NCBI GenBank assembly: GCA_963681505.1
Contig: OY811971.1
Location: 8,799,991 to 8,863,990 of the forward strand
Reading direction: 5' to 3'
Source of the DNA: Eunapius fragilis
Taxonomy: Eukaryota > Porifera > Demospongiae > Spongillida > Spongillidae
DNA length: 64,000 bases
Within the stretch, counting starts at the first letter, position 1. Each line of letters starts with the position of its first letter. The position numbers were made by a program, and so were the translations under genes. The notes below the pieces were generated by a model. The model was not told the DNA's origin and did not search any database. It saw only the letters and a list, made by a program, of their open reading frames with translations. Of the stretch, positions 1 to 64,000 are shown piece by piece.

Positions 1-660
1 TGTAACTGTATAATTTATATTGTATGTACATATATCCTAGATGGAATCATTATGCTTGTTTGATGTGCTGCATGAATTATTTTTCAAATCAAATTCAACA
101 ATCATAGTGTGTATTTTGCAAATGTTTAAGAGATTACATGTATGTCATGAACTTCAAATCTGTAGAGAGAAATTAATGTTTATCTATTCATTTGTGGGTT
201 GATAAATAACCAATCTCAATTGCCAGACTAAGTCTTGATCTCTGACATATTATAAATCTGCAAAGGAAGTATTGAACATGTTAAAAATCTATTCTGGCCA
301 CTTGTCGCTTAAAATTACTAACCATGTGTGTCTTAAGTTCATTGAAATATTGATGCCATATTTCTTTAGAGAATTGTTCAAATGCCCTGGTGGAGCACAG
401 CTGGCAAGGGATACTTTTGAGCAAAACAAGAGCTTCTACCACAGCATTGCTGCTACAATGATTGCAAAAGATCTTGGACATGTAGTGTAGATGCATGTAA
501 CCATTGATCTAACAGGAAACATTTGAATCCCAAGTTTAATATGTGTGTGTACCTGAGAGCATTGTAGACCTTTAAAGCAATTCTTCTAATGATTTCCCGT
601 GGGTTTTTTATGTACAATTTCTCTTCCCAGTCGTACCATTATATGAAGTTCAATGGTGCT
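1..660. other. Left edge, no supported gene
   Basis: AT-rich. Opposing short frames at 272-496 have no recognisable motif. A host exon here cannot be excluded. Confidence 0.3.
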
Positions 661-663
661 ATC

Positions 664-706
664 TAGAGAGAGGGAGGGAGAGAGAGGGGGGGAATAGGGA
701 GGGAGG

Positions 707-752
<46 letters not shown>

Positions 753-779
753 GAGAGAGAGAGAGAGCAAGGGAGGGAG
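664..779. repeat. (GA)n microsatellite
   Basis: About 115 bp of GA/GGGA repeats. The long Leu/Ser frame on the minus strand across it is an artefact. Confidence 0.95.
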
Positions 780-2730
780 GGGAGAGATTGAACATGTAAC
801 ATATTATGGTCAACAATGACATGCTCGTTGATTTCAGTATTGGTATGAATTTAATTATCACTGCAATTACATGTAGTGGGTGTTGATTCATTATTGCCCA
901 CTAATTTCAATTGAAATTTGATGGGTATACCTTTTCTTTGTGCCTACCCATGTGCATTAATGCATAAGGGTGACTTGAAACCAAATAACCAAAATGTCTT
1001 AATATGCAACATTCACTACTCTGTCTTCATCATCTAATATGTACTATTGCACTTGTTCAAGTACTATAATTCATCCCCTGTTATCATGCTTCCTGGGATC
1101 AAGCATGTGATATTTATTGTATGCATGGACTCACATTTCCACATGCATGCATTTAAATGCAGAGAGGTTAGTTCATGTGTGATGGGCTCAGGACCTCTGA
1201 GCAAATAAATAGTTTCCATGGATCCTAATAATGGTCTGATACCATACAATGTTGCACCAGGCCTTGTACCATGCTATATGGGTGGCTTAATTACGTACCT
1301 AGCCCACTGTGGAAATTTTAAGACTGCGCCAATTAGGTACATGTACCTGCATTTTGTTTCCCGACTGTACACTTTGTCTATATATGTGATATTATTGCAG
1401 CGAATATGGCCCATATTTGTTTCCAAAATTTATGAGTTCTATGACAGCCACATCCTCTACAACTTCTTTCTAATTAGTCTATCCATCATGCAGTTAAAAT
1501 GGCCTGCTGAATTTTACATCTTATGCTCCTTTGTGGAAAATGTGCATCCTTTTCACTTGCATGATCAATGATCCCCATCTATTTATTAATGTGAAAGGAA
1601 GCCCTCAATATGTCCATGAAGGTGCCAATGATACTCTATTTTCAGTACATTTATCTGCCACATTTAATTACCTTTGTTCATCTGGAGGGTATAATATTAA
1701 CATACTTCTGTGGATACCACTGATCTGGTATGGAGACAGAATCAAGTACGTCGTATTTCGTGCTTTAATTGGGGATCCTTTTATGCTAGGAAGTGCCAAG
1801 ATATGATAATACTGTGTAATACTGGACCTTTGAATCATCTGGTTTTTAATGCATGAACATTGATACATGTACCAAAAAAATGCTCCTTGTATCTTAAACA
1901 CTATATTAAATCTCCGAACCATAAAGTTCATCAATAGAGAGAAATTAAATTTGTCGTCATAAATGCATGAATAGGTACAATAATGAAAAGCGGTGAGCAG
2001 TATCCCTTGTTTGTCAATTGCATGTTCTCTTTTCATCTGTGGAACAAAAACATTCCTCTCAACCTGCTGCCTGAGACCAAGCTATGAACAGATGCCACAA
2101 GCAACATCAAACTGACACCTGCTTCAACTATAATTACACATGGTCACATGCATATTTGCAGACAAGCAGGCAATGCACACAATCGATTAACTATACGTAC
2201 ATGTTTCAAATCATATTATTCTTTATGTCTCTGGTTAGCGCCATGAATGTCTAGAGAACAAATTGGAGCTGGTTCGGCTAGACTGACATATTTAAACGTC
2301 TGCAGCCACTTTGCATGGCTGTAGCACATTGCCCTCTCTATGCTCATCAATTATCCCACAAATCAGATGATGAGATTGCATGGTTAAAGCCACATTGATC
2401 ATCATTACGAAGCTGTATACAGATGCAAGTTCCACTTATATACATCTCTGGCAGTCTATTCTCTCTACTCGCTGTTATCTACATGGTTGTAACTGATATT
2501 ACTTGCTGCAAGCTATCTTATCTTCGTCAATTCCCACATCAATTATCCCACAAATAATGAGATAGCACATACATGCATTATAGATTTGGTTTATGTCACA
2601 TTATTGGCCGTTACAAAGCTGATACAAATGCAAGTTCCCCTTCATTTTGTAACTCTGGCTGTCTATTCTCTCACCCCACTCGCTATGTCTACATGGTTGG
2701 AACTGATATTACTTGTTGCAAGGTGTATTA
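780..2730. other. No supported gene
   Basis: AT-rich. About 2,330-2,500 and 2,520-2,710 are an imperfect direct repeat (caattatcccacaaat, gctgata.a.atgcaagttcc, ggctgtctattctctc), about 170 bp each. Confidence 0.5.
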
Positions 2731-2734
2731 GCAT

Positions 2735-3365
2735 CTAGGAAATTTGAGGGGGACAAGAAAATTTGTATAGACCCATTGTCTGGAAGTGTAGAGCTTGATG
2801 AGAGGAAATTATGAATCTGCATTTAATCTGACTGAAGAGAAAAAAGTAACGAGAGATTTAAAAAAGAGGGCATAGGGGTTCCACCCTACATTTTGTCGCA
2901 TTTTTCTGTCCTTTTTGCATGTTTTGCTTCCGATTCACATAGGAGTCACACTGATCAATTCCTTGCAGTGAAAGGCTCATCAGCACCCAAGCACATTCTG
3001 TAGACCCATTGCTATTAAAACGTAGAGCAATGAAATTAACGTTTTAACCCGGCCATTCCAGTAATACGTGTGGTTGGCTTAATTACCGGGTTAAAAGGTG
3101 TTTAAGGGTTTACAGATTGTTTTGGCAACTTTCTCTGCAAGAAATCAAATGTTGCGACTTGCACATGAATTTGAAAGATAGAAAATTGCAATAAAATGTA
3201 AGGGGCATATCTATGCCCTCTTTTAAAAATACTCCATTACTTTTTCTCTCAAGTCAGACATTTATTTTATAGAAGATTCATAATCCTCTCATCTAGCTAC
3301 ATTATTGGACGATGGGGTTCATACAGATTTTATTGCCCCCCCCCCCCCACCCCCCCAGGGGAATT
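2735..3365. mobile_element. Fold-back/MITE-like element with about 170-bp arms
   Basis: The left arm (gacaagaaaatttgtataga to gagggcataggggttcc) and right arm (ggggcatatctatgccctct to cagattttattgcccc) are reverse complements with indels. A small palindrome (ttttaacccgg / ccgggttaaaa) lies in the centre (3,044-3,095). The right end runs into C14. Confidence 0.7.
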
Positions 3366-3984
3366 AATAACATTTACATAACTAGTGTATGTTGAAATTT
3401 GTTTTCTACCAACAGATAGGCTTATTGTCTTCGTTAAGTTAAGGTGATAATATATTCATGCATTACACTTCCTCATTACAGTAAGCACCATAGGCTGATC
3501 AGTCACCTAATGTGTGACATAGCTCAGTTACCTCCTATGCAAATTTACATGCTAGTGTTTAGCAAAAGGAAATGCTTGCTCTGCTTATTTTGTAAATAAA
3601 CGTTACCCTGGAAATATAAAGTGAGGGAAATTAACGATGGATGAATGGGATAAGATATTTATGGAAATGATAGCAAGTTCGTAGAGTGCCACATTTAATA
3701 TTGCTTTTGTACATTTATGGAAATAATGGAATTAAAAATAACAACTATGGGATTAAAAATAAGACCTACTTTTTTTGCAAGCATATCAAATTTATCCTTG
3801 CCTTTGCTAAGGTTTGAAGGCTATGGTACAGTGGTCATGAAATAGGCTCTGCGATGTAATCAATTCTGTCATGACTCTCACATAAGTTTGAATTCTCACA
3901 GACAAGTTTGAAGTTCTTGTATGTTATCTGGCTCCGTACTTTTCAAAAGCATACACATGAAATTAAATATCTGTACACATATTC

Positions 3985-4772
3985 TTAACCTTAATTCTCC
4001 AGGTCCAAGTCCTACGCGTAGGACCAATATTTGAAAATTCATTATAAATAGAAATGCAGTTTTTTGGTATCCATTTCTCTACTGCTGTTTGATGTGTCTA
4101 TCGTGCTAATTTTACCAATTGTCAATCTATTTTTTAAATCACACCCTTGGTTACATGATGCTAATAAGCAGATACGGTTCTTAAAAATGCATTATGTAGA
4201 GAATTTAATTGTCACAGAAAACTTTTTTTGAACGTTTTTTGAAGCATGATGTGTGTGCTACTATATACATTCTATGGCAGTGTTTCTACTCTAATTGGTT
4301 TTGCCATTTTTACTGAAAACACACTTACGTTTTCAAGATTTTGTCCATTCACTTGGCTATTCCTTGCAACATGCATCTGCAAATACCTATCGTTCATAAG
4401 CTTGTGGACCTAGCAATTTCCAAATCTACAATGTACTTTTTTATATGCTTAGTGCAAAAGACCTATCTTACTACCCTTCTTTTAACATGTTGCCCTGATC
4501 ATCCCAACATTACTTTTTAGTACTTTAAGTTGCTTTGCGATTTACCGCAAATACATCTTTTAGCAATGCAGTATTGATTGTATTTGACAATCATTGAAGA
4601 ATTGCAAGAAAGTAAAAATATTTTCTGAATTAATAACCATTTCAACAGTACAATGAGATTTTAGTTTGTTCTTAGATCATATGAGTTTGCTAAAAATTAA
4701 TTTTAACTTGCGTCCTACGCGTAGGATGATAATTCTATGCATAGGACGACTGGAGATTAAAAGTTAAGAAAG
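3985..4772. mobile_element. TIR element, about 785 bp
   Basis: cttaaccttaattctccagg followed by tcctacgcgtaggac (3,985-4,026) is the inverted counterpart of gtcctacgcgtagg.. and gactggagattaaaagttaa (4,706-4,771). The centre is AT-rich with no gene. Confidence 0.6.
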
Positions 4773-4929
4773 TTCTAATTGAAAAAAATTAGAAGTCAGA
4801 ACAATGTGCACATTTGTGATCAGATGCTAGCATGCAAATATTACTAGTACGCAGATAAAAGAGGAATGCAAATGGCAAGGTCTATTTTAAAGTGGTTCAC
4901 ATAGAGACCCACAATGGCTGTAATTTCAA

Positions 4930-5240
4930 ATCCTCAAACAAATTTGGGACACAAGGAATAAAAACATTCTCTAAATGAGATACAGGTTGATGGCATATAG
5001 GAATGAAATGCGAGGGTGGTGTAGAAAGCAAAGGAACAAGTCTTCTGATTGAAAAGGATAAACCTGTCATATTTAACTGTGTGCTTTATATATAGGTCTA
5101 TTTCATTTTTCCTTTTCAATCAGACTCTCTTTATTTTTACACCAACATTGCATTTCATTGCTATATACCACCAATCTTCTGGTTTAGAGATTGCTTTTAT
5201 TACTTACTTCTTAATGAATGGTGGTTTTCAAATTGGAACG
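4930..5240. repeat. Fold-back repeat, about 120-bp arms
   Basis: ctctaaatgagatacaggtt..ttctgattgaaaagga (4,970-5,060) is the imperfect reverse complement of tccttttcaatcagactctc..ttctggtttagag (5,108-5,189). Outer text extends it. A diverged single arm recurs at 53,470-53,575. Confidence 0.7.
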
Positions 5241-5244
5241 CAAG

Positions 5245-6689
5245 GTATAAGAATCGTAATTTTAAATTATTTTGTTGATTTTTTTAAAATATAGTGGATC
5301 TGACACAACCCTTCTAGTATGTGACTAGGGTTAAAAACCTTGTAGCTCTGCTCAAGCAGGTAAGCAATAGACGTTTTATTGTCCAGTAAGTTTATTTTAG
5401 GAACACAACTCTATGCACTCCACCATTCTATCCATCATATCTTTGTATATGTGTTCCATTTTCAGGTTTGGTTATCTGACTGAACTGGTTGTTAACTGAT
5501 AGGAAGCATTGATGAGTATATCAATGAAAATTGCTAACAGCCACAGGCTATAATCCATTGCTTACAAATGTCTAGCTTATATGGCTGTATGCTATAGTGA
5601 TCATTTAAATGCAGAGATGGGGAAAAGAAATGTACTTTCATACTGGAAAGAAATAGTAAAGCTAAATTGCCTAATTTAAATCTGTCCACCTTCACATCAA
5701 TGAATCAGGATTTTTTTTACGTTTCACAAGAGGAGACTGTACCCGTATTCACATTTAACAATTTTCAATACATTATGCCTGTTTGAAATCTAATTTCTTA
5801 CTGAGTCTATGTTGAGGCCAGTCTTTGTACTAACCTCCATGAATTTCATACCATACTGTGCTTCCAACTGTGAAAACAGAAGGTTATCCCTTAAAATTAT
5901 GTACACTTGTATTTTCCTCCAAGGTCCGCACTGAATTCTTTCTTAAGCAACACACAGCATCCTTTATAAAATGTATTTTTCTGTTCTCCTTTTAAGCTCA
6001 TCACACATAACTCTTTCGTACACTGTTTCTTTAAAAAACGTTTCTTATTCACTCTAAATCCATCACACCTATTAGGAAGTTTACAGTGTCACAGAGCAGT
6101 AATGCTAAAAGGTGTGTTCACATGATTATGTGCAGACCAACTGTAACTGGAAGTTACGATTTTGGCCATTCCAAGCATAAACCACTGCCTCCTGATCTAT
6201 AAAGCAGCCCAGCTAGGCACTAGCATACGAGAAGCTAAAAATCAGAAAGCGTTAGTTGGCTAGCTTAGTAGCTGGTACACTTCACACCTACTTTTATGCA
6301 TTAAAATGTTCTCTATTTTATTCGCTTACTGGTGATACTGCCAAAGCAATGCTTGTGACATGAGCGTAGAAGAAATAGCTGGTGTTTGGATAGTACATTG
6401 TGATTATAGGTGGTTGGGTTATTGTTGATGTAATAATAGCAGAAGTTAATTTGGTAGTTGGTTGACAAAGTTGGTCTGATGATTTGACTGGAGTAAGTTG
6501 AAGTTTTCAGTGATACAACTGAACCCTCCAAAGATCATATTAGGCTGTTCTGTTGTTGCATTAAGTCATAAATACATTTCACTGCGACTTGCATACGGTT
6601 CTCAAAATCACTGTTATACCAGCTCCAGATACTGGCATCATCAAAACTGTCAGCACTGTTTGTGCATAGGAGTGGATATGAATTTATAG
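5245..6689. other. No supported gene
   Basis: AT-rich intergenic or intronic DNA. I see no exon, tRNA or repeat pair. Confidence 0.4.
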
Positions 6690-7215
6690 AGGACTGTGTG
6701 GTGTTGGTATGAGTATCAATGAGGCAGTGGTGGGAACAGGACTAATGGAGGCAGTGGTGGGAATAGGAGTGGTGGAGGCAATAGTGGGAATAGGAGTACT
6801 GTGTGGTGTTGGTATGAGGATCAATGAACGAGAACAGGAGCAATGGACGCGGTGGTGGGAACAAGACTGATGGAGGTAGTGGTGAGAATAGGAGTGATGG
6901 AGGCAGTGGTGGGAATAGGAGTAATTTATAGAGGACTGTGGTGTTGGTATGAGGATCAATGAACGAGAACAGGAGCAATGGAGGCAGTGGTGGGAACAGA
7001 ACTAATGGAAGCAGTGGTGGATAGGATTGATGGATTCAGTAGTGGGAACAGGAGTGGTGGGAATAAGAATGTTGGAGGCAGTGGTGGGAATAGGAGTGGT
7101 GGGAATAGGAGTGATGGAGGCAGTGGTGGGAACAGGAGTGGTGGGAATAGGAGTGATGGAGGCAGTGGTGGGAACAGGAGTAGTAGGAACAGGAGAGATG
7201 GAGACAGAGTTGCGC
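6690..7215. repeat. Minisatellite region, 27-42-bp units in higher-order blocks
   Basis: Units of ggaggcagtggtgggaa.ag with gagtggtgggaataggagtg recur throughout. A larger block (ggtgttggtatgag.atcaat) recurs at about 6,698, 6,803 and 6,940. Because units are multiples of three, frames stay open on both strands (Gly/Ser/Asn-rich on plus, Pro/Leu/Ser-rich on minus). These frames are probably not genes. Confidence 0.85.
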
Positions 7216-8010
7216 AAATCAATGACTCCTCCTACTCTATGAACAATAACCCACCCCATATACGTACTGTTTGCTTGCTTGCCTCCCCCAGGGTGTGATC
7301 ACACAAATACATGATAAAAGTGTTGTGGGTAATGGCCCGCAACTTCTGGAAATGCATATTGAACCAGATAAAATTATCCAATTGATTATTCTGAAGTTTC
7401 AAGTTTCATTTACATCCAGCATCTCTGGCTCCACTTGCCAGTACGAAGCATTAAACAGCACAATGAAAAAAATTTATACTCTCATCATGGGACTATATAC
7501 TTCTTCGACCCCCATCACCATCCACCACAGAGATTCCCCCTGATATTAATATTACACTATCCTGTGTAATTAATATTAATAGCACTACACTTTCACTTTT
7601 TATACTTCAAGCTGACATAACAATGAGTACATCATGTATGGGCCAAGAAAACATGCCAGTTACAAAGGTAAACATACGAGGCTTAATATAAGTTTGCACT
7701 TACAACACAACAAAGAAATAGTGTATGTATGTGTTATTGTTGATCTCTTATCATCTGTTTCAGTTGAAATTATGAAATGCATGTGTGTGTATTTGTGCAT
7801 GCATGTGAGCATGGGGTGTTCTGATCATTTCAAGGTAGACCTACCATTGTAGTTACATTTGAGGCTGGTTACTTACATTCGTTTGTTAATGTAACAACCC
7901 ACCTGGTAAATTTTAGCTTTTAACATACTCCCTCTTTTTTCCAACTGATGAAGCTCCACCTGCTCACCAACCTGGTCCACTTGCTGGTCAACATGATGCC
8001 TCAGGTAGGA
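7216..8010. other. Region with weak coding hints
   Basis: A possible small exon at 7,955-8,004 (after AACTGATGAAG, APPAHQPGPLAGQ, then CAG|GTAGGA) is the only plausible coding trace. Confidence 0.25.
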
Positions 8011-8900
8011 ATTTACATTGAAAATTTATACTTCAACAGCAGTATCTATAATTTTAAAGCGATATAAAGTAAAAAATAAAAAAACTGTACTAATGTGGAA
8101 TCGACTCCCCTCCTGCCCACAAACATGACACAAATCTGCTCGACCACCAAGTTTTTGTATGCAAATATTACCTCAATTGTGACTATTAGCATGAATAGCA
8201 GTACGTTATAGCGGGAGAGTAACATATATATGGAGATATTCTATAGCAAATGTCATGTTATTATGCTAGGGGGCAGGTGGGATACCGTATAGAGAGGTGA
8301 ATTCTATCTTGCGATTCCCCCGCCTGCCCCCCTACTGTCAAAAAACTCTTACGACAATGAGGTGTAGCATTCGCGGCGATTACACGTTAAAATACTATTT
8401 TGATGAGGGATTATGTACAGTGTATAGCTATATGCGAAATATTTGGTCATACCGCGATACAAACGTGCATAGAATCGACGGAGATAAGACGGAAATGTGG
8501 ACGGCGATAAGCGGAACTATACGGAAAGTAATTCAGCAGACCGGTGCGCAACTAGCACTGCAACAAAAAAAAAAAAAAACTTGAATCAATTCTTGATTTT
8601 CAATTGATTTGTCACCTACTTTCTGCATAGTACATAATATTAATGTCATTTTGAACTTGGTATGTAAACTTGTACCAGAATGTAATCTATCAATTGACAA
8701 TCAAGAATTGATTCGACGAGTTGTTTTGAAGTGTTCAGCCATACACGTATTTCTCAATTTATTCAGGAACACACCAAAAAAAGACCGCGAATCAATTTTT
8801 GATTTGATATTTTACATCACTTGTAAAATTATCGCAAGAATGAACTATATTATTACGCAGGTGTGCTCAATGATCTGTAAAATCAAATTGATTTGACACA
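8010..8900. repeat. Composite dispersed repeat, paralogue of 32.0-33.0 kb
   Basis: Shares block order with 32,030-33,010. The internal 8,330-8,570 part (open for 95 codons from 8,297) is unique to this copy and has higher GC and CpG content, with no recognisable protein. Confidence 0.6.
8085..8180 (-). mobile_element. tRNA-like SINE head, partial copy
   Basis: Minus-strand AGCAGATTTGTGTCATG and GAGTCGATTCC correspond to the A and B boxes of the SINE copies at 9.7 kb and 32.1 kb. Confidence 0.5.
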
Positions 8901-9400
8901 TTTTTTCCCTGTGGAAGAACGATCGATCAAAATAGGACGTAAATAGTTAAGGAGAGATGGCACGTGCTCATATTAGTCACTTGCCCTCACTGCAAGTAGT
9001 TTTGTTGATCGATCACGCGGCAATCCATAATATCCTATGCATGCATCACTTCCTGAGCTGAGGTTGTCTGGTGGCATGCACCTGTAATCTTAATTATTTG
9101 AATTGTATAACTTCAATTCCTCTCCATACGTAGTAGTACTGTGCGTAATATCTGTAGTAGTATTTAAAATTTAATTTTATCCATGTTGTGTTGTGTGGCT
9201 ATTACGTTATCAACAAAAAAGAAAAAAAGAGAGAAATACTATGCATGCAGGAGAAAAAAAAAAACAACACGCATGAAGTTTTAAAGTCAGTGAGTTTCTT
9301 TAAAGTTAGTACCCTACACTTGACACAAAAGAAGGGAGAGTGTTGAATCACCCGGCCTCCACTAACTGTTTCTCTGTGGAGAATTTCTGTTGAGTGACAG
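8900..9400. other. Region without supported gene
   Basis: AT-rich with poly-A runs. Nothing recognised. Confidence 0.4.
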
Positions 9401-9409
9401 TATAAAGTC

Positions 9410-9830
9410 AACAGAAACCAGCTACCAGTGGCGTCACACCTTGAAGTAAGCTTTTTCCACTTCGGGAGTCGAGGAATAGAACCGGTGATACGCTGCCGCA
9501 CAATCCGGAGTAGTGGATAAACGACGATGGGGAGGAAATCCGATGGACCCCGAACCTTGAACACGGTACCTCGAGCATGATAGCTCTCGTCGTAACCCAC
9601 TATGCCACGACTGCACTTGCTTGAAATAATGTGATTGGAACCTATACTTCAACAACAGCACCTTTAATTTTAAAGGGGCATATGCATAATAAGAAAAAAA
9701 AAACTGTACTAACGTGGAATCGAACTCCTGATTATATCCACCTTCTGGCCTTGTGACAGACAAGCATGACACCAATTTGCTTGACCGCCAAGTCTTTATA
9801 TGCAAATATACTATTACCTCAATTGCACCT
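9410..9830 (-). mobile_element. tRNA-derived SINE-like element, copy 1
   Basis: The minus strand from about 9,810 has a head with GGTCAAGCAAATTGGTGTCA (A-box-like) and AGTTCGATTCC (B box, about 9,718-9,728). A second head with TGGCATAGTGGGTTACGACG follows at about 9,586-9,605. Both are tRNA-like promoters for RNA polymerase III. The double-headed arrangement recurs at 31,740-32,160. Confidence 0.65.
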
Positions 9831-9839
9831 GTCAATGGT

Positions 9840-9990
9840 AACTGCAAGTCCCCAACTTGCCCAAGATCTTGCCCAAGGTGCCAAGATTATGCCGGCCAAG
9901 TTCTGACCAAGATCTTACCCAAGATATGGCAATATCTCAGCCTCCTCCGGCCAAGATCTTGCTCCTCTTGGCAAGAACTTTTTGCTGGGG
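9840..9990. repeat. Short imperfect repeats of ccaagatcttgc type
   Basis: The words cccaagatcttgccc and ggccaagatctt recur five or more times in 150 bp. No coding role seen. Confidence 0.6.
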
Positions 9991-10059
9991 TCATTTGACC
10001 AGTTATTAATCTCCAACAGTGGGCAGTGGGGCATTTGATTTAATAAATCCCCCATATGG

Positions 10060-10430
10060 ATTGCACCAGGAGGAGCTACCCTCAGTGGTAGTAATCCTTC
10101 ATTGACTGGGTCATCCTACCAGAGCACACTGATGATGACTTCACTGGGGACTGGAGATGCTGGGAACTATATCTGTGGTGTGTCAGTCACCCCCATGGCC
10201 TCACAGTACATCACTGGACCAATGGGAAAGAATGTCTCCATCTTGGGTAGCTAAATACATTGTTTGTGGCATAACTATTATAAATTCTCTTATCTCATTC
10301 AGTTTCAGTACACACAGTAAACCTCACCACATCAGGCAGTCCAGATGTACTCTATCATGTCAGCACACACATTGTGGTCCAAAAGCATGTACATCTACAT
10401 GGACATGCACAACATCCTTATGTCCCGGAG
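10060..10430 (+). pseudogene. Ig-like domain exon remnants
   Basis: An open stretch at 10,070-10,247 encodes GATLSGSNPSLTGSSYQS, then TSLGTGDAGNYICGVSVTP, the D-x-G/A-x-Y-x-C end of an immunoglobulin domain. After a donor-like GG|GTAGCT, a second segment from about 10,306 (after TCATTCAG) reads HTVNLTTSGSPDVLYH, like the start of the next Ig domain, then loses similarity in a G20 run. Probably the relic of an Ig-superfamily receptor. Confidence 0.45.
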
Positions 10431-10451
10431 GGGGGGGGGGGGGGGGGGGGA
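10430..10451. repeat. Poly-G tract
   Basis: About 20 G. One of several long G/C homopolymers in the window, for example 29,521-29,550, 30,100-30,125 and 53,357-53,380. Confidence 0.9.
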
Positions 10452-10469
10452 GGTTTGCAGTTACCATTG

Positions 10470-10986
10470 CCGGCCCGTGCGCAGGATTTTGGAAAGGGGG
10501 GTTCGATTAACTGCCAAGGTATAAAGGGGGCGTCGGTCACAAAATAGGGTACTCACGCGGGGAAGCTCGTTAATTACATAATTGCACGCAAGATCAGCCC
10601 TCTCTACTTCAGTGCACACAAGGTCAGCCCTCTCCACGTCAATGCACCAAGATCATGCAGCCCTCTCTACTTCAGACAGAAGGTCAGTCCTCTCCGTCAA
10701 TGCACACAGACATGCGATATCACTGTAGGTCAATGGCTATGCTCTCGCGCCATCAGACTAATGAGATGGCATATCATCAATATGATCTGTACAATGTCGA
10801 AAGTATTTGGTGATATTGCCATGCTTCTGATTGCTACCTCTGGAGTCTTTTACGTGACGCCATTTTCGATCGAAATATCATATTCACAAGCTTAAAAAGT
10901 AGGCGTGGCTAAACCGAAGGGTGAGGAGGTCGGGCCAGGGCGGGAGTTTGATCGAACCCCTCGAACCCCCCATACGTACGGGCCTG
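10470..10986. mobile_element. Non-autonomous TIR element, about 517 bp
   Basis: The left end is CCGGCCCGTGCGCAGGATTT followed by ggaaaggggggttcgat. From the right end the opposite strand reads CAGGCCCGTACGTATGGGGG then gttcgatc. CCATTG and TCATTG flank it, a 5-of-6 match to a target duplication. Internal imperfect repeats (cagccctctctacttca) occur three times at 10,580-10,710. hAT-like ends. Confidence 0.6.
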
Positions 10987-11364
10987 TCATTGCAAACCTT
11001 CCAACTTATGAAAAAATGTATGAGGGTGATCAGGGGAGGGGGACATGTCTTCATGGGTGTATGGTAGCCTTTTACTATCTGTGAGTCTGTGATGCTTGCA
11101 CGTAGCATGGGTCCAATATGATCAGCTAGGCACAGGTGCAGCACTATGATGGGGTATCATTACCGTGTTTCTGCAGCTGTCACTTGATCACGTATGGGGT
11201 CTGATGCAGATTCAAAAACTTAATTTAGACTGACCTTTTGCGAACAAAATTTTCTGTTTGTGAATTTTCCCTTCAGAGTGCCTTTGTATATCAAGTGCTC
11301 CTTGATGTTTAATGGATACATCCTTTTGGCAAACTTTGCAAAAAATAGTGGTCAGTATTTTTTG

Positions 11365-11575
11365 CCGATATGTCTTTATTGCGATATGAGTAAAATATCG
11401 AGATATTGTATATTATTAATCCCGCTAATAATCACAGAATTTTCATACTTGAGGAAAGATATTAGAGACTGTGTTGTTGCGGCAGCAATAGACACTACAA
11501 CATATAAACCGTGTTATTAGTGCGCAGGTGGGATATCGTATAGAGTGCTAAATTCTATCTTGCGATTCCCTAACA
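11365..11575. repeat. Dispersed repeat R1, copy 1
   Basis: About 210 bp, partner of 32,240-32,460. The last 50 bp (caggtgggatatcgtatag to ttgcgattccc) also occur at about 8,272-8,322. Confidence 0.85.
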
Positions 11576-11930
11576 CTGTGTAATAAGGGTTGTTATACAT
11601 GTTCGTATAACATTGTTGTACACACTGTTATACAATTCATATAACTGTGTATAACTGAGTGTATGGCCATGGTCTCACCCGTCAGTTATATTCATTGCAT
11701 ATGGTCTCATACACAGCCAACAGTTTACTGTATGGTAACAATATTGATAAGCCAATCAACCTATATCAAGCCAGATGTGAATATTGTATCATGATGATAG
11801 CGCTGACAACATGGTACTAGGATCGAAATAAAAATTTTTACCACATGTTATCAATTTGTATCTAGCTTGTTATCTTGTCGTATGTCTATTGATAACAGCT
11901 TGTACCAGTATTGATACAATAGTACCGATA

Positions 11931-11949
11931 TATATATATATATATATAG
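11931..11949. repeat. (TA)n microsatellite
   Basis: About 19 bp of alternating TA. Confidence 0.9.
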
Positions 11950-12079
11950 CAACAAAAATATATATACCTGCATACCGAAGTGTGTAAATGAAGTTCCCAT
12001 TGTTTGGATCTCTCGGATGCTCTCAAATCACTGACTATCACTGACGTATACTGAATCGTCATTTTATATGTGTACACTT

Positions 12080-13180
12080 GTCAAGTCCTTTAGGAACCAA
12101 ACCACATACTCGTAGTTTAGTATATGCACGCCGAAGGCACCACCTATTTAAATGATGAGCTAGTGTCGGGCATATGGTGGATTCGGAAGTACAACCAAAC
12201 TCCAATTACCAAACTCGATTTGGCGGGATTTATATAATGTTAAGTTCGTTCAATTTATATTGGCTGTCTATCTTGGTTCAAATTAAACTGCCACATATAG
12301 AAGTTCATAGGCCAGCAGCTATGCCCATTGTTGCAATGTAGACATGCATATATAATGTTCAATGATTATAAGTGATATGCACTTGCTATATATATATATA
12401 TAGGGATTGCAGCATTGATAATTCACCTATTACCATCAGTATGAGAGCTCATCATTCGGTTCTTCATTCCGTTCTTCTACAGGGACGACTTGTGGCATCA
12501 CAGCACCACAGCCACGTGATAAATAGTCATGATCATGGTCTTCCTGGTACACTGCTTCCAAGTCACTTTGAGTAGGCCTACCACCATTGCATCTTGCTCC
12601 TAGCCACTTTTTAAATGAAGTAAGCATCTTATCTTTTTCTCTGAGTGGAGACTCTCTCAAATAAACTCGCTAATCATTCACAAAAAGTGTTATAAGTAAA
12701 TTTTATTCTTTTGAATTGTACACTCTTAGCAGTAGTGCTCTGTCTCTTGTATTCATGTATTACTGCTTGGTTCTCTACCTTTAAGTTAAGTAGAAACCTT
12801 TCCACAAAATCATCTATTCTCAGTGAGATAAATATTTCACATGGCCTGATTCCAAGAACCTATACATCAAAGAACCTTATAAGAGCTTAATTTCATTACC
12901 CTGCACTTTCCTCTGCACGAAGAGAAGTTAAAATTTCTTTACAGAAAACAAGTGCCTTAGCAAAATTGTGTTTACTCCGCCCTTCTTCTTTGAGTATTTT
13001 CATTATCGCATGCTATGCCAAGGATAAAATGATTAATTCATTTGAATGCGTGCACTTAAATATTACCAGAACATCTGCTTTGCTGGACCTCCGAAGAAGA
13101 CTTTAACAGAAAAGAATGCCCATTTCCCCAACTAAATCGTTTTATGGAATTCAAAAAGGTGAAGTTGATATGTGAACGTG
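12080..13180. other. Region with weak minus-strand coding hints
   Basis: Apart from the frame at 12,436-12,660 and (TA)n-like runs near 12,390, nothing is recognisable. Confidence 0.3.
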
Positions 13181-13181
13181 A

Positions 13182-13469
13182 TTATACACATGATTGTACC
13201 GGATTTGGACACACCTTGTATTCACTATCTTCAATAGTGAACCCCTTTTCTTTTGTTTCTTGAAAGGAAGCACTAAACCTTTTCATTTCGTCCAAAACAT
13301 TGCACAACAGTCCATTCATTCTGTGCAGGTCTTCCCTAGTAGAGTGGTCAGATTTCCTCATGTCCTCCCTAATTTGTTGCAGATATTTATTCATAGGACT
13401 TGCGGAGGGAGTCAGTGGCTGTGAGCATAAAGGTTGTATGGGTTGCTGCGGTACCCTTGAGATAGGCAC
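13182..13469 (-). CDS. Hypothetical frame with coiled-coil composition
   Basis: 95 codons: a Pro/Gln-rich start (PQQPIQPLCSQPLTP) followed by a helical KYLQQIREDMRKSDHSTRE and LLCNVLDEMKRFSASFQETK. It could be one exon of a host or transposon gene (for example a Myb-like partner protein), but nothing confirms it. The minus frame 12,436-12,660 (FKKWLGARCNGGRPTQSDLE) may be related. Confidence 0.25.
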   Translation of the reverse strand: MPISRVPQQPIQPLCSQPLTPSASPMNKYLQQIREDMRKSDHSTREDLHRMNGLLCNVLDEMKRFSASFQETKEKGFTIEDSEYKVCPNPVQSCV

Positions 13470-13573
13470 TTCCCGCTGAGCTGCTATGATTTGGAGGTTA
13501 GCAACAAGTACTTCTAGCCTGGCTCTGAATAGCAGTTGAAAGCAGTAGACTGCTAGAGAATGCTGCTGATGTA

Positions 13574-13699
13574 TGTAATATAGTGTGTTCTAGACTCCAA
13601 CAAGATTCATCACCAACCATATAGGAATACACGTACAAAAGGATGACCACATGTGCATGTGCAAGGCACTAAATAGAAACACATTATAACTATACTACA
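13574..13699 (-). repeat. 3' LTR of the 632-bp element
   Basis: 126 bp, partner of 14,085-14,205. It differs by substitutions and a few-base indel. Confidence 0.85.
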
Positions 13700-14084
13700 T
13701 TCCATTTAATTACAGATTGTCAGTAACAGTCTGGTAGTTGCCGTATCCTCTGTGGATAACGATGGATATTCAATTCAGGTATCTGTCTGTTGGTGTTCTG
13801 CACATCCAGTTGATGGACTGCTACCTCTGGTAACTCACTCTTCCGCCTCTTGCTCAGTTGCATTGCCAGCATTTTGATCAAACAGTTTAAGTGCCCTGCT
13901 CCTGTGGCCTCTCGGGCGCCAGAATGTTCCTCAATACCCCCCATACATCTTGGGTCCTCTCACACTAAGTAGTATCGCTAACGTTTTATCCTCCCCAATA
14001 CTGTTGGCGGAGAAGTACAGCTCTACACGCTCGAGGTAGGTGGGTGAGGATGCACAAACTTTGCTATCCCACCCTCGTCGCCAG

Positions 14085-14205
14085 TGTAATATAGTGTGTT
14101 CTAGACTCCGACTAGGTTCATAACAAACCATATAGGAATACACGTACAAAAGGATGACCACATGCACATGCGCAAGGCACTAAATAGAAATATAACTATA
14201 CTCCA
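14085..14205 (-). repeat. 5' LTR of the 632-bp element
   Basis: 121 bp, followed in element sense by the putative primer-binding site. Confidence 0.85.
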
Positions 14206-14641
14206 ATGTACTATTAAGCTCGCCGGCCATTGCATGGTCAAATATCAGTTTCGAAGTGTTATGCTCGATAGAAGTTACTAAAGATCGTTATGGGTTAGGA
14301 TGTAAGAAGTCTTAGAATTCCACCATTAAGCACGTTGATACAACAGACACGTGATCCCCCCCCCCCCCCCCCATCCACACACATTACATGACCATTCATA
14401 AAACATCCCATCTCCTAAACAATGCGTTATAGGTGTTCTTTACAAAGTCCGTGAACCGAGTGGGCTCCCTCACAATTCGTCCAAGCGTGTTTGCACCCTA
14501 TCTCTACCCACAACAGGAGTAACCGTCAATGGGGAATTCTCCACACTGGCAAGAGGGTGTTGACCCTTCTTGAAGTTGATCCCCATTCCCAGGTGAGCTG
14601 ACCTCCCCTTTCAACAGTCATTGCCTCTCTTGGTCTGGTAG
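14206..14641. other. 3' flank of the degraded Gypsy element
   Basis: No gene. C17 run at about 14,356. A matching LTR pair for the Gypsy element could not be found by eye. Confidence 0.4.
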
Positions 14642-15260
14642 TCACTTCCAATGCTGGATTGACAACCTTTGGGACAGATAGGTCCTTGATGGTCCTTCAT
14701 CAGACATTCTGTCTTCTGCATCCACATCTGGCTGGTGACTGGAGGGTTTCAGAAACACTCTGTTCCTTCTCAAGATATCACCATCCATATCCACTATGTA
14801 CGACCTGTCCGACAGTTGGTCCACGCACCCTCCCCTGTTCCGTTGGGTTTTCTTTGAAAGCCAGTCCTGAACCAACACTGGCTGACCCACTTGTATGGGT
14901 TCTAATGGCACTTTAGGATCTGACCTCTGTCTAGTTAGTTGCTTCCTTAGTTTATGTTCCCACATGTCTGCCTGGATCTCAGACTTTAGTCTCACCTGAC
15001 TAGTCACAGGCCACCTCGTGTTCTTCTTGAGAATGGTCTCTGGTTTGGGCTAGATCTCATGCCAGAGGTGGGTGTATTTCTCTATTCTAACTGCCCGGTA
15101 TGGATCAGGAGACTTTTTCAATAATCGCTTGGCTATCTTTACTGCCGACTCTGTTTGCCATTGGACTGACTGTTATATGATATCAAGTGGGTAACCACAA
15201 CCTGTCCTGTCTGGGAAGAGAGCATGCCAGCACAAGCCAAACAAGATATTAGAGCACATG
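14642..15260 (-). pseudogene. Ty3/Gypsy integrase core end and C-terminus
   Basis: About 15,100-15,200 reads as a degraded YNSQSNGKAESAVKIAKRLL-like core end with stops. From 15,007 an open frame (EIQADMWEHKLRKQL, PIQVGQPVLVQDW, GCVDQLSDRSYIVDMDGD, ILRRNRVFLKP) is the C-terminal part to a stop at 14,642. Confidence 0.7.
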
Positions 15261-15304
15261 AGATTCATAGACTAAAGGTTGGGTAGAATCTGTTAATTCC
15301 AGAA

Positions 15305-16107
15305 CAAATAATAATAATAATAATAATAATAATAATTTATTTGGTAAATTTACACCAAAAAGGCAAGTAATGGCATTAGGAAATGCACTTATAAACTGCC
15401 TAAACTATTTATAAGGGAATAGTTTACAAAAGGGGGTAAGGTCAACATGACTCAGATGAGCTTTAAATGCACAGACGGAGGATGCAGACACCACTGAGTT
15501 GGGCAAAGAGTTCCAAATTGGTATGACACGTTCTGAAAAAAAGTTTAGACGAAAATTATGATGTGGTAATGATCTGGACTTGAGCTTAAAGTGGTTACCT
15601 CTGGTAAAATGAACATGAGAGTTGATAACAAAGAAGTCAGATACATCGACATCAACAAGGTGAAACACTATCTTGTAACACATCACAAGGTCAAAGAATA
15701 CCCTGCGATATTCAAGAGATTGAAGATTTAAATTTCTTAGCCGAGTGCCATAATCCATATATGAAAGCTTAGCTCTTCTGCAAACAGCTCTAGTAAAGAA
15801 GCGTTGGACCTTTTCAATGGAATGAATGTCTTGATTATAAAAAAAATGGTGTGAGACAGTCAGGTAGGTCATTGATGTATATTAGAAAGAGTAGAGGACC
15901 TAGAACAGAGCCTTGAGGCACACCACTTATGACAGGAAGTAGAGTGGACTGAGATTCATGAATATATACACATTGAAACCGATCAGAGAGAAAAGAGGAT
16001 AACCAATCCAATAAATGAGAAGTAAATCCATACAATTTGGCTTTTAAAAGAAGCTTAGAATGAGAAACTGAATCAAAAACAGATTTCTTCGAAATCTGTC
16101 CACTATC
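15305..16107 (-). mobile_element. Non-LTR retrotransposon (LINE) fragment with internal deletion and (ATT)n tail
   Basis: Minus strand: [50 protein letters not shown] (RT motifs) down to about 15,850. It then jumps to the C-terminus HSIEKVQRFFTRAVCRR, PIWNSLPNSVVSASSVCAFK and a stop at 15,405. The YxDD-containing middle is missing. The 3' end runs into an (ATT)n repeat (15,307-15,336). Jockey/CR1-like by motif. 5'-truncated, inactive. Confidence 0.8.
15307..15336. repeat. (AAT)n microsatellite at LINE 3' end
   Basis: About ten aat units directly after the LINE tail, as is usual for CR1/L2/RTE-like 3' ends. Confidence 0.9.
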
Positions 16108-16217
16108 ACAAACTCTAACATCGGATGTGATTGTTGCAACTAAGGATCAGTTTGCCCGACATGGAATTCCAGTAGTGGTTCAGAGTGATGGAGGACCACA
16201 ATTCATGTCCCATGAAT
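16108..16217 (+). pseudogene. Integrase core fragment in inverted orientation
   Basis: The plus strand reads [20 protein letters not shown] and QSDGGPQFMSHELK, the second-Asp region of a gypsy integrase, opposite in strand to all flanking gypsy pieces. Confidence 0.75.
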
Positions 16218-16218
16218 T

Positions 16219-16371
16219 AAAAATATTTGCATCTACTTCCAACATGCCTGGCCAGTAGACCACATCTCTAGCTCGACGGGAAGTAGACTCTTGATGACTT
16301 GAATGTAGCCGATGCAAGAATACCTCTCTCAGTGAACTCGGTACCACCACCTGACCACCTTTGTAGATCAC
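16219..16371 (-). pseudogene. Ty3/Gypsy integrase zinc-binding part, cut by an inversion
   Basis: VVVPSSLREVFLHRLHSSHQ and ARDVVYWPGMLEVDANI match the HHCC region. Homology on this strand ends abruptly at about 16,218, where the core appears on the other strand. Confidence 0.75.
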
Positions 16372-16394
16372 ACTATCCTGCGTGATTAATACCT

Positions 16395-17026
16395 CTATGA
16401 ATTCCAGGACTTGCGAGCATATGCTGGAACCTCAACTATTTTATTTGGCCACCCATTGCTAATGACCTTCTGGAGTTCTGTCTGTTTTGCATCCTTCTTT
16501 GCAGCCTCCTCTACTGCTGTCAGCCTCATGTAACTTATCGGGATGAAGTCTTGCTCAGAAATCACTTTCAATTCTCTGAACACAGCATCTTTTAATCCCA
16601 GATGAAAGACCTCATCTTTACAAGCCGTATCTTCTGGAGCAGCCTCGACAGGTGCTCTTGACAGGGTATCTGCCACCACTTGCTGTGAACCAGGAACATA
16701 CACCACATTTAAATCCTCTGTAGCTGCAGAAGCATCCGTTGGAGCTGTCTTGGAGCTGCTAGTAGTGACTTTTTGCTGATCACTACCAAAGGCTTTGTGG
16801 TCAGTTTTACTCTCTTATGTACTGATCAAATTTCTGACATGCAAAGACCACTGCCAAACAGTGCTACATAGTTACGTTCACTTTTGGTTAATGACCTGGA
16901 GACTGAGACAACCAGACGTCCTCCTTGTAAGAGTGTAGCCCCCAGACCTTCAGTGCTGGCATCGCATTGAAGTACAACCGGTTTCCGAACATCGTAGAAG
17001 GTCAAAAACTGTTCCTGGCTGATCAT
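16395..17026 (-). pseudogene. Ty3/Gypsy RNase H and connection
   Basis: LQCDASTEGLGATLLQGG (16,930-16,985) is the RNase H start. VYVPGSQQVVADTLSRAP (16,650-16,705) is its conserved end. A gap with frame changes lies between them (16,710-16,825). Confidence 0.75.
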
Positions 17027-17571
17027 GTCCTTGAGGTTATGGAAGGAAGCCCTTTCTGCCTCAGTCCACTGTAACTCTGCATTTCCTTCTGTAAGGCATC
17101 GGAGAGGTTTACTAGTAGTGGACAGAGCCGGGGCCTTTGTAGAAGCTTGACTAATCTCTTGTCATAGCTTATTCTAGCCTCTTTTTCCGTTGCCCCACTT
17201 CCATAGACCAGCACATCATCCGCTACGACTTCCACTCATCCAGCTCATGCAGTTCTGTCTGCAAAATTCTTCAGGTGCTTAAGACAACCCAAATGGTAGG
17301 TGCAACCACCTATACAGACCATTAGGACTCCAAAAGGTTTAAGATAACTACTCCTCTCAGTTAGCTTGACATGAAGGAAACCGTCCTTGGCATCTAACAA
17401 ACTGAAAATCTTTCAGCTTTTGCAGAACATTATCTGATTCTGCCTCACTGCCCTGTTTACAGTTGGACATTCTACTGGTGCCAAAACTCCACACTGTACC
17501 AATGATCTGATCTTCTCTTCAACTGCAGCTTTCATCATATGCAGGACTTTCCATGGTCGATTTTGGACCGG
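17023..17571 (-). pseudogene. Ty3/Gypsy reverse transcriptase, degraded
   Basis: The frame interrupted by Ginger1 resumes at 17,571. Recognisable parts are a VQNRPW-like RT start, a degraded LLDAKDGF-like strand near 17,390, and EVVADDVLVYG (YxDD box with Ala) at about 17,200-17,235. Frameshifts throughout. Confidence 0.65.
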
Positions 17572-17750
17572 TGTCGTATATATTGTCCCCCTGGACAGTA
17601 TAACCTAGGTTGCATTGTCCCCCTGACAATGTAACCTAGGGTATATTGTCCCCCACGGACAATGCACCCTAGGATATAATGTCCCCTCCCTGGTTATACT
17701 GTCCCCCCTACCCGGACAATACACTCTAGGGTACATTGTCCCCCAACATT
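17572..17750. repeat. Ginger1 left TIR with internal tandem motifs
   Basis: About 179 bp made of repeated attgtcccc and cctaggg.ta blocks. It is the inverted counterpart of 22,631-22,774. Confidence 0.85.
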
Positions 17751-17989
17751 AAAAAATCCCGATAGCACATTCCATTATTGTCCATATATATTACGTGTCA
17801 TGCATATATCGATTCAAACATAAGTAGAATGTACCTTGCCTCTCAACAGGACAGCGTATTCCAAAAGAAATGAAATTCAATGGGTGCATGAATTACACTG
17901 TAGGCATGCATGGTTAGAGACCATTGGATTGTTCATAATCGTATTAGTTAGTTGTGGAATAAATAAATTGACTTTGTAATGTCATGCTA

Positions 17990-18340
17990 AAATTGACTTC
18001 AGTACAGTACAATACATCAATTCCACTACATCATCCTTTTGACAGGTTCAAAATGATTATGCACATTGGTAATGTAGATACACTCTTCTTGATGTTTGTC
18101 GCTCTTTGCTTCATGTGGAGAATATTGCACCCACTCAGAAATCTTTCCAGTATAAGCAAACACACATATTGCTCATGGTAGTCTTGTGATCCAATGATGA
18201 TGAATGAAATGCACTGAAAAAAGCAATTTCCATCTGCAGATATTCTTCCAGTTCTAATGGGTTTTTGAGAAATCCCGATCATTTCATTATGTGCTGCACC
18301 ATGACGAGGGTTATTGCCATAATGAAAATTCAATCAAAAT
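17990..18340 (-). pseudogene. OTU-type cysteine protease domain in Ginger1
   Basis: The motif RISADGNCFFQCIS (18,220-18,265) matches the OTU catalytic DGNC, with SQDYHE after it. In a shifted frame the C-terminal histidine motif reads CIYITNVHNHFEPVKRM at about 18,025-18,080, as in OTU deubiquitinases. One frameshift near 18,150 separates the two. OTU enzymes remove ubiquitin. A role in protecting the transposase is speculation. Confidence 0.7.
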
Positions 18341-18545
18341 GAGTTACACCTGGAAATTTGCCTACCTCTACATACTGGGTTGTATGTGATTGCATCCATA
18401 CAGTATTTGAAATGTGAGGAATCAATGCAAGGATCAGTTAACATTGTCACTCTAAACTGCGCCTCATCACAGCACAAGCACCTTTTATCATGAACCCACT
18501 CACAGAATTCATCCAGATGTGTTGAAGACATATCGCCTTCCAAGC
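18334..18545 (-). pseudogene. Cys-rich segment before the OTU domain
   Basis: Open frame with HLDEFCEWVHDKRCLCC and CIDSSHFKYCMDA. Cys/His spacing suggests a zinc-binding module. Its end has a donor-like or frame change before the OTU exon. Unassigned. Confidence 0.4.
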
Positions 18546-18879
18546 AATTGAACTCTGCATAGAATTACATTACTTGCAAGCTCTACACCAAACTTGAAGC
18601 AGTTCCACAGCTTCAACAATGCTGTATTCTTTATCCACATGTGCATACACTTTGCTTCTAAACTTATCAAACTCCTCGTGCAATTCTTCACTAACGATCA
18701 CAAAGTCACCTCCTGAAACATCTCTCAGTGGAGTACTACCATTCAATTTGTACTCTAGCCATAAGCAACCTTGCTCAATGCATATTCACCCTCCTTCAGC
18801 CTCAATGATATTTCCTGTGTGAAATTGTATATATAATTCAACTGCATGCAATTTGTATTCATTGACACTTACATCAAAT

Positions 18880-19970
18880 TCATTGACCACTTACATCAAA
18901 TTCTTCATCATCTTCTGCAGCTTTGTAATGAAGTACACTAGCTCCTGCCCTCCATAAATGCATAAGGTGAGAAGAATGAAGTTGTTCCAAAAGTATGCCG
19001 CAGTCTATTTCTTTCATTTGAAGCACACCTGAGCATTCTGTTTCATTATCATCGCAAGAAACAGGAACCTGAATAATGTTTGATGGACAGCCGGAAGCTG
19101 AAGATATAGTTGAACTCATCACTTTTGACAAATGTGATGAGGACTGATGAGAACTCTTAGGTAAGGACTGATTGTTGACAGTTGACTGGATTGCTGTGGT
19201 GTAGACTGACTGGAGTGAATGGGCGAAGGTTGACTGGAATGCTGTGCCGTGTTGTAGAAATCATTTGTTACCTTTTTCTTTGACAAAGGACGCACTACAC
19301 CCTCCTTTATTCCATGACCTTGTATGTCTGCGCTTGAGTCTGCTAGATGGGCAAACGTTTCTGGTATGTCTCCCATTGCATCCTTATCTTTTCCATGTCT
19401 GAGCTTATATCAGCTGATTTTCCTTTGCAGGTTAACCTATTGGCAATTCTGGAAGTCTTGTGTCCGCTCTTGTGCACAAATCTTTGTTGGTTGTACAATT
19501 TAAGCCTGTTAACATTGATTGTTTTCTTGAGGTTTGATTTAGTCTTAGGATTGAAGAGCACATATCTTCCTTTTCCAAGAGATTCAGCTACTTTGTATGG
19601 TGGGCCAAGCCATCTCTGTTGCAGCTTGCCACCTTTTCTACCATCTTTTTGAGAGTTGCATAACAGGACCAGCTGTTCAACTTGAATCTTTTGAAAAGGA
19701 TAAAACATGCTAACCGCAACAATATAAGACGCTGAGTAAAATGCAGCTTACTTTGCCTTTCTTTAATGTCATAAATTCGTTTGTAGCATTCCTGTGCCTT
19801 GTCAATGTTTATTTTTGCTGAATCAAACAATTGTTGCTGAATTTGTTCCATTCTAGCAATCATTTCCTCCGGTTTCGGGGATCCTTCTACCATTTCTTTA
19901 ACTTCATTGCTGCTGCTCTTACTTTCTGAATTTATTTCATCCTCAATAGGGAGAACTGCTTTCCTAAATG
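18880..19970 (-). pseudogene. Ginger1 C-terminal part with GPY/F-like domain
   Basis: A charged helical stretch (EEMIARMEQIQQQLF, AQECYKRIYDIKERQ) at 19,745-19,970 is followed by LQQRWLGPPYKVAESLGKG and RYVLFNPKTK at about 19,530-19,620, a GPY/F-type module of integrases. Downstream are Ser/Gln-rich and acidic segments (HSSQPSPIHSSQST; EDDEEFDV) without assignment. Confidence 0.65.
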
Positions 19971-20023
19971 AGTAAAATAATCTTGTCACAGTGATTGCTT
20001 ATCGCCCACTTAAATCTACATAC

Positions 20024-20316
20024 CTGCAGAACATTAGCTCGAACGGCGTAACACCAGTTGATTTGTGTACTGATGTTCGATAGGCAAACAGCACCCCGTC
20101 ATAAAAAATATGTCCCAATCATTCTGTTTGCCACTAACAAGTTTTAGCAATGATCGCTGAAGTGTCTGGTTGTATCGCTCCACCAAGCCATTGCATTGAG
20201 GGTGATAGGCAGATGTCACCTTGTGCTTGATTCCTGTTAGATGAAACAGGGTCTGATTTGTGCTGTTAACAAATTCCCTCCCTTGATCACTAAGGATTGA
20301 TTTGGTAGCTCCATAT
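20024..20316 (-). pseudogene. Ginger1 integrase core exon 2 (second Asp and Glu)
   Basis: After TATGCAG: ATKSILSDQGREFVNS (Asp), then SAYHPQCNGLVERYNQTL (Glu), which completes the DDE triad. A one-base loss in a T run near 20,108 shifts the frame before the exon end at TGCAG|GTATGT. Confidence 0.8.
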
Positions 20317-20319
20317 CTG

Positions 20320-21165
20320 CATAAAAATGGGATAAAATTGTATAAAAATAATTGCCATGCATTGTACCTTGTTACCAAGGCAACTGTGATTTGTTTAGGA
20401 CCTCTGAACTCTGTGGTCCTTGGTAAGTGTAAAAGTAACTGTTTCATGTGTTTAAAATGTAATCTAATCTAAACATCAGTACCTTCACACTCGTTATGTA
20501 CCACTTACATTGTGCACATTTTTATAGCACAATATACAGGGTGTTCCGCAATCAAGAAAAATTCGTTTTTAAATAAATTAAAAATCATAACTAAGATTAA
20601 TTTACTCATTTATGTTATAATAACTTTGAAAATTTTATGAGAGTAAAAAATCGTATTTTATAGGTGAAAATTGCTCAATCACAAGCATATTAAGTTAAAT
20701 CAAGCTATTTGATATTTAAATTCAAACGAACAGATGACTACCCATATTCTAGTTATAATAACTAATGACAAGGTGATTATTTGGCTTGATGTGTGACCTA
20801 AAGTTAAATAACGTATTCTACGGCGGAGTTATTAAGAGTCAAACTTTTGATTTTCGGGCACTTGATTATGAGTAGTTAGTTACATGTACATATTTTTCTG
20901 TTGAACCATTAGTGTAAACATGCATTAAATATGATCAGCATTTGTCCCTATTGAAACTGGTTATTTTTAATCAATACCCACTAATGTAATTACATGGAAT
21001 GTGTTGAATTTTTATCGATTTCTCCTTGCCCTGTACTTTTAAGCCACTGATAAACAATGCTACCAAATTACACAGCTTACCTAATAACAAGGCAAACAAA
21101 AATAGATCAGTAACATATCATCTTACTTCTTTCACACAAGCATGTAAATATTATATTACATTGTA
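20320..21165. other. Intron of the Ginger1 transposase
   Basis: Lies between the two integrase core exons. At 20,538 a cagggtgttccgcaatcaag word resembles a mariner-type end, but no inverted partner was found. Confidence 0.4.
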
Positions 21166-21166
21166 C

Positions 21167-21324
21167 CTGCAAATCATCATGTAAAGGAAAGTGGCTACAC
21201 CGTATGATGTCTTGTCCTTCAAAGGCTCAGCCTCTGGCCATTTTGAAAAGTAATCCATCAGAGTTATTATATACTTGTTGCCCAACGAAGTTTTGGGAAG
21301 GGGGCCAATCAGGTCAATACCCAG
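21167..21324 (-). pseudogene. Ginger1 integrase core exon 1 (first Asp)
   Basis: A 158-bp exon after TTACAG with LGIDLIGPLPKTSLGNKYI and MDYFSKWPEA, which provides the first catalytic Asp. It ends CAG|GTACAA in phase 2, matching the next exon. Confidence 0.8.
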
Positions 21325-21806
21325 CTGTAATAAAACATATCATAGTTTCTGAAATATTCTTTTTAGTGAATTTTGTGGGTGAAATAAAAAAAATACCTTC
21401 AAATTATGAGGATTCAAAAGGTAAGCATAACACTGAGCCATTTCAATAGCTTTATGTACCACATTTTTGTATAGATTTTGCGTACATGATTGAATAAATT
21501 TTTGGCAACACAACATTTCATGGTGCATCAAAGGGTGAGGATTGTTTTAAAATCATCTTTATTATTCTGAATAGCATAGCATGTATTTACAAGAATAGGT
21601 GGATGAGTGTGAGTAATACATAGCCATGGATGTGTGAGATATGATTCAAATTTATCATGCCATTGGGGACTACTAAGTATTATATAAGATAATACACGAG
21701 ATATAATTGAAGTCTACAATCAGCTTTACTTATTGAAATGACATTTTAGGGAACGAGGAGAGAAAGAAACACATCCATGCAGATGCATGGTTGAAACACA
21801 ACCTAC

Positions 21807-21994
21807 CAGATTCCAGACTTTAGATTCCACTGCAATAGGATGGAGAGCAGCATCAATTTTTGCAAATTTGGTGTCATTTGCTCGCTGGTATTTGTCACAA
21901 GATTCCACGAACTCTCGTATATTGTCGTACATGTCTTCCCAGAAAAATATTGAGGTAAATGTCTCAAGAGTTCTGTCCCTCCCAAAACGTCCTC
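21807..21994 (-). pseudogene. Ginger1 integrase zinc-binding exon
   Basis: A 188-bp exon after CTTTAG: GRFGRDRTLETF, FWEDMYDNIREFV, ESCDKYQRAND, LHPIAVESKVWNL. The expected second Cys of the CxxC pair is Tyr in CDKYQ, which would weaken zinc binding. The donor CTG|GTAGGT is phase 0 to the next exon. Confidence 0.75.
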
Positions 21995-22210
21995 CTAAAG
22001 TTACCAAGCACATAATCATCAGCAGCTCGGTTTGAAATTTTGGGGAACTATGAACATAGTTATGCTAACTTGCAGCATGCACTATATACATGTAGTTACA
22101 ACTTAAGATTAACCATATAATGTACTCAAAAACCAAACATTGACTATAGCTTATATTGTGAAAAAGAGTTTCTCTGTGTTTACTAGTCCTTTTGTACTTA
22201 CAATGCGTAC

Positions 22211-22449
22211 CTTCAGCAGATGCATGACAGCTTTTCATGATGCGATGGCGCTCATCCTCTGTTGGTATAACCCTTCTCCATCGCCGTTCTTTGGTCAAAA
22301 TCAAAGAGACAGAATAATGAAGAACGCTCTGCAGATTTAACTTGAAAGTTAAGCTTCGCTTTCCTTAATGAAAGCTTTTGGTCTTTGGAATATCCTACTG
22401 GATAACTACCATAGTTCAAGAATTCCTGAATAGCCTTATAGTCAACCAT
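22211..22449 (-). pseudogene. Ginger1 transposase N-terminal exon
   Basis: A Met-started frame at 22,449 (MVDYKAIQEFLNYGSYP) has a frame break near 22,300. The coding continues as WRRVIPTEDERHRIMKSCHA, the start of the HHCC zinc-binding region of gypsy-like integrases, to a donor AAG|GTACGC at 22,211. Confidence 0.65.
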
Positions 22450-22630
22450 TTCTCTACACGAGGCTGGAGTTTAAATTTTTGGGATCACGTGCATGTTAAC
22501 CATTTCTATTTTATAGCGGTTTGTAATGTGGTTTATTTATATACCGCTATACATGAACGATCACTGGAAATTGGCTACAAATAGACCTTATCTTATTTTA
22601 GCGATTGTCGACCGTAGCAGATGTTATAAA

Positions 22631-22774
22631 TGTTGGGGAGGGGGGGGGGGACAATGTACCCTAGAGTGTATTGTCCGGGTAGGGGGGACAATATAACCAG
22701 GGAGGGGACATTATATCCCAGGGTTTATTGTCCGGGGGGACACTTTTTCCAGGGGGACAATATATCCTCCGACA
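22631..22774. repeat. Ginger1 right TIR
   Basis: About 144 bp, starting tgttggggagg and ending cctccgaca. It has fewer internal repeat blocks than the left TIR. Confidence 0.85.
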
Positions 22775-23660
22775 CCGGTGGTACTGCACTGTCCAATTTG
22801 ATATCATATTCCCCGGGCAGACACCCGGTGCCGCTGAAAAGATCTGAGTACTCCTCGCAAATTCTTGAACATGTGAGATCCTGATCTGAGTGTACAATGC
22901 ATACCTCCTCCTTGTTGTACTTGACATGAGTAGTCCCAACTCCAAACTGATGTCCAAAGACAGCAGCGAGTGATGCTTGGTGTCCAGAACTTCAAACTCC
23001 AACTGTGAGATAGTTTCAGCTGCCAACTGCAGAGCAAACTTTCCCATCGGCCTTCGCACTGAGCCATCATACATGGTTAGCGTAGTACCGCTGTGTTCCA
23101 GCCGTGGTTTTCCCAATTGCAAGTAGTCTCTATGGGATAGCACATTACATGTTGCTGCTGAATCTAATTGGCATGTGAGCTCCACTGACAATCGTTTTAC
23201 CCCTGAAAGAGATAGCACTGCCAACAGCTTCCTCCCTCTCTTTTCCACCTGGATAAAAAGACACTCTTCTTCCTCTCTACCGCTCTCCACCATTTGCGTT
23301 ACATTTTGCTGAGACGAACACTGTTTTGAAAAATGGTTCAAGCCTCTACATTTCCGACACACTTGACCAATGCCGGGCATTGTCATACTTATGAACTTTC
23401 CCACACTTGGAACATCCTTTACCCTTTGGATTCTTTCTGACACATGACTCTTGCAACCTCAAACCCATAGCTGCTCCATTTCTACTAGATGAACCTTGAT
23501 CATTTGGTGCCCGGCTAAAATGAAGATGTATCCACCATCACCATAGTTTATTAGAATATAATATGTTCTGGTGTAATCTAAGTATCCCATCAGCTTCCTG
23601 CCTGTTGTAATGAGGCTCCTCGCCATCGCTATAATCACTGTCCAGGTCACCAATGCGCCT
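22775..23660 (-). pseudogene. Ty3/Gypsy gag end and aspartic protease
   Basis: The minus frame from 23,443 contains a zinc knuckle (CRKCRGLNHFSKQC), then a protease-like active site CQLDSAATCNVLS (Ser replaces the usual Thr in DTG-like context), and a typical linker (VLDTKHHSLLSLDISLELGL). It continues toward reverse transcriptase until cut by the Ginger1 TIR at 22,774. Gag upstream of 23,443 is degraded. Confidence 0.7.
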
Positions 23661-23976
23661 GGTCCAGGCCTTCAGTATAGTCTTCGAGCCGTTCTATGAC
23701 TTCATTGCATAATCCTACGATGACGCTATGCTACGTATACTCGTGACATCCTAATTCTACATAAAAAGAATACCGCTTTAATGTACTATAGCGACCAATT
23801 CAATCGATGACTCAACACCTATCCGAACACACGTCCATCTTAACACTCTCAGCGTTTACACCCAACTAACGTCCGTACATAATCATCTTTCTCAACATAG
23901 ACAACAGAACTAATGTCGTGACCGCTCATTTCTCCAATGAAAAACTGATACCAGTTTCATCACTATTTTCATTATA

Positions 23977-24865
23977 TTTACTTATCCGTCCGCTGATGAT
24001 TCCCCTTTTCCGGACTTGTATTTTAAGACAATGGAGTTTTTAACAATGTGGCTAAGTAAATTTTTGTCTTCCTGACTAGAGCTATTTTTATTGTATCCAT
24101 TTTTAAAGTGGTAGGCTGCAGCTGTCAAAAACAAACTTTTCTATACTGTAATTCATCGCTTCATTCGCTACCGATATGTTCGAAACAGTAAATGCCGAGG
24201 TGATGGAGTGGCATAGGAAGTCATTATCACAGGAAACAAACATTTGAAATGGTGATTCGCGCCGGCGAGAAATGTGATCACTTTAGTTGCACAGTGGCTT
24301 TTCTTTAGCAGATATGGTAGTTGAATGATTTGAGCTGATAAATAGCTACTAGAATCCTTTCTGTCATATCAAATTTAGAGTGGTTTGGACGCTTCGTCAG
24401 AAAGGTATGTACAATGCAAATGTAAGAACAAAAACATTAGGTTTCAATAAAGAAATGCTGTAGCACGAAGACTTGAAAATACAAGGTTGATACTTTTATT
24501 GTTAACAAAACCATGCATAAGCCCATATTCTTAGAAAAAATACATACGGTACATTGTTTCACGTGTTTCATTTCCCTCCCGCAATAATTAATACCACGTG
24601 GAGGAAAGAGGACATTGAAGAACGCTACCGAGGGATTATTATACTTACAACCAGAGTACAGGCCAATGCTATGTCCGCTTCAAGTTCGCATTCGTGGGAA
24701 ACAGCTGTTGCTGCAATTGCCACTGCAGTTCAATCACAACAACAGGTTGGTGATCATGGCTATGGAATACTTATCCGTCCGCTGACGATCCCCCCTTCCC
24801 TGACTAGTATTTTAAGGCAATGGACAATGTGGCTAAGTAAATTTTCGTCTTCCCGACTGGAGCAA
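23977..24865. repeat. Direct repeat pair, about 100 bp
   Basis: cttatccgtccgctgatgat..gtggctaagtaaatttttgtc (about 23,980-24,080) recurs at about 24,767-24,860. About 85% identical by eye. They could be LTR or MITE remnants, but I found no target duplication. Confidence 0.65.
24671..24745 (+). CDS. Possible first exon, 25 codons
   Basis: ATG starts MSASSSHSWETAVAAIAT and runs to QSQQQ before a donor-like CAG|GTTGGT. It would join in phase 0 to the exon at 27,246. A dispersed repeat follows immediately (24,766). No supporting homology. Confidence 0.2.
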
Positions 24866-24909
24866 TAGGTTTGGGGTACAGCTATGCGCCCGTCATTGTG
24901 ACTTGAGAC

Positions 24910-25265
24910 CCCCCCCCCCCCCCTGCTCTGGGGCGTTAGGAGGGATTTGACCCTTTTTTAATTATGTAGCCCATACACAGTCAAAATTGACGTGTCCGTT
25001 AACGTGAGCGCTTAAGGGAGATGTTTATATACAGGAGCGGCAGGAGTGTACACCAGAAACGTGATTTTGCCCAACAGAGGTGTTACTGAGCTATTTTTGC
25101 GAATCCGTATTCGGCTCAAATTTTTGGTTGTGTACAAGCTTCCACGAGCACGTGGTAGAGGTCAAAAAATGCCCCGACGCGGTAGCGTGCAGTAATGATA
25201 TTCACACGTCAAATCCCTCTAATGACCGGTAAGGGGGAGGGAGGTGAGGGGGGGGGGGGGGGGGG
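24910..25265. mobile_element. MITE-like inverted repeat with poly-C/poly-G ends
   Basis: The left end (C14, then gcgttaggagggatttga) and right end (tcaaatccctctaatgacc, then G-rich to G17) are inverted copies. No coding frame. Confidence 0.6.
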
Positions 25266-25269
25266 TGGA

Positions 25270-27240
25270 AGGTAAGTCCACTATGAATACGTACATATTT
25301 TCAAGCCTGAGTTTCAAAGCATCATATAAGTCAAATATGGAGTACTCTAGCATGGTAACAGGTATGACTCTTCCTTTATAACAATATCTACCCTACGTTA
25401 ACACTGCTTAAATTGACAGAGATTTGTCATGATCTAATCATAAACATACTTGTCAATGCATTGTCAAGATCGCGTTAACATGTTTTCTTGTTTAGGCTGC
25501 CTTAACCTCCCAGTTAAGATGAGTGAAAAAGAATAAACGAAACAGCCAAAAGAAACAATTGTGTTAATATGCAGGAACGCATGCACCGTGTAAACACACA
25601 TCAGAACATGCAAGTTCAAGAACCCCATAGGGATAAATTAGTGGCCCTCAAAATGGAAAAAGATTGCCTGGTTTGCATCAATCCTGTGGTTGAGATTGAA
25701 TATGTAACATCCTGTTAATTTTCTGAATCAGTTAATCTTCATGCATGATTTGTATTGCATTGAAATACTTGTACTTATTTATGATCAGCTTTACGTAAAT
25801 ATTAATTTTACTTTTAAATCTTAGTGTAACACTTCAACACTTCCTGTTCAACCTGCAGCAAATCATGTTTACAAGTGCTATTATTTAATCAATGTTTCAA
25901 AACGAAATACAGGAGTTTTGCACATATTATGTATGCCATATTTCCTACATGCTATGTTACTTCTATTAAGGCTTTTTAATAGCATTTTAGCCATGAATTG
26001 GTACAAATCAATTTTTATCACACTATGGCACATTGACTTAAACTTGTATTACTTTGTAAGTAAGCCATCATGCAAAAGTATGAAACTCATGATGTAATTA
26101 TGTAATGTTGAACAAAATGTGCATGGTGTATACAAAAAATAACATTTAATTTCTAGCAGTGTAGTGCTTACATTCTTAAATGTATGAATCTTAACTTCGA
26201 CATTATTTGGAGTCAGGATGATGTGTTTGATTTAAAGATTATCATGACTTCACATGACTTGTTTTTCATAATTCTTGGTGATACAGAAAAAGAAGGTATG
26301 CACTCAATTTGCAATGGGATAACATTTGAACACTGAGCTGGAAAATAACTAGCCACATGACTCCTATAAATTTACCAAAACCAACATGTTTTACAACAAT
26401 CATACCTGTAGATTCATAGTATTCTAATTTGATGGTTTTTCAAATTTTGTACTGACAGTGGGGAAGGTATCTAAACAAACAAACCATTTTTCGCAGATTA
26501 ATAACTAGTGTCTATTTGCATCTGTGTGTACACCTGTACACATATTGGGTAATATGTGTACAGAGGAGCACAAATTACTTACCCTACTTCATCTTTGTAA
26601 GTAATCACATCTGTTATTCAAAAATCAATATCTGTGTACACAACAGATAATTAATTGATCAGAACAATCTGCAAGTCTTTGAACAGTGTTTCATTGCTGA
26701 AAACAAGGATCCTAATGCCGGTAAATGTTATTAACTAGTTAAGTACTGTGAATTTATCGATAACTGTAAGGTTAACCAACTGGGGCTGAAATTACGTATG
26801 ATTATTTAAATGCTTACGGCTAATATTTTGATTCATTTAAGACTGCATGGTTTTCGCTTGTGCTACTTTTGAACCGATGAAAGATTACACTGAAACTGCT
26901 CTCTAAATGAAGTTACGTAGAAAATTTCTTTATCAGGTCAGTAGATGTATTTTGTCATTCATTTGTTTGTCTTTCTAAGACTGTAATGATTGAGATATGG
27001 GGGGAGTGGCAAAGTGATGCATACTTGTTTACCTCAAGACGTGCAATAACAACCACAAAACTTTGTCTTCTTGTAGTTGTACACCACTTCTGAACAACCT
27101 GATACTATAAAATCCCTTACACCCACACCTTGTATAGTAACTTGATAAACTAGATGTATTCCATTCGCGGCGACAGGCCTCAATTAGTTAATGGTTAATT
27201 GGGTTTTTTTTGTAGATTTCCAATAATTTTTTTGTTTTCT
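25270..27240. other. Gene-poor AT-rich stretch
   Basis: Long AT-rich DNA, probably intronic if the candidate exons at 24.7 and 27.2 kb belong together. I see no repeat pair or supported exon. Confidence 0.4.
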
Positions 27241-27245
27241 TTCAG

Positions 27246-27351
27246 ACGAACATTTTGAATCTATTTGTTGATGTGTTCTACTCACACACTAACAAGAATC
27301 GTGAGGAGTTAGCGTATGATTTCTTCGTAAAGTACCTGAAGAGATGTGAAG
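27246..27351 (+). CDS. Orphan protein-coding exon, family uncertain
   Basis: A 106-bp stretch after TTTTCTTTCAG and before GAAG|GTAAAA reads openly for 35 codons: it opens with TNILNLFVDVFYSHTN and ends with LAYDFFVKYLKRCE. Amphipathic helical composition and clean splice sites suggest a real exon rather than chance. The pattern A-x-x-F-x-x-Y-L recalls the end of an RGS-type helical domain, but this is only an impression. Neighbouring exons were not found with certainty. An in-phase candidate first exon is at 24,671-24,745. Confidence 0.4.
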
Positions 27352-27354
27352 GTA

Positions 27355-28420
27355 AAACATCATTTATTTGATAAATTGTTTCACCAAAACACGAGATAAA
27401 CTGAAGAAAATGCTCAAGTTTTTTTTTTGTGAAGAAAATATCCCATCTGTGCCATTTTCACCCCAGTTGTCTTTGTGGTTTTCAGAAATATCGTTATACC
27501 CTACCTCCTCGACATGCTCATTTGAGCTACATGTAGTGCTGCCAAGCTGTCACACAAGTTTTGAAAGCTTTGAATCAAGGATGGATGAAGCTATGGTCAG
27601 GTATGGAGGATTTGGAGTCCCTTGATGAGGTTGGACGGGGAGGGGGGGAAGTGGCATATCCTTATTTAAACATTATTCACTTTAAGAGTGTAATGTATAT
27701 TTCACATGCATTCTAATATTATTTATCGCTCTTAATGTACAAAATAGGACCTAGGAATGAGGCTAAATGCTATGACACGGGGGAAAAAACTCACCAAACA
27801 AGTATATAAAAACATTAACGAGAAAGTTTTGAGCGTATAGTATGGTAGTGTAAAAAGCATGGCAATAAGTGTGGCAGAAATTGTAATGAGCCCATTTCGC
27901 AGGCGTGCACAGCTAAAATGTGAGTGGGCTAAATATGCCCATTTCAATTTTGTTTTTCTTCGAAGTCATGAGCATTGATTATCCAAAACCAAACTTTTTA
28001 GGAAACTATGAAAGCAGCCAATTCTTTTCACTACAGTATCAAAAATGCTCAACTTAAAAAAATTAAATGCATATGTTTTCTGTTGGGTTTACCATGGCTA
28101 CACTTTCCGGGTATAATGTACAAGTATGGTTAATAATACAGTTTGAAAATAAATCTCATGTACGGTAGCACTGAAAAAGTTATACAATATGTAACGATAG
28201 AATTTATGCTGTTCAATGATTCAAATGTATGCATGAAAAACAAGTACAGAAAAGCTAGGTTGACTGTTAATTAAGGAGTTTGAAATGTGTTTACCATTGT
28301 ATGTTTTTGCACACTTGCAAAGTGCACACTTGGACCGAGAGGACCATTGTTACTTTTCACCAGTTACTTTCACCATTGTTACTTTTTGTATTGTATGTGT
28401 TTCATGTTATTCTTTTATAC
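27355..28420. other. Gene-poor stretch after the orphan exon
   Basis: AT-rich with short chance frames. The next exon of the 27,246 gene, if any, was not recognised. Confidence 0.4.
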
Positions 28421-28426
28421 ACGTTA

Positions 28427-28641
28427 GGGGGGTATCTTCAAACTATTAACGTCATTTTGACGTTTCATTATAACCCCCCCCCCCCCTCATAACGTCATTG
28501 ATATCGAAGGTTGTGGGAGTCCGGCCGCCTTTTTTTTTTGGTGAGTACATCGGATAACGTCACGAGCCTGAAACCCCCCCCTCCCTTCCCCTCAACGTCT
28601 AAATGACGTTAACTTTTCCAAAATAATTTGGAGACGCCCCC
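28427..28641. mobile_element. 215-bp MITE with TTA duplication (Harbinger-like)
   Basis: Ends begin GGGGGGTATCTTCAAACTAT and, from the other side, GGGGGCGTCTCCAAATTATT. TTA lies on both flanks (28,424-28,426 and 28,642-28,644). Subterminal cgtcatttTgacgtt-type palindromes and C-rich blocks are present. TWA target duplication and G-rich ends fit PIF/Harbinger. Confidence 0.7.
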
Positions 28642-28649
28642 TTATTCAA

Positions 28650-29500
28650 TTCATTTTAAAGTAACCAGGGTGGCACACCATAAGCCAAATCGCATGATTG
28701 ATCTTTTAAGACGTATTCATTAAAGTGTTTGAGAGACTGTTCTACTTACATTGGGGCTGTCTATAAAATCTATGCTAATTTTCAAGCTAGGTACTGCCAC
28801 TTTTAAAAAGTACATGTGGTATGCACCTGGAACGCCTGCTGCTTCCTCTGAGCATGCAGAGGTGAAATAAAACTCAAAGCTCAAAACATAAAACCCTATA
28901 AAGCACTTTATATACAACATGTGTGAACCCCCACCCTCCCCCTTACTGCTTAAAAAAGATAATACACGCATGCTTGAAAATATTTCATACAATACACTCA
29001 TACGCTACACCAGCTGGGTTATCTTCATTTGGAGTGGAAAGAATATTCGTTTGGTCACAACATACCCAGTTTTACGAATGCACTTTTGTGGAAAGATGAC
29101 TACAAGCATTCTGAAGATGACCCGAAATAGCAGATGCATGCAAAATACACACGATATACCTTGTACAGATGAACGACGCACCGAAGATATAGACCGACTT
29201 GAGAAACATAGGGGTTTGACATCGTTCAGTAACGCACGCGGTATAAGAACTCGCCTCGCATAGCCTAGACGGCTTTTGAGCATCCCCGCTTCTCCGAGAT
29301 CATCCGTTCTGCCTCTCCGCGTATATGCCGGTCTCCAATCTCCTTGTAGATAAACAGCGTCCCGTTCTAATTAAAGGCGAGAAATGTCAAAATGACACCC
29401 CATAACGTGGTGTCTACGCGCGTTTCGTGCTGACGTATGACGTGCAATTATTGGCATGCGCGTCGAAAAGTCGGTGTGTACGGAGTTTTGGCACAAATCC
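28650..29500. other. Region without supported gene
   Basis: Overlapping open frames on both strands at 28,919-29,283 have no recognisable motif. CG content rises toward 29,200-29,500. Confidence 0.4.
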
Positions 29501-29518
29501 CAGCGGCGGATCCAGGTT

Positions 29519-29553
<35 letters not shown>

Positions 29554-30093
29554 GGATAGTGGGTGTGGCTGGGGATGGGGTGGGGTCGGCTTCTGGCTCG
29601 ATACGAAAAGCGGGGAGTGGGGGTAGTCTCGTACCCAGACCTAGTGACGTAAGCATTATCGCATAATGTATAATGCTAGCACGAATCCTGGCAACTGTGA
29701 GTTGGTCACCTCCTAACAGTACATGCTGACAAAGAATGCCAACTATTGCATTTCTGCAACCTTTCGATGAAGGGCTCTGCAGTTCGGTGCGATAATTAGT
29801 CGTTGTAGCAGCCCCACATACCTTGCAATCGCGGAGCTCATTATTACGCTGTCTATACGTTGTGATGACTAATTAATTTGATGTCGTCACGTATGTTATG
29901 TAATTTGCGGAACGACTATCTTGCTTCCCAGACCTAGTAGACGTAGCATTATACATTATGCGATAATGCTTACGTCAGTAGGGTCTGGGTACGAGACTAT
30001 CAGTAGGCAGCGCAAGCGTTCAGCTATTATTATAAAATGCGGCCCGAAAAGTTATGAATTTATAAATGGAGGGGGGGGCGGGCACTGCCCCGA

Positions 30094-30126
<33 letters not shown>

Positions 30127-30139
30127 GGATCCGCCGCTG
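29501..30139. mobile_element. 639-bp non-autonomous hAT element with AATCC target duplication
   Basis: TIRs CAGCGGCGGATCCAGG at 29,501-29,516 and the exact reverse complement at 30,124-30,139. AATCC flanks both ends (29,496-29,500 and 30,140-30,144). Long G and C homopolymers follow the TIRs. The 5-bp duplication and CAG...CTG ends match the autonomous hAT at 42.5 kb in type. Inside is a second inverted repeat (29,623-30,000). No transposase. Confidence 0.85.
29623..30000. repeat. Nested inverted repeat inside the 639-bp hAT element
   Basis: tagtctcgtacccagaccta..gcattatcgcataatgtata (29,623-29,678) is the reverse complement of the text at about 29,937-30,000. It may be a separate MITE inserted in the larger one, or its own internal palindrome. 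Confidence 0.75.
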
Positions 30140-30700
30140 AATCCCATTCCATACAAATCCCATTCCATAGAGGAGGATGAACAGAGCATCACACACACAC
30201 ATGTATGCCATCCATCCTATACAGCAATAGGTTAAAAGAGGCTGGCAGACCTACGTTTAATTATTCATGCAGCATTCATCTAAAAAGAGAGGGTGTGTTT
30301 CACATAGATCCATATACTAATATCGAGTAAGAATTATAACCACATGTAAGCCTGCATGTAAATCACTCTTCACTGTCACGGAAAGTGGCATAATGTATAC
30401 ATGGACTGTAAAATTAGCCCCGGCCCGAAAATTTCTGTATCAGGGCATGCCTATAAAATGATAAATAGAAACCTTAAACCTATTAGATATGGATTGAATT
30501 AGACTGAATTTAGACACAATGACTTCAGGCCAATTGTTCTCCCACCCGCCCCCCACTCCCAAACTATAAAGTTATCAGTGTTTCACGCTGTATGCACACT
30601 CCCTTTTCTCTCACACACACACACGCACACACACGCAGGATATATGGATGTGGAAAATGACCATGCAAACCGCACAAACTGCACGCACGGACATACGGCT

Positions 30701-30839
30701 GCATTCGTCAGAACCAGTGGCATTATGTCCCGCGGATCCTATGTTTCATAACTTTGGCAAGTGGGACATACGGCCGGGCTTGCCAAAGTTATGAAACATA
30801 GGATCCGCGGGACATAATGCCACTGGTTCTGACGAATGC
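30701..30839. repeat. Inverted repeat with perfect 61-bp arms and 17-bp loop
   Basis: 30,701-30,761 (gcattcgtcagaaccagtgg to actttggcaag) and 30,779-30,839 are exact reverse complements. The loop is 30,762-30,778. The loop text gggacatacggc is echoed just outside the left arm (ggacatacggct, 30,689-30,700). Confidence 0.95.
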
Positions 30840-30956
30840 ATCCGGGCTTGTGAAGCACGAACATCAAACAACAGCTTACAAATTAAAGGTAGTGTTCGAA
30901 AGCACAGCATTCAAGCTAACACCCTACCAGTATAAAAGCAATTCAAAACAACTAAT

Positions 30957-31717
30957 TCCATTGTGTGATTCGAGGGTAAGATATTTTTTGTTTGAATATT
31001 CATTAATTTGTTTTCCTTACATATTCAAGAATATTTATATTACGAAAGTATTAGTACTTGATTTTTTCTAAGGGATTAAGAGTGTACTAAAAATGTGATA
31101 TGCCCTATAATAACTAGTATGGAGCATAATTATTTAGCAATTTATAAATTACCCCCTTTGTATGGAAAGTTTTAGTTCCTTTTGTATTGAAAGTTTTACG
31201 TGACGCACGTATCCATGGTATCGGCATATTGACGCGAAAAATTTACAAGATGATCAATTTTTTAAAAAATTACAGGAACGAGAATTAGAGATCCGGAAAT
31301 TACTACACAGGCTCAAATAAACACTAGGTTGTTGTGAGGATAGTGTCCAATAGTCACAATTTGGATATCCAGTAAAACCTAAGAATTACAGGATGTTGGA
31401 TACAATAATTAGGTTGTAAAATTGTCATTTTCTATAGAGCTCTGAGGGAAGTACTATTTTGCCTCCAGGAACTAAAACTTTCAATACAAAGGGGGTAATT
31501 TATACATTGCTAAATAATTATGCTCCATACTAGTTATTATAGGGCATATCACATTTTTAGTACACCCCTTAATCCCTTAGAAAAAATCAAGTACTAATAC
31601 TTTCTGTACTTATTCGTAATATAAATATTCTTGAATATGTAATGAAAACAAATTAATGAATATTCAAACAAAAATATCTTACCCTAACTTTCTCAAGCGA
31701 ATTCACACAATGGAATA
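30957..31717. mobile_element. Fold-back element with about 230-bp arms
   Basis: The left arm 30,957-31,190 (ttccattgtgtga through gaaagttttagttcc) and right arm about 31,455-31,717 (ggaactaaaactttc through tcacacaatggaa) are reverse complements with scattered changes. The central about 265 bp is unique. Long arms and a short unique centre fit a fold-back transposon or large MITE. No open frame of note. Confidence 0.8.
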
Positions 31718-31739
31718 TCAGAATATACAAATTAGAAAC

Positions 31740-32160
31740 GTTGTAACTTTGGTGACCACTCATTTCTGGATATGCAGAAACCAGTACCAGTGACGTCACC
31801 ATCTTGTAGATGGGCTTTTCCACTTCGGGAGTCGAGCCGGTGATACGCTGCGGCACAATCCGGAGTAGTGCATTAAACGACGATGGGGATGAAATCCGAT
31901 GGACCACCGGCCTTGAACATGGTATCTCGAGCATGATAGCTCTCGTCGTAACCCACTATGCCAGATTGCACTAGCTTGAAATAATGGTATTGGAACCTAT
32001 GCTTCAACAACAGACAACAGCAAAAAAAGGGGTATAATAAGAAGGGAAAAAACTGTACGAATGTGGAATTGAACTCCGGATTATATCAATTCCTGACCAC
32101 ATGCATGACATCATTCTGCTCGACCACCAACCAAGTCTTTAGGTGAAATCAATTGTAACT
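31740..32160 (-). mobile_element. tRNA-derived SINE-like element, copy 2
   Basis: On the minus strand, the A-box-like TGGCATAGTGGGTTACGACG (RC of text ending at about 31,962) is followed by a degenerate B box with TTCAAGGC. A second tRNA-like head with GAGTTCAATTCC lies near 32,065-32,080. The segment aligns with 9,410-9,830 over most of its length, including cttttccacttcgggagtcg and gatacgctg.cgcacaatcc. Confidence 0.65.
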
Positions 32161-32239
32161 ATTATGTATCGAATAACATGAATATCAATATACATTATAG
32201 CGGCAATTCCAGTGCTGCCGCTATACATATGGTTATTTT

Positions 32240-32460
32240 TTCCGATATGTCGTTATCGCGATATGAGTGCATGCAACATCGAGATATTCAATTTTTTTTT
32301 TACGTATTATTAATCCCGCTAATAATCACAGAATTTTCATAGTTGAAGGAAGATCGATTTTATTGTTGCGGCGGCTATAGACAATACAACACATGAAACG
32401 TGTTATTAGTGCGCAGGTGGGATATCGTATAGAGTGCTGAATTTTAACTTGCGATTCCCT
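32240..32460. repeat. Dispersed repeat R1, copy 2
   Basis: Shares ttccgatatgtc, cgagatatt, attaatcccgctaataatca and gcgcaggtgggatatcgtat with 11,365-11,575. Confidence 0.85.
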
Positions 32461-32639
32461 ATCCCCTCCCTTCGCTGTCCTAAAACCAGATATAGGTTGT
32501 ACCTCGAGCATGATAGCTCTCGTCGTAACCTCGCGGTATGATCAAAACTATTTCGCGGCAGCACTGGATACATGCAGCTGCCGCTATAAAATGTACTGAT
32601 ATTCATGCCACTCGATACATGATAGTTTCAATATTATTT

Positions 32640-32725
32640 GCATACAAAAACTTGGAAGTCGAGCAGATTGGGCCAGGAGGTCATATTATTATGAGTTCGA
32701 TTCCACATCTGTACAGTTTTTTTTT
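32640..32725 (+). mobile_element. tRNA-like SINE head, plus orientation
   Basis: Plus-strand gtcgagcagattgggccagg (A box) and gagttcgattccac (B box, about 32,694-32,706), then ctgtacag and a T run. Same family as the minus-strand copies. Confidence 0.6.
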
Positions 32726-32999
32726 CTTTTCATATCCTTTTATACCGGCGCGTTGAAGTTCGGATTCCAATCGCGGCTTTATTTCATGCAGGCTAGTGCA
32801 TGCAGTTTGGCTTAGTTGGTTACGACTTAGTATATACAAACGTCGCAATTCTTGATTTTCTATTGATTTGTCACTTACTTTCAGGTTATACATAATGTTA
32901 TTTTAATGTTAATGTTATTTTGAACCTGGTATGTAAACTCGTATCGGAATGTAAGTGACAAATCATGAATCGATTCGACGATTTTGTGTAATGTTCGGC

Positions 33000-33836
33000 C
33001 ATACACTTAGCCGGTTAGTTATTCAAGAAGAAGGATCAATCAAGGTATTGTACTCAGGTTAGCCAGTTTTTGTTTTATTTAATAAACTGTGAACATTGAC
33101 ATTGCTACAATATGGGCACGAATAAGTCAGCATGGAAATGTCACATGCAGGTAGGTTCGATCCCTGTTTGAAGTTCTTGTCTTATCAACAGCACTTGAAT
33201 TGGTGAGTGTGAAAGGAGAACTCATAATGCACATTACATCCACATGCTTGCATATCATTGCACGGGGTAGGTATATACGCTAGGGAGGTCTGAAAACGCT
33301 CGGAACCTTATAGTTGGTATGACAACAAAATGGAAAGAGTCGACAACATATTGTTTACTGTGCCAGGCACAGCGGAGCGGCGCGCTCAACTCAATTACAT
33401 TTCGCGCCTTCGCGGTGAATCGCATTAGAAGGCAACGTGGTTGGCTTGTTACGGCCACGGACTCTATTTAAAGAGCAGTGAATGTGCCTTATTTTCCGTA
33501 TCTTTGAGGCACATAAACGATACCATGCATATATTCACATATAAATAAAAACAAAAGGAAACAAAATATGAGAATCTATTGAGCATATTAGTAGAAGGGC
33601 TTCCCTTGACACCAGGTCAAGAGGAGGTTGTGTAGCAGACATAACATGGCCATGCATGCTAGGTGACAGCGTGCACCTCGAATGCACATAACTGAACTGC
33701 GCAGTAACGAGTTAGCCAGGCGGCATCTCACCCACATTATGGTTATAAGCTATAGGCATGGTTCCATTTAGCAGAGAGAAGTGAGGCTAGACGCTTATAG
33801 CTGTTGTGGCTTGAGGCCCAACTCTGCAGGGGGAAG
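33000..33836. other. Region without supported gene
   Basis: Contains a B-box-like ggttcgatccctg at 33,152-33,164, an isolated tRNA-like fragment, and otherwise unique DNA. Confidence 0.4.
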
Positions 33837-33972
33837 AAAGCGTCAAATTAAATCATTTAGAAATCATTGCGCGATTGAACAGAGAAAATCACACTAAAGC
33901 GTTTGGTTTTTGCGTGATTCTCTGTTCAATCACACAGAGATTTTAAATGATTCGACGCTTTTTTTCCTGTGC
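33837..33972. repeat. Hairpin, about 55-bp arms
   Basis: aagcgtcaaattaaatcatt..gattgaacagagaaaatcac pairs with gtgattctctgttcaatc..gattttaaatgattcgacgctt across a loop of about 22 bp. A few mismatches. MITE-like. Confidence 0.75.
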
Positions 33973-34093
33973 AAGAGAGAATAAGTGGAGTGAAAGAGGC
34001 ATGTTGAACTTCACGGATACGTTGGTCATATATCCTCTTTTTCTCGTTTTCATGGCCCGCCTACGGTAGCCATGCATTAATTGTACAGTACCA

Positions 34094-34325
34094 CCGGCTC
34101 GCAACAGCGGTAAAGTAAAAAACTAACAGCTCGTAACAACGGAAATTAAAGCATATTCACGGTGGAAGTGGAAAGCTGTTGATGTTTATAGCATACCTTG
34201 CAGCTTTCATCAGCATAATGGATGAAACCAATTCAATAAGGTTGCGCTATGAACACCATGAATATGAATATGCCTTATTTTCCGTTGTTGCAAACTGTGA
34301 CTTTTCCACTGTTGTGAGCCGGCAC
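34094..34325. repeat. Inverted repeat, about 70-bp arms
   Basis: ccggctcgcaacagcggtaa..caacggaaattaaagcatattc (34,094-34,165) matches the reverse complement of gaatatgccttattttccgt..ccactgttgtgagccgg (34,258-34,322). The loop is about 90 bp. A small non-autonomous element is likely. Confidence 0.65.
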
Positions 34326-34778
34326 TATATACATGCATGATATCAACCATGCATGGGCTACAAATTCGAACTGCAGGTGCAATGCAGGCTGTGAGGATGC
34401 AAGAGAACTGTACGTGTTCAAAACTAATTGCTTTACAGCCGCTCTGCTGATAATGTTCATGCACATCAACCCTGAAAGTTTGCATGGTCACAGTTGCTTT
34501 CAACGCAAGTAGGGTGTGGGAGGAACATAAAAATAAAGGGTGTAAGGTACATATCACTTGCCAGAGTTTGCGTAGGTCATGTCCAATTAAACACTCAAAA
34601 CGTCACTAACCAGGCTTCACACATAACATGCTGTGATCTTTGGAAGAGCCCGTTTCTCACCATGCACCATTTTCAGTGTTGAATATGTGCATGTATTATT
34701 TTGATTTGCTTGTAATCCTCTGGCTTGTTATTATAATAATAAACACATATAACTCCCCATTGTATATTGTTCACAGCT

Positions 34779-35079
34779 TCATGGATCAATGGATTTCCCA
34801 GTGATCCAAGAGGTCAACTGATCAGCTAACATGACTTCACCAACACTAAGTGTCTTCAGGACATCAATTACTGTCCTCCAGGTGTAAGGAGGAGAATCAC
34901 GTCTCTTCCACACACCAAACATCTCTTGAAATGCTCTATAACAGTCCTCCAAAGTTGGGCAGCGTGGACCTATTACTTGAAGTTCAGCTAGTGAGAGGCC
35001 AAGTTGCAGGCCAATCATCTCAAACTTGTTAGGAATCACAGCTGTTACTTTGTTCATGAGGTGTGGCAAAGATGGTTCA
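34779..35079 (-). CDS. Death-domain exon 21 and stop codon
   Basis: The exon opens after TTTGGACAG in phase 2 and runs to TGA at 34779-34781. After [20 protein letters not shown] come the typical Death-fold helices: [27 protein letters not shown], and a late [11 protein letters not shown]. Death domains form homotypic complexes in apoptosis and innate-immune signalling, and DAPK1 ends with one after its ROC-COR module. An upstream acceptor (ATACAG, 35099) is possible, but its phase does not match exon 20. Confidence 0.75.
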
Positions 35080-38000
35080 CTGTCCAAAGACAATGGAACT
35101 GTATTGGAACAGATAGCAGTGGTCAATGGCATGGAAAGAGAAATGAGTATACATGAAAATGTGCGAACAGGCAAACAGTATGTGTGATGGGTGACACATA
35201 AGTACATGTAGACATGTGTGGTGACATCTGCTAGGCACTATAACTCTGGATTGAAATTAATTAATTACAAAATCTCTTAAACATATGTTGTTGTTAAAGA
35301 AATGAACATATATTGTAGTTGCTAGCCAAATACTTATTGTAAGTAATCACTTATTAAAAACCCAATTTGATTTTATAATTATAATACATTATGCAATGGT
35401 AGTTATTAACACTCAAAGCTAATAAACGTAGTAGACATTTAGTATTATCAAGTCTGTATTGTTTTAAACATTAATTAGTAAAATTTCACTTTCATCAAAG
35501 GTATAAATCATGTTATAAAATAAAAGTTGACATACATTATTATGTCAAATTAATTTCACTTTAACTTATGTTAAGATAATTAATTCTAACAATGCAATTC
35601 ATATTTGACTAAACGTTATGATACATTCTATCCTCGTCCCCAGGCCCTATTATTACATTATTATAGTTACAAGAGTGAAAAATAGGGCCTGGTAACACTG
35701 CCAGGGTCCTAGCACGCATGCGCTAGCCATTACCAAGAAACTTGGTAACTGTATACTTTTGTAATTTATTTTGGAAACCATTCTGTATACTAACTCGTTC
35801 TCAGCACTGGCTTTTCCTTTTTTTAGGCTGGCTTTACCTCGTCTGGCTTTTCCTCATCTCGTATGTACATCGCCCTAGATTTTCATAGCGCTCCATTTAG
35901 AAATACACACCGCGTACACAAAAAGTTACAAGGAACAGCGGCATATTTAGGGGGGGGTCTCGGGCCACACATCCCCCCCGGGTCCAACCTAGTTGGGCGT
36001 AGCCAGACTTTTGCCTTGTCAGCCCAGCCTTACACCTAACCGTGGTTGGGCAGACACATCTCGGCCACCGTACAGATGGAAAAGAGCTTCCCCCTGCTAA
36101 GCTTAGCCGTGAGCGCAAAGCTTTGAAGGTAAACACACATGATATAGAATAAGCCACCGCTTCTCGGAACTCAGCAGAATACGCCATCACGAAATACGAG
36201 TTAGTATACGGAATGGTTTCCAAAATAAATTGCAAAAGTATACGATTACCAAGTTTCTTGTTAATGATGATTAGTGCATGAGCGCAAGGACCCTGGCAGT
36301 GTACACCAGGCCTATTTTTCGCTCCCCTAACTATAATATATAAATAGGGCCTGGAACAAGGCTAGGTACATTCATACATTCATTTAATAAGTGTTGCGTT
36401 CTTTCGTGGACACACACTGATTATGCATGTTTATATGTACGTTACGTATTATTGCACTGTTTAACCTTCCAACTGTGGCATTACTTGGCCCACCAACTCT
36501 GACAATAGCTGGGATGAAGTAGACACTGCAAGACAAAGGAGAGGTTACCCACATGTAGATACACCTACCAATATCCTCACCTCCAACAAGGTATGAGAGA
36601 CATGGCTCTATCTTCATCCATTCGTCAATTACTACTTGCTTCTGACCATTCACATCAACAACAGCCACTTTCGCTTCAAGTAGGGCCCTTTTTAATAAGG
36701 ACAGCTCTACCTTAATGCCATCAGAGTGGTCTGAGATGGCTTCAGGAGGACAGGAGATGACCTCTAACACCTCTACATGTGGACAGAACTCCTGACATGC
36801 ATTCTTAATGACTGCAAGAACAGAATGTGCTAATTGAAGGTACTGTGGGTGCGTCCTTTTTGAGGACGATATGGTCATGGAGATGGACTGGAACATCTCC
36901 TCCATCTCAACAATGGTGGCCACCCCTTCCTCACTTAGCCACTTTATACCTCTGCTCCACACATCGCAGCGACGACTAATGTGGGAGTGGAGGGGTGTGG
37001 CCTGTAGTGTGGGCAAAGCAAACTCAAAGGGCAGTCTATGAAGAAGGACATGAAGAAAGCGTGGGGTGAGGAACTGGTAGGGAGACCTGACTATCATGGA
37101 CCAACCAAAACTGTTACTGGGAACTGTGGCACTATTTGGCCTATAAACACATACAAGAGATGGAAAGAAGAGGAGTGGACCAAGGTCTGTGCTGGGTGAG
37201 CCTTCAGGTGCCATGTTTGTATCAACTTGGGATAGGTCAACTACCTGACATAACTCAAAGTGAATCATGAACTGAATTATCATATCAATGTTGTACTCCA
37301 GAAATGTCTTCTCAAGTACTGCTCTGGGTATTATCCCAGTATTGCTAGCTATGTGGGCATATTCCTTAAGAGAGGGATCTGCAAACAAAGCTCCATTGAC
37401 CCTCTTAAGGATGCTCTCTTTGTCAAGGACTACCCAGCTATTTAATGGTTCTGCAGATGGAATAAAGACAATCAATCCCTTCTCTGATAAGGTCTGAAGT
37501 ATTGGAAAGATATGAGGAACATCAGGGTTTATTAACTTGTCTGGATCATTACTTAGGTGTACAATAAGCTCAGCGAGAGATATGGTATCAACAAAAGGAG
37601 GTAGCTTCTCTTTGAAAAAGGAAAGCATGAGGTGGCAATGGATGGAAATAGATGGACACCTACTTATGACTTCTTTGTTTGTTTCATGCAGCAGGCTCAT
37701 CAACTGATCCATCTCACCCGTGTACATCTTTGTAAGGTTCAGGGATATAACTTTGACTAGCTTTTGATGAATAATGGCTGCCTTAGCAACCGACTGTAGA
37801 TTGTTCATCTTTCTAACCACCTCCTGTGGTACTAGCAGGTCACCATGTGTACCCACTACTATGACTGATGAAGTTTGGAGACACTTGTGGCACACTCCAT
37901 CCATCATTGTAGACCAGTAGTAGAGCTCCTTGGTGATGGTCTCAGAGTCCTTCCTGAGGTCCTGCAGGAGAAGGAAGATGGCTGGACTGTTCAGGGAGAT

Positions 38001-41000
38001 GGCCTCCAAACAGGCAGAGTGGCTTGAAAAGTAGTGGTGATGTCCTGCCAAATCATAGATAACCATATTGCTGTAGGGACTCTCCACTTGATAGGGAATG
38101 ATCCCAGCAGTTAGTGGTTCTATCACATCTTGCTTTCCAAACACACGCTATAATGTAGTGATTTTTTCATGATTAATAAATAGGTCGATCTTATAATATT
38201 CATGTTGTAATGGCTATTTATTCAACAACTATCAGAACCATACAAAAGACAAGTGTTACTAAGTTTCAAAACCTAAATGGTACATAAAAATATTATAAAA
38301 CTAAATGCATGAATGCGGTATTTTAAAACATAATCCTACAACACATGCTGTTATGATGCAGTACCAATGCAAAACTGTTCGTATTTGTGTTATCATTCGA
38401 TAATGACAAAGAGGGTAATGATCCGATTCATAGTAGTGCATCTAGACGCGAGTCACATTTTAAATGCAATTTATTATCCAACATCAATCCTAAATGGAAC
38501 CTGCTTCCACAGGTTCTGATCAATACAATGTCAATTTCCATCATTTTCAAAAACATGATTATTGGGGTCATGGTTACTTTACCCCTGGAGAACATGATGC
38601 TTACACAGGCTGACATTAATTTCTTTTTATACATATGGAATGAATGACAAACAGTGTGATGTGAAACATCTGCTCTGCTTAATTGAATGGTGACTACATG
38701 TAGTTCAATAAATATATCATCATCCAAACATTTATTTAAAAATCACATCACAAAGGATAAAATTCTTAAATTAGTCTGATAATATTAATGACTAGGATGC
38801 ATAATAAGATAATTTTTGGCTGCAAAAAATTATGCTAGGATGAAAATTTGCAGCAGTATTTAATGCCATATTGCCATAACACTAAGCATTGATTATGAGT
38901 GTCAAGAAGAATGCACAAAAACATTGTAAACTGAAATGCAGACTTAGTAAACTACATGTAGCACATATACATATGCACGTTAGGATAAATATAAGCACGG
39001 TACTGAATGCAATAGCAAAGCCAATGTCAAGTTCAAAATGTACACATTTGTCATACATGGGCTAATGATGGATGGGGGGGGTGTATTTGTGAAGTGGGAT
39101 CCAATATGCTTCTATGCATCACTCAGCTTACCTTCACCAGACGTGTTGTGGTTGTCATTGGCTTAGAAAGGTTGATGATGGCCTTTGGTAAGAGCAGAAA
39201 TATATGTATATAAACAATTGTGATAAGCTATATAAACCCAGTAACCAGCTATATGGACATGTACATGTAGATATGCCTATTTACATATGAGACAGTTAAT
39301 GCAATATGGCCTTCATGCTTATATACAGAGTTATAAAAATGGCTGTCTTTACAATGGTTTTATATCTTTCTGAACTCTTGGGTTATCCACTTCTTTTTTC
39401 TTCATTTTTCATATACAATGTATTAAAATACACCATTCCTTAAATTAAAGTACAATACCAATAGGGGTTCAAATCATACATGTAGATTTCTACACGAGAA
39501 TCCAAATTGGTATATGTAGTATATTTACAACAATCCTGTCGCTATTTTATTTTTGGCCTGCTTGTTACTCTCCCATCGCAAATATATTACTGTGCAAAGT
39601 GTGTGTGCATTTTCCTGCATGATTCCTGCAAATAATTTAGGCAAACCGTGTCCCATCATATGTAGGCACGAAAATGTGCACGCATTTTTTGAAACTGCCA
39701 GAGTAAAGATTAATGAACAGGGCAAATCAATAAAAGGTACATTGCTATTATTGATTTTGAAGTGATTTGTATTCTCCTGCAGAAGAATATTTAAGTATTG
39801 AACCTCTAGGGGTAATGCCCTTAGCATGTTCCTGTGATGCAATAAAAATTCTAATTCTTGATAATAGAAACATGTACATGCATAAGGAATATTTCCACCA
39901 TCTTTCTAATCGCCTCGTAAAGCCAAACTTATGTATCTGTAGATGAGGAGGCACTATTTAGAGAAAGAGGACACCTAACTGGTATCTTTCATGCATACAG
40001 TATGCTACTGGACGTTGCTTTATTAACACGTTGATAGTGGAAAGTCAATATCCCAGTGTTTTCGGAAGATACATGTAGTGAATCATTTAAAACCTTATCA
40101 AGTACTTATAATTTGCGATGTAGTATGGCCTTGCACCTACACTTCTGGGTACATACTTAGCAATGCATACCTAGCAACCAATATAGTAATAACCGTCAAC
40201 CCACACAAATATACACAGCAACACATACATTGCGACCAATCCTCGGCACAAGACACGTAAGTAAACAAAAACATTTACTTCCTATACTTGATAGCGAAAA
40301 GGGACTTAGCACATACACAAATTTCCAGGATGGAGCATGAAAGTTAACACTGCAATAAAAATGTATGCGTAATTAAAAATTCAGGCCACTGTTACTCCAT
40401 GATGGACAGACTAATTTCTGGTGCATAAGAAAGAATTTGTAGAGGACATAGGTTTCTGTTACAATTTGAAAACTATGCACTAGTCTCTTTCCCTGCCTCA
40501 ATCCCATATATTATATGGGTCAGTTCACAACAAAATTTAACAATCCAAATGTTATAAAAATCCATTGTGTTTGAATCATTACAACATCCAAACGGTAAAC
40601 ACTATCGACGTCCTACATTCCTGACTTCATAACAGTAAAATGTATAGTTGGGTCTTGTATTTGCTCAATGCCAGTAAAACAACATCCGATACCCACAGGG
40701 TTTGAATCTGCCGTAACTTTTGGCAGGAGTAATCAAATCGCTTCAAATTCGGTTTGTAGGTAGAGGTATTGATTTTTCTATGCCAAAATAGTGGATTGAA
40801 ATGACGTGACTCTACCTGGGGAGAATGTATAAGGATAAGGATAGTAGCTACATGTATTTATTGCACCAAAAGATTATGTACACACATCCGTACTCATCCA
40901 TGAATATACATGTAACTTTAAGTACACAGTGCTAAGCACACTCAAATGTCACATTGCAGCCAGTAATTACATGCGCATTGGAACCTACAAGAGTATGTCC

Positions 41001-44000
41001 ATATAGTATGATGAAGTCATTAAAAAAAACTGTCACACACGAGGTCACTTTGCTCTTAGTGGCAATGCAGCGATATCAAAATGGAGATCAGTACTGCGTT
41101 GTTTCCGTGTCACAAGATTGTGCACTTTAAGAGAACAAAAATACTCATCCTCATTGTCCCTACACAGTCCCATCTAAACTTTCTCCCTCATCATCTTATT
41201 CTCCCTTTAGGTTAGCATAACTCATGACTGAAAAAAAATTGCAAAGAACACCAATTGTACCAATTGATTCAGGATGTGTCCTCATGTTATCCTCAGCAGT
41301 CTGTTAGACGCTTAACCAATCGTAAAATTAGCTAAAGCGAGTAGCATCTTTTTTTGGCGTTGATCTAAAAATAGCACTTTACATAAGCAAGGTATATATG
41401 TGTTCACGATGCCGCCAGTAAAAAATATGGAAGTGTGTAGTGCAGGTGTGTAGTGGCAGATGAGATAGGGGGCTGAGATAACGTACCTAATTTTAAAGCA
41501 GAATGGCAAGCACACCATCATATTTCATTCCTACATTAAATTCTCATATAGAGAATGTTTTTATCACTTGTAATAATCCACACTCCCACAAAAGCCACTA
41601 TAGGGTACAGATATAACAGCCCCAGGCCATCTAATAAACAAGTACATTTACATTTAACTCACCTGGGCCAGTGTACTCTTTCCAGCTCCTGAGTTTCCAT
41701 ACAGCACAACTTTTCCATATGAATCGGCAGGAAAGTCAGTGCGTATTTTCACCATCTGGTTGAACAAACCAAGTGATCTGTATCCAGCAGTCATCATGGC
41801 TGAACGTCTTTCATTGTTCTTAATGTTGATATCAATACCAGGATGGGACAGGAGTGCTCTTACACAGTTCACCCTATTCTCCTTGGCAGCCACATGTAGA
41901 GCAGTATTACCATCCTGGTGGGTGGAAAATGATCTTGCAAACATCCACTGTTTCACTGCACACTAAAATTCACATATTAACTATCACACTCACCTATATA
42001 GCCATTCTGAAAATATACAATTGTATACATACATGTAACCAGTAAAGTTCAACACTCTGCACCCACATCCAACAACAGCCTCCTGACTGATACATCAATC
42101 AATGCAGTACGTCCAAAATGTTATGATAAGAGCATATGACATGGAATACCACCAATGCCACATACAGTGTACAACAAATTACATCCATGTACACAAGCTT
42201 AAGTTGTAGGCAGACTTGGTAACAGTACACAAGTTTGGTTATGCACAATTAAAATGTTATATAGTGTGATCTTGTATCGGGTACATGTAAATGTACTTCA
42301 TGGATATTCAACTTTGGTGCAAGGGTGCACCCTTGCACCAAAGTTGAATATCCATGAAGTACATTTACATGTACCCGATACAAGATCACACTATATAACA
42401 TAATTATATCTCCAGGTCTCAAGGGAAGCGGTCCGACTCTCAAGGTTTTCCCCCACTAATGCATGCGCTAGGCCTATATCTAGCGCTTTATAATAATATG
42501 CAGAGGCGTAGGAACCGGGGGGGGGCAGAGGGGGCCTTGGCCCCCCCAATGTTATAGGTGGGGGGGCCGACGTATACTTCGGCCCCCCCAATGTTACAAT
42601 GTTATCCCTTTTAGTTTAGTTTAACTCACCGGTACTTAATAGTTAGTACCCGTATCGGGGGTCACTGTATGACACGTTACGCATACGTCTACTTTATTAC
42701 CCGCGCTCTATAATGTAACGGTTAAAAAAAAAAAAAATTTGAATTGTAATTACGCTCAATTGTCCACGAACTAAAACCGCTCAATGAAATCGATTCTATC
42801 CTATTTCAAACCGACGTCGACTCATGAAGGACCATCTTTTGCAAGACCATCTGTTGCAAGCCGTGTTCCAGGACCATCTGTTGCTGTTCCAGGACCATCT
42901 GTTCCAGGTCACTCATGTGTTTCAGGACCATCGTTTGTAGGTCCATCACATGTTCCTGGCCCATCTGTTGTAGGTCCATCACATGTTCCTGGCTCATCTG
43001 TTGCAGATCCATCATGTGCTCCTAGCCCACCTGTTGCAGGTCCCTCATGTGTTACTGGCCCATCTGTTCCAGGTCCCTCATGTCTTCCAGGACCATCTGT
43101 TGCAGGCCCTGAGTTTCAGGATCATGCACCTGTTGCAGGCACTAATACAGTACTACACACAAGCCCTTCATGCAGTGAAGAAACATTACAACTTGCTTGT
43201 CGTGATTCATCAAGCACATCTAAAACATTACAAGACTGCAGAAAACGAGTATTCGAAGAATGTGACAATGAAACTGTTGAATTTACCCCAAATTGTCAGG
43301 CTTTATGTTGTACCAATGACACGTCTCCATTTCAAACTACTGATTACTGGGATTCTTGCTAAAACAAGGATCATATACGGTAATAGTAAGAACAAGCATG
43401 AGAGATGTTTTCAAGTAGCATGGTATAGTTCTTTCAAATGGGTCATTCTTTGCACTACTCAATTGAAGGCATTCTGTTTTTACTGTCGATTTGCAGCAAA
43501 GCGTAAATTAATTGTATATAGTACTAAAGCTGACAAAGCTTTTACTATTGAAGGATTCTGCAATTGGAAGAAAGCGACTGAGAAGTTCAATCTCCATGAG
43601 CAGAGTCATGCACATAGAGAAGCTGCTTTGAAGTATAGTTCTATTCTAAATCAGCTTAGCATAGAGAAACAGCTGCACCTAGGTGTTGAACATGACCAAG
43701 TAGAACGACGAAAAATGTTCTTAATCCAGCTATCCTCATTAAGATATCTTCTCCGTCAAGGATTAGCAATACGAGGCCATGAAGAGGAGGAAGGTAATCT
43801 TTCACAGCTAATGAAAGTTAGAGCAGAAGACAATGATGGTATGAAGAAATGGCTCAAATCATCTGCATACCAGTCCCCCGAAGTAATAAATGAGCTGATT
43901 TGCTTGATGGGGCAACAGGTTCTAAGATGTGTGCTAAAAAAAGTCAAAGAATGCAAGTGGTTCGCCATCATTGGTGATGAAACAAGAGACCTAACCAACT

Positions 44001-47000
44001 CAGAACAACTCAGTATTTCAATAAGGTGGGTGAGCAGCAACTATGAAATTCATGAAGATCCTATTGGAATGATTCAGGTTCCAAAAACTGATGCTGAGAC
44101 ATTATCAATGGCAATAAAAGATGTTCTGATTAGATGTGCACTACCACTTAGTCAGTGTCGAGGACAGGCATACGATGGGGCATCAAATATGTCTGGTCCC
44201 CACAGTGGAGTAGCAGCACGTATTACTCAAGAAGAACCTGCAGCTCTTCCGGTGCACTGCCTGGCCCACTGCATTAACCTCTGCCTTCAGGACATAAGTC
44301 GACAAAGCAAACCAGTAAGAGATGCTCTTGACTTGGTATTTGAACTTGTGGGACTAATAAAGCTCTCACCAAAAAGAGATCACTTATTTACTACTTTGCA
44401 AAGACAGAATATCAATTCTCCACATAGTCCCAGTCTAAAACCACTGTGCCCAACACGATGGACTTGTCGAACTGCATCTATCAGTGCAGTGATTGAAAAT
44501 TATGAAACCTTGCTAGAAGCACTTGATGAGATAAGCGAAACATGTAAAGATGAATATGGTAGAAAGGCTGTAGGATTTCATGCATTAATGGCAAAATTTT
44601 CAACATTCTTTGGCCTAAAACTTGCACATTTAGTGTTCAGTACATCAGAGCAGCTATCCATAACACTTCAAAACAAAGATACTACAGCACAAGATGCAAA
44701 TATTGCAGCGAACTTAGCTAAAGCCTTTTATGTCCGACAGCGAGATTTAGCAGCATTCCAAAGCTTTTATCAGAATGTTATAACAAATGCTGATGGTAAA
44801 ACAGAACCACCAGCTCTACCACCTAGGTATAGCAATATCCCACGAAGGTATGATGATGGATCATTGCAGTACAGGTTTTCAAATCCAGAAGAGTATTATA
44901 GACAACAATATTTTCAAGTAATGGAGAGCTTACCAGGTGAATTAACAAGGCGATTTGACCAGAAAGGCTTTTGCCTAACATCAAAGATTGAAGCAGTTAT
45001 TTTGAGCTCCTGCATTGGCCAAGCGTGTCCAATACCTGATGAAGTCTCAAATCTGTATTCCAAAGATCTCAACCTTGAGCGACTGCAGGTTCAACTATCA
45101 ATGCTACCAGATCTTGTGAAGTCTAACACATTATATGGCCACTCACTAAAGAGTGTGACTTCAATTCGTACGATGTGTGATATATTCAATGAATCTCTTG
45201 TGATCAAGAATATGTTTAGCGAAGTTCATTCATTGCTGCAGTTGTATATGACCATTCCTGTAACTTCAGCAACTGCTGAGAGAACATTTTCAGTTCTACG
45301 GCGCATGAAAACGTATTTAAGATCTACCATGACACAAGAGAGGCTAAACAATGTTATGCTTTTGCATATTTATAAAGAATTAACTGATGAAACCAACTTA
45401 GAAGAAATAGCTCAAAGTTTTTCAACAGCAAATGACAGAAGGATGAATTTCTTTGGATCAAACAAGTGGCACCAATAAACGACAATTCAATTCTCTAGAA
45501 TGGGAGAATTTTAAATGTAGCTAATAATTTTTACAAAGTCGGCCCCCCCAATCTTAAATACGTTCCTACGCCTCTGATATGCACTTTGCCGTAATCATAT
45601 AGTAGTACCAATTATAAGCAGATTACTGTAATTCCTCGTAACTTAACTATTGTCGATATGATTTATTAATCTTTTGTTCTCGATTAATATGGCAGAAAAA
45701 CGCTCTACGTCTCCATCCGATTTAGAAACAAGCGATTGTGACTGTGAACGAGGAATCCAACCGGGTCCATCGAAAAAACGCAAGATAAAGTACAAGACTA
45801 AATTTTCAAAAAAAAATGGACAAAGACCTGGTCCTTCATTGTTGGGGTACCTGGAGATATCTACGCCTTTTCGTGTACAGTGTGCTCTAGGAAAGTGTCA
45901 TGTCAGTACCAGGGAGTACGTGATGCGAAAGATCACATAAGCTGTAAAAATCATCAAATACTGGCTAAGGAATCACTGTTACAGCCTAAGCTTTCGTTTC
46001 CTTCTGTCGATCCACTTACGCAGAAGGTATAAGATGCTATATAATAACTAAATACTCACTATAATGCTTTCCTCCTAAGGTTGTTCGAGCAGAAGTGAAG
46101 ATGACAAACTTTTTAGTTCAGCATAACCTACCGTTATCCATTGCTGATGATCTGTGACCGCTGTAATTTTCACAGACAGCCAAATTGCTAAAGCGTATGC
46201 AAGTGGCAGGACAAAACCACCTGCATACTAAATGATGCAATTGCTCCACACTTTACAAGTAAGTATTATTGTACCGATTGCAAAAATTCAATTTCCATTA
46301 CTTTTTTAATAGTTTTACTTGTGGAAGCAATGTAAAATGTTATGTGTTTTGTTTTTTCTTGTGCATTTGAAGTTCATTACTTGGCAATGGTATAAGTTAT
46401 TTTCACTAGAGGATTACATATAGTTCATTAATATAGGACTTACATCATCAGTCCCCTCAATTTATGGATTGACCTGTATAAAAAACTCCAGGTTTTAGAT
46501 TTTGGCAGGTTGGCAACCCTGCCTTTCCGAGAAAGATGACACTGAGGCGCATCTGGTCACATTTGAAAAAATAATCATGGCTCAGAAGGTTGATAAAGGC
46601 CGATGGTCGCAATTCTTGACACCACAGTTAACAGGTAGGGCCCAGTTGGCATTTGCGGCTCTCCCATCAGAAAGCGCTGGCGACTATGACACTATCAAGA
46701 CTGCAGTAATGGTGAGGTATGACATTAACAAAGCCTATCAGAAGAGGTTTCGCTCTTCAACACGGAGTGAGGGCAAAACTAATTGTGAGATTGCGGTTCG
46801 GCTGAAGGATCTACTCCAGAAATGGACGAAGACGTGTAAGACGGTGGAGTACGTGCAGCAGTTTATCGGAAAGGAGCAGTTCTTGGAAACGCTGAGTAAC
46901 CCTGAGCAGAAACGTTGGGTGATGGAGAAGAAACCAAAAACGAGTATCACAGCAGGCAAACTGGCAGATGAATACGAGCAGGCAAGGCAGCCTGGTTTAC

Positions 47001-50000
47001 AGAAGGCGCGGTATGATCATCAGGGGGGTAGACAAAAACCCATGAGCCAAACCAATTCAACGCCAAGGTGTGATTTTTGCGGCTTGCTTGATCACATGGA
47101 AAAGGAATGTCGCAGGAAGGCAAGCACGAGCAAAGGTGCAGAAAAGGCAAGACTAAGGCTTCAACTGCAAGAAGCAGGGACACGTATCTCGAGAATGCCC
47201 TGAAAAGGTGATGTTTTTCAAAGATTCCGATATTACACAGTCGGGACCATGGGTGGCAGGTTTAGTGGAGGGAAGGAAAGTGTCCCGAATACTGTTGGAC
47301 ACTGGTTGTACCCGAACAATGGTGAGGCAGCAATATATGGGTTCCCGTGGAGAAGATCATAGATGGGAAGATGGTGTCCATTCATTGTGCTCATGAAAAC
47401 ACTAAACTGTACAACCTAGTGGACTTGAACCTACGCATACGGGGAGTCCCAGTTAAGGTCGAGTCGGCAGTGGCCGAACGTTTACCAGTTGACGTGATAC
47501 TGGGGACAGACGTTCCCGAGTTGGGCAACCTAATAAGGGATCGGACTACACAGCAAGACAAGGCTAAGCTGGTATGGCCTCGACAAGAAGACATAATGGT
47601 AGTGCTAACAAGAGCACGAGCCAGACAGCAGCTAGAAGAAGAAATGGTTCAAAGGGCCCAGCAGGAACGGTCAGGACAGGAGTACAGCCAAACCGTATTC
47701 CAGAGGATAGCCAGGAACAGATAAATTTGGTCGGGAAAGTAGGAGAAGGGCAACCGCATGATGCTACCAACGTCGAAGCGGCGATTGGTCCAGCTAAGCA
47801 GCCAGACAATACGGACCTGAACACGATCATGTTGACTCCAGATGCTTGAAACGAGGTACCAAGAAAAAAGGGCCTCAACATATCGTCAAGCGATTTTAGT
47901 TGTTCACAGCAGTGTGATCCATCGCTCTGGGAAGTGTGAGAGAAGGCTGAACAGTCTGCCGGCCCGAATGTGGAGTTCTTCAAGAGAGATGGCCTGCTTT
48001 ATCAGAAATGGAGACCTCCTGAACGCAGTGAGGAGTATGAGTGGGAGCAACTGGTCTTGCTGAAGCAGTGCAGAAAAACAAGTGTTAAGAGTTGGCCCAT
48101 GATATTCCTATGGCTAGTCACCAAGACGTGATAAGACAAGGCAGCGTATTCTACGCAGGTTTTATTGGCCGTCCTTATTCAAGGATACGGAAGTGTATTG
48201 CAAGAGTTGTCGGCTTTGTCAGAAATCATGCAAGCGAGGGGTAAAACCAGCTCCGTTGGTACCACTACCGATCATATCGGAACCATTCAGTAGAGTGGCC
48301 ATGGACATAGTGGGTCCTCTCCCTCGCAGCCAAGTGGCAAATTGTTATATTCTGGTGGTGTGCGATTATGCTAGCGCTACCCCGAAGCCATAGCACTGAG
48401 AACCATCGACGCGGAACATATCGCGGAAGAACTAATCAAGCTCTTCGCTAAAGTGGGAGTACCTAAGGAAATCCTCACTGATCAAGGCAGTAATTTCATG
48501 TCACAGCTGCTGGCGGAATTGCACAGACTGCTGGGGGTCAAGGCGATCCTAACTAGTCCCTACCACCCTCAGACGGATGGTCTCGTCGAGCGGTTCAATC
48601 AAACGTTGAAGGGAATGCCGTGGAAAACGGCACATGACGGTGGAAAAAACTGGGACAAGCAAATCCCATATGTTATTTGCATACCGTGAGGTGCCACAAT
48701 CTTCTACAAGGTTTTCCCCATTCGAGCTATTGTATGGTCGAGATGTGAGAGGCCCCTTAGACATCCTACGTGAGACATGGGAAGAGAGCCCCAAGAGCTA
48801 GGAAACGGTTGTTAGCCATGTATTGGAGACGCAGCAATATTTGGAGATGGCCGACATACATGTAGTAGAGGAGAACCTAGTGATACAACAGGAGGCACAG
48901 AAACAATGGTACGACAAGAGGGCACGTTTGAGGGAATTCAAATCCGGAGATCCAGTTTTAGTATTGTTACCTATGACAGCAGATAAGCTCACAGCACAGT
49001 GGCAAGGACCTTATCAAGTGCTAGAACGGAAGAAGGGCAAGGTGACCCATTCAGTTGATATGCACGACAAAAGGAAACGAACGAGAGTTTTCCATGTGAA
49101 CATGCTGAAGGCATTTCAGGTGCGTTTGGAGGAGACATGTTTTCTGGAGGAAGTTTTACAGGAAGGAATAGACGAAATTCCAGCATGAAAGGATGATATG
49201 GTGGGCGAGGCGCGTTTCGGTGAACAGTTAAGTACTGACCAAACCTTACAGATGGAGTGATTGATAAATTTCAGGAGATTTTCAGCAATCGACCTGGCAG
49301 AACCAACTTGATGCAGCATCACATTAGATCAGTAGATGCTCGTCCTGTAAGGATGCGTCCATACCGATCACCCCATGCATATCGCGAGACAGTACTCCAG
49401 GAGTTAGAAGAGATGGAACAGCACAGAATATCGAGCAGTCTACAAGCGAGTGGTCATCGCCAATCGTCTTTGTCAAGAAGAAAGATGGAACGATGAGGGT
49501 ATGTGTTGACTATCGCAGACTGAATGCCGTAACACAGGTAGAAGCATATCCCATGCCCAGAATAGATGAAATCATTGACCAACTTGGAGAAGGCGAGGAA
49601 TATTTCAACTCTTGACCTTACGAAGGGTTATTGGTCAATGCCTGTGGCCGTGAAAGATCAACCTAAAACAGCATTCATCACACCAAGGAGTTCATTTCAA
49701 TTTTGGGTAATGCCCTTTGGATTGAATGGTGCACTGGCTTCCTTCCAACAAGTCACAAATACTTTGGTGAGAGGCTGCGAAGCTTTTTGCAGCTGCGTAC
49801 TTAGATGGTGTGGTGATCTACGGCGGTACCTGGAGAGGCCATATTGAACATTTGCGGACGATTTTACAACGCATCAAAGATTGAAGGTGAAGTTGGCTAC
49901 GTGTCAATTCGGGATGAAGGAATGTGTTTAACTTGGACATGTTGTATCTTTTATATGTAATTGATTATTTGTACATGTGTATGGAATATAAGTGTCAGCT

Positions 50001-53000
50001 GGCTTTGCTGTTTATGATCACATGCTGTGAGTTGCGTTGCGCTAGCTGCATAATGCATGCCTCTTTGGCATCTCGAGCCACCCCAATTTCCCCTAGTTGG
50101 AATCTACGAAGTAGATTCCATATAGGAATCCTGCAGTATCACGAATGTCATTACAAACGTCACTCACATCTGGCAGGACTGCCAAGAGTCGGATCACTTC
50201 GCTCTTAGTGGCAATTGAGCAATATTAATATAGGTGAACACTTCTGTGTTGTTTCCATGTCATAAGACTGTGTACTTTTAGAGAACAAAATACTCGTCCC
50301 CATCGTCCGTACCCAGTCCCACCTAAAATTTCTCCTCCGTCGTCTTCTTATTCTTCTTCTTCCTTCGGGATAGCATAACTCACGACAGGAATGTTTTTAA
50401 AAAACGCTAAGTGTACCAATTGCTTCAGGATGGTGTCCGCAGGTTATCTTCAGGGGTCTGTTAGACACCTAACCAATCAGGTAATTAGCTGAAGCAAGTA
50501 GTACCATATTTGGTGTTGATCTACAAATAGCGCATTACATCAGCTATCACAATGTTCATGACGCACCAGTATAAAATAACCAGCGTTATCAAATTCAATG
50601 CTTTTGCCATGCAATCTCAAGGACAATTCTGATTCCACTCGAGCATCTAAAAGTGGAAAGATCCAGATGCTGACAGATCAACCAAACGAGTGCATGTCAA
50701 GCGCGGTACTGAAAGGACCAACAAAACGACCACCCAAAGGTACGTTACAGCATCGATAAATGTTGGATCGATAAATTATGAGCATGCATGGTATATCCCT
50801 ATAATGGAAGGAATAGTTTCTGTAATAGTTACAGTGGTAGATACCGCGTATCTCTCCACTTTATAGTAATATGAGCCATTTGAAATGTGTGTATAACGCC
50901 AAAGTTGCTTATGACAATTTGGCCATGTATTGCAGTGCATGGTTTATCTAGTAATAGCGTTAGAAAACTTAAATACCCATTTCCATCAGTACATTATGAC
51001 CACTCTTTTAAACCTACATCTGTATTCCTACGATATGTTATGCATAGTTCCATGAACACAGACCAGCAAAGTTGTACAGCCGAACATGAGAGGTACAGCT
51101 AAGAACACGCCCAAACTGACTCCATCCGGTTCATTATGAATGAGGTACAGCTAAGAACACGCCCAAACTGACTCCATCCGGTTCATTATGAATATTAAAT
51201 TCCTAGTGCGGACTCGCCAAAGGGAATCAGATCCGGATCGAACTAGCTGATCTACGCAGTTCGATGCGGTTTGGGATGTCTAGTGCGGAAGTGGCTTTGT
51301 TAAATGACTTACATGTAGGCAGGAATTATTAACACAGTGTAGTGCACAAAATGTACAGAAGTCAATAAATGCCAATGTACATGTTACATGAAAACAAATA
51401 TATATTGAAACAAATACATATTGTTACGGATATTAAATTCAACATTTCCTACATCTTTCGTTTCATTGCACACTAACATTGCATCATATACACACTCAGG
51501 CTACACAACACCAGCAAGGTTCAACACATCCAACTTTCAGCACTAGCACATACCACCCTCATCACACAAGTTATCATTTCATTTAAAACAAGTCTCATTA
51601 AAACTGTACATACCTTATCCTGATCATTGGTCCGGGCACCCCTATCCAAAAGAAGCTTCACGCACTCAACATGCCCTCCACTGGATGCCTCTATCAGTGG
51701 TGTACGTCCATTCTGAAAAGATAAGTGCATGTTACAGGGGGGACCACCAATGTCACATGCCACAAACCACAACCCCCCCATCTCTCCATTCACATTGGGT
51801 AGCACATTACAAAAGAACAGGTCAAAATTAACAGTTCTCAGTTTGCTTTATCACAGACCACAATAGACAATGCCCTTTTTACACAACAGAACACGACAAC
51901 AAGAGACAAAAGGTCTTAATATCAATACCGTGCGCACCTTACTCTGATGGTTGGCCTGGGCACCCCTATCCAAAAGAAGCTTCACACACTCAACATGCCC
52001 ACCACCTGATGCCAGAATCAGTGGGGTATCACCATACTGTAATGATACATATAAAAGTGCATCACATCAAATAAACCACACAACTCCACGTATCAGTTAT
52101 ACGATACACAGAGTAGAGTGTACATAAATAAAACCCTTTCCACACATAAATCTTCCTGGGATCTAGTTAGCGAAAAAGGACCTAGCGCATATTTTAAATT
52201 TTGATAACTTCAAATTTGGTACATACGTAGAGGGATCATGTACCTACTTATCTGTCCTCTTCGTTAATTTCCCTCTATGTCGCTATCGGATGATAACACA
52301 AACAGGAACACTATTGCATTGGTTCTGTGTCATAGCAGTGCATACTTTATGAGAACAAAATACTCGTGCCCACGTCTCGTACCCAGTCCAACTATTATTC
52401 ACCACCATATTTCTTCTCCTTCTCCTTCCTTCCGCCATGAAGAACTCGAGGCATAAACGATGTTCAAGAGCACCAACAGCACAAATTGCTTCAGCATATG
52501 TCCGGATTTTATCTTTAGGGGTCAGAAACATGCATGACCCATCAAGTATTACCTAATTCAGTTAGGGTTTGATAAAATCTCGTACCCTGGCCATACACCT
52601 ACTATACTATTCACCAACATACCGTAAGCCAACCTACTGTCCTGATCCAGAAAAGTAGAATGCTTATGAGCGCAACAGCCCCTCTAAAAATTACTGGTAG
52701 CAATTGTTATTTATAGAGATCAAAAGTCTACTTACATGTAGGCACTTGCTCGTGGGCTCCACCAGCCATGTACATGTAAAATGTAAAAGTATTAGAACTG
52801 TCCAATTTGCTAAGCGAATTCAATACCTGACCCATACATCTATTCGCCAAAGATGACAGACTGCCGTAAGGTCTTAGAACTGCCAAAAAAAACTACCATC
52901 AAAAAGGTATGATAGAGCACGATGACTTCGCATGTAGGCCTGTGCATGCACCTGATGTGCATGCTGGTGGGAATTAATTTGAGTTACATATACTGGTGGC

Positions 53001-55954
53001 TAAAATATAATGTAAGCAAAATAAATGTTTTAATGACTGCCCCCATTTCCTTAGATCCTGCACTTTGACATTGGGACGCCTCCTATCTTGGACCATTCCA
53101 TCCAGTACATCCCCCTCCCCCCCTACATAGTATACCCCTCCTGCTTCACCAGTAGATGCAACCCATTTCCAACACTACAAGTAGACACCATTTTGGGCTC
53201 CTAATATAAATATATCTGGGAAGAGGGGTCTGCTGCATCTAAATAGTGTTGCAGTCTAATTGGACACCATGTCATTTTCACCCACAGACTATGAATACGG
53301 GTGTTCATATAAGCAAGTATTTAGTACAAATTACTTACTTTTAAATTTGTCAATCGGGGGGGGGGGGGGGGGGGGGGGGGCGAGGACTGTGTGAGTAAAG
53401 AATAACACCACAAAATAAATCTCATTTGTCTAGTCACTATCGCTTATCTCGTGAAGAAATTGAAAACAGAGGGAACAAGTAATAAAAACATTCTTTTTGG
53501 TGGCATATACATGTAGGATTTGAATACAATAGTGGTGTAAAAAGGAAGGACGCAAGGGTCTAATAAGAAAGGTAATGTCACCTACCCAGGGCGAGGCACC
53601 AGCGTACTGATCACATTGTCCCAGCAGGCTCAGCAGTTACATGTACAGTAGCAGCATTGCATCTGTGGTGGTTTGCAAGCCCACAGCTGGGTTTATGCCA
53701 GCATCATCTTCGGGAAGCAAGCACTCACGTCTCAATTTATCAAGCTGCTGGTTGACTTGGGCAACGCACTTGCTCTCTAGAGACGATGGTAATGTGTGCA
53801 GCCTCATGGTGGAATGGGCTTGCAGATGCAATACCGCTAACCGTTGAGCCTGCTGGAGCAGGTGATGAGTACATCGGTGCCTCGCCCTTGGGTGGGGGCA
53901 TGAATCAACGGCATGGTGACAGATTCTTTGGTTGATGCTGAAGAATCGATGTCGCTGCCAAAATCCCTGCCTACACTCTCCTACTCCTGCATGTGCTGGA
54001 ACAGACGCTCTACCAGCACCTCCTTTTCTGCCCTGGCGCAGGATGCTTCTGGGTAGGATGCAAGCAGTGTCTCGCAGGCTAGGGTTCGCAAGTTCTCCCT
54101 GGTTGCCATGAGCAACTGGCAGTATGACTGGTATGTTACACTCATGGAGCCCTCACTAAAAGATAAAACCTGGAACCATATTGACAACAGTTTGGGTTGA
54201 TATCATTGGATAAGAGGGTGTCATAGGGGAAAGTATGCTCTGCAATGCTAAATATTGGGCCTAAATACTCAGCGTAGGATTGGATAAGATCATTTATTGA
54301 ATGCATCTGTAGGCACATATGGGACAGTGTCCAGTAAAATCACCCTTGTGACACTTCTTCAAAATTTCCAGGACAAGCAAAAGAAAAGCATTGAAATGTA
54401 TGGCTAATTATAAATTTAGTGCCCAATAACTTTATGATGGATAGTCCAATTTAGGATGCGTTAGGACCATTTGACAGAAGCTCTTTGGAGTTCACGGAAA
54501 ATGAAGAAAAAAAATTGAGAACTTGAAAAACTACCCAGAAGGGTGATTTTGTTGGACACTGCCCCATATCTGCCTTAGCAACAGCATGCTTTCCCAATAG
54601 TAACACTACAGTATACATGTACAACAGAGCAATTCGCAGCATTAACGTAATTTACTACCACTGTACATACATGTAAACTCTACCTTTCAACAATTGTGCT
54701 CAACTGCAGTGTTTTACTTATGTATATCAGTACATAAATGAATGTACATGTAAGGTGTGCATGGGTGATTTATGTAAGTGTGAGTGCACATGAGAGAATG
54801 GGTGTACATATGTACATGTATCTGTATAATACTGCACCATCAAAAGCAGCCAGGGGTCACTCCCATATCACTACGATTACATCATTTGCAAATCAGCATC
54901 TTTTTCACACGATTATGCAGATACAAATCAGTACTAAATAAAATACACATATATATGATACAGAATACGTACATGTACTGTATGTCTTACCTCATCAATA
55001 TCATCGATGTATGCACCCAGATCAAGAAGTGCAATCATCTCCTCTGACCTGCCACCTGCTGCTGCCCAAACTAGTTTGTCTTTATAAACCTACATATGTA
55101 CACATGGATACTGGGCGTGGTTATGCTTGCATGTGATTTCATGTACATGTACATGTAGATGTATAAAGTGGGGAGGGGTATACAATGCAACATGGTTGTC
55201 AAATTACAATGTATACATGTACCTGTAAGCGAATGATCCCTGCACTAACACTTGTACACGTGTATACATGAATGTACATGTACATGTAGGTTACGTTTCA
55301 GTTTTGGAAGTTAAATTGATGATTACAATTATTTTCGGCTCAAGTTAGCATCGCGGTGAACATGCTGTTACAACTGCAAAAAATATACGATAGTTTGATA
55401 AAAGACCACAAAAAATATTACTAAAGTTGTTATGGAAGTCCTATATCCCATAGAACTAAATTTAAAAAATTAACGCGAGATTGAGTCCTCATTATTGCAT
55501 ATTTAATGCTCTAAACAATAATAATGCACTAACATGTATTTGTGCAGGCAGAATGATATACTGTATATGCTTAGCATCACAACCACGTGATTGAAATACA
55601 CTCATCAATGCATACTCCAGTATTGCAGATACATGTACATGTGCACCATCAAAAGCATGTACCATCATGGCTGTACGCCCTTCATTATTTTTGATGTTGA
55701 CATCAATACCAGGATGGGACAGAAGTGCTTTTATACAGTTCACTTTATTCTCCCTTGCAGCCACATGTAGAGCAGTATTACCATCCTGGTGAGTAGACAA
55801 TTACCTCAAGTGCTGTCAATGACTACAATGTCTCTGCACCATACAAATACGATAGCAAACATCCTGTTTCACAGCATAGTACATGTATATGTACATTGCA
55901 CATGAACAAGCAACTTCAATAACTATACAAATGGCTACACATCCAGCAAAGCCC

Positions 55955-55992
<38 letters not shown>

Positions 55993-58184
55993 TCACTCAC
56001 ACCAGCCCCTCTTATCAATAATGTACTCACCCTATTCTGATTGTTGGCCTGAGCACCCCTATCCAACAGAATCATCACACACTCCACATGTCCTTCACCT
56101 GATGCCACCATCAGTGGGGTATGTGGGGTATGTCCACACTGTAATGTAAAGATATGTGCAAACCACAGGTAGCACCACCAATGTCACAACAAAAAACCCA
56201 TCTCTCCACCTTCTACACAGCAGAAGGATACATTATCAAAATTCACATATACACTGCACATGTACATTGTATCTACTCATTGATACAGGTAAATGTATAA
56301 ACAAACATTCTCTGCTTAACAGTGACGGATGATTAAAGAATAGGACCTCTTACGTACAAGTTACATGCACATGCAGCCAATGAGTGCCCAGGCCTTACTT
56401 AAAACCTCCTCACCCTCCACTGTGTAAGATGTGGGGGGGAGGGATGCCAGTCTCAGGACTGCACACAATACTATGTGATGGTGGAGATCATTACTACATT
56501 AGCTAAGCATCAATGGTGAAGATGGCTTATCCCTTTACATGTCCAAAACTAAATGCTTGACAGTTTCTTACCTCATCATAACATGTAGCTGCATTAATAT
56601 CTACACCCTGATCAAGGAGTGCAATCACCTCCTCTGTCTTGCCACCTCCTGCTGCCTCTAGTAGTTTCCTTTCAAGAAGCTGTTGCAACAAAGTACAGAG
56701 CATGCAATAGACACCTGTACAGTACATGTACCATCATGGCTGTATGTCCTTCATTGTTCTTGATGTTGACATCAATACCAGGATGGGACAGGAGTGCTCT
56801 TACACAGTTGGCCCTACTCTCCCTGGCAGCCACATGTAGAGCAGTATTACCATCCTGGTGGGTGAACATCACCATCAAAAAGTACATGTACATGTACATG
56901 TATACATGTACATCACACATCAACAAACCTCTATAGCCTTACAAATACACCCAGGCTGCACAAGTAACATTCTGCACACAGACCAAGCTTACACTATACC
57001 CTCTTCACAAAAAGGTACCTGAACTCACCTCATTCTGCTGGTTGGCTTCGGCACCCCTATCCAACAGAAGCTTCACACACTCAACATACCCACCATCTGA
57101 TGCCAGAATCAATGGGGTGTGTCCATACTGTAAATAACACAAACATACAGCATCATTTGTGTGCAGTACTACCAAAGTCGGTGTCACATACATGTACCAG
57201 TAACTTGTGTTTTCAATAGAGAAAAAATTCCGAGATTAATTTTCATATGGATTTTTCAAATTTTGCTACAAAATATGATCTAATGATTAATCCCAATTAC
57301 AAGTACCTCCCAAAAATGATGGACAGTGCAGGAGACTATGAAATTGATGCATGCTGCATACATGTGATTGGTTATCATGTTTACCGAACTTTCTGTTCAG
57401 CAGTGCAATGCATGCGTTGTACAGAAGTGATTGGAAGCCAATGGCATGTACATGTACACGCTAAAGTTTAACATTACATATGTAACTTTGGCATGGCAAC
57501 CTTTGGAATCTGGATGTTTGCGTTGATGTTCGAAGTACATGTACTTTAGAATGCCAACCATTAATGCCCAAACATAAACTACCCTATCAATTTTTCAGTG
57601 AACAATGACTTTGTGCAGAATTTTTTTTGGGGTAAAATATTTTCAGATTTCAGGCCCATCTGAAAATATTTCTAATTCCATATTACAGTACAACAAACCT
57701 ATCTCTTCATTTCTATACATGTACATGTACATGTCATTGTATTTGCTTTAACCATGTACAAACCTGTTAATGTGTGCAGAGTGTGTCTTCATCCAAGGAT
57801 AATTTTATCATCAGCTACAAAATCATTTTTTTTAAACACAATAGCAAGACCTGTTAACGATTCTATCGTTTTTTGTGCAAGTAATTGTACCAATGATGAG
57901 AAGCATGCTGTTACTGCCATGTGCTGACAGAGGGGCACATAAGATAGTGGAGGTACCTATATGTGTAGCCATACAGGTACATGTACACGTAGGTTGCAAG
58001 TAGTAGTAGAAATTACCTCAAGTGCTGTCAATGACTACCATGTCTCTGACACCATACAAGTACGATAGCAATTTAACATCCTGTTTCACAGCATAGTACG
58101 TGTACATGTATATGTACATTACACATGAACAATCTCCACAACTTCAATAACCATACAAATGGCTAAACATTTCCAGCAAAGCCC

Positions 58185-58239
<55 letters not shown>

Positions 58240-60437
58240 CACTCACACACCAGCCCCTCTTATCGGGCTGGGCACCCCTATCCAACAAAATCATCACACA
58301 CTCCACATGTCCCCCACCTGATGCCACCATCAGTGGGGTATGTCCACACTGTAATGTAAAGATACATGTAAATGTATGTGCAAACCACATGGAGACCAAC
58401 AAAAAACCCAATCTCTCCAAAACTGTACACAGCAGAAGGATATCAAAATTCACATATACATGTACAGTACACTGCATCTACACATTGATACAGGTAAATG
58501 TCCAAACTGCTTAACAGTGACGGATGATTAAAAGAATAGGACCTCGTATGTACATGTACATGTTGCAACCAATGAGTGCACAGGCCGTACTTAAAACAAT
58601 GCCAGTCTCAGGACTGCACACGATACTATGTGATGGTGGAGATCATTACAACATTAGCTAAGCATCAATGGCTGAAGATGACTTATCCCTTTACATGTCC
58701 AAAACTAAATGCTTGACAGTTTCTTACCTCATCATAACATGTAGCTGCATTAATATCTACACCCTGATCAAGGAGTGCAATCACCTCCTCTGTCCTGCCA
58801 CCTCCTGCTGCCTCTAGTAGTTTCCTTTCAAGACGCTATGGCAACAAAGTACAGAGCATGCAATAGACACCTGTACAGTACACGTACCATCATGGCTGTA
58901 TGTCCTTCATTGTTCTTGATGTTGACATCAATACCAGGATGGGACAGGAGTGCTCTTATACAGTTGGCCCTACTCTCCCTGGCAGCCACATGTAGAGCAG
59001 TATTACCATCCTGGTGGGTGAACATCACTGTCAAAAAGTACATGTACATCTCTAATTGTATAACATTACATACATGTACATGTATACACGTACATGTACA
59101 TGTACATGTATACATGTACATCACACATCAACAATCACCACAAACCTCTATGCCTTACAAATACACCCAGGCTGCACAAGTAACATTCTGCACACAGACC
59201 AAGCTTACATTATACCCTCTTCACAAAAAGGTACCTGAACTCACCTTATTCTGCTGGTTGGCTTCGGCACCCCTATCCAACAGAAGCTTCACACACTCAA
59301 CATACCCACCATGTGATGCCAGAATCAATGGGGTGTGTCCATACTGTAAATAACACATACATACAGCATCATTTGTGTGCAGTACTACCAATGTCGGTGT
59401 CACATACATGTACCAGTAACTTGTGTTTTCAATAGAAAAAAAATTCCGAACATTAATTTTCATATGGATTTATTTTCAAATTTTGCAACAAAATGTTATC
59501 TAATTATTAATCCCAATTACATGTACATCCCAAAAATGATAGACAGTGCAGGAGACTATGAAATTGATGCATGCTGCATACATGTAATTGGTTATCATGT
59601 TTACCGAGCTATCTGTTCAGCAGTGCAATGCATGCGTTGTACAGAAGTGATTGGAAGCCAATGGCATGTACGTGTACACGCTAAAGTTTAACATTACATA
59701 TGTAACTTTGGCATGGCAACCTTTGGAATCTGGATGTTTGCGTTGATGTTCGAAGTACATGTACTTTAGAATGCCAGCCATTAATGCCCAAACATAAACT
59801 ACCCTATCAATTTTTCAGTGAACAATGACTTTGTGCAGAATTTTTTTTTTGGGTAAAATATTTTCAGATTTCAGGCCCATCTGAAAATATTTCTAATTCC
59901 ATATTACAGTACAACAAACCTATCTCTTCATTTCTATACATGTACATGTACATGTCATTGTATTTGCTTTAACCATGTACAAACCTGTTAATGTGTGCAG
60001 AGTACATGTACATCTACATGTACGTGGCTTCATCCAAGGATCATTTTATCATCAGCTACAAAATCACTACAAAACACAATAGAAGAACTTTTTTTTCGGG
60101 CAGTTAGCAATTCTGTTATTTTTTGTGCAAGTAATTGTACCAATGATGAGAAGCACGCTGTTACTGCCATGTGGTGACAGAGGGGCACATAAGATAGTGG
60201 AGGTACATGTACCTACATGTGTAGCCATACAGGTACACGTACATGTACAATGTAGGTTGCAAGTAGTAGTAGAAAATTACCTCAAGTGCTGTCAGTGACT
60301 ACCATGTCTCTGACACCATACAAGTACGCTAGCAATATAACATCCTGTTTCACAGCATAGTACATGTATATGTACATTACACATGAACAAGCAACTTCAA
60401 TAACTATACAAATGGCTACACATTTCTAGCAAAGCCC

Positions 60438-60487
<50 letters not shown>

Positions 60488-63329
60488 TCACTCACATCAG
60501 CCCCTCTTATCAATAATGAACTCACCATATTCTGATTGTTAGCCTGGGCACCCCTATCCAACAGAATCATCACACACTCCACATGTCCCCCACATGATGC
60601 CACCATCAGTGGGGTATGTCCACACTGTAATGTAAAGAACATGTAAATGTATGTGCAAACCACAGGGAGTACCAACAAAAACCCCATCTCTCCAAAACCG
60701 TACATAGCAGAAGGATACATTATCAAAGTTCACATATACACTGCATCTACACATTGATACAGGTAAATGTACATGTAGAAACTGCTTAACAGTGACAAGA
60801 ATAGGACCTTGTATGTACATGTACATGTTGCAGCCAATGAGTGAATAGGCCGAACTTAAAACAATACCAGTCTCAGGACTGCACACAATACTATGTGATG
60901 GTGGAGATCATTTCTACATTAGCTAAGCATCAATGGTGAAGATGACTTATCCCTTTACATGTATAATACTAAATGCTTGACAGTTTCTTACCTCAGAACA
61001 TGTAGCTGCATTAATATCTACACCCTGATCAAGGAGTGCAATCACCTCCTCTGTCCTGCCATATAATGCTGCCTCTAGTAGTTTCCTTTCAAGACGCTAT
61101 GGCAACAGAAAGTGTACTGTACAGAGCATGCAATAGGCACCTGTACAGTACACGTACCATCATGGCTGTATGTCCTTCATTGTTCTTGATGTTGACATCA
61201 ATACCAGGATGGGAGAGAAGTGCTCTTACACAGTTGGCCCTACTCTCCCTGGCAGCCACATGTAGAGCAGTATTACCATCCTGGTGGGTGAACATCACCA
61301 TCAACAAGTACATGTACATCTCTGCATGTTTCACCCCACACTAACATTACATACATGTATACATGTACATCACACATCAAAAATCACCACAAATTAAACC
61401 TCTATAGCCACCCAGGCTGCACAAGTCCAACAACACCAAACGTTCTGCACACAGACCAAGCTTACAGTATGCCCTCTTCACAAAAAGGTACCTGAACTCA
61501 CCTTATTCTGCTGGTTGGCTTCGGCACCCCTATCCAACAGAAGCTTCACACACTCAACATGCCCACCATCTGATGCCAGAATCAATGGGGTGTGTCCATA
61601 CTGTAAATAACACATACATACAGCATCATTTGTGTGCAGTACTACCAATGTCGGTGTCACATACCAGTAACTTGTGTTTTCAATAGAAAAAAAATTCCGA
61701 ACATTAATTTTCATATGGATTTATTTTCAAATTTTGCAACAAAATGTTATCTACAGTCTCCCCTCGTTAGTAGCGCCACGTTTGTTCCCTGCGCTACTAC
61801 CATACTTAGGGCATAGATTGTAGACATAGATAATGTGTGGTACCCGCATCAACCATGAATAGAATTTTCAATACATCTAACGAGGGAATGCGCTTATAAC
61901 AAGTGCGCTACTAACGGGGGAAGACTGTAATTATTAATCCCAATTACATGTACATCCCAAAAATGATGGACAGTGCAGGAGACTATGAAATTGATGCATG
62001 CTGCATACATGTAATTGGTTATCATGTTTACCGAGCTATCTGTTCAGCAGTGCAATGCATGCGTTGTACAGAAGTGATTGGAAGCCAATGGCATGTACGT
62101 GTACACGCTAAAGTTTAACATTACATATGTAACTTTGGCATGGCAACCTTTGGAATCTGGATGTTTGCGTTGATGTTCGAAGTACATGTACTTTAGAATG
62201 CCAGCCATTAATGCCCAAACATAAACTACCCTATCAATTTTTCAGTGAACAATGACTTTGTGCAGAATTTTTTTTTGGGTAAAATATTTTCAGATTTCAG
62301 GCCCATCTGAAAATATTTCTAATTCCATATTACAGTACAACAAACCTATCTCTTCATTTCTATACATGTACATGTACATGTCATTGTATTTGCTTTAACC
62401 ATGTACAAACCTGTTAATGTGTGCAGAGTACATATGTGTCTTCATCCAAGGATAATTTTATCATCAGCTACAAAATCATTTTTTTAAACACAATAGCAAG
62501 ACCAGTTAACAATTCTATCATTTTTTGTGCAAGTAATTGTACCAATGATGAGAAGCATGCTGTTACTGCCATGTGGTGACAGAGGGGCACATAAGATAGT
62601 GGAGGTACATACATGTGTAGCCATACAGGTACACGTAGGTTGCAATGGTTATACGTTTGGGTGAGTCTCGGTACGTCATAGAGTCACAAACTGCTGCTAA
62701 GCAACCTACATGTATAAGTCTATAGAAAGCGTTGTTGCAAGGATTACATCAATGAGTCTAACACTAAGCCACATGACATGGTGCATTATGATACCAGGGG
62801 AGAGGCTGGAACTTAATTTCTAGTTAGAGCCCATCAAGGAGTTTAATTCATCGTCATATATATATACATATAACTAGCGCAGTCATGACCATTTTGGTAC
62901 ATGTAGGTTGAAAGAAAGGAATCGTTTTAGTAACAGTAGCGGCTAGCCATAGTGCAGGATGAGAAAGGTACCCAATGGGAAAGAACTGCAGCTGGGTTTT
63001 CTTTGAACCCCCCCCCCCCCCCCACAACCACCTGTTTTAATAACCAAAACACTCCAGTGTTACCAAGTCTTCCTACAACTGATTCTAGCCCCCTCCCCAC
63101 AGCTGCAAGCTATATCTCGAGCTCTGCTTAAAATTTCTTCCACTGAAGACCATACTTCTCCATACCCAGCGTCAACTGAGTACAAACTTCAGAAAACTAG
63201 AGACTGGTCTGGTATTAATACTGTACTCACCTTACTCTGATGGTTACTGTAGGCACCTCTGTCCAGCAGAAGCTTCACACACTCCACATGCCCCCCACCT
63301 GATGCCTCCATCAGTGGGGTGCGTCCATT
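34779..63329 (-). CDS. Ankyrin-ROC-COR-Death protein gene, 21 modelled exons, 5' incomplete
   Basis: The exons, read from high to low coordinates, are 63231-63329, 61502-61600, 61158-61280, 60992-61096, 60526-60624, 59245-59343, 58888-59010, 58728-58835, 58247-58348, 57029-57127, 56732-56854, 56572-56679, 56031-56138, 55663-55785, 54991-55089, 51938-52036, 51614-51712, 41663-41914, 39132-39182, 36466-38147 and 34779-35079. Each has AG and GT flanks. All junctions are phase 0 except the last, which is phase 2 to phase 2. The sum is 4,101 bp, a multiple of three ending in TGA. The order of domains is ankyrin array, ROC GTPase (Walker [10 protein letters not shown], switch DLAGH, G4-like THGD), COR and Death. 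This is the non-kinase architecture of DAPK1-like ROCO proteins. A kinase or other N-terminus would lie beyond 64,000. Exon usage is inferred without transcripts. Some ankyrin exons may be alternative, or may belong to more than one transcription unit. Confidence 0.8.
35100..35627. other. Last intron, 3' part
   Basis: AT-rich with no exon or repeat that I can support. A second acceptor (ATACAG at 35,099) lies just before the modelled Death exon. Confidence 0.5.
35628..36356. mobile_element. Fold-back/MITE-like element with about 165-bp inverted arms
   Basis: The left arm (cctcgtccccaggcccta through caccattctgtatactaac, to about 35,795) is the reverse complement, with small gaps, of the right arm (gtatacggaatggtttcc through gggcctgg, 36,193-36,356). 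TACATTC-like text flanks both ends (35,620 and 36,357). The middle is GC-rich. It sits in the last intron of the ankyrin-ROC gene between COR and Death exons, 28 bp from the alternative stop of the COR frame. Confidence 0.75.
36466..38147 (-). CDS. ROC/COR exon 20
   Basis: A 1,682-bp exon with a phase-0 start after ATTATAG. Near residue 30 it has the switch II motif DLAGH. Near residue 97 is VVGTHGD, equivalent to the G4 base-recognition motif (N/TKxD), with His in place of Lys. The following roughly 450 residues (for example [15 protein letters not shown] and [15 protein letters not shown]) fit a COR dimerisation domain by position and hydrophobic pattern. A donor, GGAAG|GTTAAA, ends the exon in phase 2, which matches the Death exon. 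If that donor is not used, the frame stops at 36384. The uninterrupted 560-codon frame argues for a functional gene. Confidence 0.8.
38150..39130. other. Intron between ROC exons 19 and 20
   Basis: AT-rich, unique-looking DNA with a G8 run near 39,078. Short open frames on both strands show no protein signature. I see no exon or repeat. Confidence 0.6.
39132..39182 (-). CDS. Micro-exon 19 of the ROC domain
   Basis: A 51-bp phase-0 exon between AAAG and AAG|GTAAGC, encoding 17 residues from AIINLSKPM to TRLVK. It joins in frame to exon 18 (STLAQ) and exon 20 (RVFGKQD). It would supply the region between the P-loop and switch II. It is supported by the matching phases and by position only. Confidence 0.65.
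39190..41030. other. Intron between exons 18 and 19, 3' part
   Basis: AT-rich intronic DNA with many tacatgta motifs. The stretch near 40,690-40,800 has the composition of a decayed repeat but I found no partner in the window. No supported gene. Confidence 0.5.
41033..41390. repeat. Dispersed repeat R2, copy 1
   Basis: The copy in the intron between the ROC exons 18 and 19. It carries gctcttagtggcaatgcag, agagaacaaaaatactcat and gtctgttagacgcttaacc, each matching 50,195-50,560. Confidence 0.75.
41663..41914 (-). CDS. Ankyrin-ROC junction exon 18 with Walker A
   Basis: This 252-bp phase-0 exon of 84 codons starts as a DGNT ankyrin exon ([22 protein letters not shown]). It then continues through [16 protein letters not shown] into a P-loop, [16 protein letters not shown], which gives Walker A (GxxxxGKST) of a ROC GTPase. 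It stops at a strong donor, CAG|GTGAGT. It binds the nucleotide phosphates in ROCO proteins. The other DGNT exons splice out exactly after AMM, so this exon looks like the same unit with the donor absent and the GTPase N-terminus attached. Confidence 0.85.
42254..42401. repeat. Perfect 148-bp palindrome without spacer
   Basis: Two 74-base arms are exact reverse complements, meeting at aagggtg|caccctt (42327/42328). Left outer end ATGTTATATAG, right outer end CTATATAACAT. It lies about 100 bp from the hAT element. It is either a real cruciform-capable palindrome or an assembly fold-over. Confidence 0.95.
42784..45478 (+). pseudogene. hAT transposase with TTF-type zinc finger, single frameshift
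   Basis: The frame opens at ATG 42784 ([10 protein letters not shown]) and runs to TAA at 43360-43362. The rest of the protein continues in the next frame to 45478, from about [17 protein letters not shown]. One extra base near 43,358 explains the break. The order is an N-terminal KSILSYF motif; a tandemly repeated Pro/Ser/Gly stretch (about 42,830-43,110); a TTF-type finger with CFYC; a DUF4371-like catalytic region ([33 protein letters not shown]); and a C-terminal hAT dimerisation region ([20 protein letters not shown]). It resembles ZMYM1/TTF-type hAT transposases. Apart from the frameshift no stop interrupts the 830-codon part, so it is young. Confidence 0.9.
42830..43110 (+). repeat. 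Coding minisatellite in the transposase N-terminus
   Basis: Imperfect 24-30-bp repeats built on ccatctgttgcaggtcc and variants encode about ten GPSV/GPSCVPG units. The frame is kept throughout. Confidence 0.8.
45690..46260 (+). pseudogene. N-terminal fragment of a second hAT-like zinc-finger protein
   Basis: ATG at 45690 ([13 protein letters not shown]) opens a basic N-terminus ([14 protein letters not shown]). In a shifted frame comes a CxxC finger-like segment ([10 protein letters not shown], then [10 protein letters not shown]). A short candidate intron (about 46,029-46,079, GTATAA to CTAAG) leads to [18 protein letters not shown], then a broken stretch resembling [13 protein letters not shown]. 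These are recognisable parts of another transposase-derived family. At least two frameshifts or stops, and no 3' part: a dead fragment adjoining the hAT element. Confidence 0.5.
46502..47203 (+). pseudogene. Retrotransposon gag with zinc knuckle
   Basis: A 233-codon open frame. It contains a capsid-like helical region ([40 protein letters not shown]), then [14 protein letters not shown], a CCHC knuckle whose His is preceded by Asp. The frame begins inside a longer open stretch, so the true N-terminus is unclear. Gag packages the RNA and forms the particle core. Confidence 0.75.
47208..47724 (+). pseudogene. Retrotransposon aspartic protease, frameshifted
   Basis: The active-site motif [11 protein letters not shown] occurs at about 47,300, with Cys in place of the more common Ala or Ser after Gly. 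A frame change near 47,345 leads into [12 protein letters not shown], the second conserved protease strand (47,480-47,520). The linker after it is charged and Gln-rich. Confidence 0.7.
48090..49188 (+). pseudogene. Retrotransposon integrase with GPY/F-like C-terminus
   Basis: A zinc-binding region is readable around 48,100-48,230 ([11 protein letters not shown]). The core follows: [10 protein letters not shown] (first Asp) at 48,300, [13 protein letters not shown] (second Asp) at 48,480, and [14 protein letters not shown] (Glu) at 48,570. The C-terminal part contains [15 protein letters not shown] and [12 protein letters not shown] at 48,995-49,110. Several frame changes and an in-frame stop at about 48,800 break it. 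It lies upstream of RT. Confidence 0.8.
49250..49930 (+). pseudogene. Retrotransposon reverse transcriptase, N-terminal two thirds
   Basis: It starts with a linker typical of Gmr1-like pol ([35 protein letters not shown]). After frameshifts at about 49,440 and 49,600 come [36 protein letters not shown] and [14 protein letters not shown]. The YxDD box region near 49,810 is degraded. The sequence leaves the family soon after CQFGMKEC at about 49,920. Confidence 0.8.
50195..50560. repeat. Dispersed repeat R2, copy 2
   Basis: This about 365-bp segment aligns by eye with 41,033-41,390 and part of 52,180-52,560. Shared blocks include gctcttagtggcaat, agagaacaaaa.tactcgtcc and tctgttagac.cttaaccaatc. 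No clear coding frame. A SINE or MITE family is possible. Confidence 0.75.
51090..51193. repeat. Exact 52-bp tandem duplication
   Basis: Two identical copies (51090-51141 and 51142-51193) starting gaggtacagctaagaacacg and ending cattatgaat. Confidence 0.95.
51614..51712 (-). CDS. Ankyrin exon 17 (NGRT type)
   Basis: A 99-bp phase-0 exon ([19 protein letters not shown], ending NDQDK) with acceptor CTTTTCAG and donor GTATGT. It precedes the 9.7-kb transposon-filled intron. Confidence 0.8.
51938..52036 (-). CDS. Ankyrin exon 16 (YGDT type)
   Basis: A 99-bp phase-0 exon with one repeat ([19 protein letters not shown], ending NHQSK). The acceptor ATTACAG is good. The donor GTGCGC is weaker than the others. 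Confidence 0.75.
52180..52560. repeat. Dispersed repeat R2, copy 3 (diverged)
   Basis: Shares gagaacaaaatactcgtgcc, gtacccagtcc and caaattgcttcag with the two other copies. It extends further on its left side (cctagcgcatattt), which resembles 40,303-40,320. Confidence 0.65.
53585..53893. repeat. Imperfect inverted repeat, about 55-bp arms
   Basis: The left arm (acccagggcgaggcacc onward, through cagcaggctcagcagtt) is the reverse complement of the right arm (aaccgttgagcctgctgg to ggtgcctcgcccttgggt) with scattered mismatches. The spacing of about 200 bp suggests a MITE or the remnant of a small TIR transposon. The open minus frame 53,637-53,831 lies inside. Confidence 0.6.
54991..55089 (-). 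CDS. Ankyrin exon 15 (diverged cap type)
   Basis: A 99-bp phase-0 exon: [33 protein letters not shown]. It is related to the LERKLLEAA exons but shorter. Acceptor ATATGTAG, donor GTAAGA. Confidence 0.75.
55663..55785 (-). CDS. Ankyrin exon 14 (DGNT type, older module)
   Basis: A 123-bp phase-0 exon ([17 protein letters not shown], ending EGRTAMM), more diverged than the three downstream-unit copies. No YGHT-type exon was found between it and exon 13, so this module is incomplete. Donor GTACAT. Confidence 0.8.
55957..55990. repeat. (CA)n microsatellite, module 3 intron
   Basis: About 34 bp of CA, the shortest of the three paralogous tracts. Confidence 0.95.
56031..56138 (-). CDS. Ankyrin exon 13 (CGHT type, module 3) with a 9-bp internal duplication
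   Basis: A phase-0 exon of 108 bp, 36 codons. It reads [16 protein letters not shown], so three codons (HTP) are duplicated relative to the 33-codon copies. The frame is preserved. The donor is GTGAGT and the nearby (CA)n tract is conserved. Confidence 0.8.
56572..56679 (-). CDS. Ankyrin exon 12 (cap type, module 3)
   Basis: A 108-bp phase-0 exon: [18 protein letters not shown], ending CYDE. Acceptor GCAACAG, donor GTAAGA. Confidence 0.85.
56732..56854 (-). CDS. Ankyrin exon 11 (DGNT type, module 3)
   Basis: A 123-bp phase-0 copy of the DGNT exon, with donor GTACAT. The acceptor sits in the same CACCCACCAG context as the other copies. Confidence 0.85.
57029..57127 (-). CDS. Ankyrin exon 10 (YGHT type, module 3)
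   Basis: A 99-bp phase-0 copy encoding [19 protein letters not shown] and ending QQNE, with donor GTGAG. Confidence 0.85.
58189..58236. repeat. (CA)n microsatellite, module 2 intron
   Basis: About 48 bp of CA. It lies only about 10 bp beyond the shifted donor of exon 9. Confidence 0.95.
58247..58348 (-). CDS. Ankyrin exon 9 (CGHT type, module 2) with a shifted donor
   Basis: This is the copy of the CGHT exon in the middle unit. A net deletion of about 29 bp, compared with 60526-60624, removed the end of the exon and its normal donor. The reading frame now runs into former intron and reaches a GTGAGT after PDKRGWC. The resulting exon is 102 bp and still phase 0, so the array would stay in frame. 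Use of this donor is inferred, and skipping of the exon would also preserve frame. Confidence 0.6.
58728..58835 (-). CDS. Ankyrin exon 8 (cap type, module 2)
   Basis: A 108-bp phase-0 exon of 36 codons ([18 protein letters not shown], ending CYDE). It uses the same acceptor (CTATAG-like, RC of gctatgg) and donor (GTAAGA) as its copies. Confidence 0.85.
58888..59010 (-). CDS. Ankyrin exon 7 (DGNT type, module 2)
   Basis: A 123-bp phase-0 copy of the DGNT exon with donor GTACGT. It differs from exon 3 at a handful of bases, for example an Ile for a Val before RALLSHPG. Confidence 0.85.
59245..59343 (-). CDS. Ankyrin exon 6 (YGHT type, module 2)
   Basis: A 99-bp phase-0 copy of the YGHT exon ([19 protein letters not shown]), with intact TACTGTAG-like acceptor context and a GTGAG donor. 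Confidence 0.85.
60440..60485. repeat. (CA)n microsatellite, module 1 intron
   Basis: About 46 bp of CA dinucleotides just downstream (gene sense) of the CGHT exon. Homologous tracts lie at 58189-58236 and 55957-55990 with different lengths. Confidence 0.95.
60526..60624 (-). CDS. Ankyrin exon 5 (CGHT type, module 1)
   Basis: A 99-bp phase-0 exon encoding [24 protein letters not shown] and ending NNQNM. Its donor is GTGAGT. A (CA)n tract lies about 40 bp into the following intron, as in the other copies. Confidence 0.85.
60992..61096 (-). CDS. Ankyrin exon 4 (LERKLLEAA cap type, module 1)
   Basis: A 105-bp phase-0 exon of 35 codons: [26 protein letters not shown], ending CSE. The sequence resembles the first, capping repeat of an ankyrin array. 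It is one codon shorter than its copies at 58728-58835 and 56572-56679, which end CYDE. Confidence 0.8.
61158..61280 (-). CDS. Ankyrin exon 3 (DGNT type, module 1)
   Basis: A 123-bp phase-0 exon of 41 codons: [23 protein letters not shown], ending EGHTAMM. The acceptor is CACCCACCAG and the donor is GTACGT. It is longer than one repeat and includes the start of the next. The ROC-fused exon 41663-41914 is a diverged copy in which the reading frame continues past this donor position. Confidence 0.85.
61502..61600 (-). CDS. Ankyrin exon 2 (YGHT type, module 1)
   Basis: A 99-bp phase-0 exon encoding one canonical repeat ([24 protein letters not shown], ending NQQNK), with donor GTGAGT. It is nearly identical to 59245-59343 and 57029-57127, which are the same exon in the neighbouring tandem units. 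Confidence 0.85.
61754..61927. mobile_element. 174-bp pogo/Tigger-like MITE with TA duplication
   Basis: The TIRs begin CAGTCTCCCCTCGTTAGTAG and, from the other end, CAGTCTTCCCCCGTTAGTAG. TA flanks both sides (61752-61753 and 61928-61929). The orthologous intron positions near 59503 and 57280 read straight through as empty sites. No coding capacity. Confidence 0.85.
61930..63230. other. Intron between ankyrin exons 1 and 2
   Basis: The first part (to about 62,640) is the conserved intron block of the tandem unit. The rest is unique AT-rich DNA with a C14 run at 63,009 and an (AT) stretch near 62,857. I see no exon here. Confidence 0.6.
63231..63329 (-). CDS. Ankyrin exon 1 (NGRT type)
   Basis: A 99-bp, 33-codon exon that encodes exactly one ankyrin repeat, starting [10 protein letters not shown] and containing [14 protein letters not shown]. 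The acceptor is TTTACAG and the donor is GTGAGT, both phase 0. Its closest relative in the window is the exon at 51614-51712. It is the most 5' exon visible. Confidence 0.8.
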
Positions 63330-64000
63330 CTGTAAATGCATATAACAGGGAGTACCACCAATGTCACATACATGTACAACAAACCACACAACCCCATTTC
63401 TCTACTACAGGATAGGACAATACACAAGAAAACATCCAACAACAAATAAGAGATCACAGTACACACATGTAATCTTTACATGTACCAAACATTTAGATAT
63501 ATACATGTATTAAGCATTCGCTATGTTGGATGCTTAATTAACAGCAAAGGATGATTAAAGAATAGGACCTCTACACATATGTACATGAGTGTCCAGACCT
63601 TACTTACAGTACTTACCCCCCAATAAAATAACTTTAATTTATTTCAATGACAATGAGTTAACATGCAAATCTGACAACACAAGTTTAGTGCACAATAATG
63701 CATCACATGAGTGTACACCCAGTACAACAACCGTGGTAAGAATTCCTCCCCATGTACATTTCAAAGTTGCACAAAATGGCATAACTCCAGAATTGAGCAG
63801 TAACTTTTAAAACTACTAAATAATAACTTTATATTAATCCCTGGCATGTTTTTTGGTTCAATACATGTAGCATAATTTTTCCATGCTCAGCTCTGGAGTT
63901 ATACCAGTTCTACCAATTAATTCAAAGATTTTGCGCGAATTTCCAATCACCCTGCACATGTATACCGTGGATCTTAACCAAATTTGTTGTTATACCTAAG

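Follow-up and report, generated by a model that had tools for sequence, protein, structure and literature searches.

Ginger1 DNA transposons with an OTU domain have been in the literature since 2010, when Ginger1-1, -2, -3, and -11_HM, Ginger1-1_AC, and Ginger1-1 and -2_AP were described (Bao et al. 2010, PMC2836005). These elements have TGTNR ends, 4-bp duplications of CCGG or CCGT, terminal inverted repeats (TIRs) of 40-270 bp, and a transposase gene with introns that encodes YPYY, H2C2, DDE, GPY, and OTU in this order. Another member described there, Ginger1-9_HM, carries Ulp1 and PHD; the paper did not settle why a transposase should bear a deubiquitinase or deSUMOylase. Deubiquitinase domains of the OTU and/or VTD type have also been reported in Helitrons (PMC9741609); these too are DNA transposons, although their transposition enzyme differs from that of Ginger1. 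According to that report, deubiquitinase classes substitute for one another in Helitrons and in herpesviruses, and its authors suggested that deubiquitinase activity can come from different classes. Transposon VTD domains were reported to be active, and transposon OTU domains were called untested by the same authors.

In the window, the whole 64,000-nucleotide stretch of Eunapius fragilis DNA analyzed here, an element of 5,203 bp (17572-22774, gene on the minus strand) shows the published features of OTU-bearing Ginger1 (PMC2836005). Its termini, TGTCG at 17572 and CGACA finishing at 22774, follow the TGTNR pattern, and CCGG flanks it on both sides (17568-17571 and 22775-22778), as claimed in the initial annotation, which had also described the TIRs correctly as long and repetitive. 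The left TIR (17572-17745, 3' side of the gene) contains repeated GGACAAT/ATTGTCC palindromic units, and the right TIR lies at 22646-22774 (5' side of the gene). The core arms (17651-17744 and 22646-22739) were 95% complementary over 94 nt and the outer segments (17578-17595 and 22748-22765) 100% complementary over 18 nt, a core plus terminal segment within the Ginger1 range of about 40-270 bp. The TIR alignment scored 88.5, compared with 8-11.5 in shuffles (n=20), and GGACAAT/ATTGTCC was counted 11 times over both TIR stretches together, compared with a mean of 0.04 and a maximum of 1 in 1,000 shuffles.

The element is inserted in the pol gene of a Gypsy element on the minus strand, the RNase H part of which was found at 16829-17161 (RT_RNaseH_2, 59.8 bits) and the part from the zinc knuckle to the start of the reverse transcriptase (RT) at 22779-23458 (zf-CCHC, 18.2 bits, under the cut-off of 20.8). 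The nesting proposed from the first reading is borne out by the joined Gypsy flanks, whose reading frame is continuous across the target site, and by a related Gypsy copy without the Ginger1 insertion, which has the CCGG target only once.

The left TIR, searched against the same genome, gave 64 matches, several per copy (40 of 61 candidates scored). Further TIR-bounded copies were thereby found, as the initial annotation had anticipated, including L025, which has its own CCGG duplication and the same arrangement as the window element. A matching 4-bp duplication was present in all 11 copies, window included, for which both ends were located by pattern; L024, with unpaired ends (CTGG/CCGT), and loci with a single end were outside this count. 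CCGG was the common target and accounted for eight of these duplications, ACGG/CCGT for two, and CCGC for one, so that 10 of the 11 two-ended copies, the window element among them, have a duplication typical of Ginger1 (CCGG or CCGT/ACGG).

Of 21 insertion sites, five (window, L009, L011, L014, L023) were flanked by Gypsy pol, compared with none of 20 random 900-bp stretches distributed over 18 of 24 contigs (Fisher p 0.048); all of the five but L023 had been known before this comparison, one L012 match was discarded because the query piece contained TIR, and L016, which duplicates L018, was omitted. The idea that Gypsy elements are strongly preferred as targets was rejected. CCGG was counted 2, 7, and 1 times in three Gypsy pieces (10 in 4.7 kb) and 15 times in 18 kb of random DNA, and target supply may therefore explain the excess.

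The transposase gene, with all parts on the minus strand, is recognizable throughout. The exon 1 remnant (22203-22449) is frameshifted and retains the YPYY-type motif GSYPVGYS (22387-22410) upstream of the zinc finger, a motif that is intact in the sister element L009. The H2C2 zinc-binding exon (21801-21995) matched Integrase_H2C2 (PF17921) with 37.8 bits (cut-off 25.5). The first catalytic Asp lies in an exon at 21163-21327 (GIDLIGPLP, 21295-21321), and the second Asp (LSDQGREFV, 20268-20294) and the Glu (NGLVERYNQ, 20166-20192) lie in exons at 19714-20348, within which a frameshift occurs near 20106-20109. The D, D, and E motifs of a Gypsy-type DDE integrase are thus all present, and the integrase trees are concordant with this assignment; the profile matches rve_3 (26.0 bits, cut-off 26.5) and rve (22.4 bits, cut-off 32.6), both over one exon, were below their cut-offs. 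The GPY/F module (19490-19687) contains RWLGPPYKV (19589-19615), a motif one residue longer than the GPY of L009, and shares 70-71% amino acid identity with this Ulp1-type sister; SH3_Tf2-1 scored 22.5 bits over the region, short of the cut-off of 30. The spliced integrase and GPY/F-like domain of the initial annotation were accordingly recovered. No intact transposase frame is left in the window copy, in which exon 1, DDE, and OTU are all frameshifted. It is a dead, inactivated Ginger1, which sets it apart from the published OTU-bearing elements (PMC2836005), as does an integrase from an Ulp1-type lineage.

The C-terminal OTU region is degraded. Its Cys motif (SADGNCFF, 18217-18240) belongs to a C-terminal region (18154-18531) that reaches as far as this motif, and its His motif (HNHFEPV, 18041-18061) lies in a part at 18032-18169, both on the minus strand. 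The OTU motif pair reported earlier is therefore present, but the two motifs are in different frames and the segment between them is partly deleted, about 180 bp being gone; the missing stretch measures 119-183 bp in all 12 other aligned copies (178 in L025, 183 in L023). The profile match that was to confirm the OTU domain failed in the window itself: the 18.0-18.34 kb segment gave no PF02338 match, only Peptidase_C65 at E 0.039. PF02338 was matched in the relatives L029 and L036 (36.8 bits each, cut-off 23.3), the match stopping before the His motif, and L036 resembled solved OTU domains (5jze, E 1.7e-4; OTUD1 4bop, E 0.0015). The C-terminal OTU domain is identified by the Cys and His motifs of the window copy together with the PF02338 matches of its relatives. 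All copies of the window family that were read had lesions, and no intact full-length OTU copy was among them; the only intact OTU frame found was that of L029, which is without DDE. The OTU dN/dS values were 0.16 (L029/L036) and 0.29 (L029/L035), rough values at a dS near 1 (two of nine OTU pairs were saturated). The OTU is under purifying selection between families.

The sister family L009-L014 has the architecture of Ginger1-9_HM (PMC2836005). The L009 gene is intact, with seven exons, GT-AG borders, and 1,135 amino acids, and its exons are identical in L010 and L011; its six introns compare with 0-4 in the published Ginger1 table (PMC2836005). It encodes PHD (34.4 bits) and Peptidase_C48 (20.5 bits, cut-off 20.7). 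Unlike what is described for Ginger1-9_HM, this architecture shares TIRs and the DDE exon with an OTU-type family: over 178 bp of TIR ends, L009 and the window element matched at 85%, rising to 98% in the final 49 bp, and the two families have about 80-82% of their DDE exon residues in common. The DDE dN/dS for L009/L025 was 0.10, likewise a rough value.

Phylogenetic trees were compared for integrase and OTU. Among the matches listed, OTU and Ulp1 labels were assigned by eye from position, on the same strand and no more than about 4 kb away (about 6.7 kb in the case of L073). The same-genome integrase tree contained 38 rows and 96 columns, two of 42 sequences having no DDE match and two being too gappy. 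The OTU-bearing window, L025, and L073 formed one clade with the Ulp1-bearing L009, L014, and L072 (98/94, starred), which was nested among further Ulp1-type rows (89/90 and 94/89, not starred); the three OTU rows were weak as a group of their own (82/56). In the cross-record integrase tree (34 rows, 427 columns), from which the OTU protein P0029 was left out and in which P0075, listed with an Ulp1 model but missed by the BLAST label, was counted as having neither, window and L025 (100/98, starred) grouped with L009 (100/100, starred), and this group was joined with the Ulp1-bearing P0005 and P0002 (96/96, starred). Four changes of the OTU label were required on each integrase tree.

In the OTU tree (36 rows, 126 columns, without outgroup), the window family grouped with family A (L035-L038) and L044 (100/99, starred), whereas the family A integrase rows (L079, L081, L082) were far from the window, grouped with family B (99/96, starred). 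The integrase and OTU trees conflict. Plain vertical descent, with one history for the tail and integrase of the window family, would suit an architecture, termini, and target site like those of published OTU-Ginger1 (PMC2836005), yet a single OTU clade was rejected on both integrase trees (p-AU 1e-47, same-genome; 8e-41, cross-record) and the OTU tree places the window family with one of distant integrase, which makes this history very improbable.

An equally improbable history is an ancestral Ginger1 with both proteases, either of which was then lost by lineage. The interleaving of OTU and Ulp1 types on the integrase trees speaks for it; loss alone, however, fails to predict that the window OTU, contrary to the integrase tree, lies closest to that of family A, and no element with both proteases was found among the matches listed. 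A single place among them, L102 (C23:4202863/4206320), had the two proteases on the same strand less than 4 kb apart; it was rejected as such an element, being two tandem elements, each with its own integrase.

In the opposite direction of exchange, L009 would have acquired Ulp1 and PHD after descending from an OTU-bearing ancestor shared with the window family. This reading draws on the two being neighbours on the integrase trees and on an ancestral state read from outgroups only. It is unlikely: the next rows out are Ulp1-type (L059 and L060, then L061-L064 and L078; P0002 and P0005 in the cross-record tree), and the best long Ulp1 matches of L009 among those listed, after its own copies, lie beside the integrases L064, L063, and L078 (60%).

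The homology partner of the window element changes at two intervals. At the 5' junction interval (19012-19489), L009-like sequence lies upstream and a family-A-like linker plus OTU downstream, weak family A matches in the S/Q-rich linker starting already from 19218; the 3' junction interval (17757-18031) lies past the stop codon, ahead of the L009-like 3' end. Thus, the inactivated Ginger1 in the RT part of the Gypsy element very probably belongs to a chimeric family, an Ulp1-lineage element with an OTU tail. The family (window, L025, L023, L026, and others) would combine two Ginger1 lineages. The TIRs, YPYY, H2C2, DDE, and GPY would come from the Ulp1 lineage, as would the final ~180 bp. A distant OTU-type Ginger1 would have supplied the linker and OTU that took the place of the Ulp1(+PHD) tail between the end of GPY and the region past the stop codon, probably via recombination between co-resident Ginger1 families.

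We lean towards a broader reading in which the C-terminal isopeptidase is an exchangeable cassette of Ginger1, with the window family as one case. Deubiquitinase-type OTU and deSUMOylase-type Ulp1 would have replaced each other several times, once recently, while selection keeps the integrase linked to a ubiquitin-like isopeptidase, presumably to counter a ubiquitin/SUMO response of the host to integration. The transposase would cut and paste at CCGG, the TIR repeats being its putative binding sites, and the OTU is predicted to be an active ubiquitin isopeptidase. Selection for some isopeptidase in cis with the transposase would make OTU and Ulp1 interchangeable, and the enzyme may counteract a ubiquitin/SUMO-linked turnover of the transposase or of the integration complex, or ease repair. 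The family pair suggests selection on protease activity rather than fold, and neighbouring families that resemble each other in ends and integrase yet differ in protease offer a natural experiment on whether the tails share a step. Under the cassette reading, donor-like, recipient-like, and chimeric Ginger1 families are co-resident in one sponge genome.

The element class is already known; the mixed ancestry proposed here was not found in the literature searched. The statement in the initial annotation that some Ginger1 elements had been reported with OTU is correct (PMC2836005), and its view of a family member rather than a new class stands in that respect, but not as to the integrase, which sits among Ulp1-type elements. 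The OTU and Ulp1 passages of PMC2836005, the only source found to treat Ginger1 and Ulp1 together in a search with subscription journals mostly outside its scope, make no mention of an exchange, and the terms OTU, ubiquitin, protease, and Ulp1 do not occur in the Imagin paper (PMC12863088). Compared with Helitrons (PMC9741609), the replacement here is of OTU versus Ulp1 and can be traced between neighbouring families within a single genome.

Derivatives of 1.5-1.7 kb (L015-L021) were considered as OTU-only mobile genes and rejected, the OTU frames being broken in the five that were read (L015, L018, L019, L020, L021); they look like passive non-autonomous copies. A further nested insertion at 20500-21130 was likewise rejected, since this stretch sits between two integrase exons and is common to relatives (84% shared with L025, 88% with C5:6824929 beside L073). 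About 100 bp within it were found more widely.

A Ginger1 element occupied positions 17572 to 22774 of the window, starting with TGTCG, finishing with CGACA and flanked by CCGG on each side, with its transposase gene on the minus strand. Its imperfect inverted repeats were made of recurring GGACAAT...ATTGTCC palindromic units; the best pair of TIR arms matched at 95% over 94 nt, with an alignment score of 88.5 vs. at most 11.5 for 20 shuffles. The TGTNR ends, CCGG duplications and repetitive TIRs described in the initial annotation were recovered. It had also described a DDE integrase, a GPY/F-like domain and an OTU pair, and the D, D, E, GPY, DGNC, and HFEPV motifs were all located. In a Pfam search with eight frames of the element, Integrase_H2C2 was above the cut-off (37.8 bits), and rve_3, rve, and SH3_Tf2-1 all matched below it. 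The OTU piece obtained only a weak Peptidase_C65 match (E 0.039). The Ginger1-type finding is real and correctly classed, and its kind is already known.

In the 219-Mb genome, 64 matches to the left TIR were found, with single copies contributing several each. A 4-bp duplication was present in all 11 copies with both ends located, the window copy included (CCGG in eight, ACGG/CCGT in two, CCGC in one), which identified CCGG as the usual target; for Hydra Ginger1, PMC2836005 gives CCGG at 75% and CCGT/ACGG at 24%. Going by what is established for integrases, the DDE transposase would act as a multimer that binds the TIR units and integrates into CCGG targets through cuts staggered by 4 bp.

Besides at the window itself, both flanks of the window copy matched adjacently at contig C5 (5229149 to 5230639), meeting at 5230127/5230128; the left flank had many further, weaker matches elsewhere. 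The joined flanks aligned to this uninterrupted relative without a gap at the insertion point (target CCGG in the window vs. CAGG in the relative), their translation crossed the target stop-free (...YDIKLDSAVPPVQNRPWKVL...), and the flanking sequence encoded an RNase H domain (59.8 bits) as well as a weakly matching zinc knuckle. The proposed insertion within a Gypsy pol gene is therefore secure. Gypsy pol was found in or beside 5 of 21 insertion sites (window, L009, L011, L014, and L023) vs. none of 20 random stretches (p 0.048), an excess that CCGG density may explain. A reverse transcriptase fragment, non-LTR type by look (15408 to 16146, minus strand; RVT_1, 36.8 bits), separates the RNase H/H2C2 region of this Gypsy element from its later parts and is likely another nested insertion.

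The window copy is unable to make its protein. Exon 1 carries a frameshift, the DDE exon is frameshifted near 20106 to 20109, the OTU Cys and His motifs fall in different frames, and an OTU stretch of 119–183 bp present in all 12 other aligned copies (178 bp in L025, 183 bp in L023) is absent. It matched family member L025 at 87% over 3.3 kb, with a DDE dN/dS of 0.82 (70 codons), as expected for dead copies.

In the sister family, the L009 gene encodes 1,135 aa from seven exons with GT-AG borders, and the exons of L010 and L011 are identical to it. These three loci share 99.9% identity across 5.2 kb in differing flanks, so the family moved recently. The L009 tail is Ulp1, not OTU (Peptidase_C48, 20.5 bits, just under the cut-off of 20.7), with a PHD finger (34.4 bits). 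Its DDE exon protein is about 80–82% identical to that of the window family, and its TIRs match the window TIRs at 85% over 178 bp and 98% over the last 49 bp. The L009 linker exon (element nt 2325 to 3876) has repeated segments that may give rise to changes in length; L014 exceeds L009 by 118 bp.

Integrase exons of the genome were labeled by the downstream same-strand domain (OTU or Ulp1), among 150 matches listed for each. Of 42 sequences given, L080 and L085 had no DDE match and L092 and L093 were dropped as too gappy, leaving 38 rows and 96 columns. OTU-type rows did not form a single clade (four label changes; p-AU 1e-47); the window family joined L009 (98/94*) amid Ulp1-type rows, remote from the integrases of a distant OTU-type family, family A (L079, L081, and L082). 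A cross-record tree (34 rows, 427 columns) combined L009, the window copy and L025 with 31 proteins from other records, picked among 120 listed of 787 matches; the OTU protein P0029 was left out, and P0075 was counted as having neither tail, as BLAST labeling missed the Ulp1 model in its listing. The window copy, L025 and L009 grouped at 100/100*, placed with Ulp1-bearing P0005 and P0002 (96/96*), and a single OTU clade was again rejected (p-AU 8e-41). In the OTU tree, the window family instead grouped with family A and L044 (100/99*). Along the window-family sequence, the homology partner changes after the GPY module and again past the stop codon. Comparison of the OTU of L029, a member of the window family, with that of family A gave dN/dS values of 0.16–0.29, with two of nine OTU pairs saturated; the OTU domain was therefore under constraint while passing between families. 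This chimeric ancestry with repeated OTU/Ulp1 exchange, not found in the literature searched, is the part worth following.

The mutual replacement of OTU and Ulp1 argues that isopeptidase activity is what counts in the protease tail, which probably works on ubiquitin or SUMO close to the transposition complex. Bao et al. suggested a tie of the tail to repair (PMC2836005). PMC9741609 reports measured deubiquitinase activity for Helitron VTD domains and describes transposon OTU domains as untested. At L102, OTU-type and Ulp1-PHD-type Ginger1 elements lie in tandem on one strand, with about 0.5 kb between coding parts; recombination from such a layout could yield the exchange.

Among the matches listed from other records, the best named ones were from sponges (Oopsacas, Ephydatia, and Amphimedon). 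P0013, whose source name Em0003g1660a reads as Ephydatia muelleri, includes the complete 96-residue DDE exon of L068 from this genome without a mismatch, so the window probably derives from E. muelleri or a closely related species. The non-autonomous derivatives L015 to L021, of about 1.5–1.7 kb, retain a decayed OTU end of the gene, and several have a common internal deletion. A 338-aa open frame in L029 (919 to 1932) joins the YPYY exon to OTU without any DDE, and apparently arose by internal deletion. The Ginger1 OTU piece matches at least 150 scored places in the same genome (375 candidates); among the matches listed, L056 has a 1,983-aa frame with one stop.
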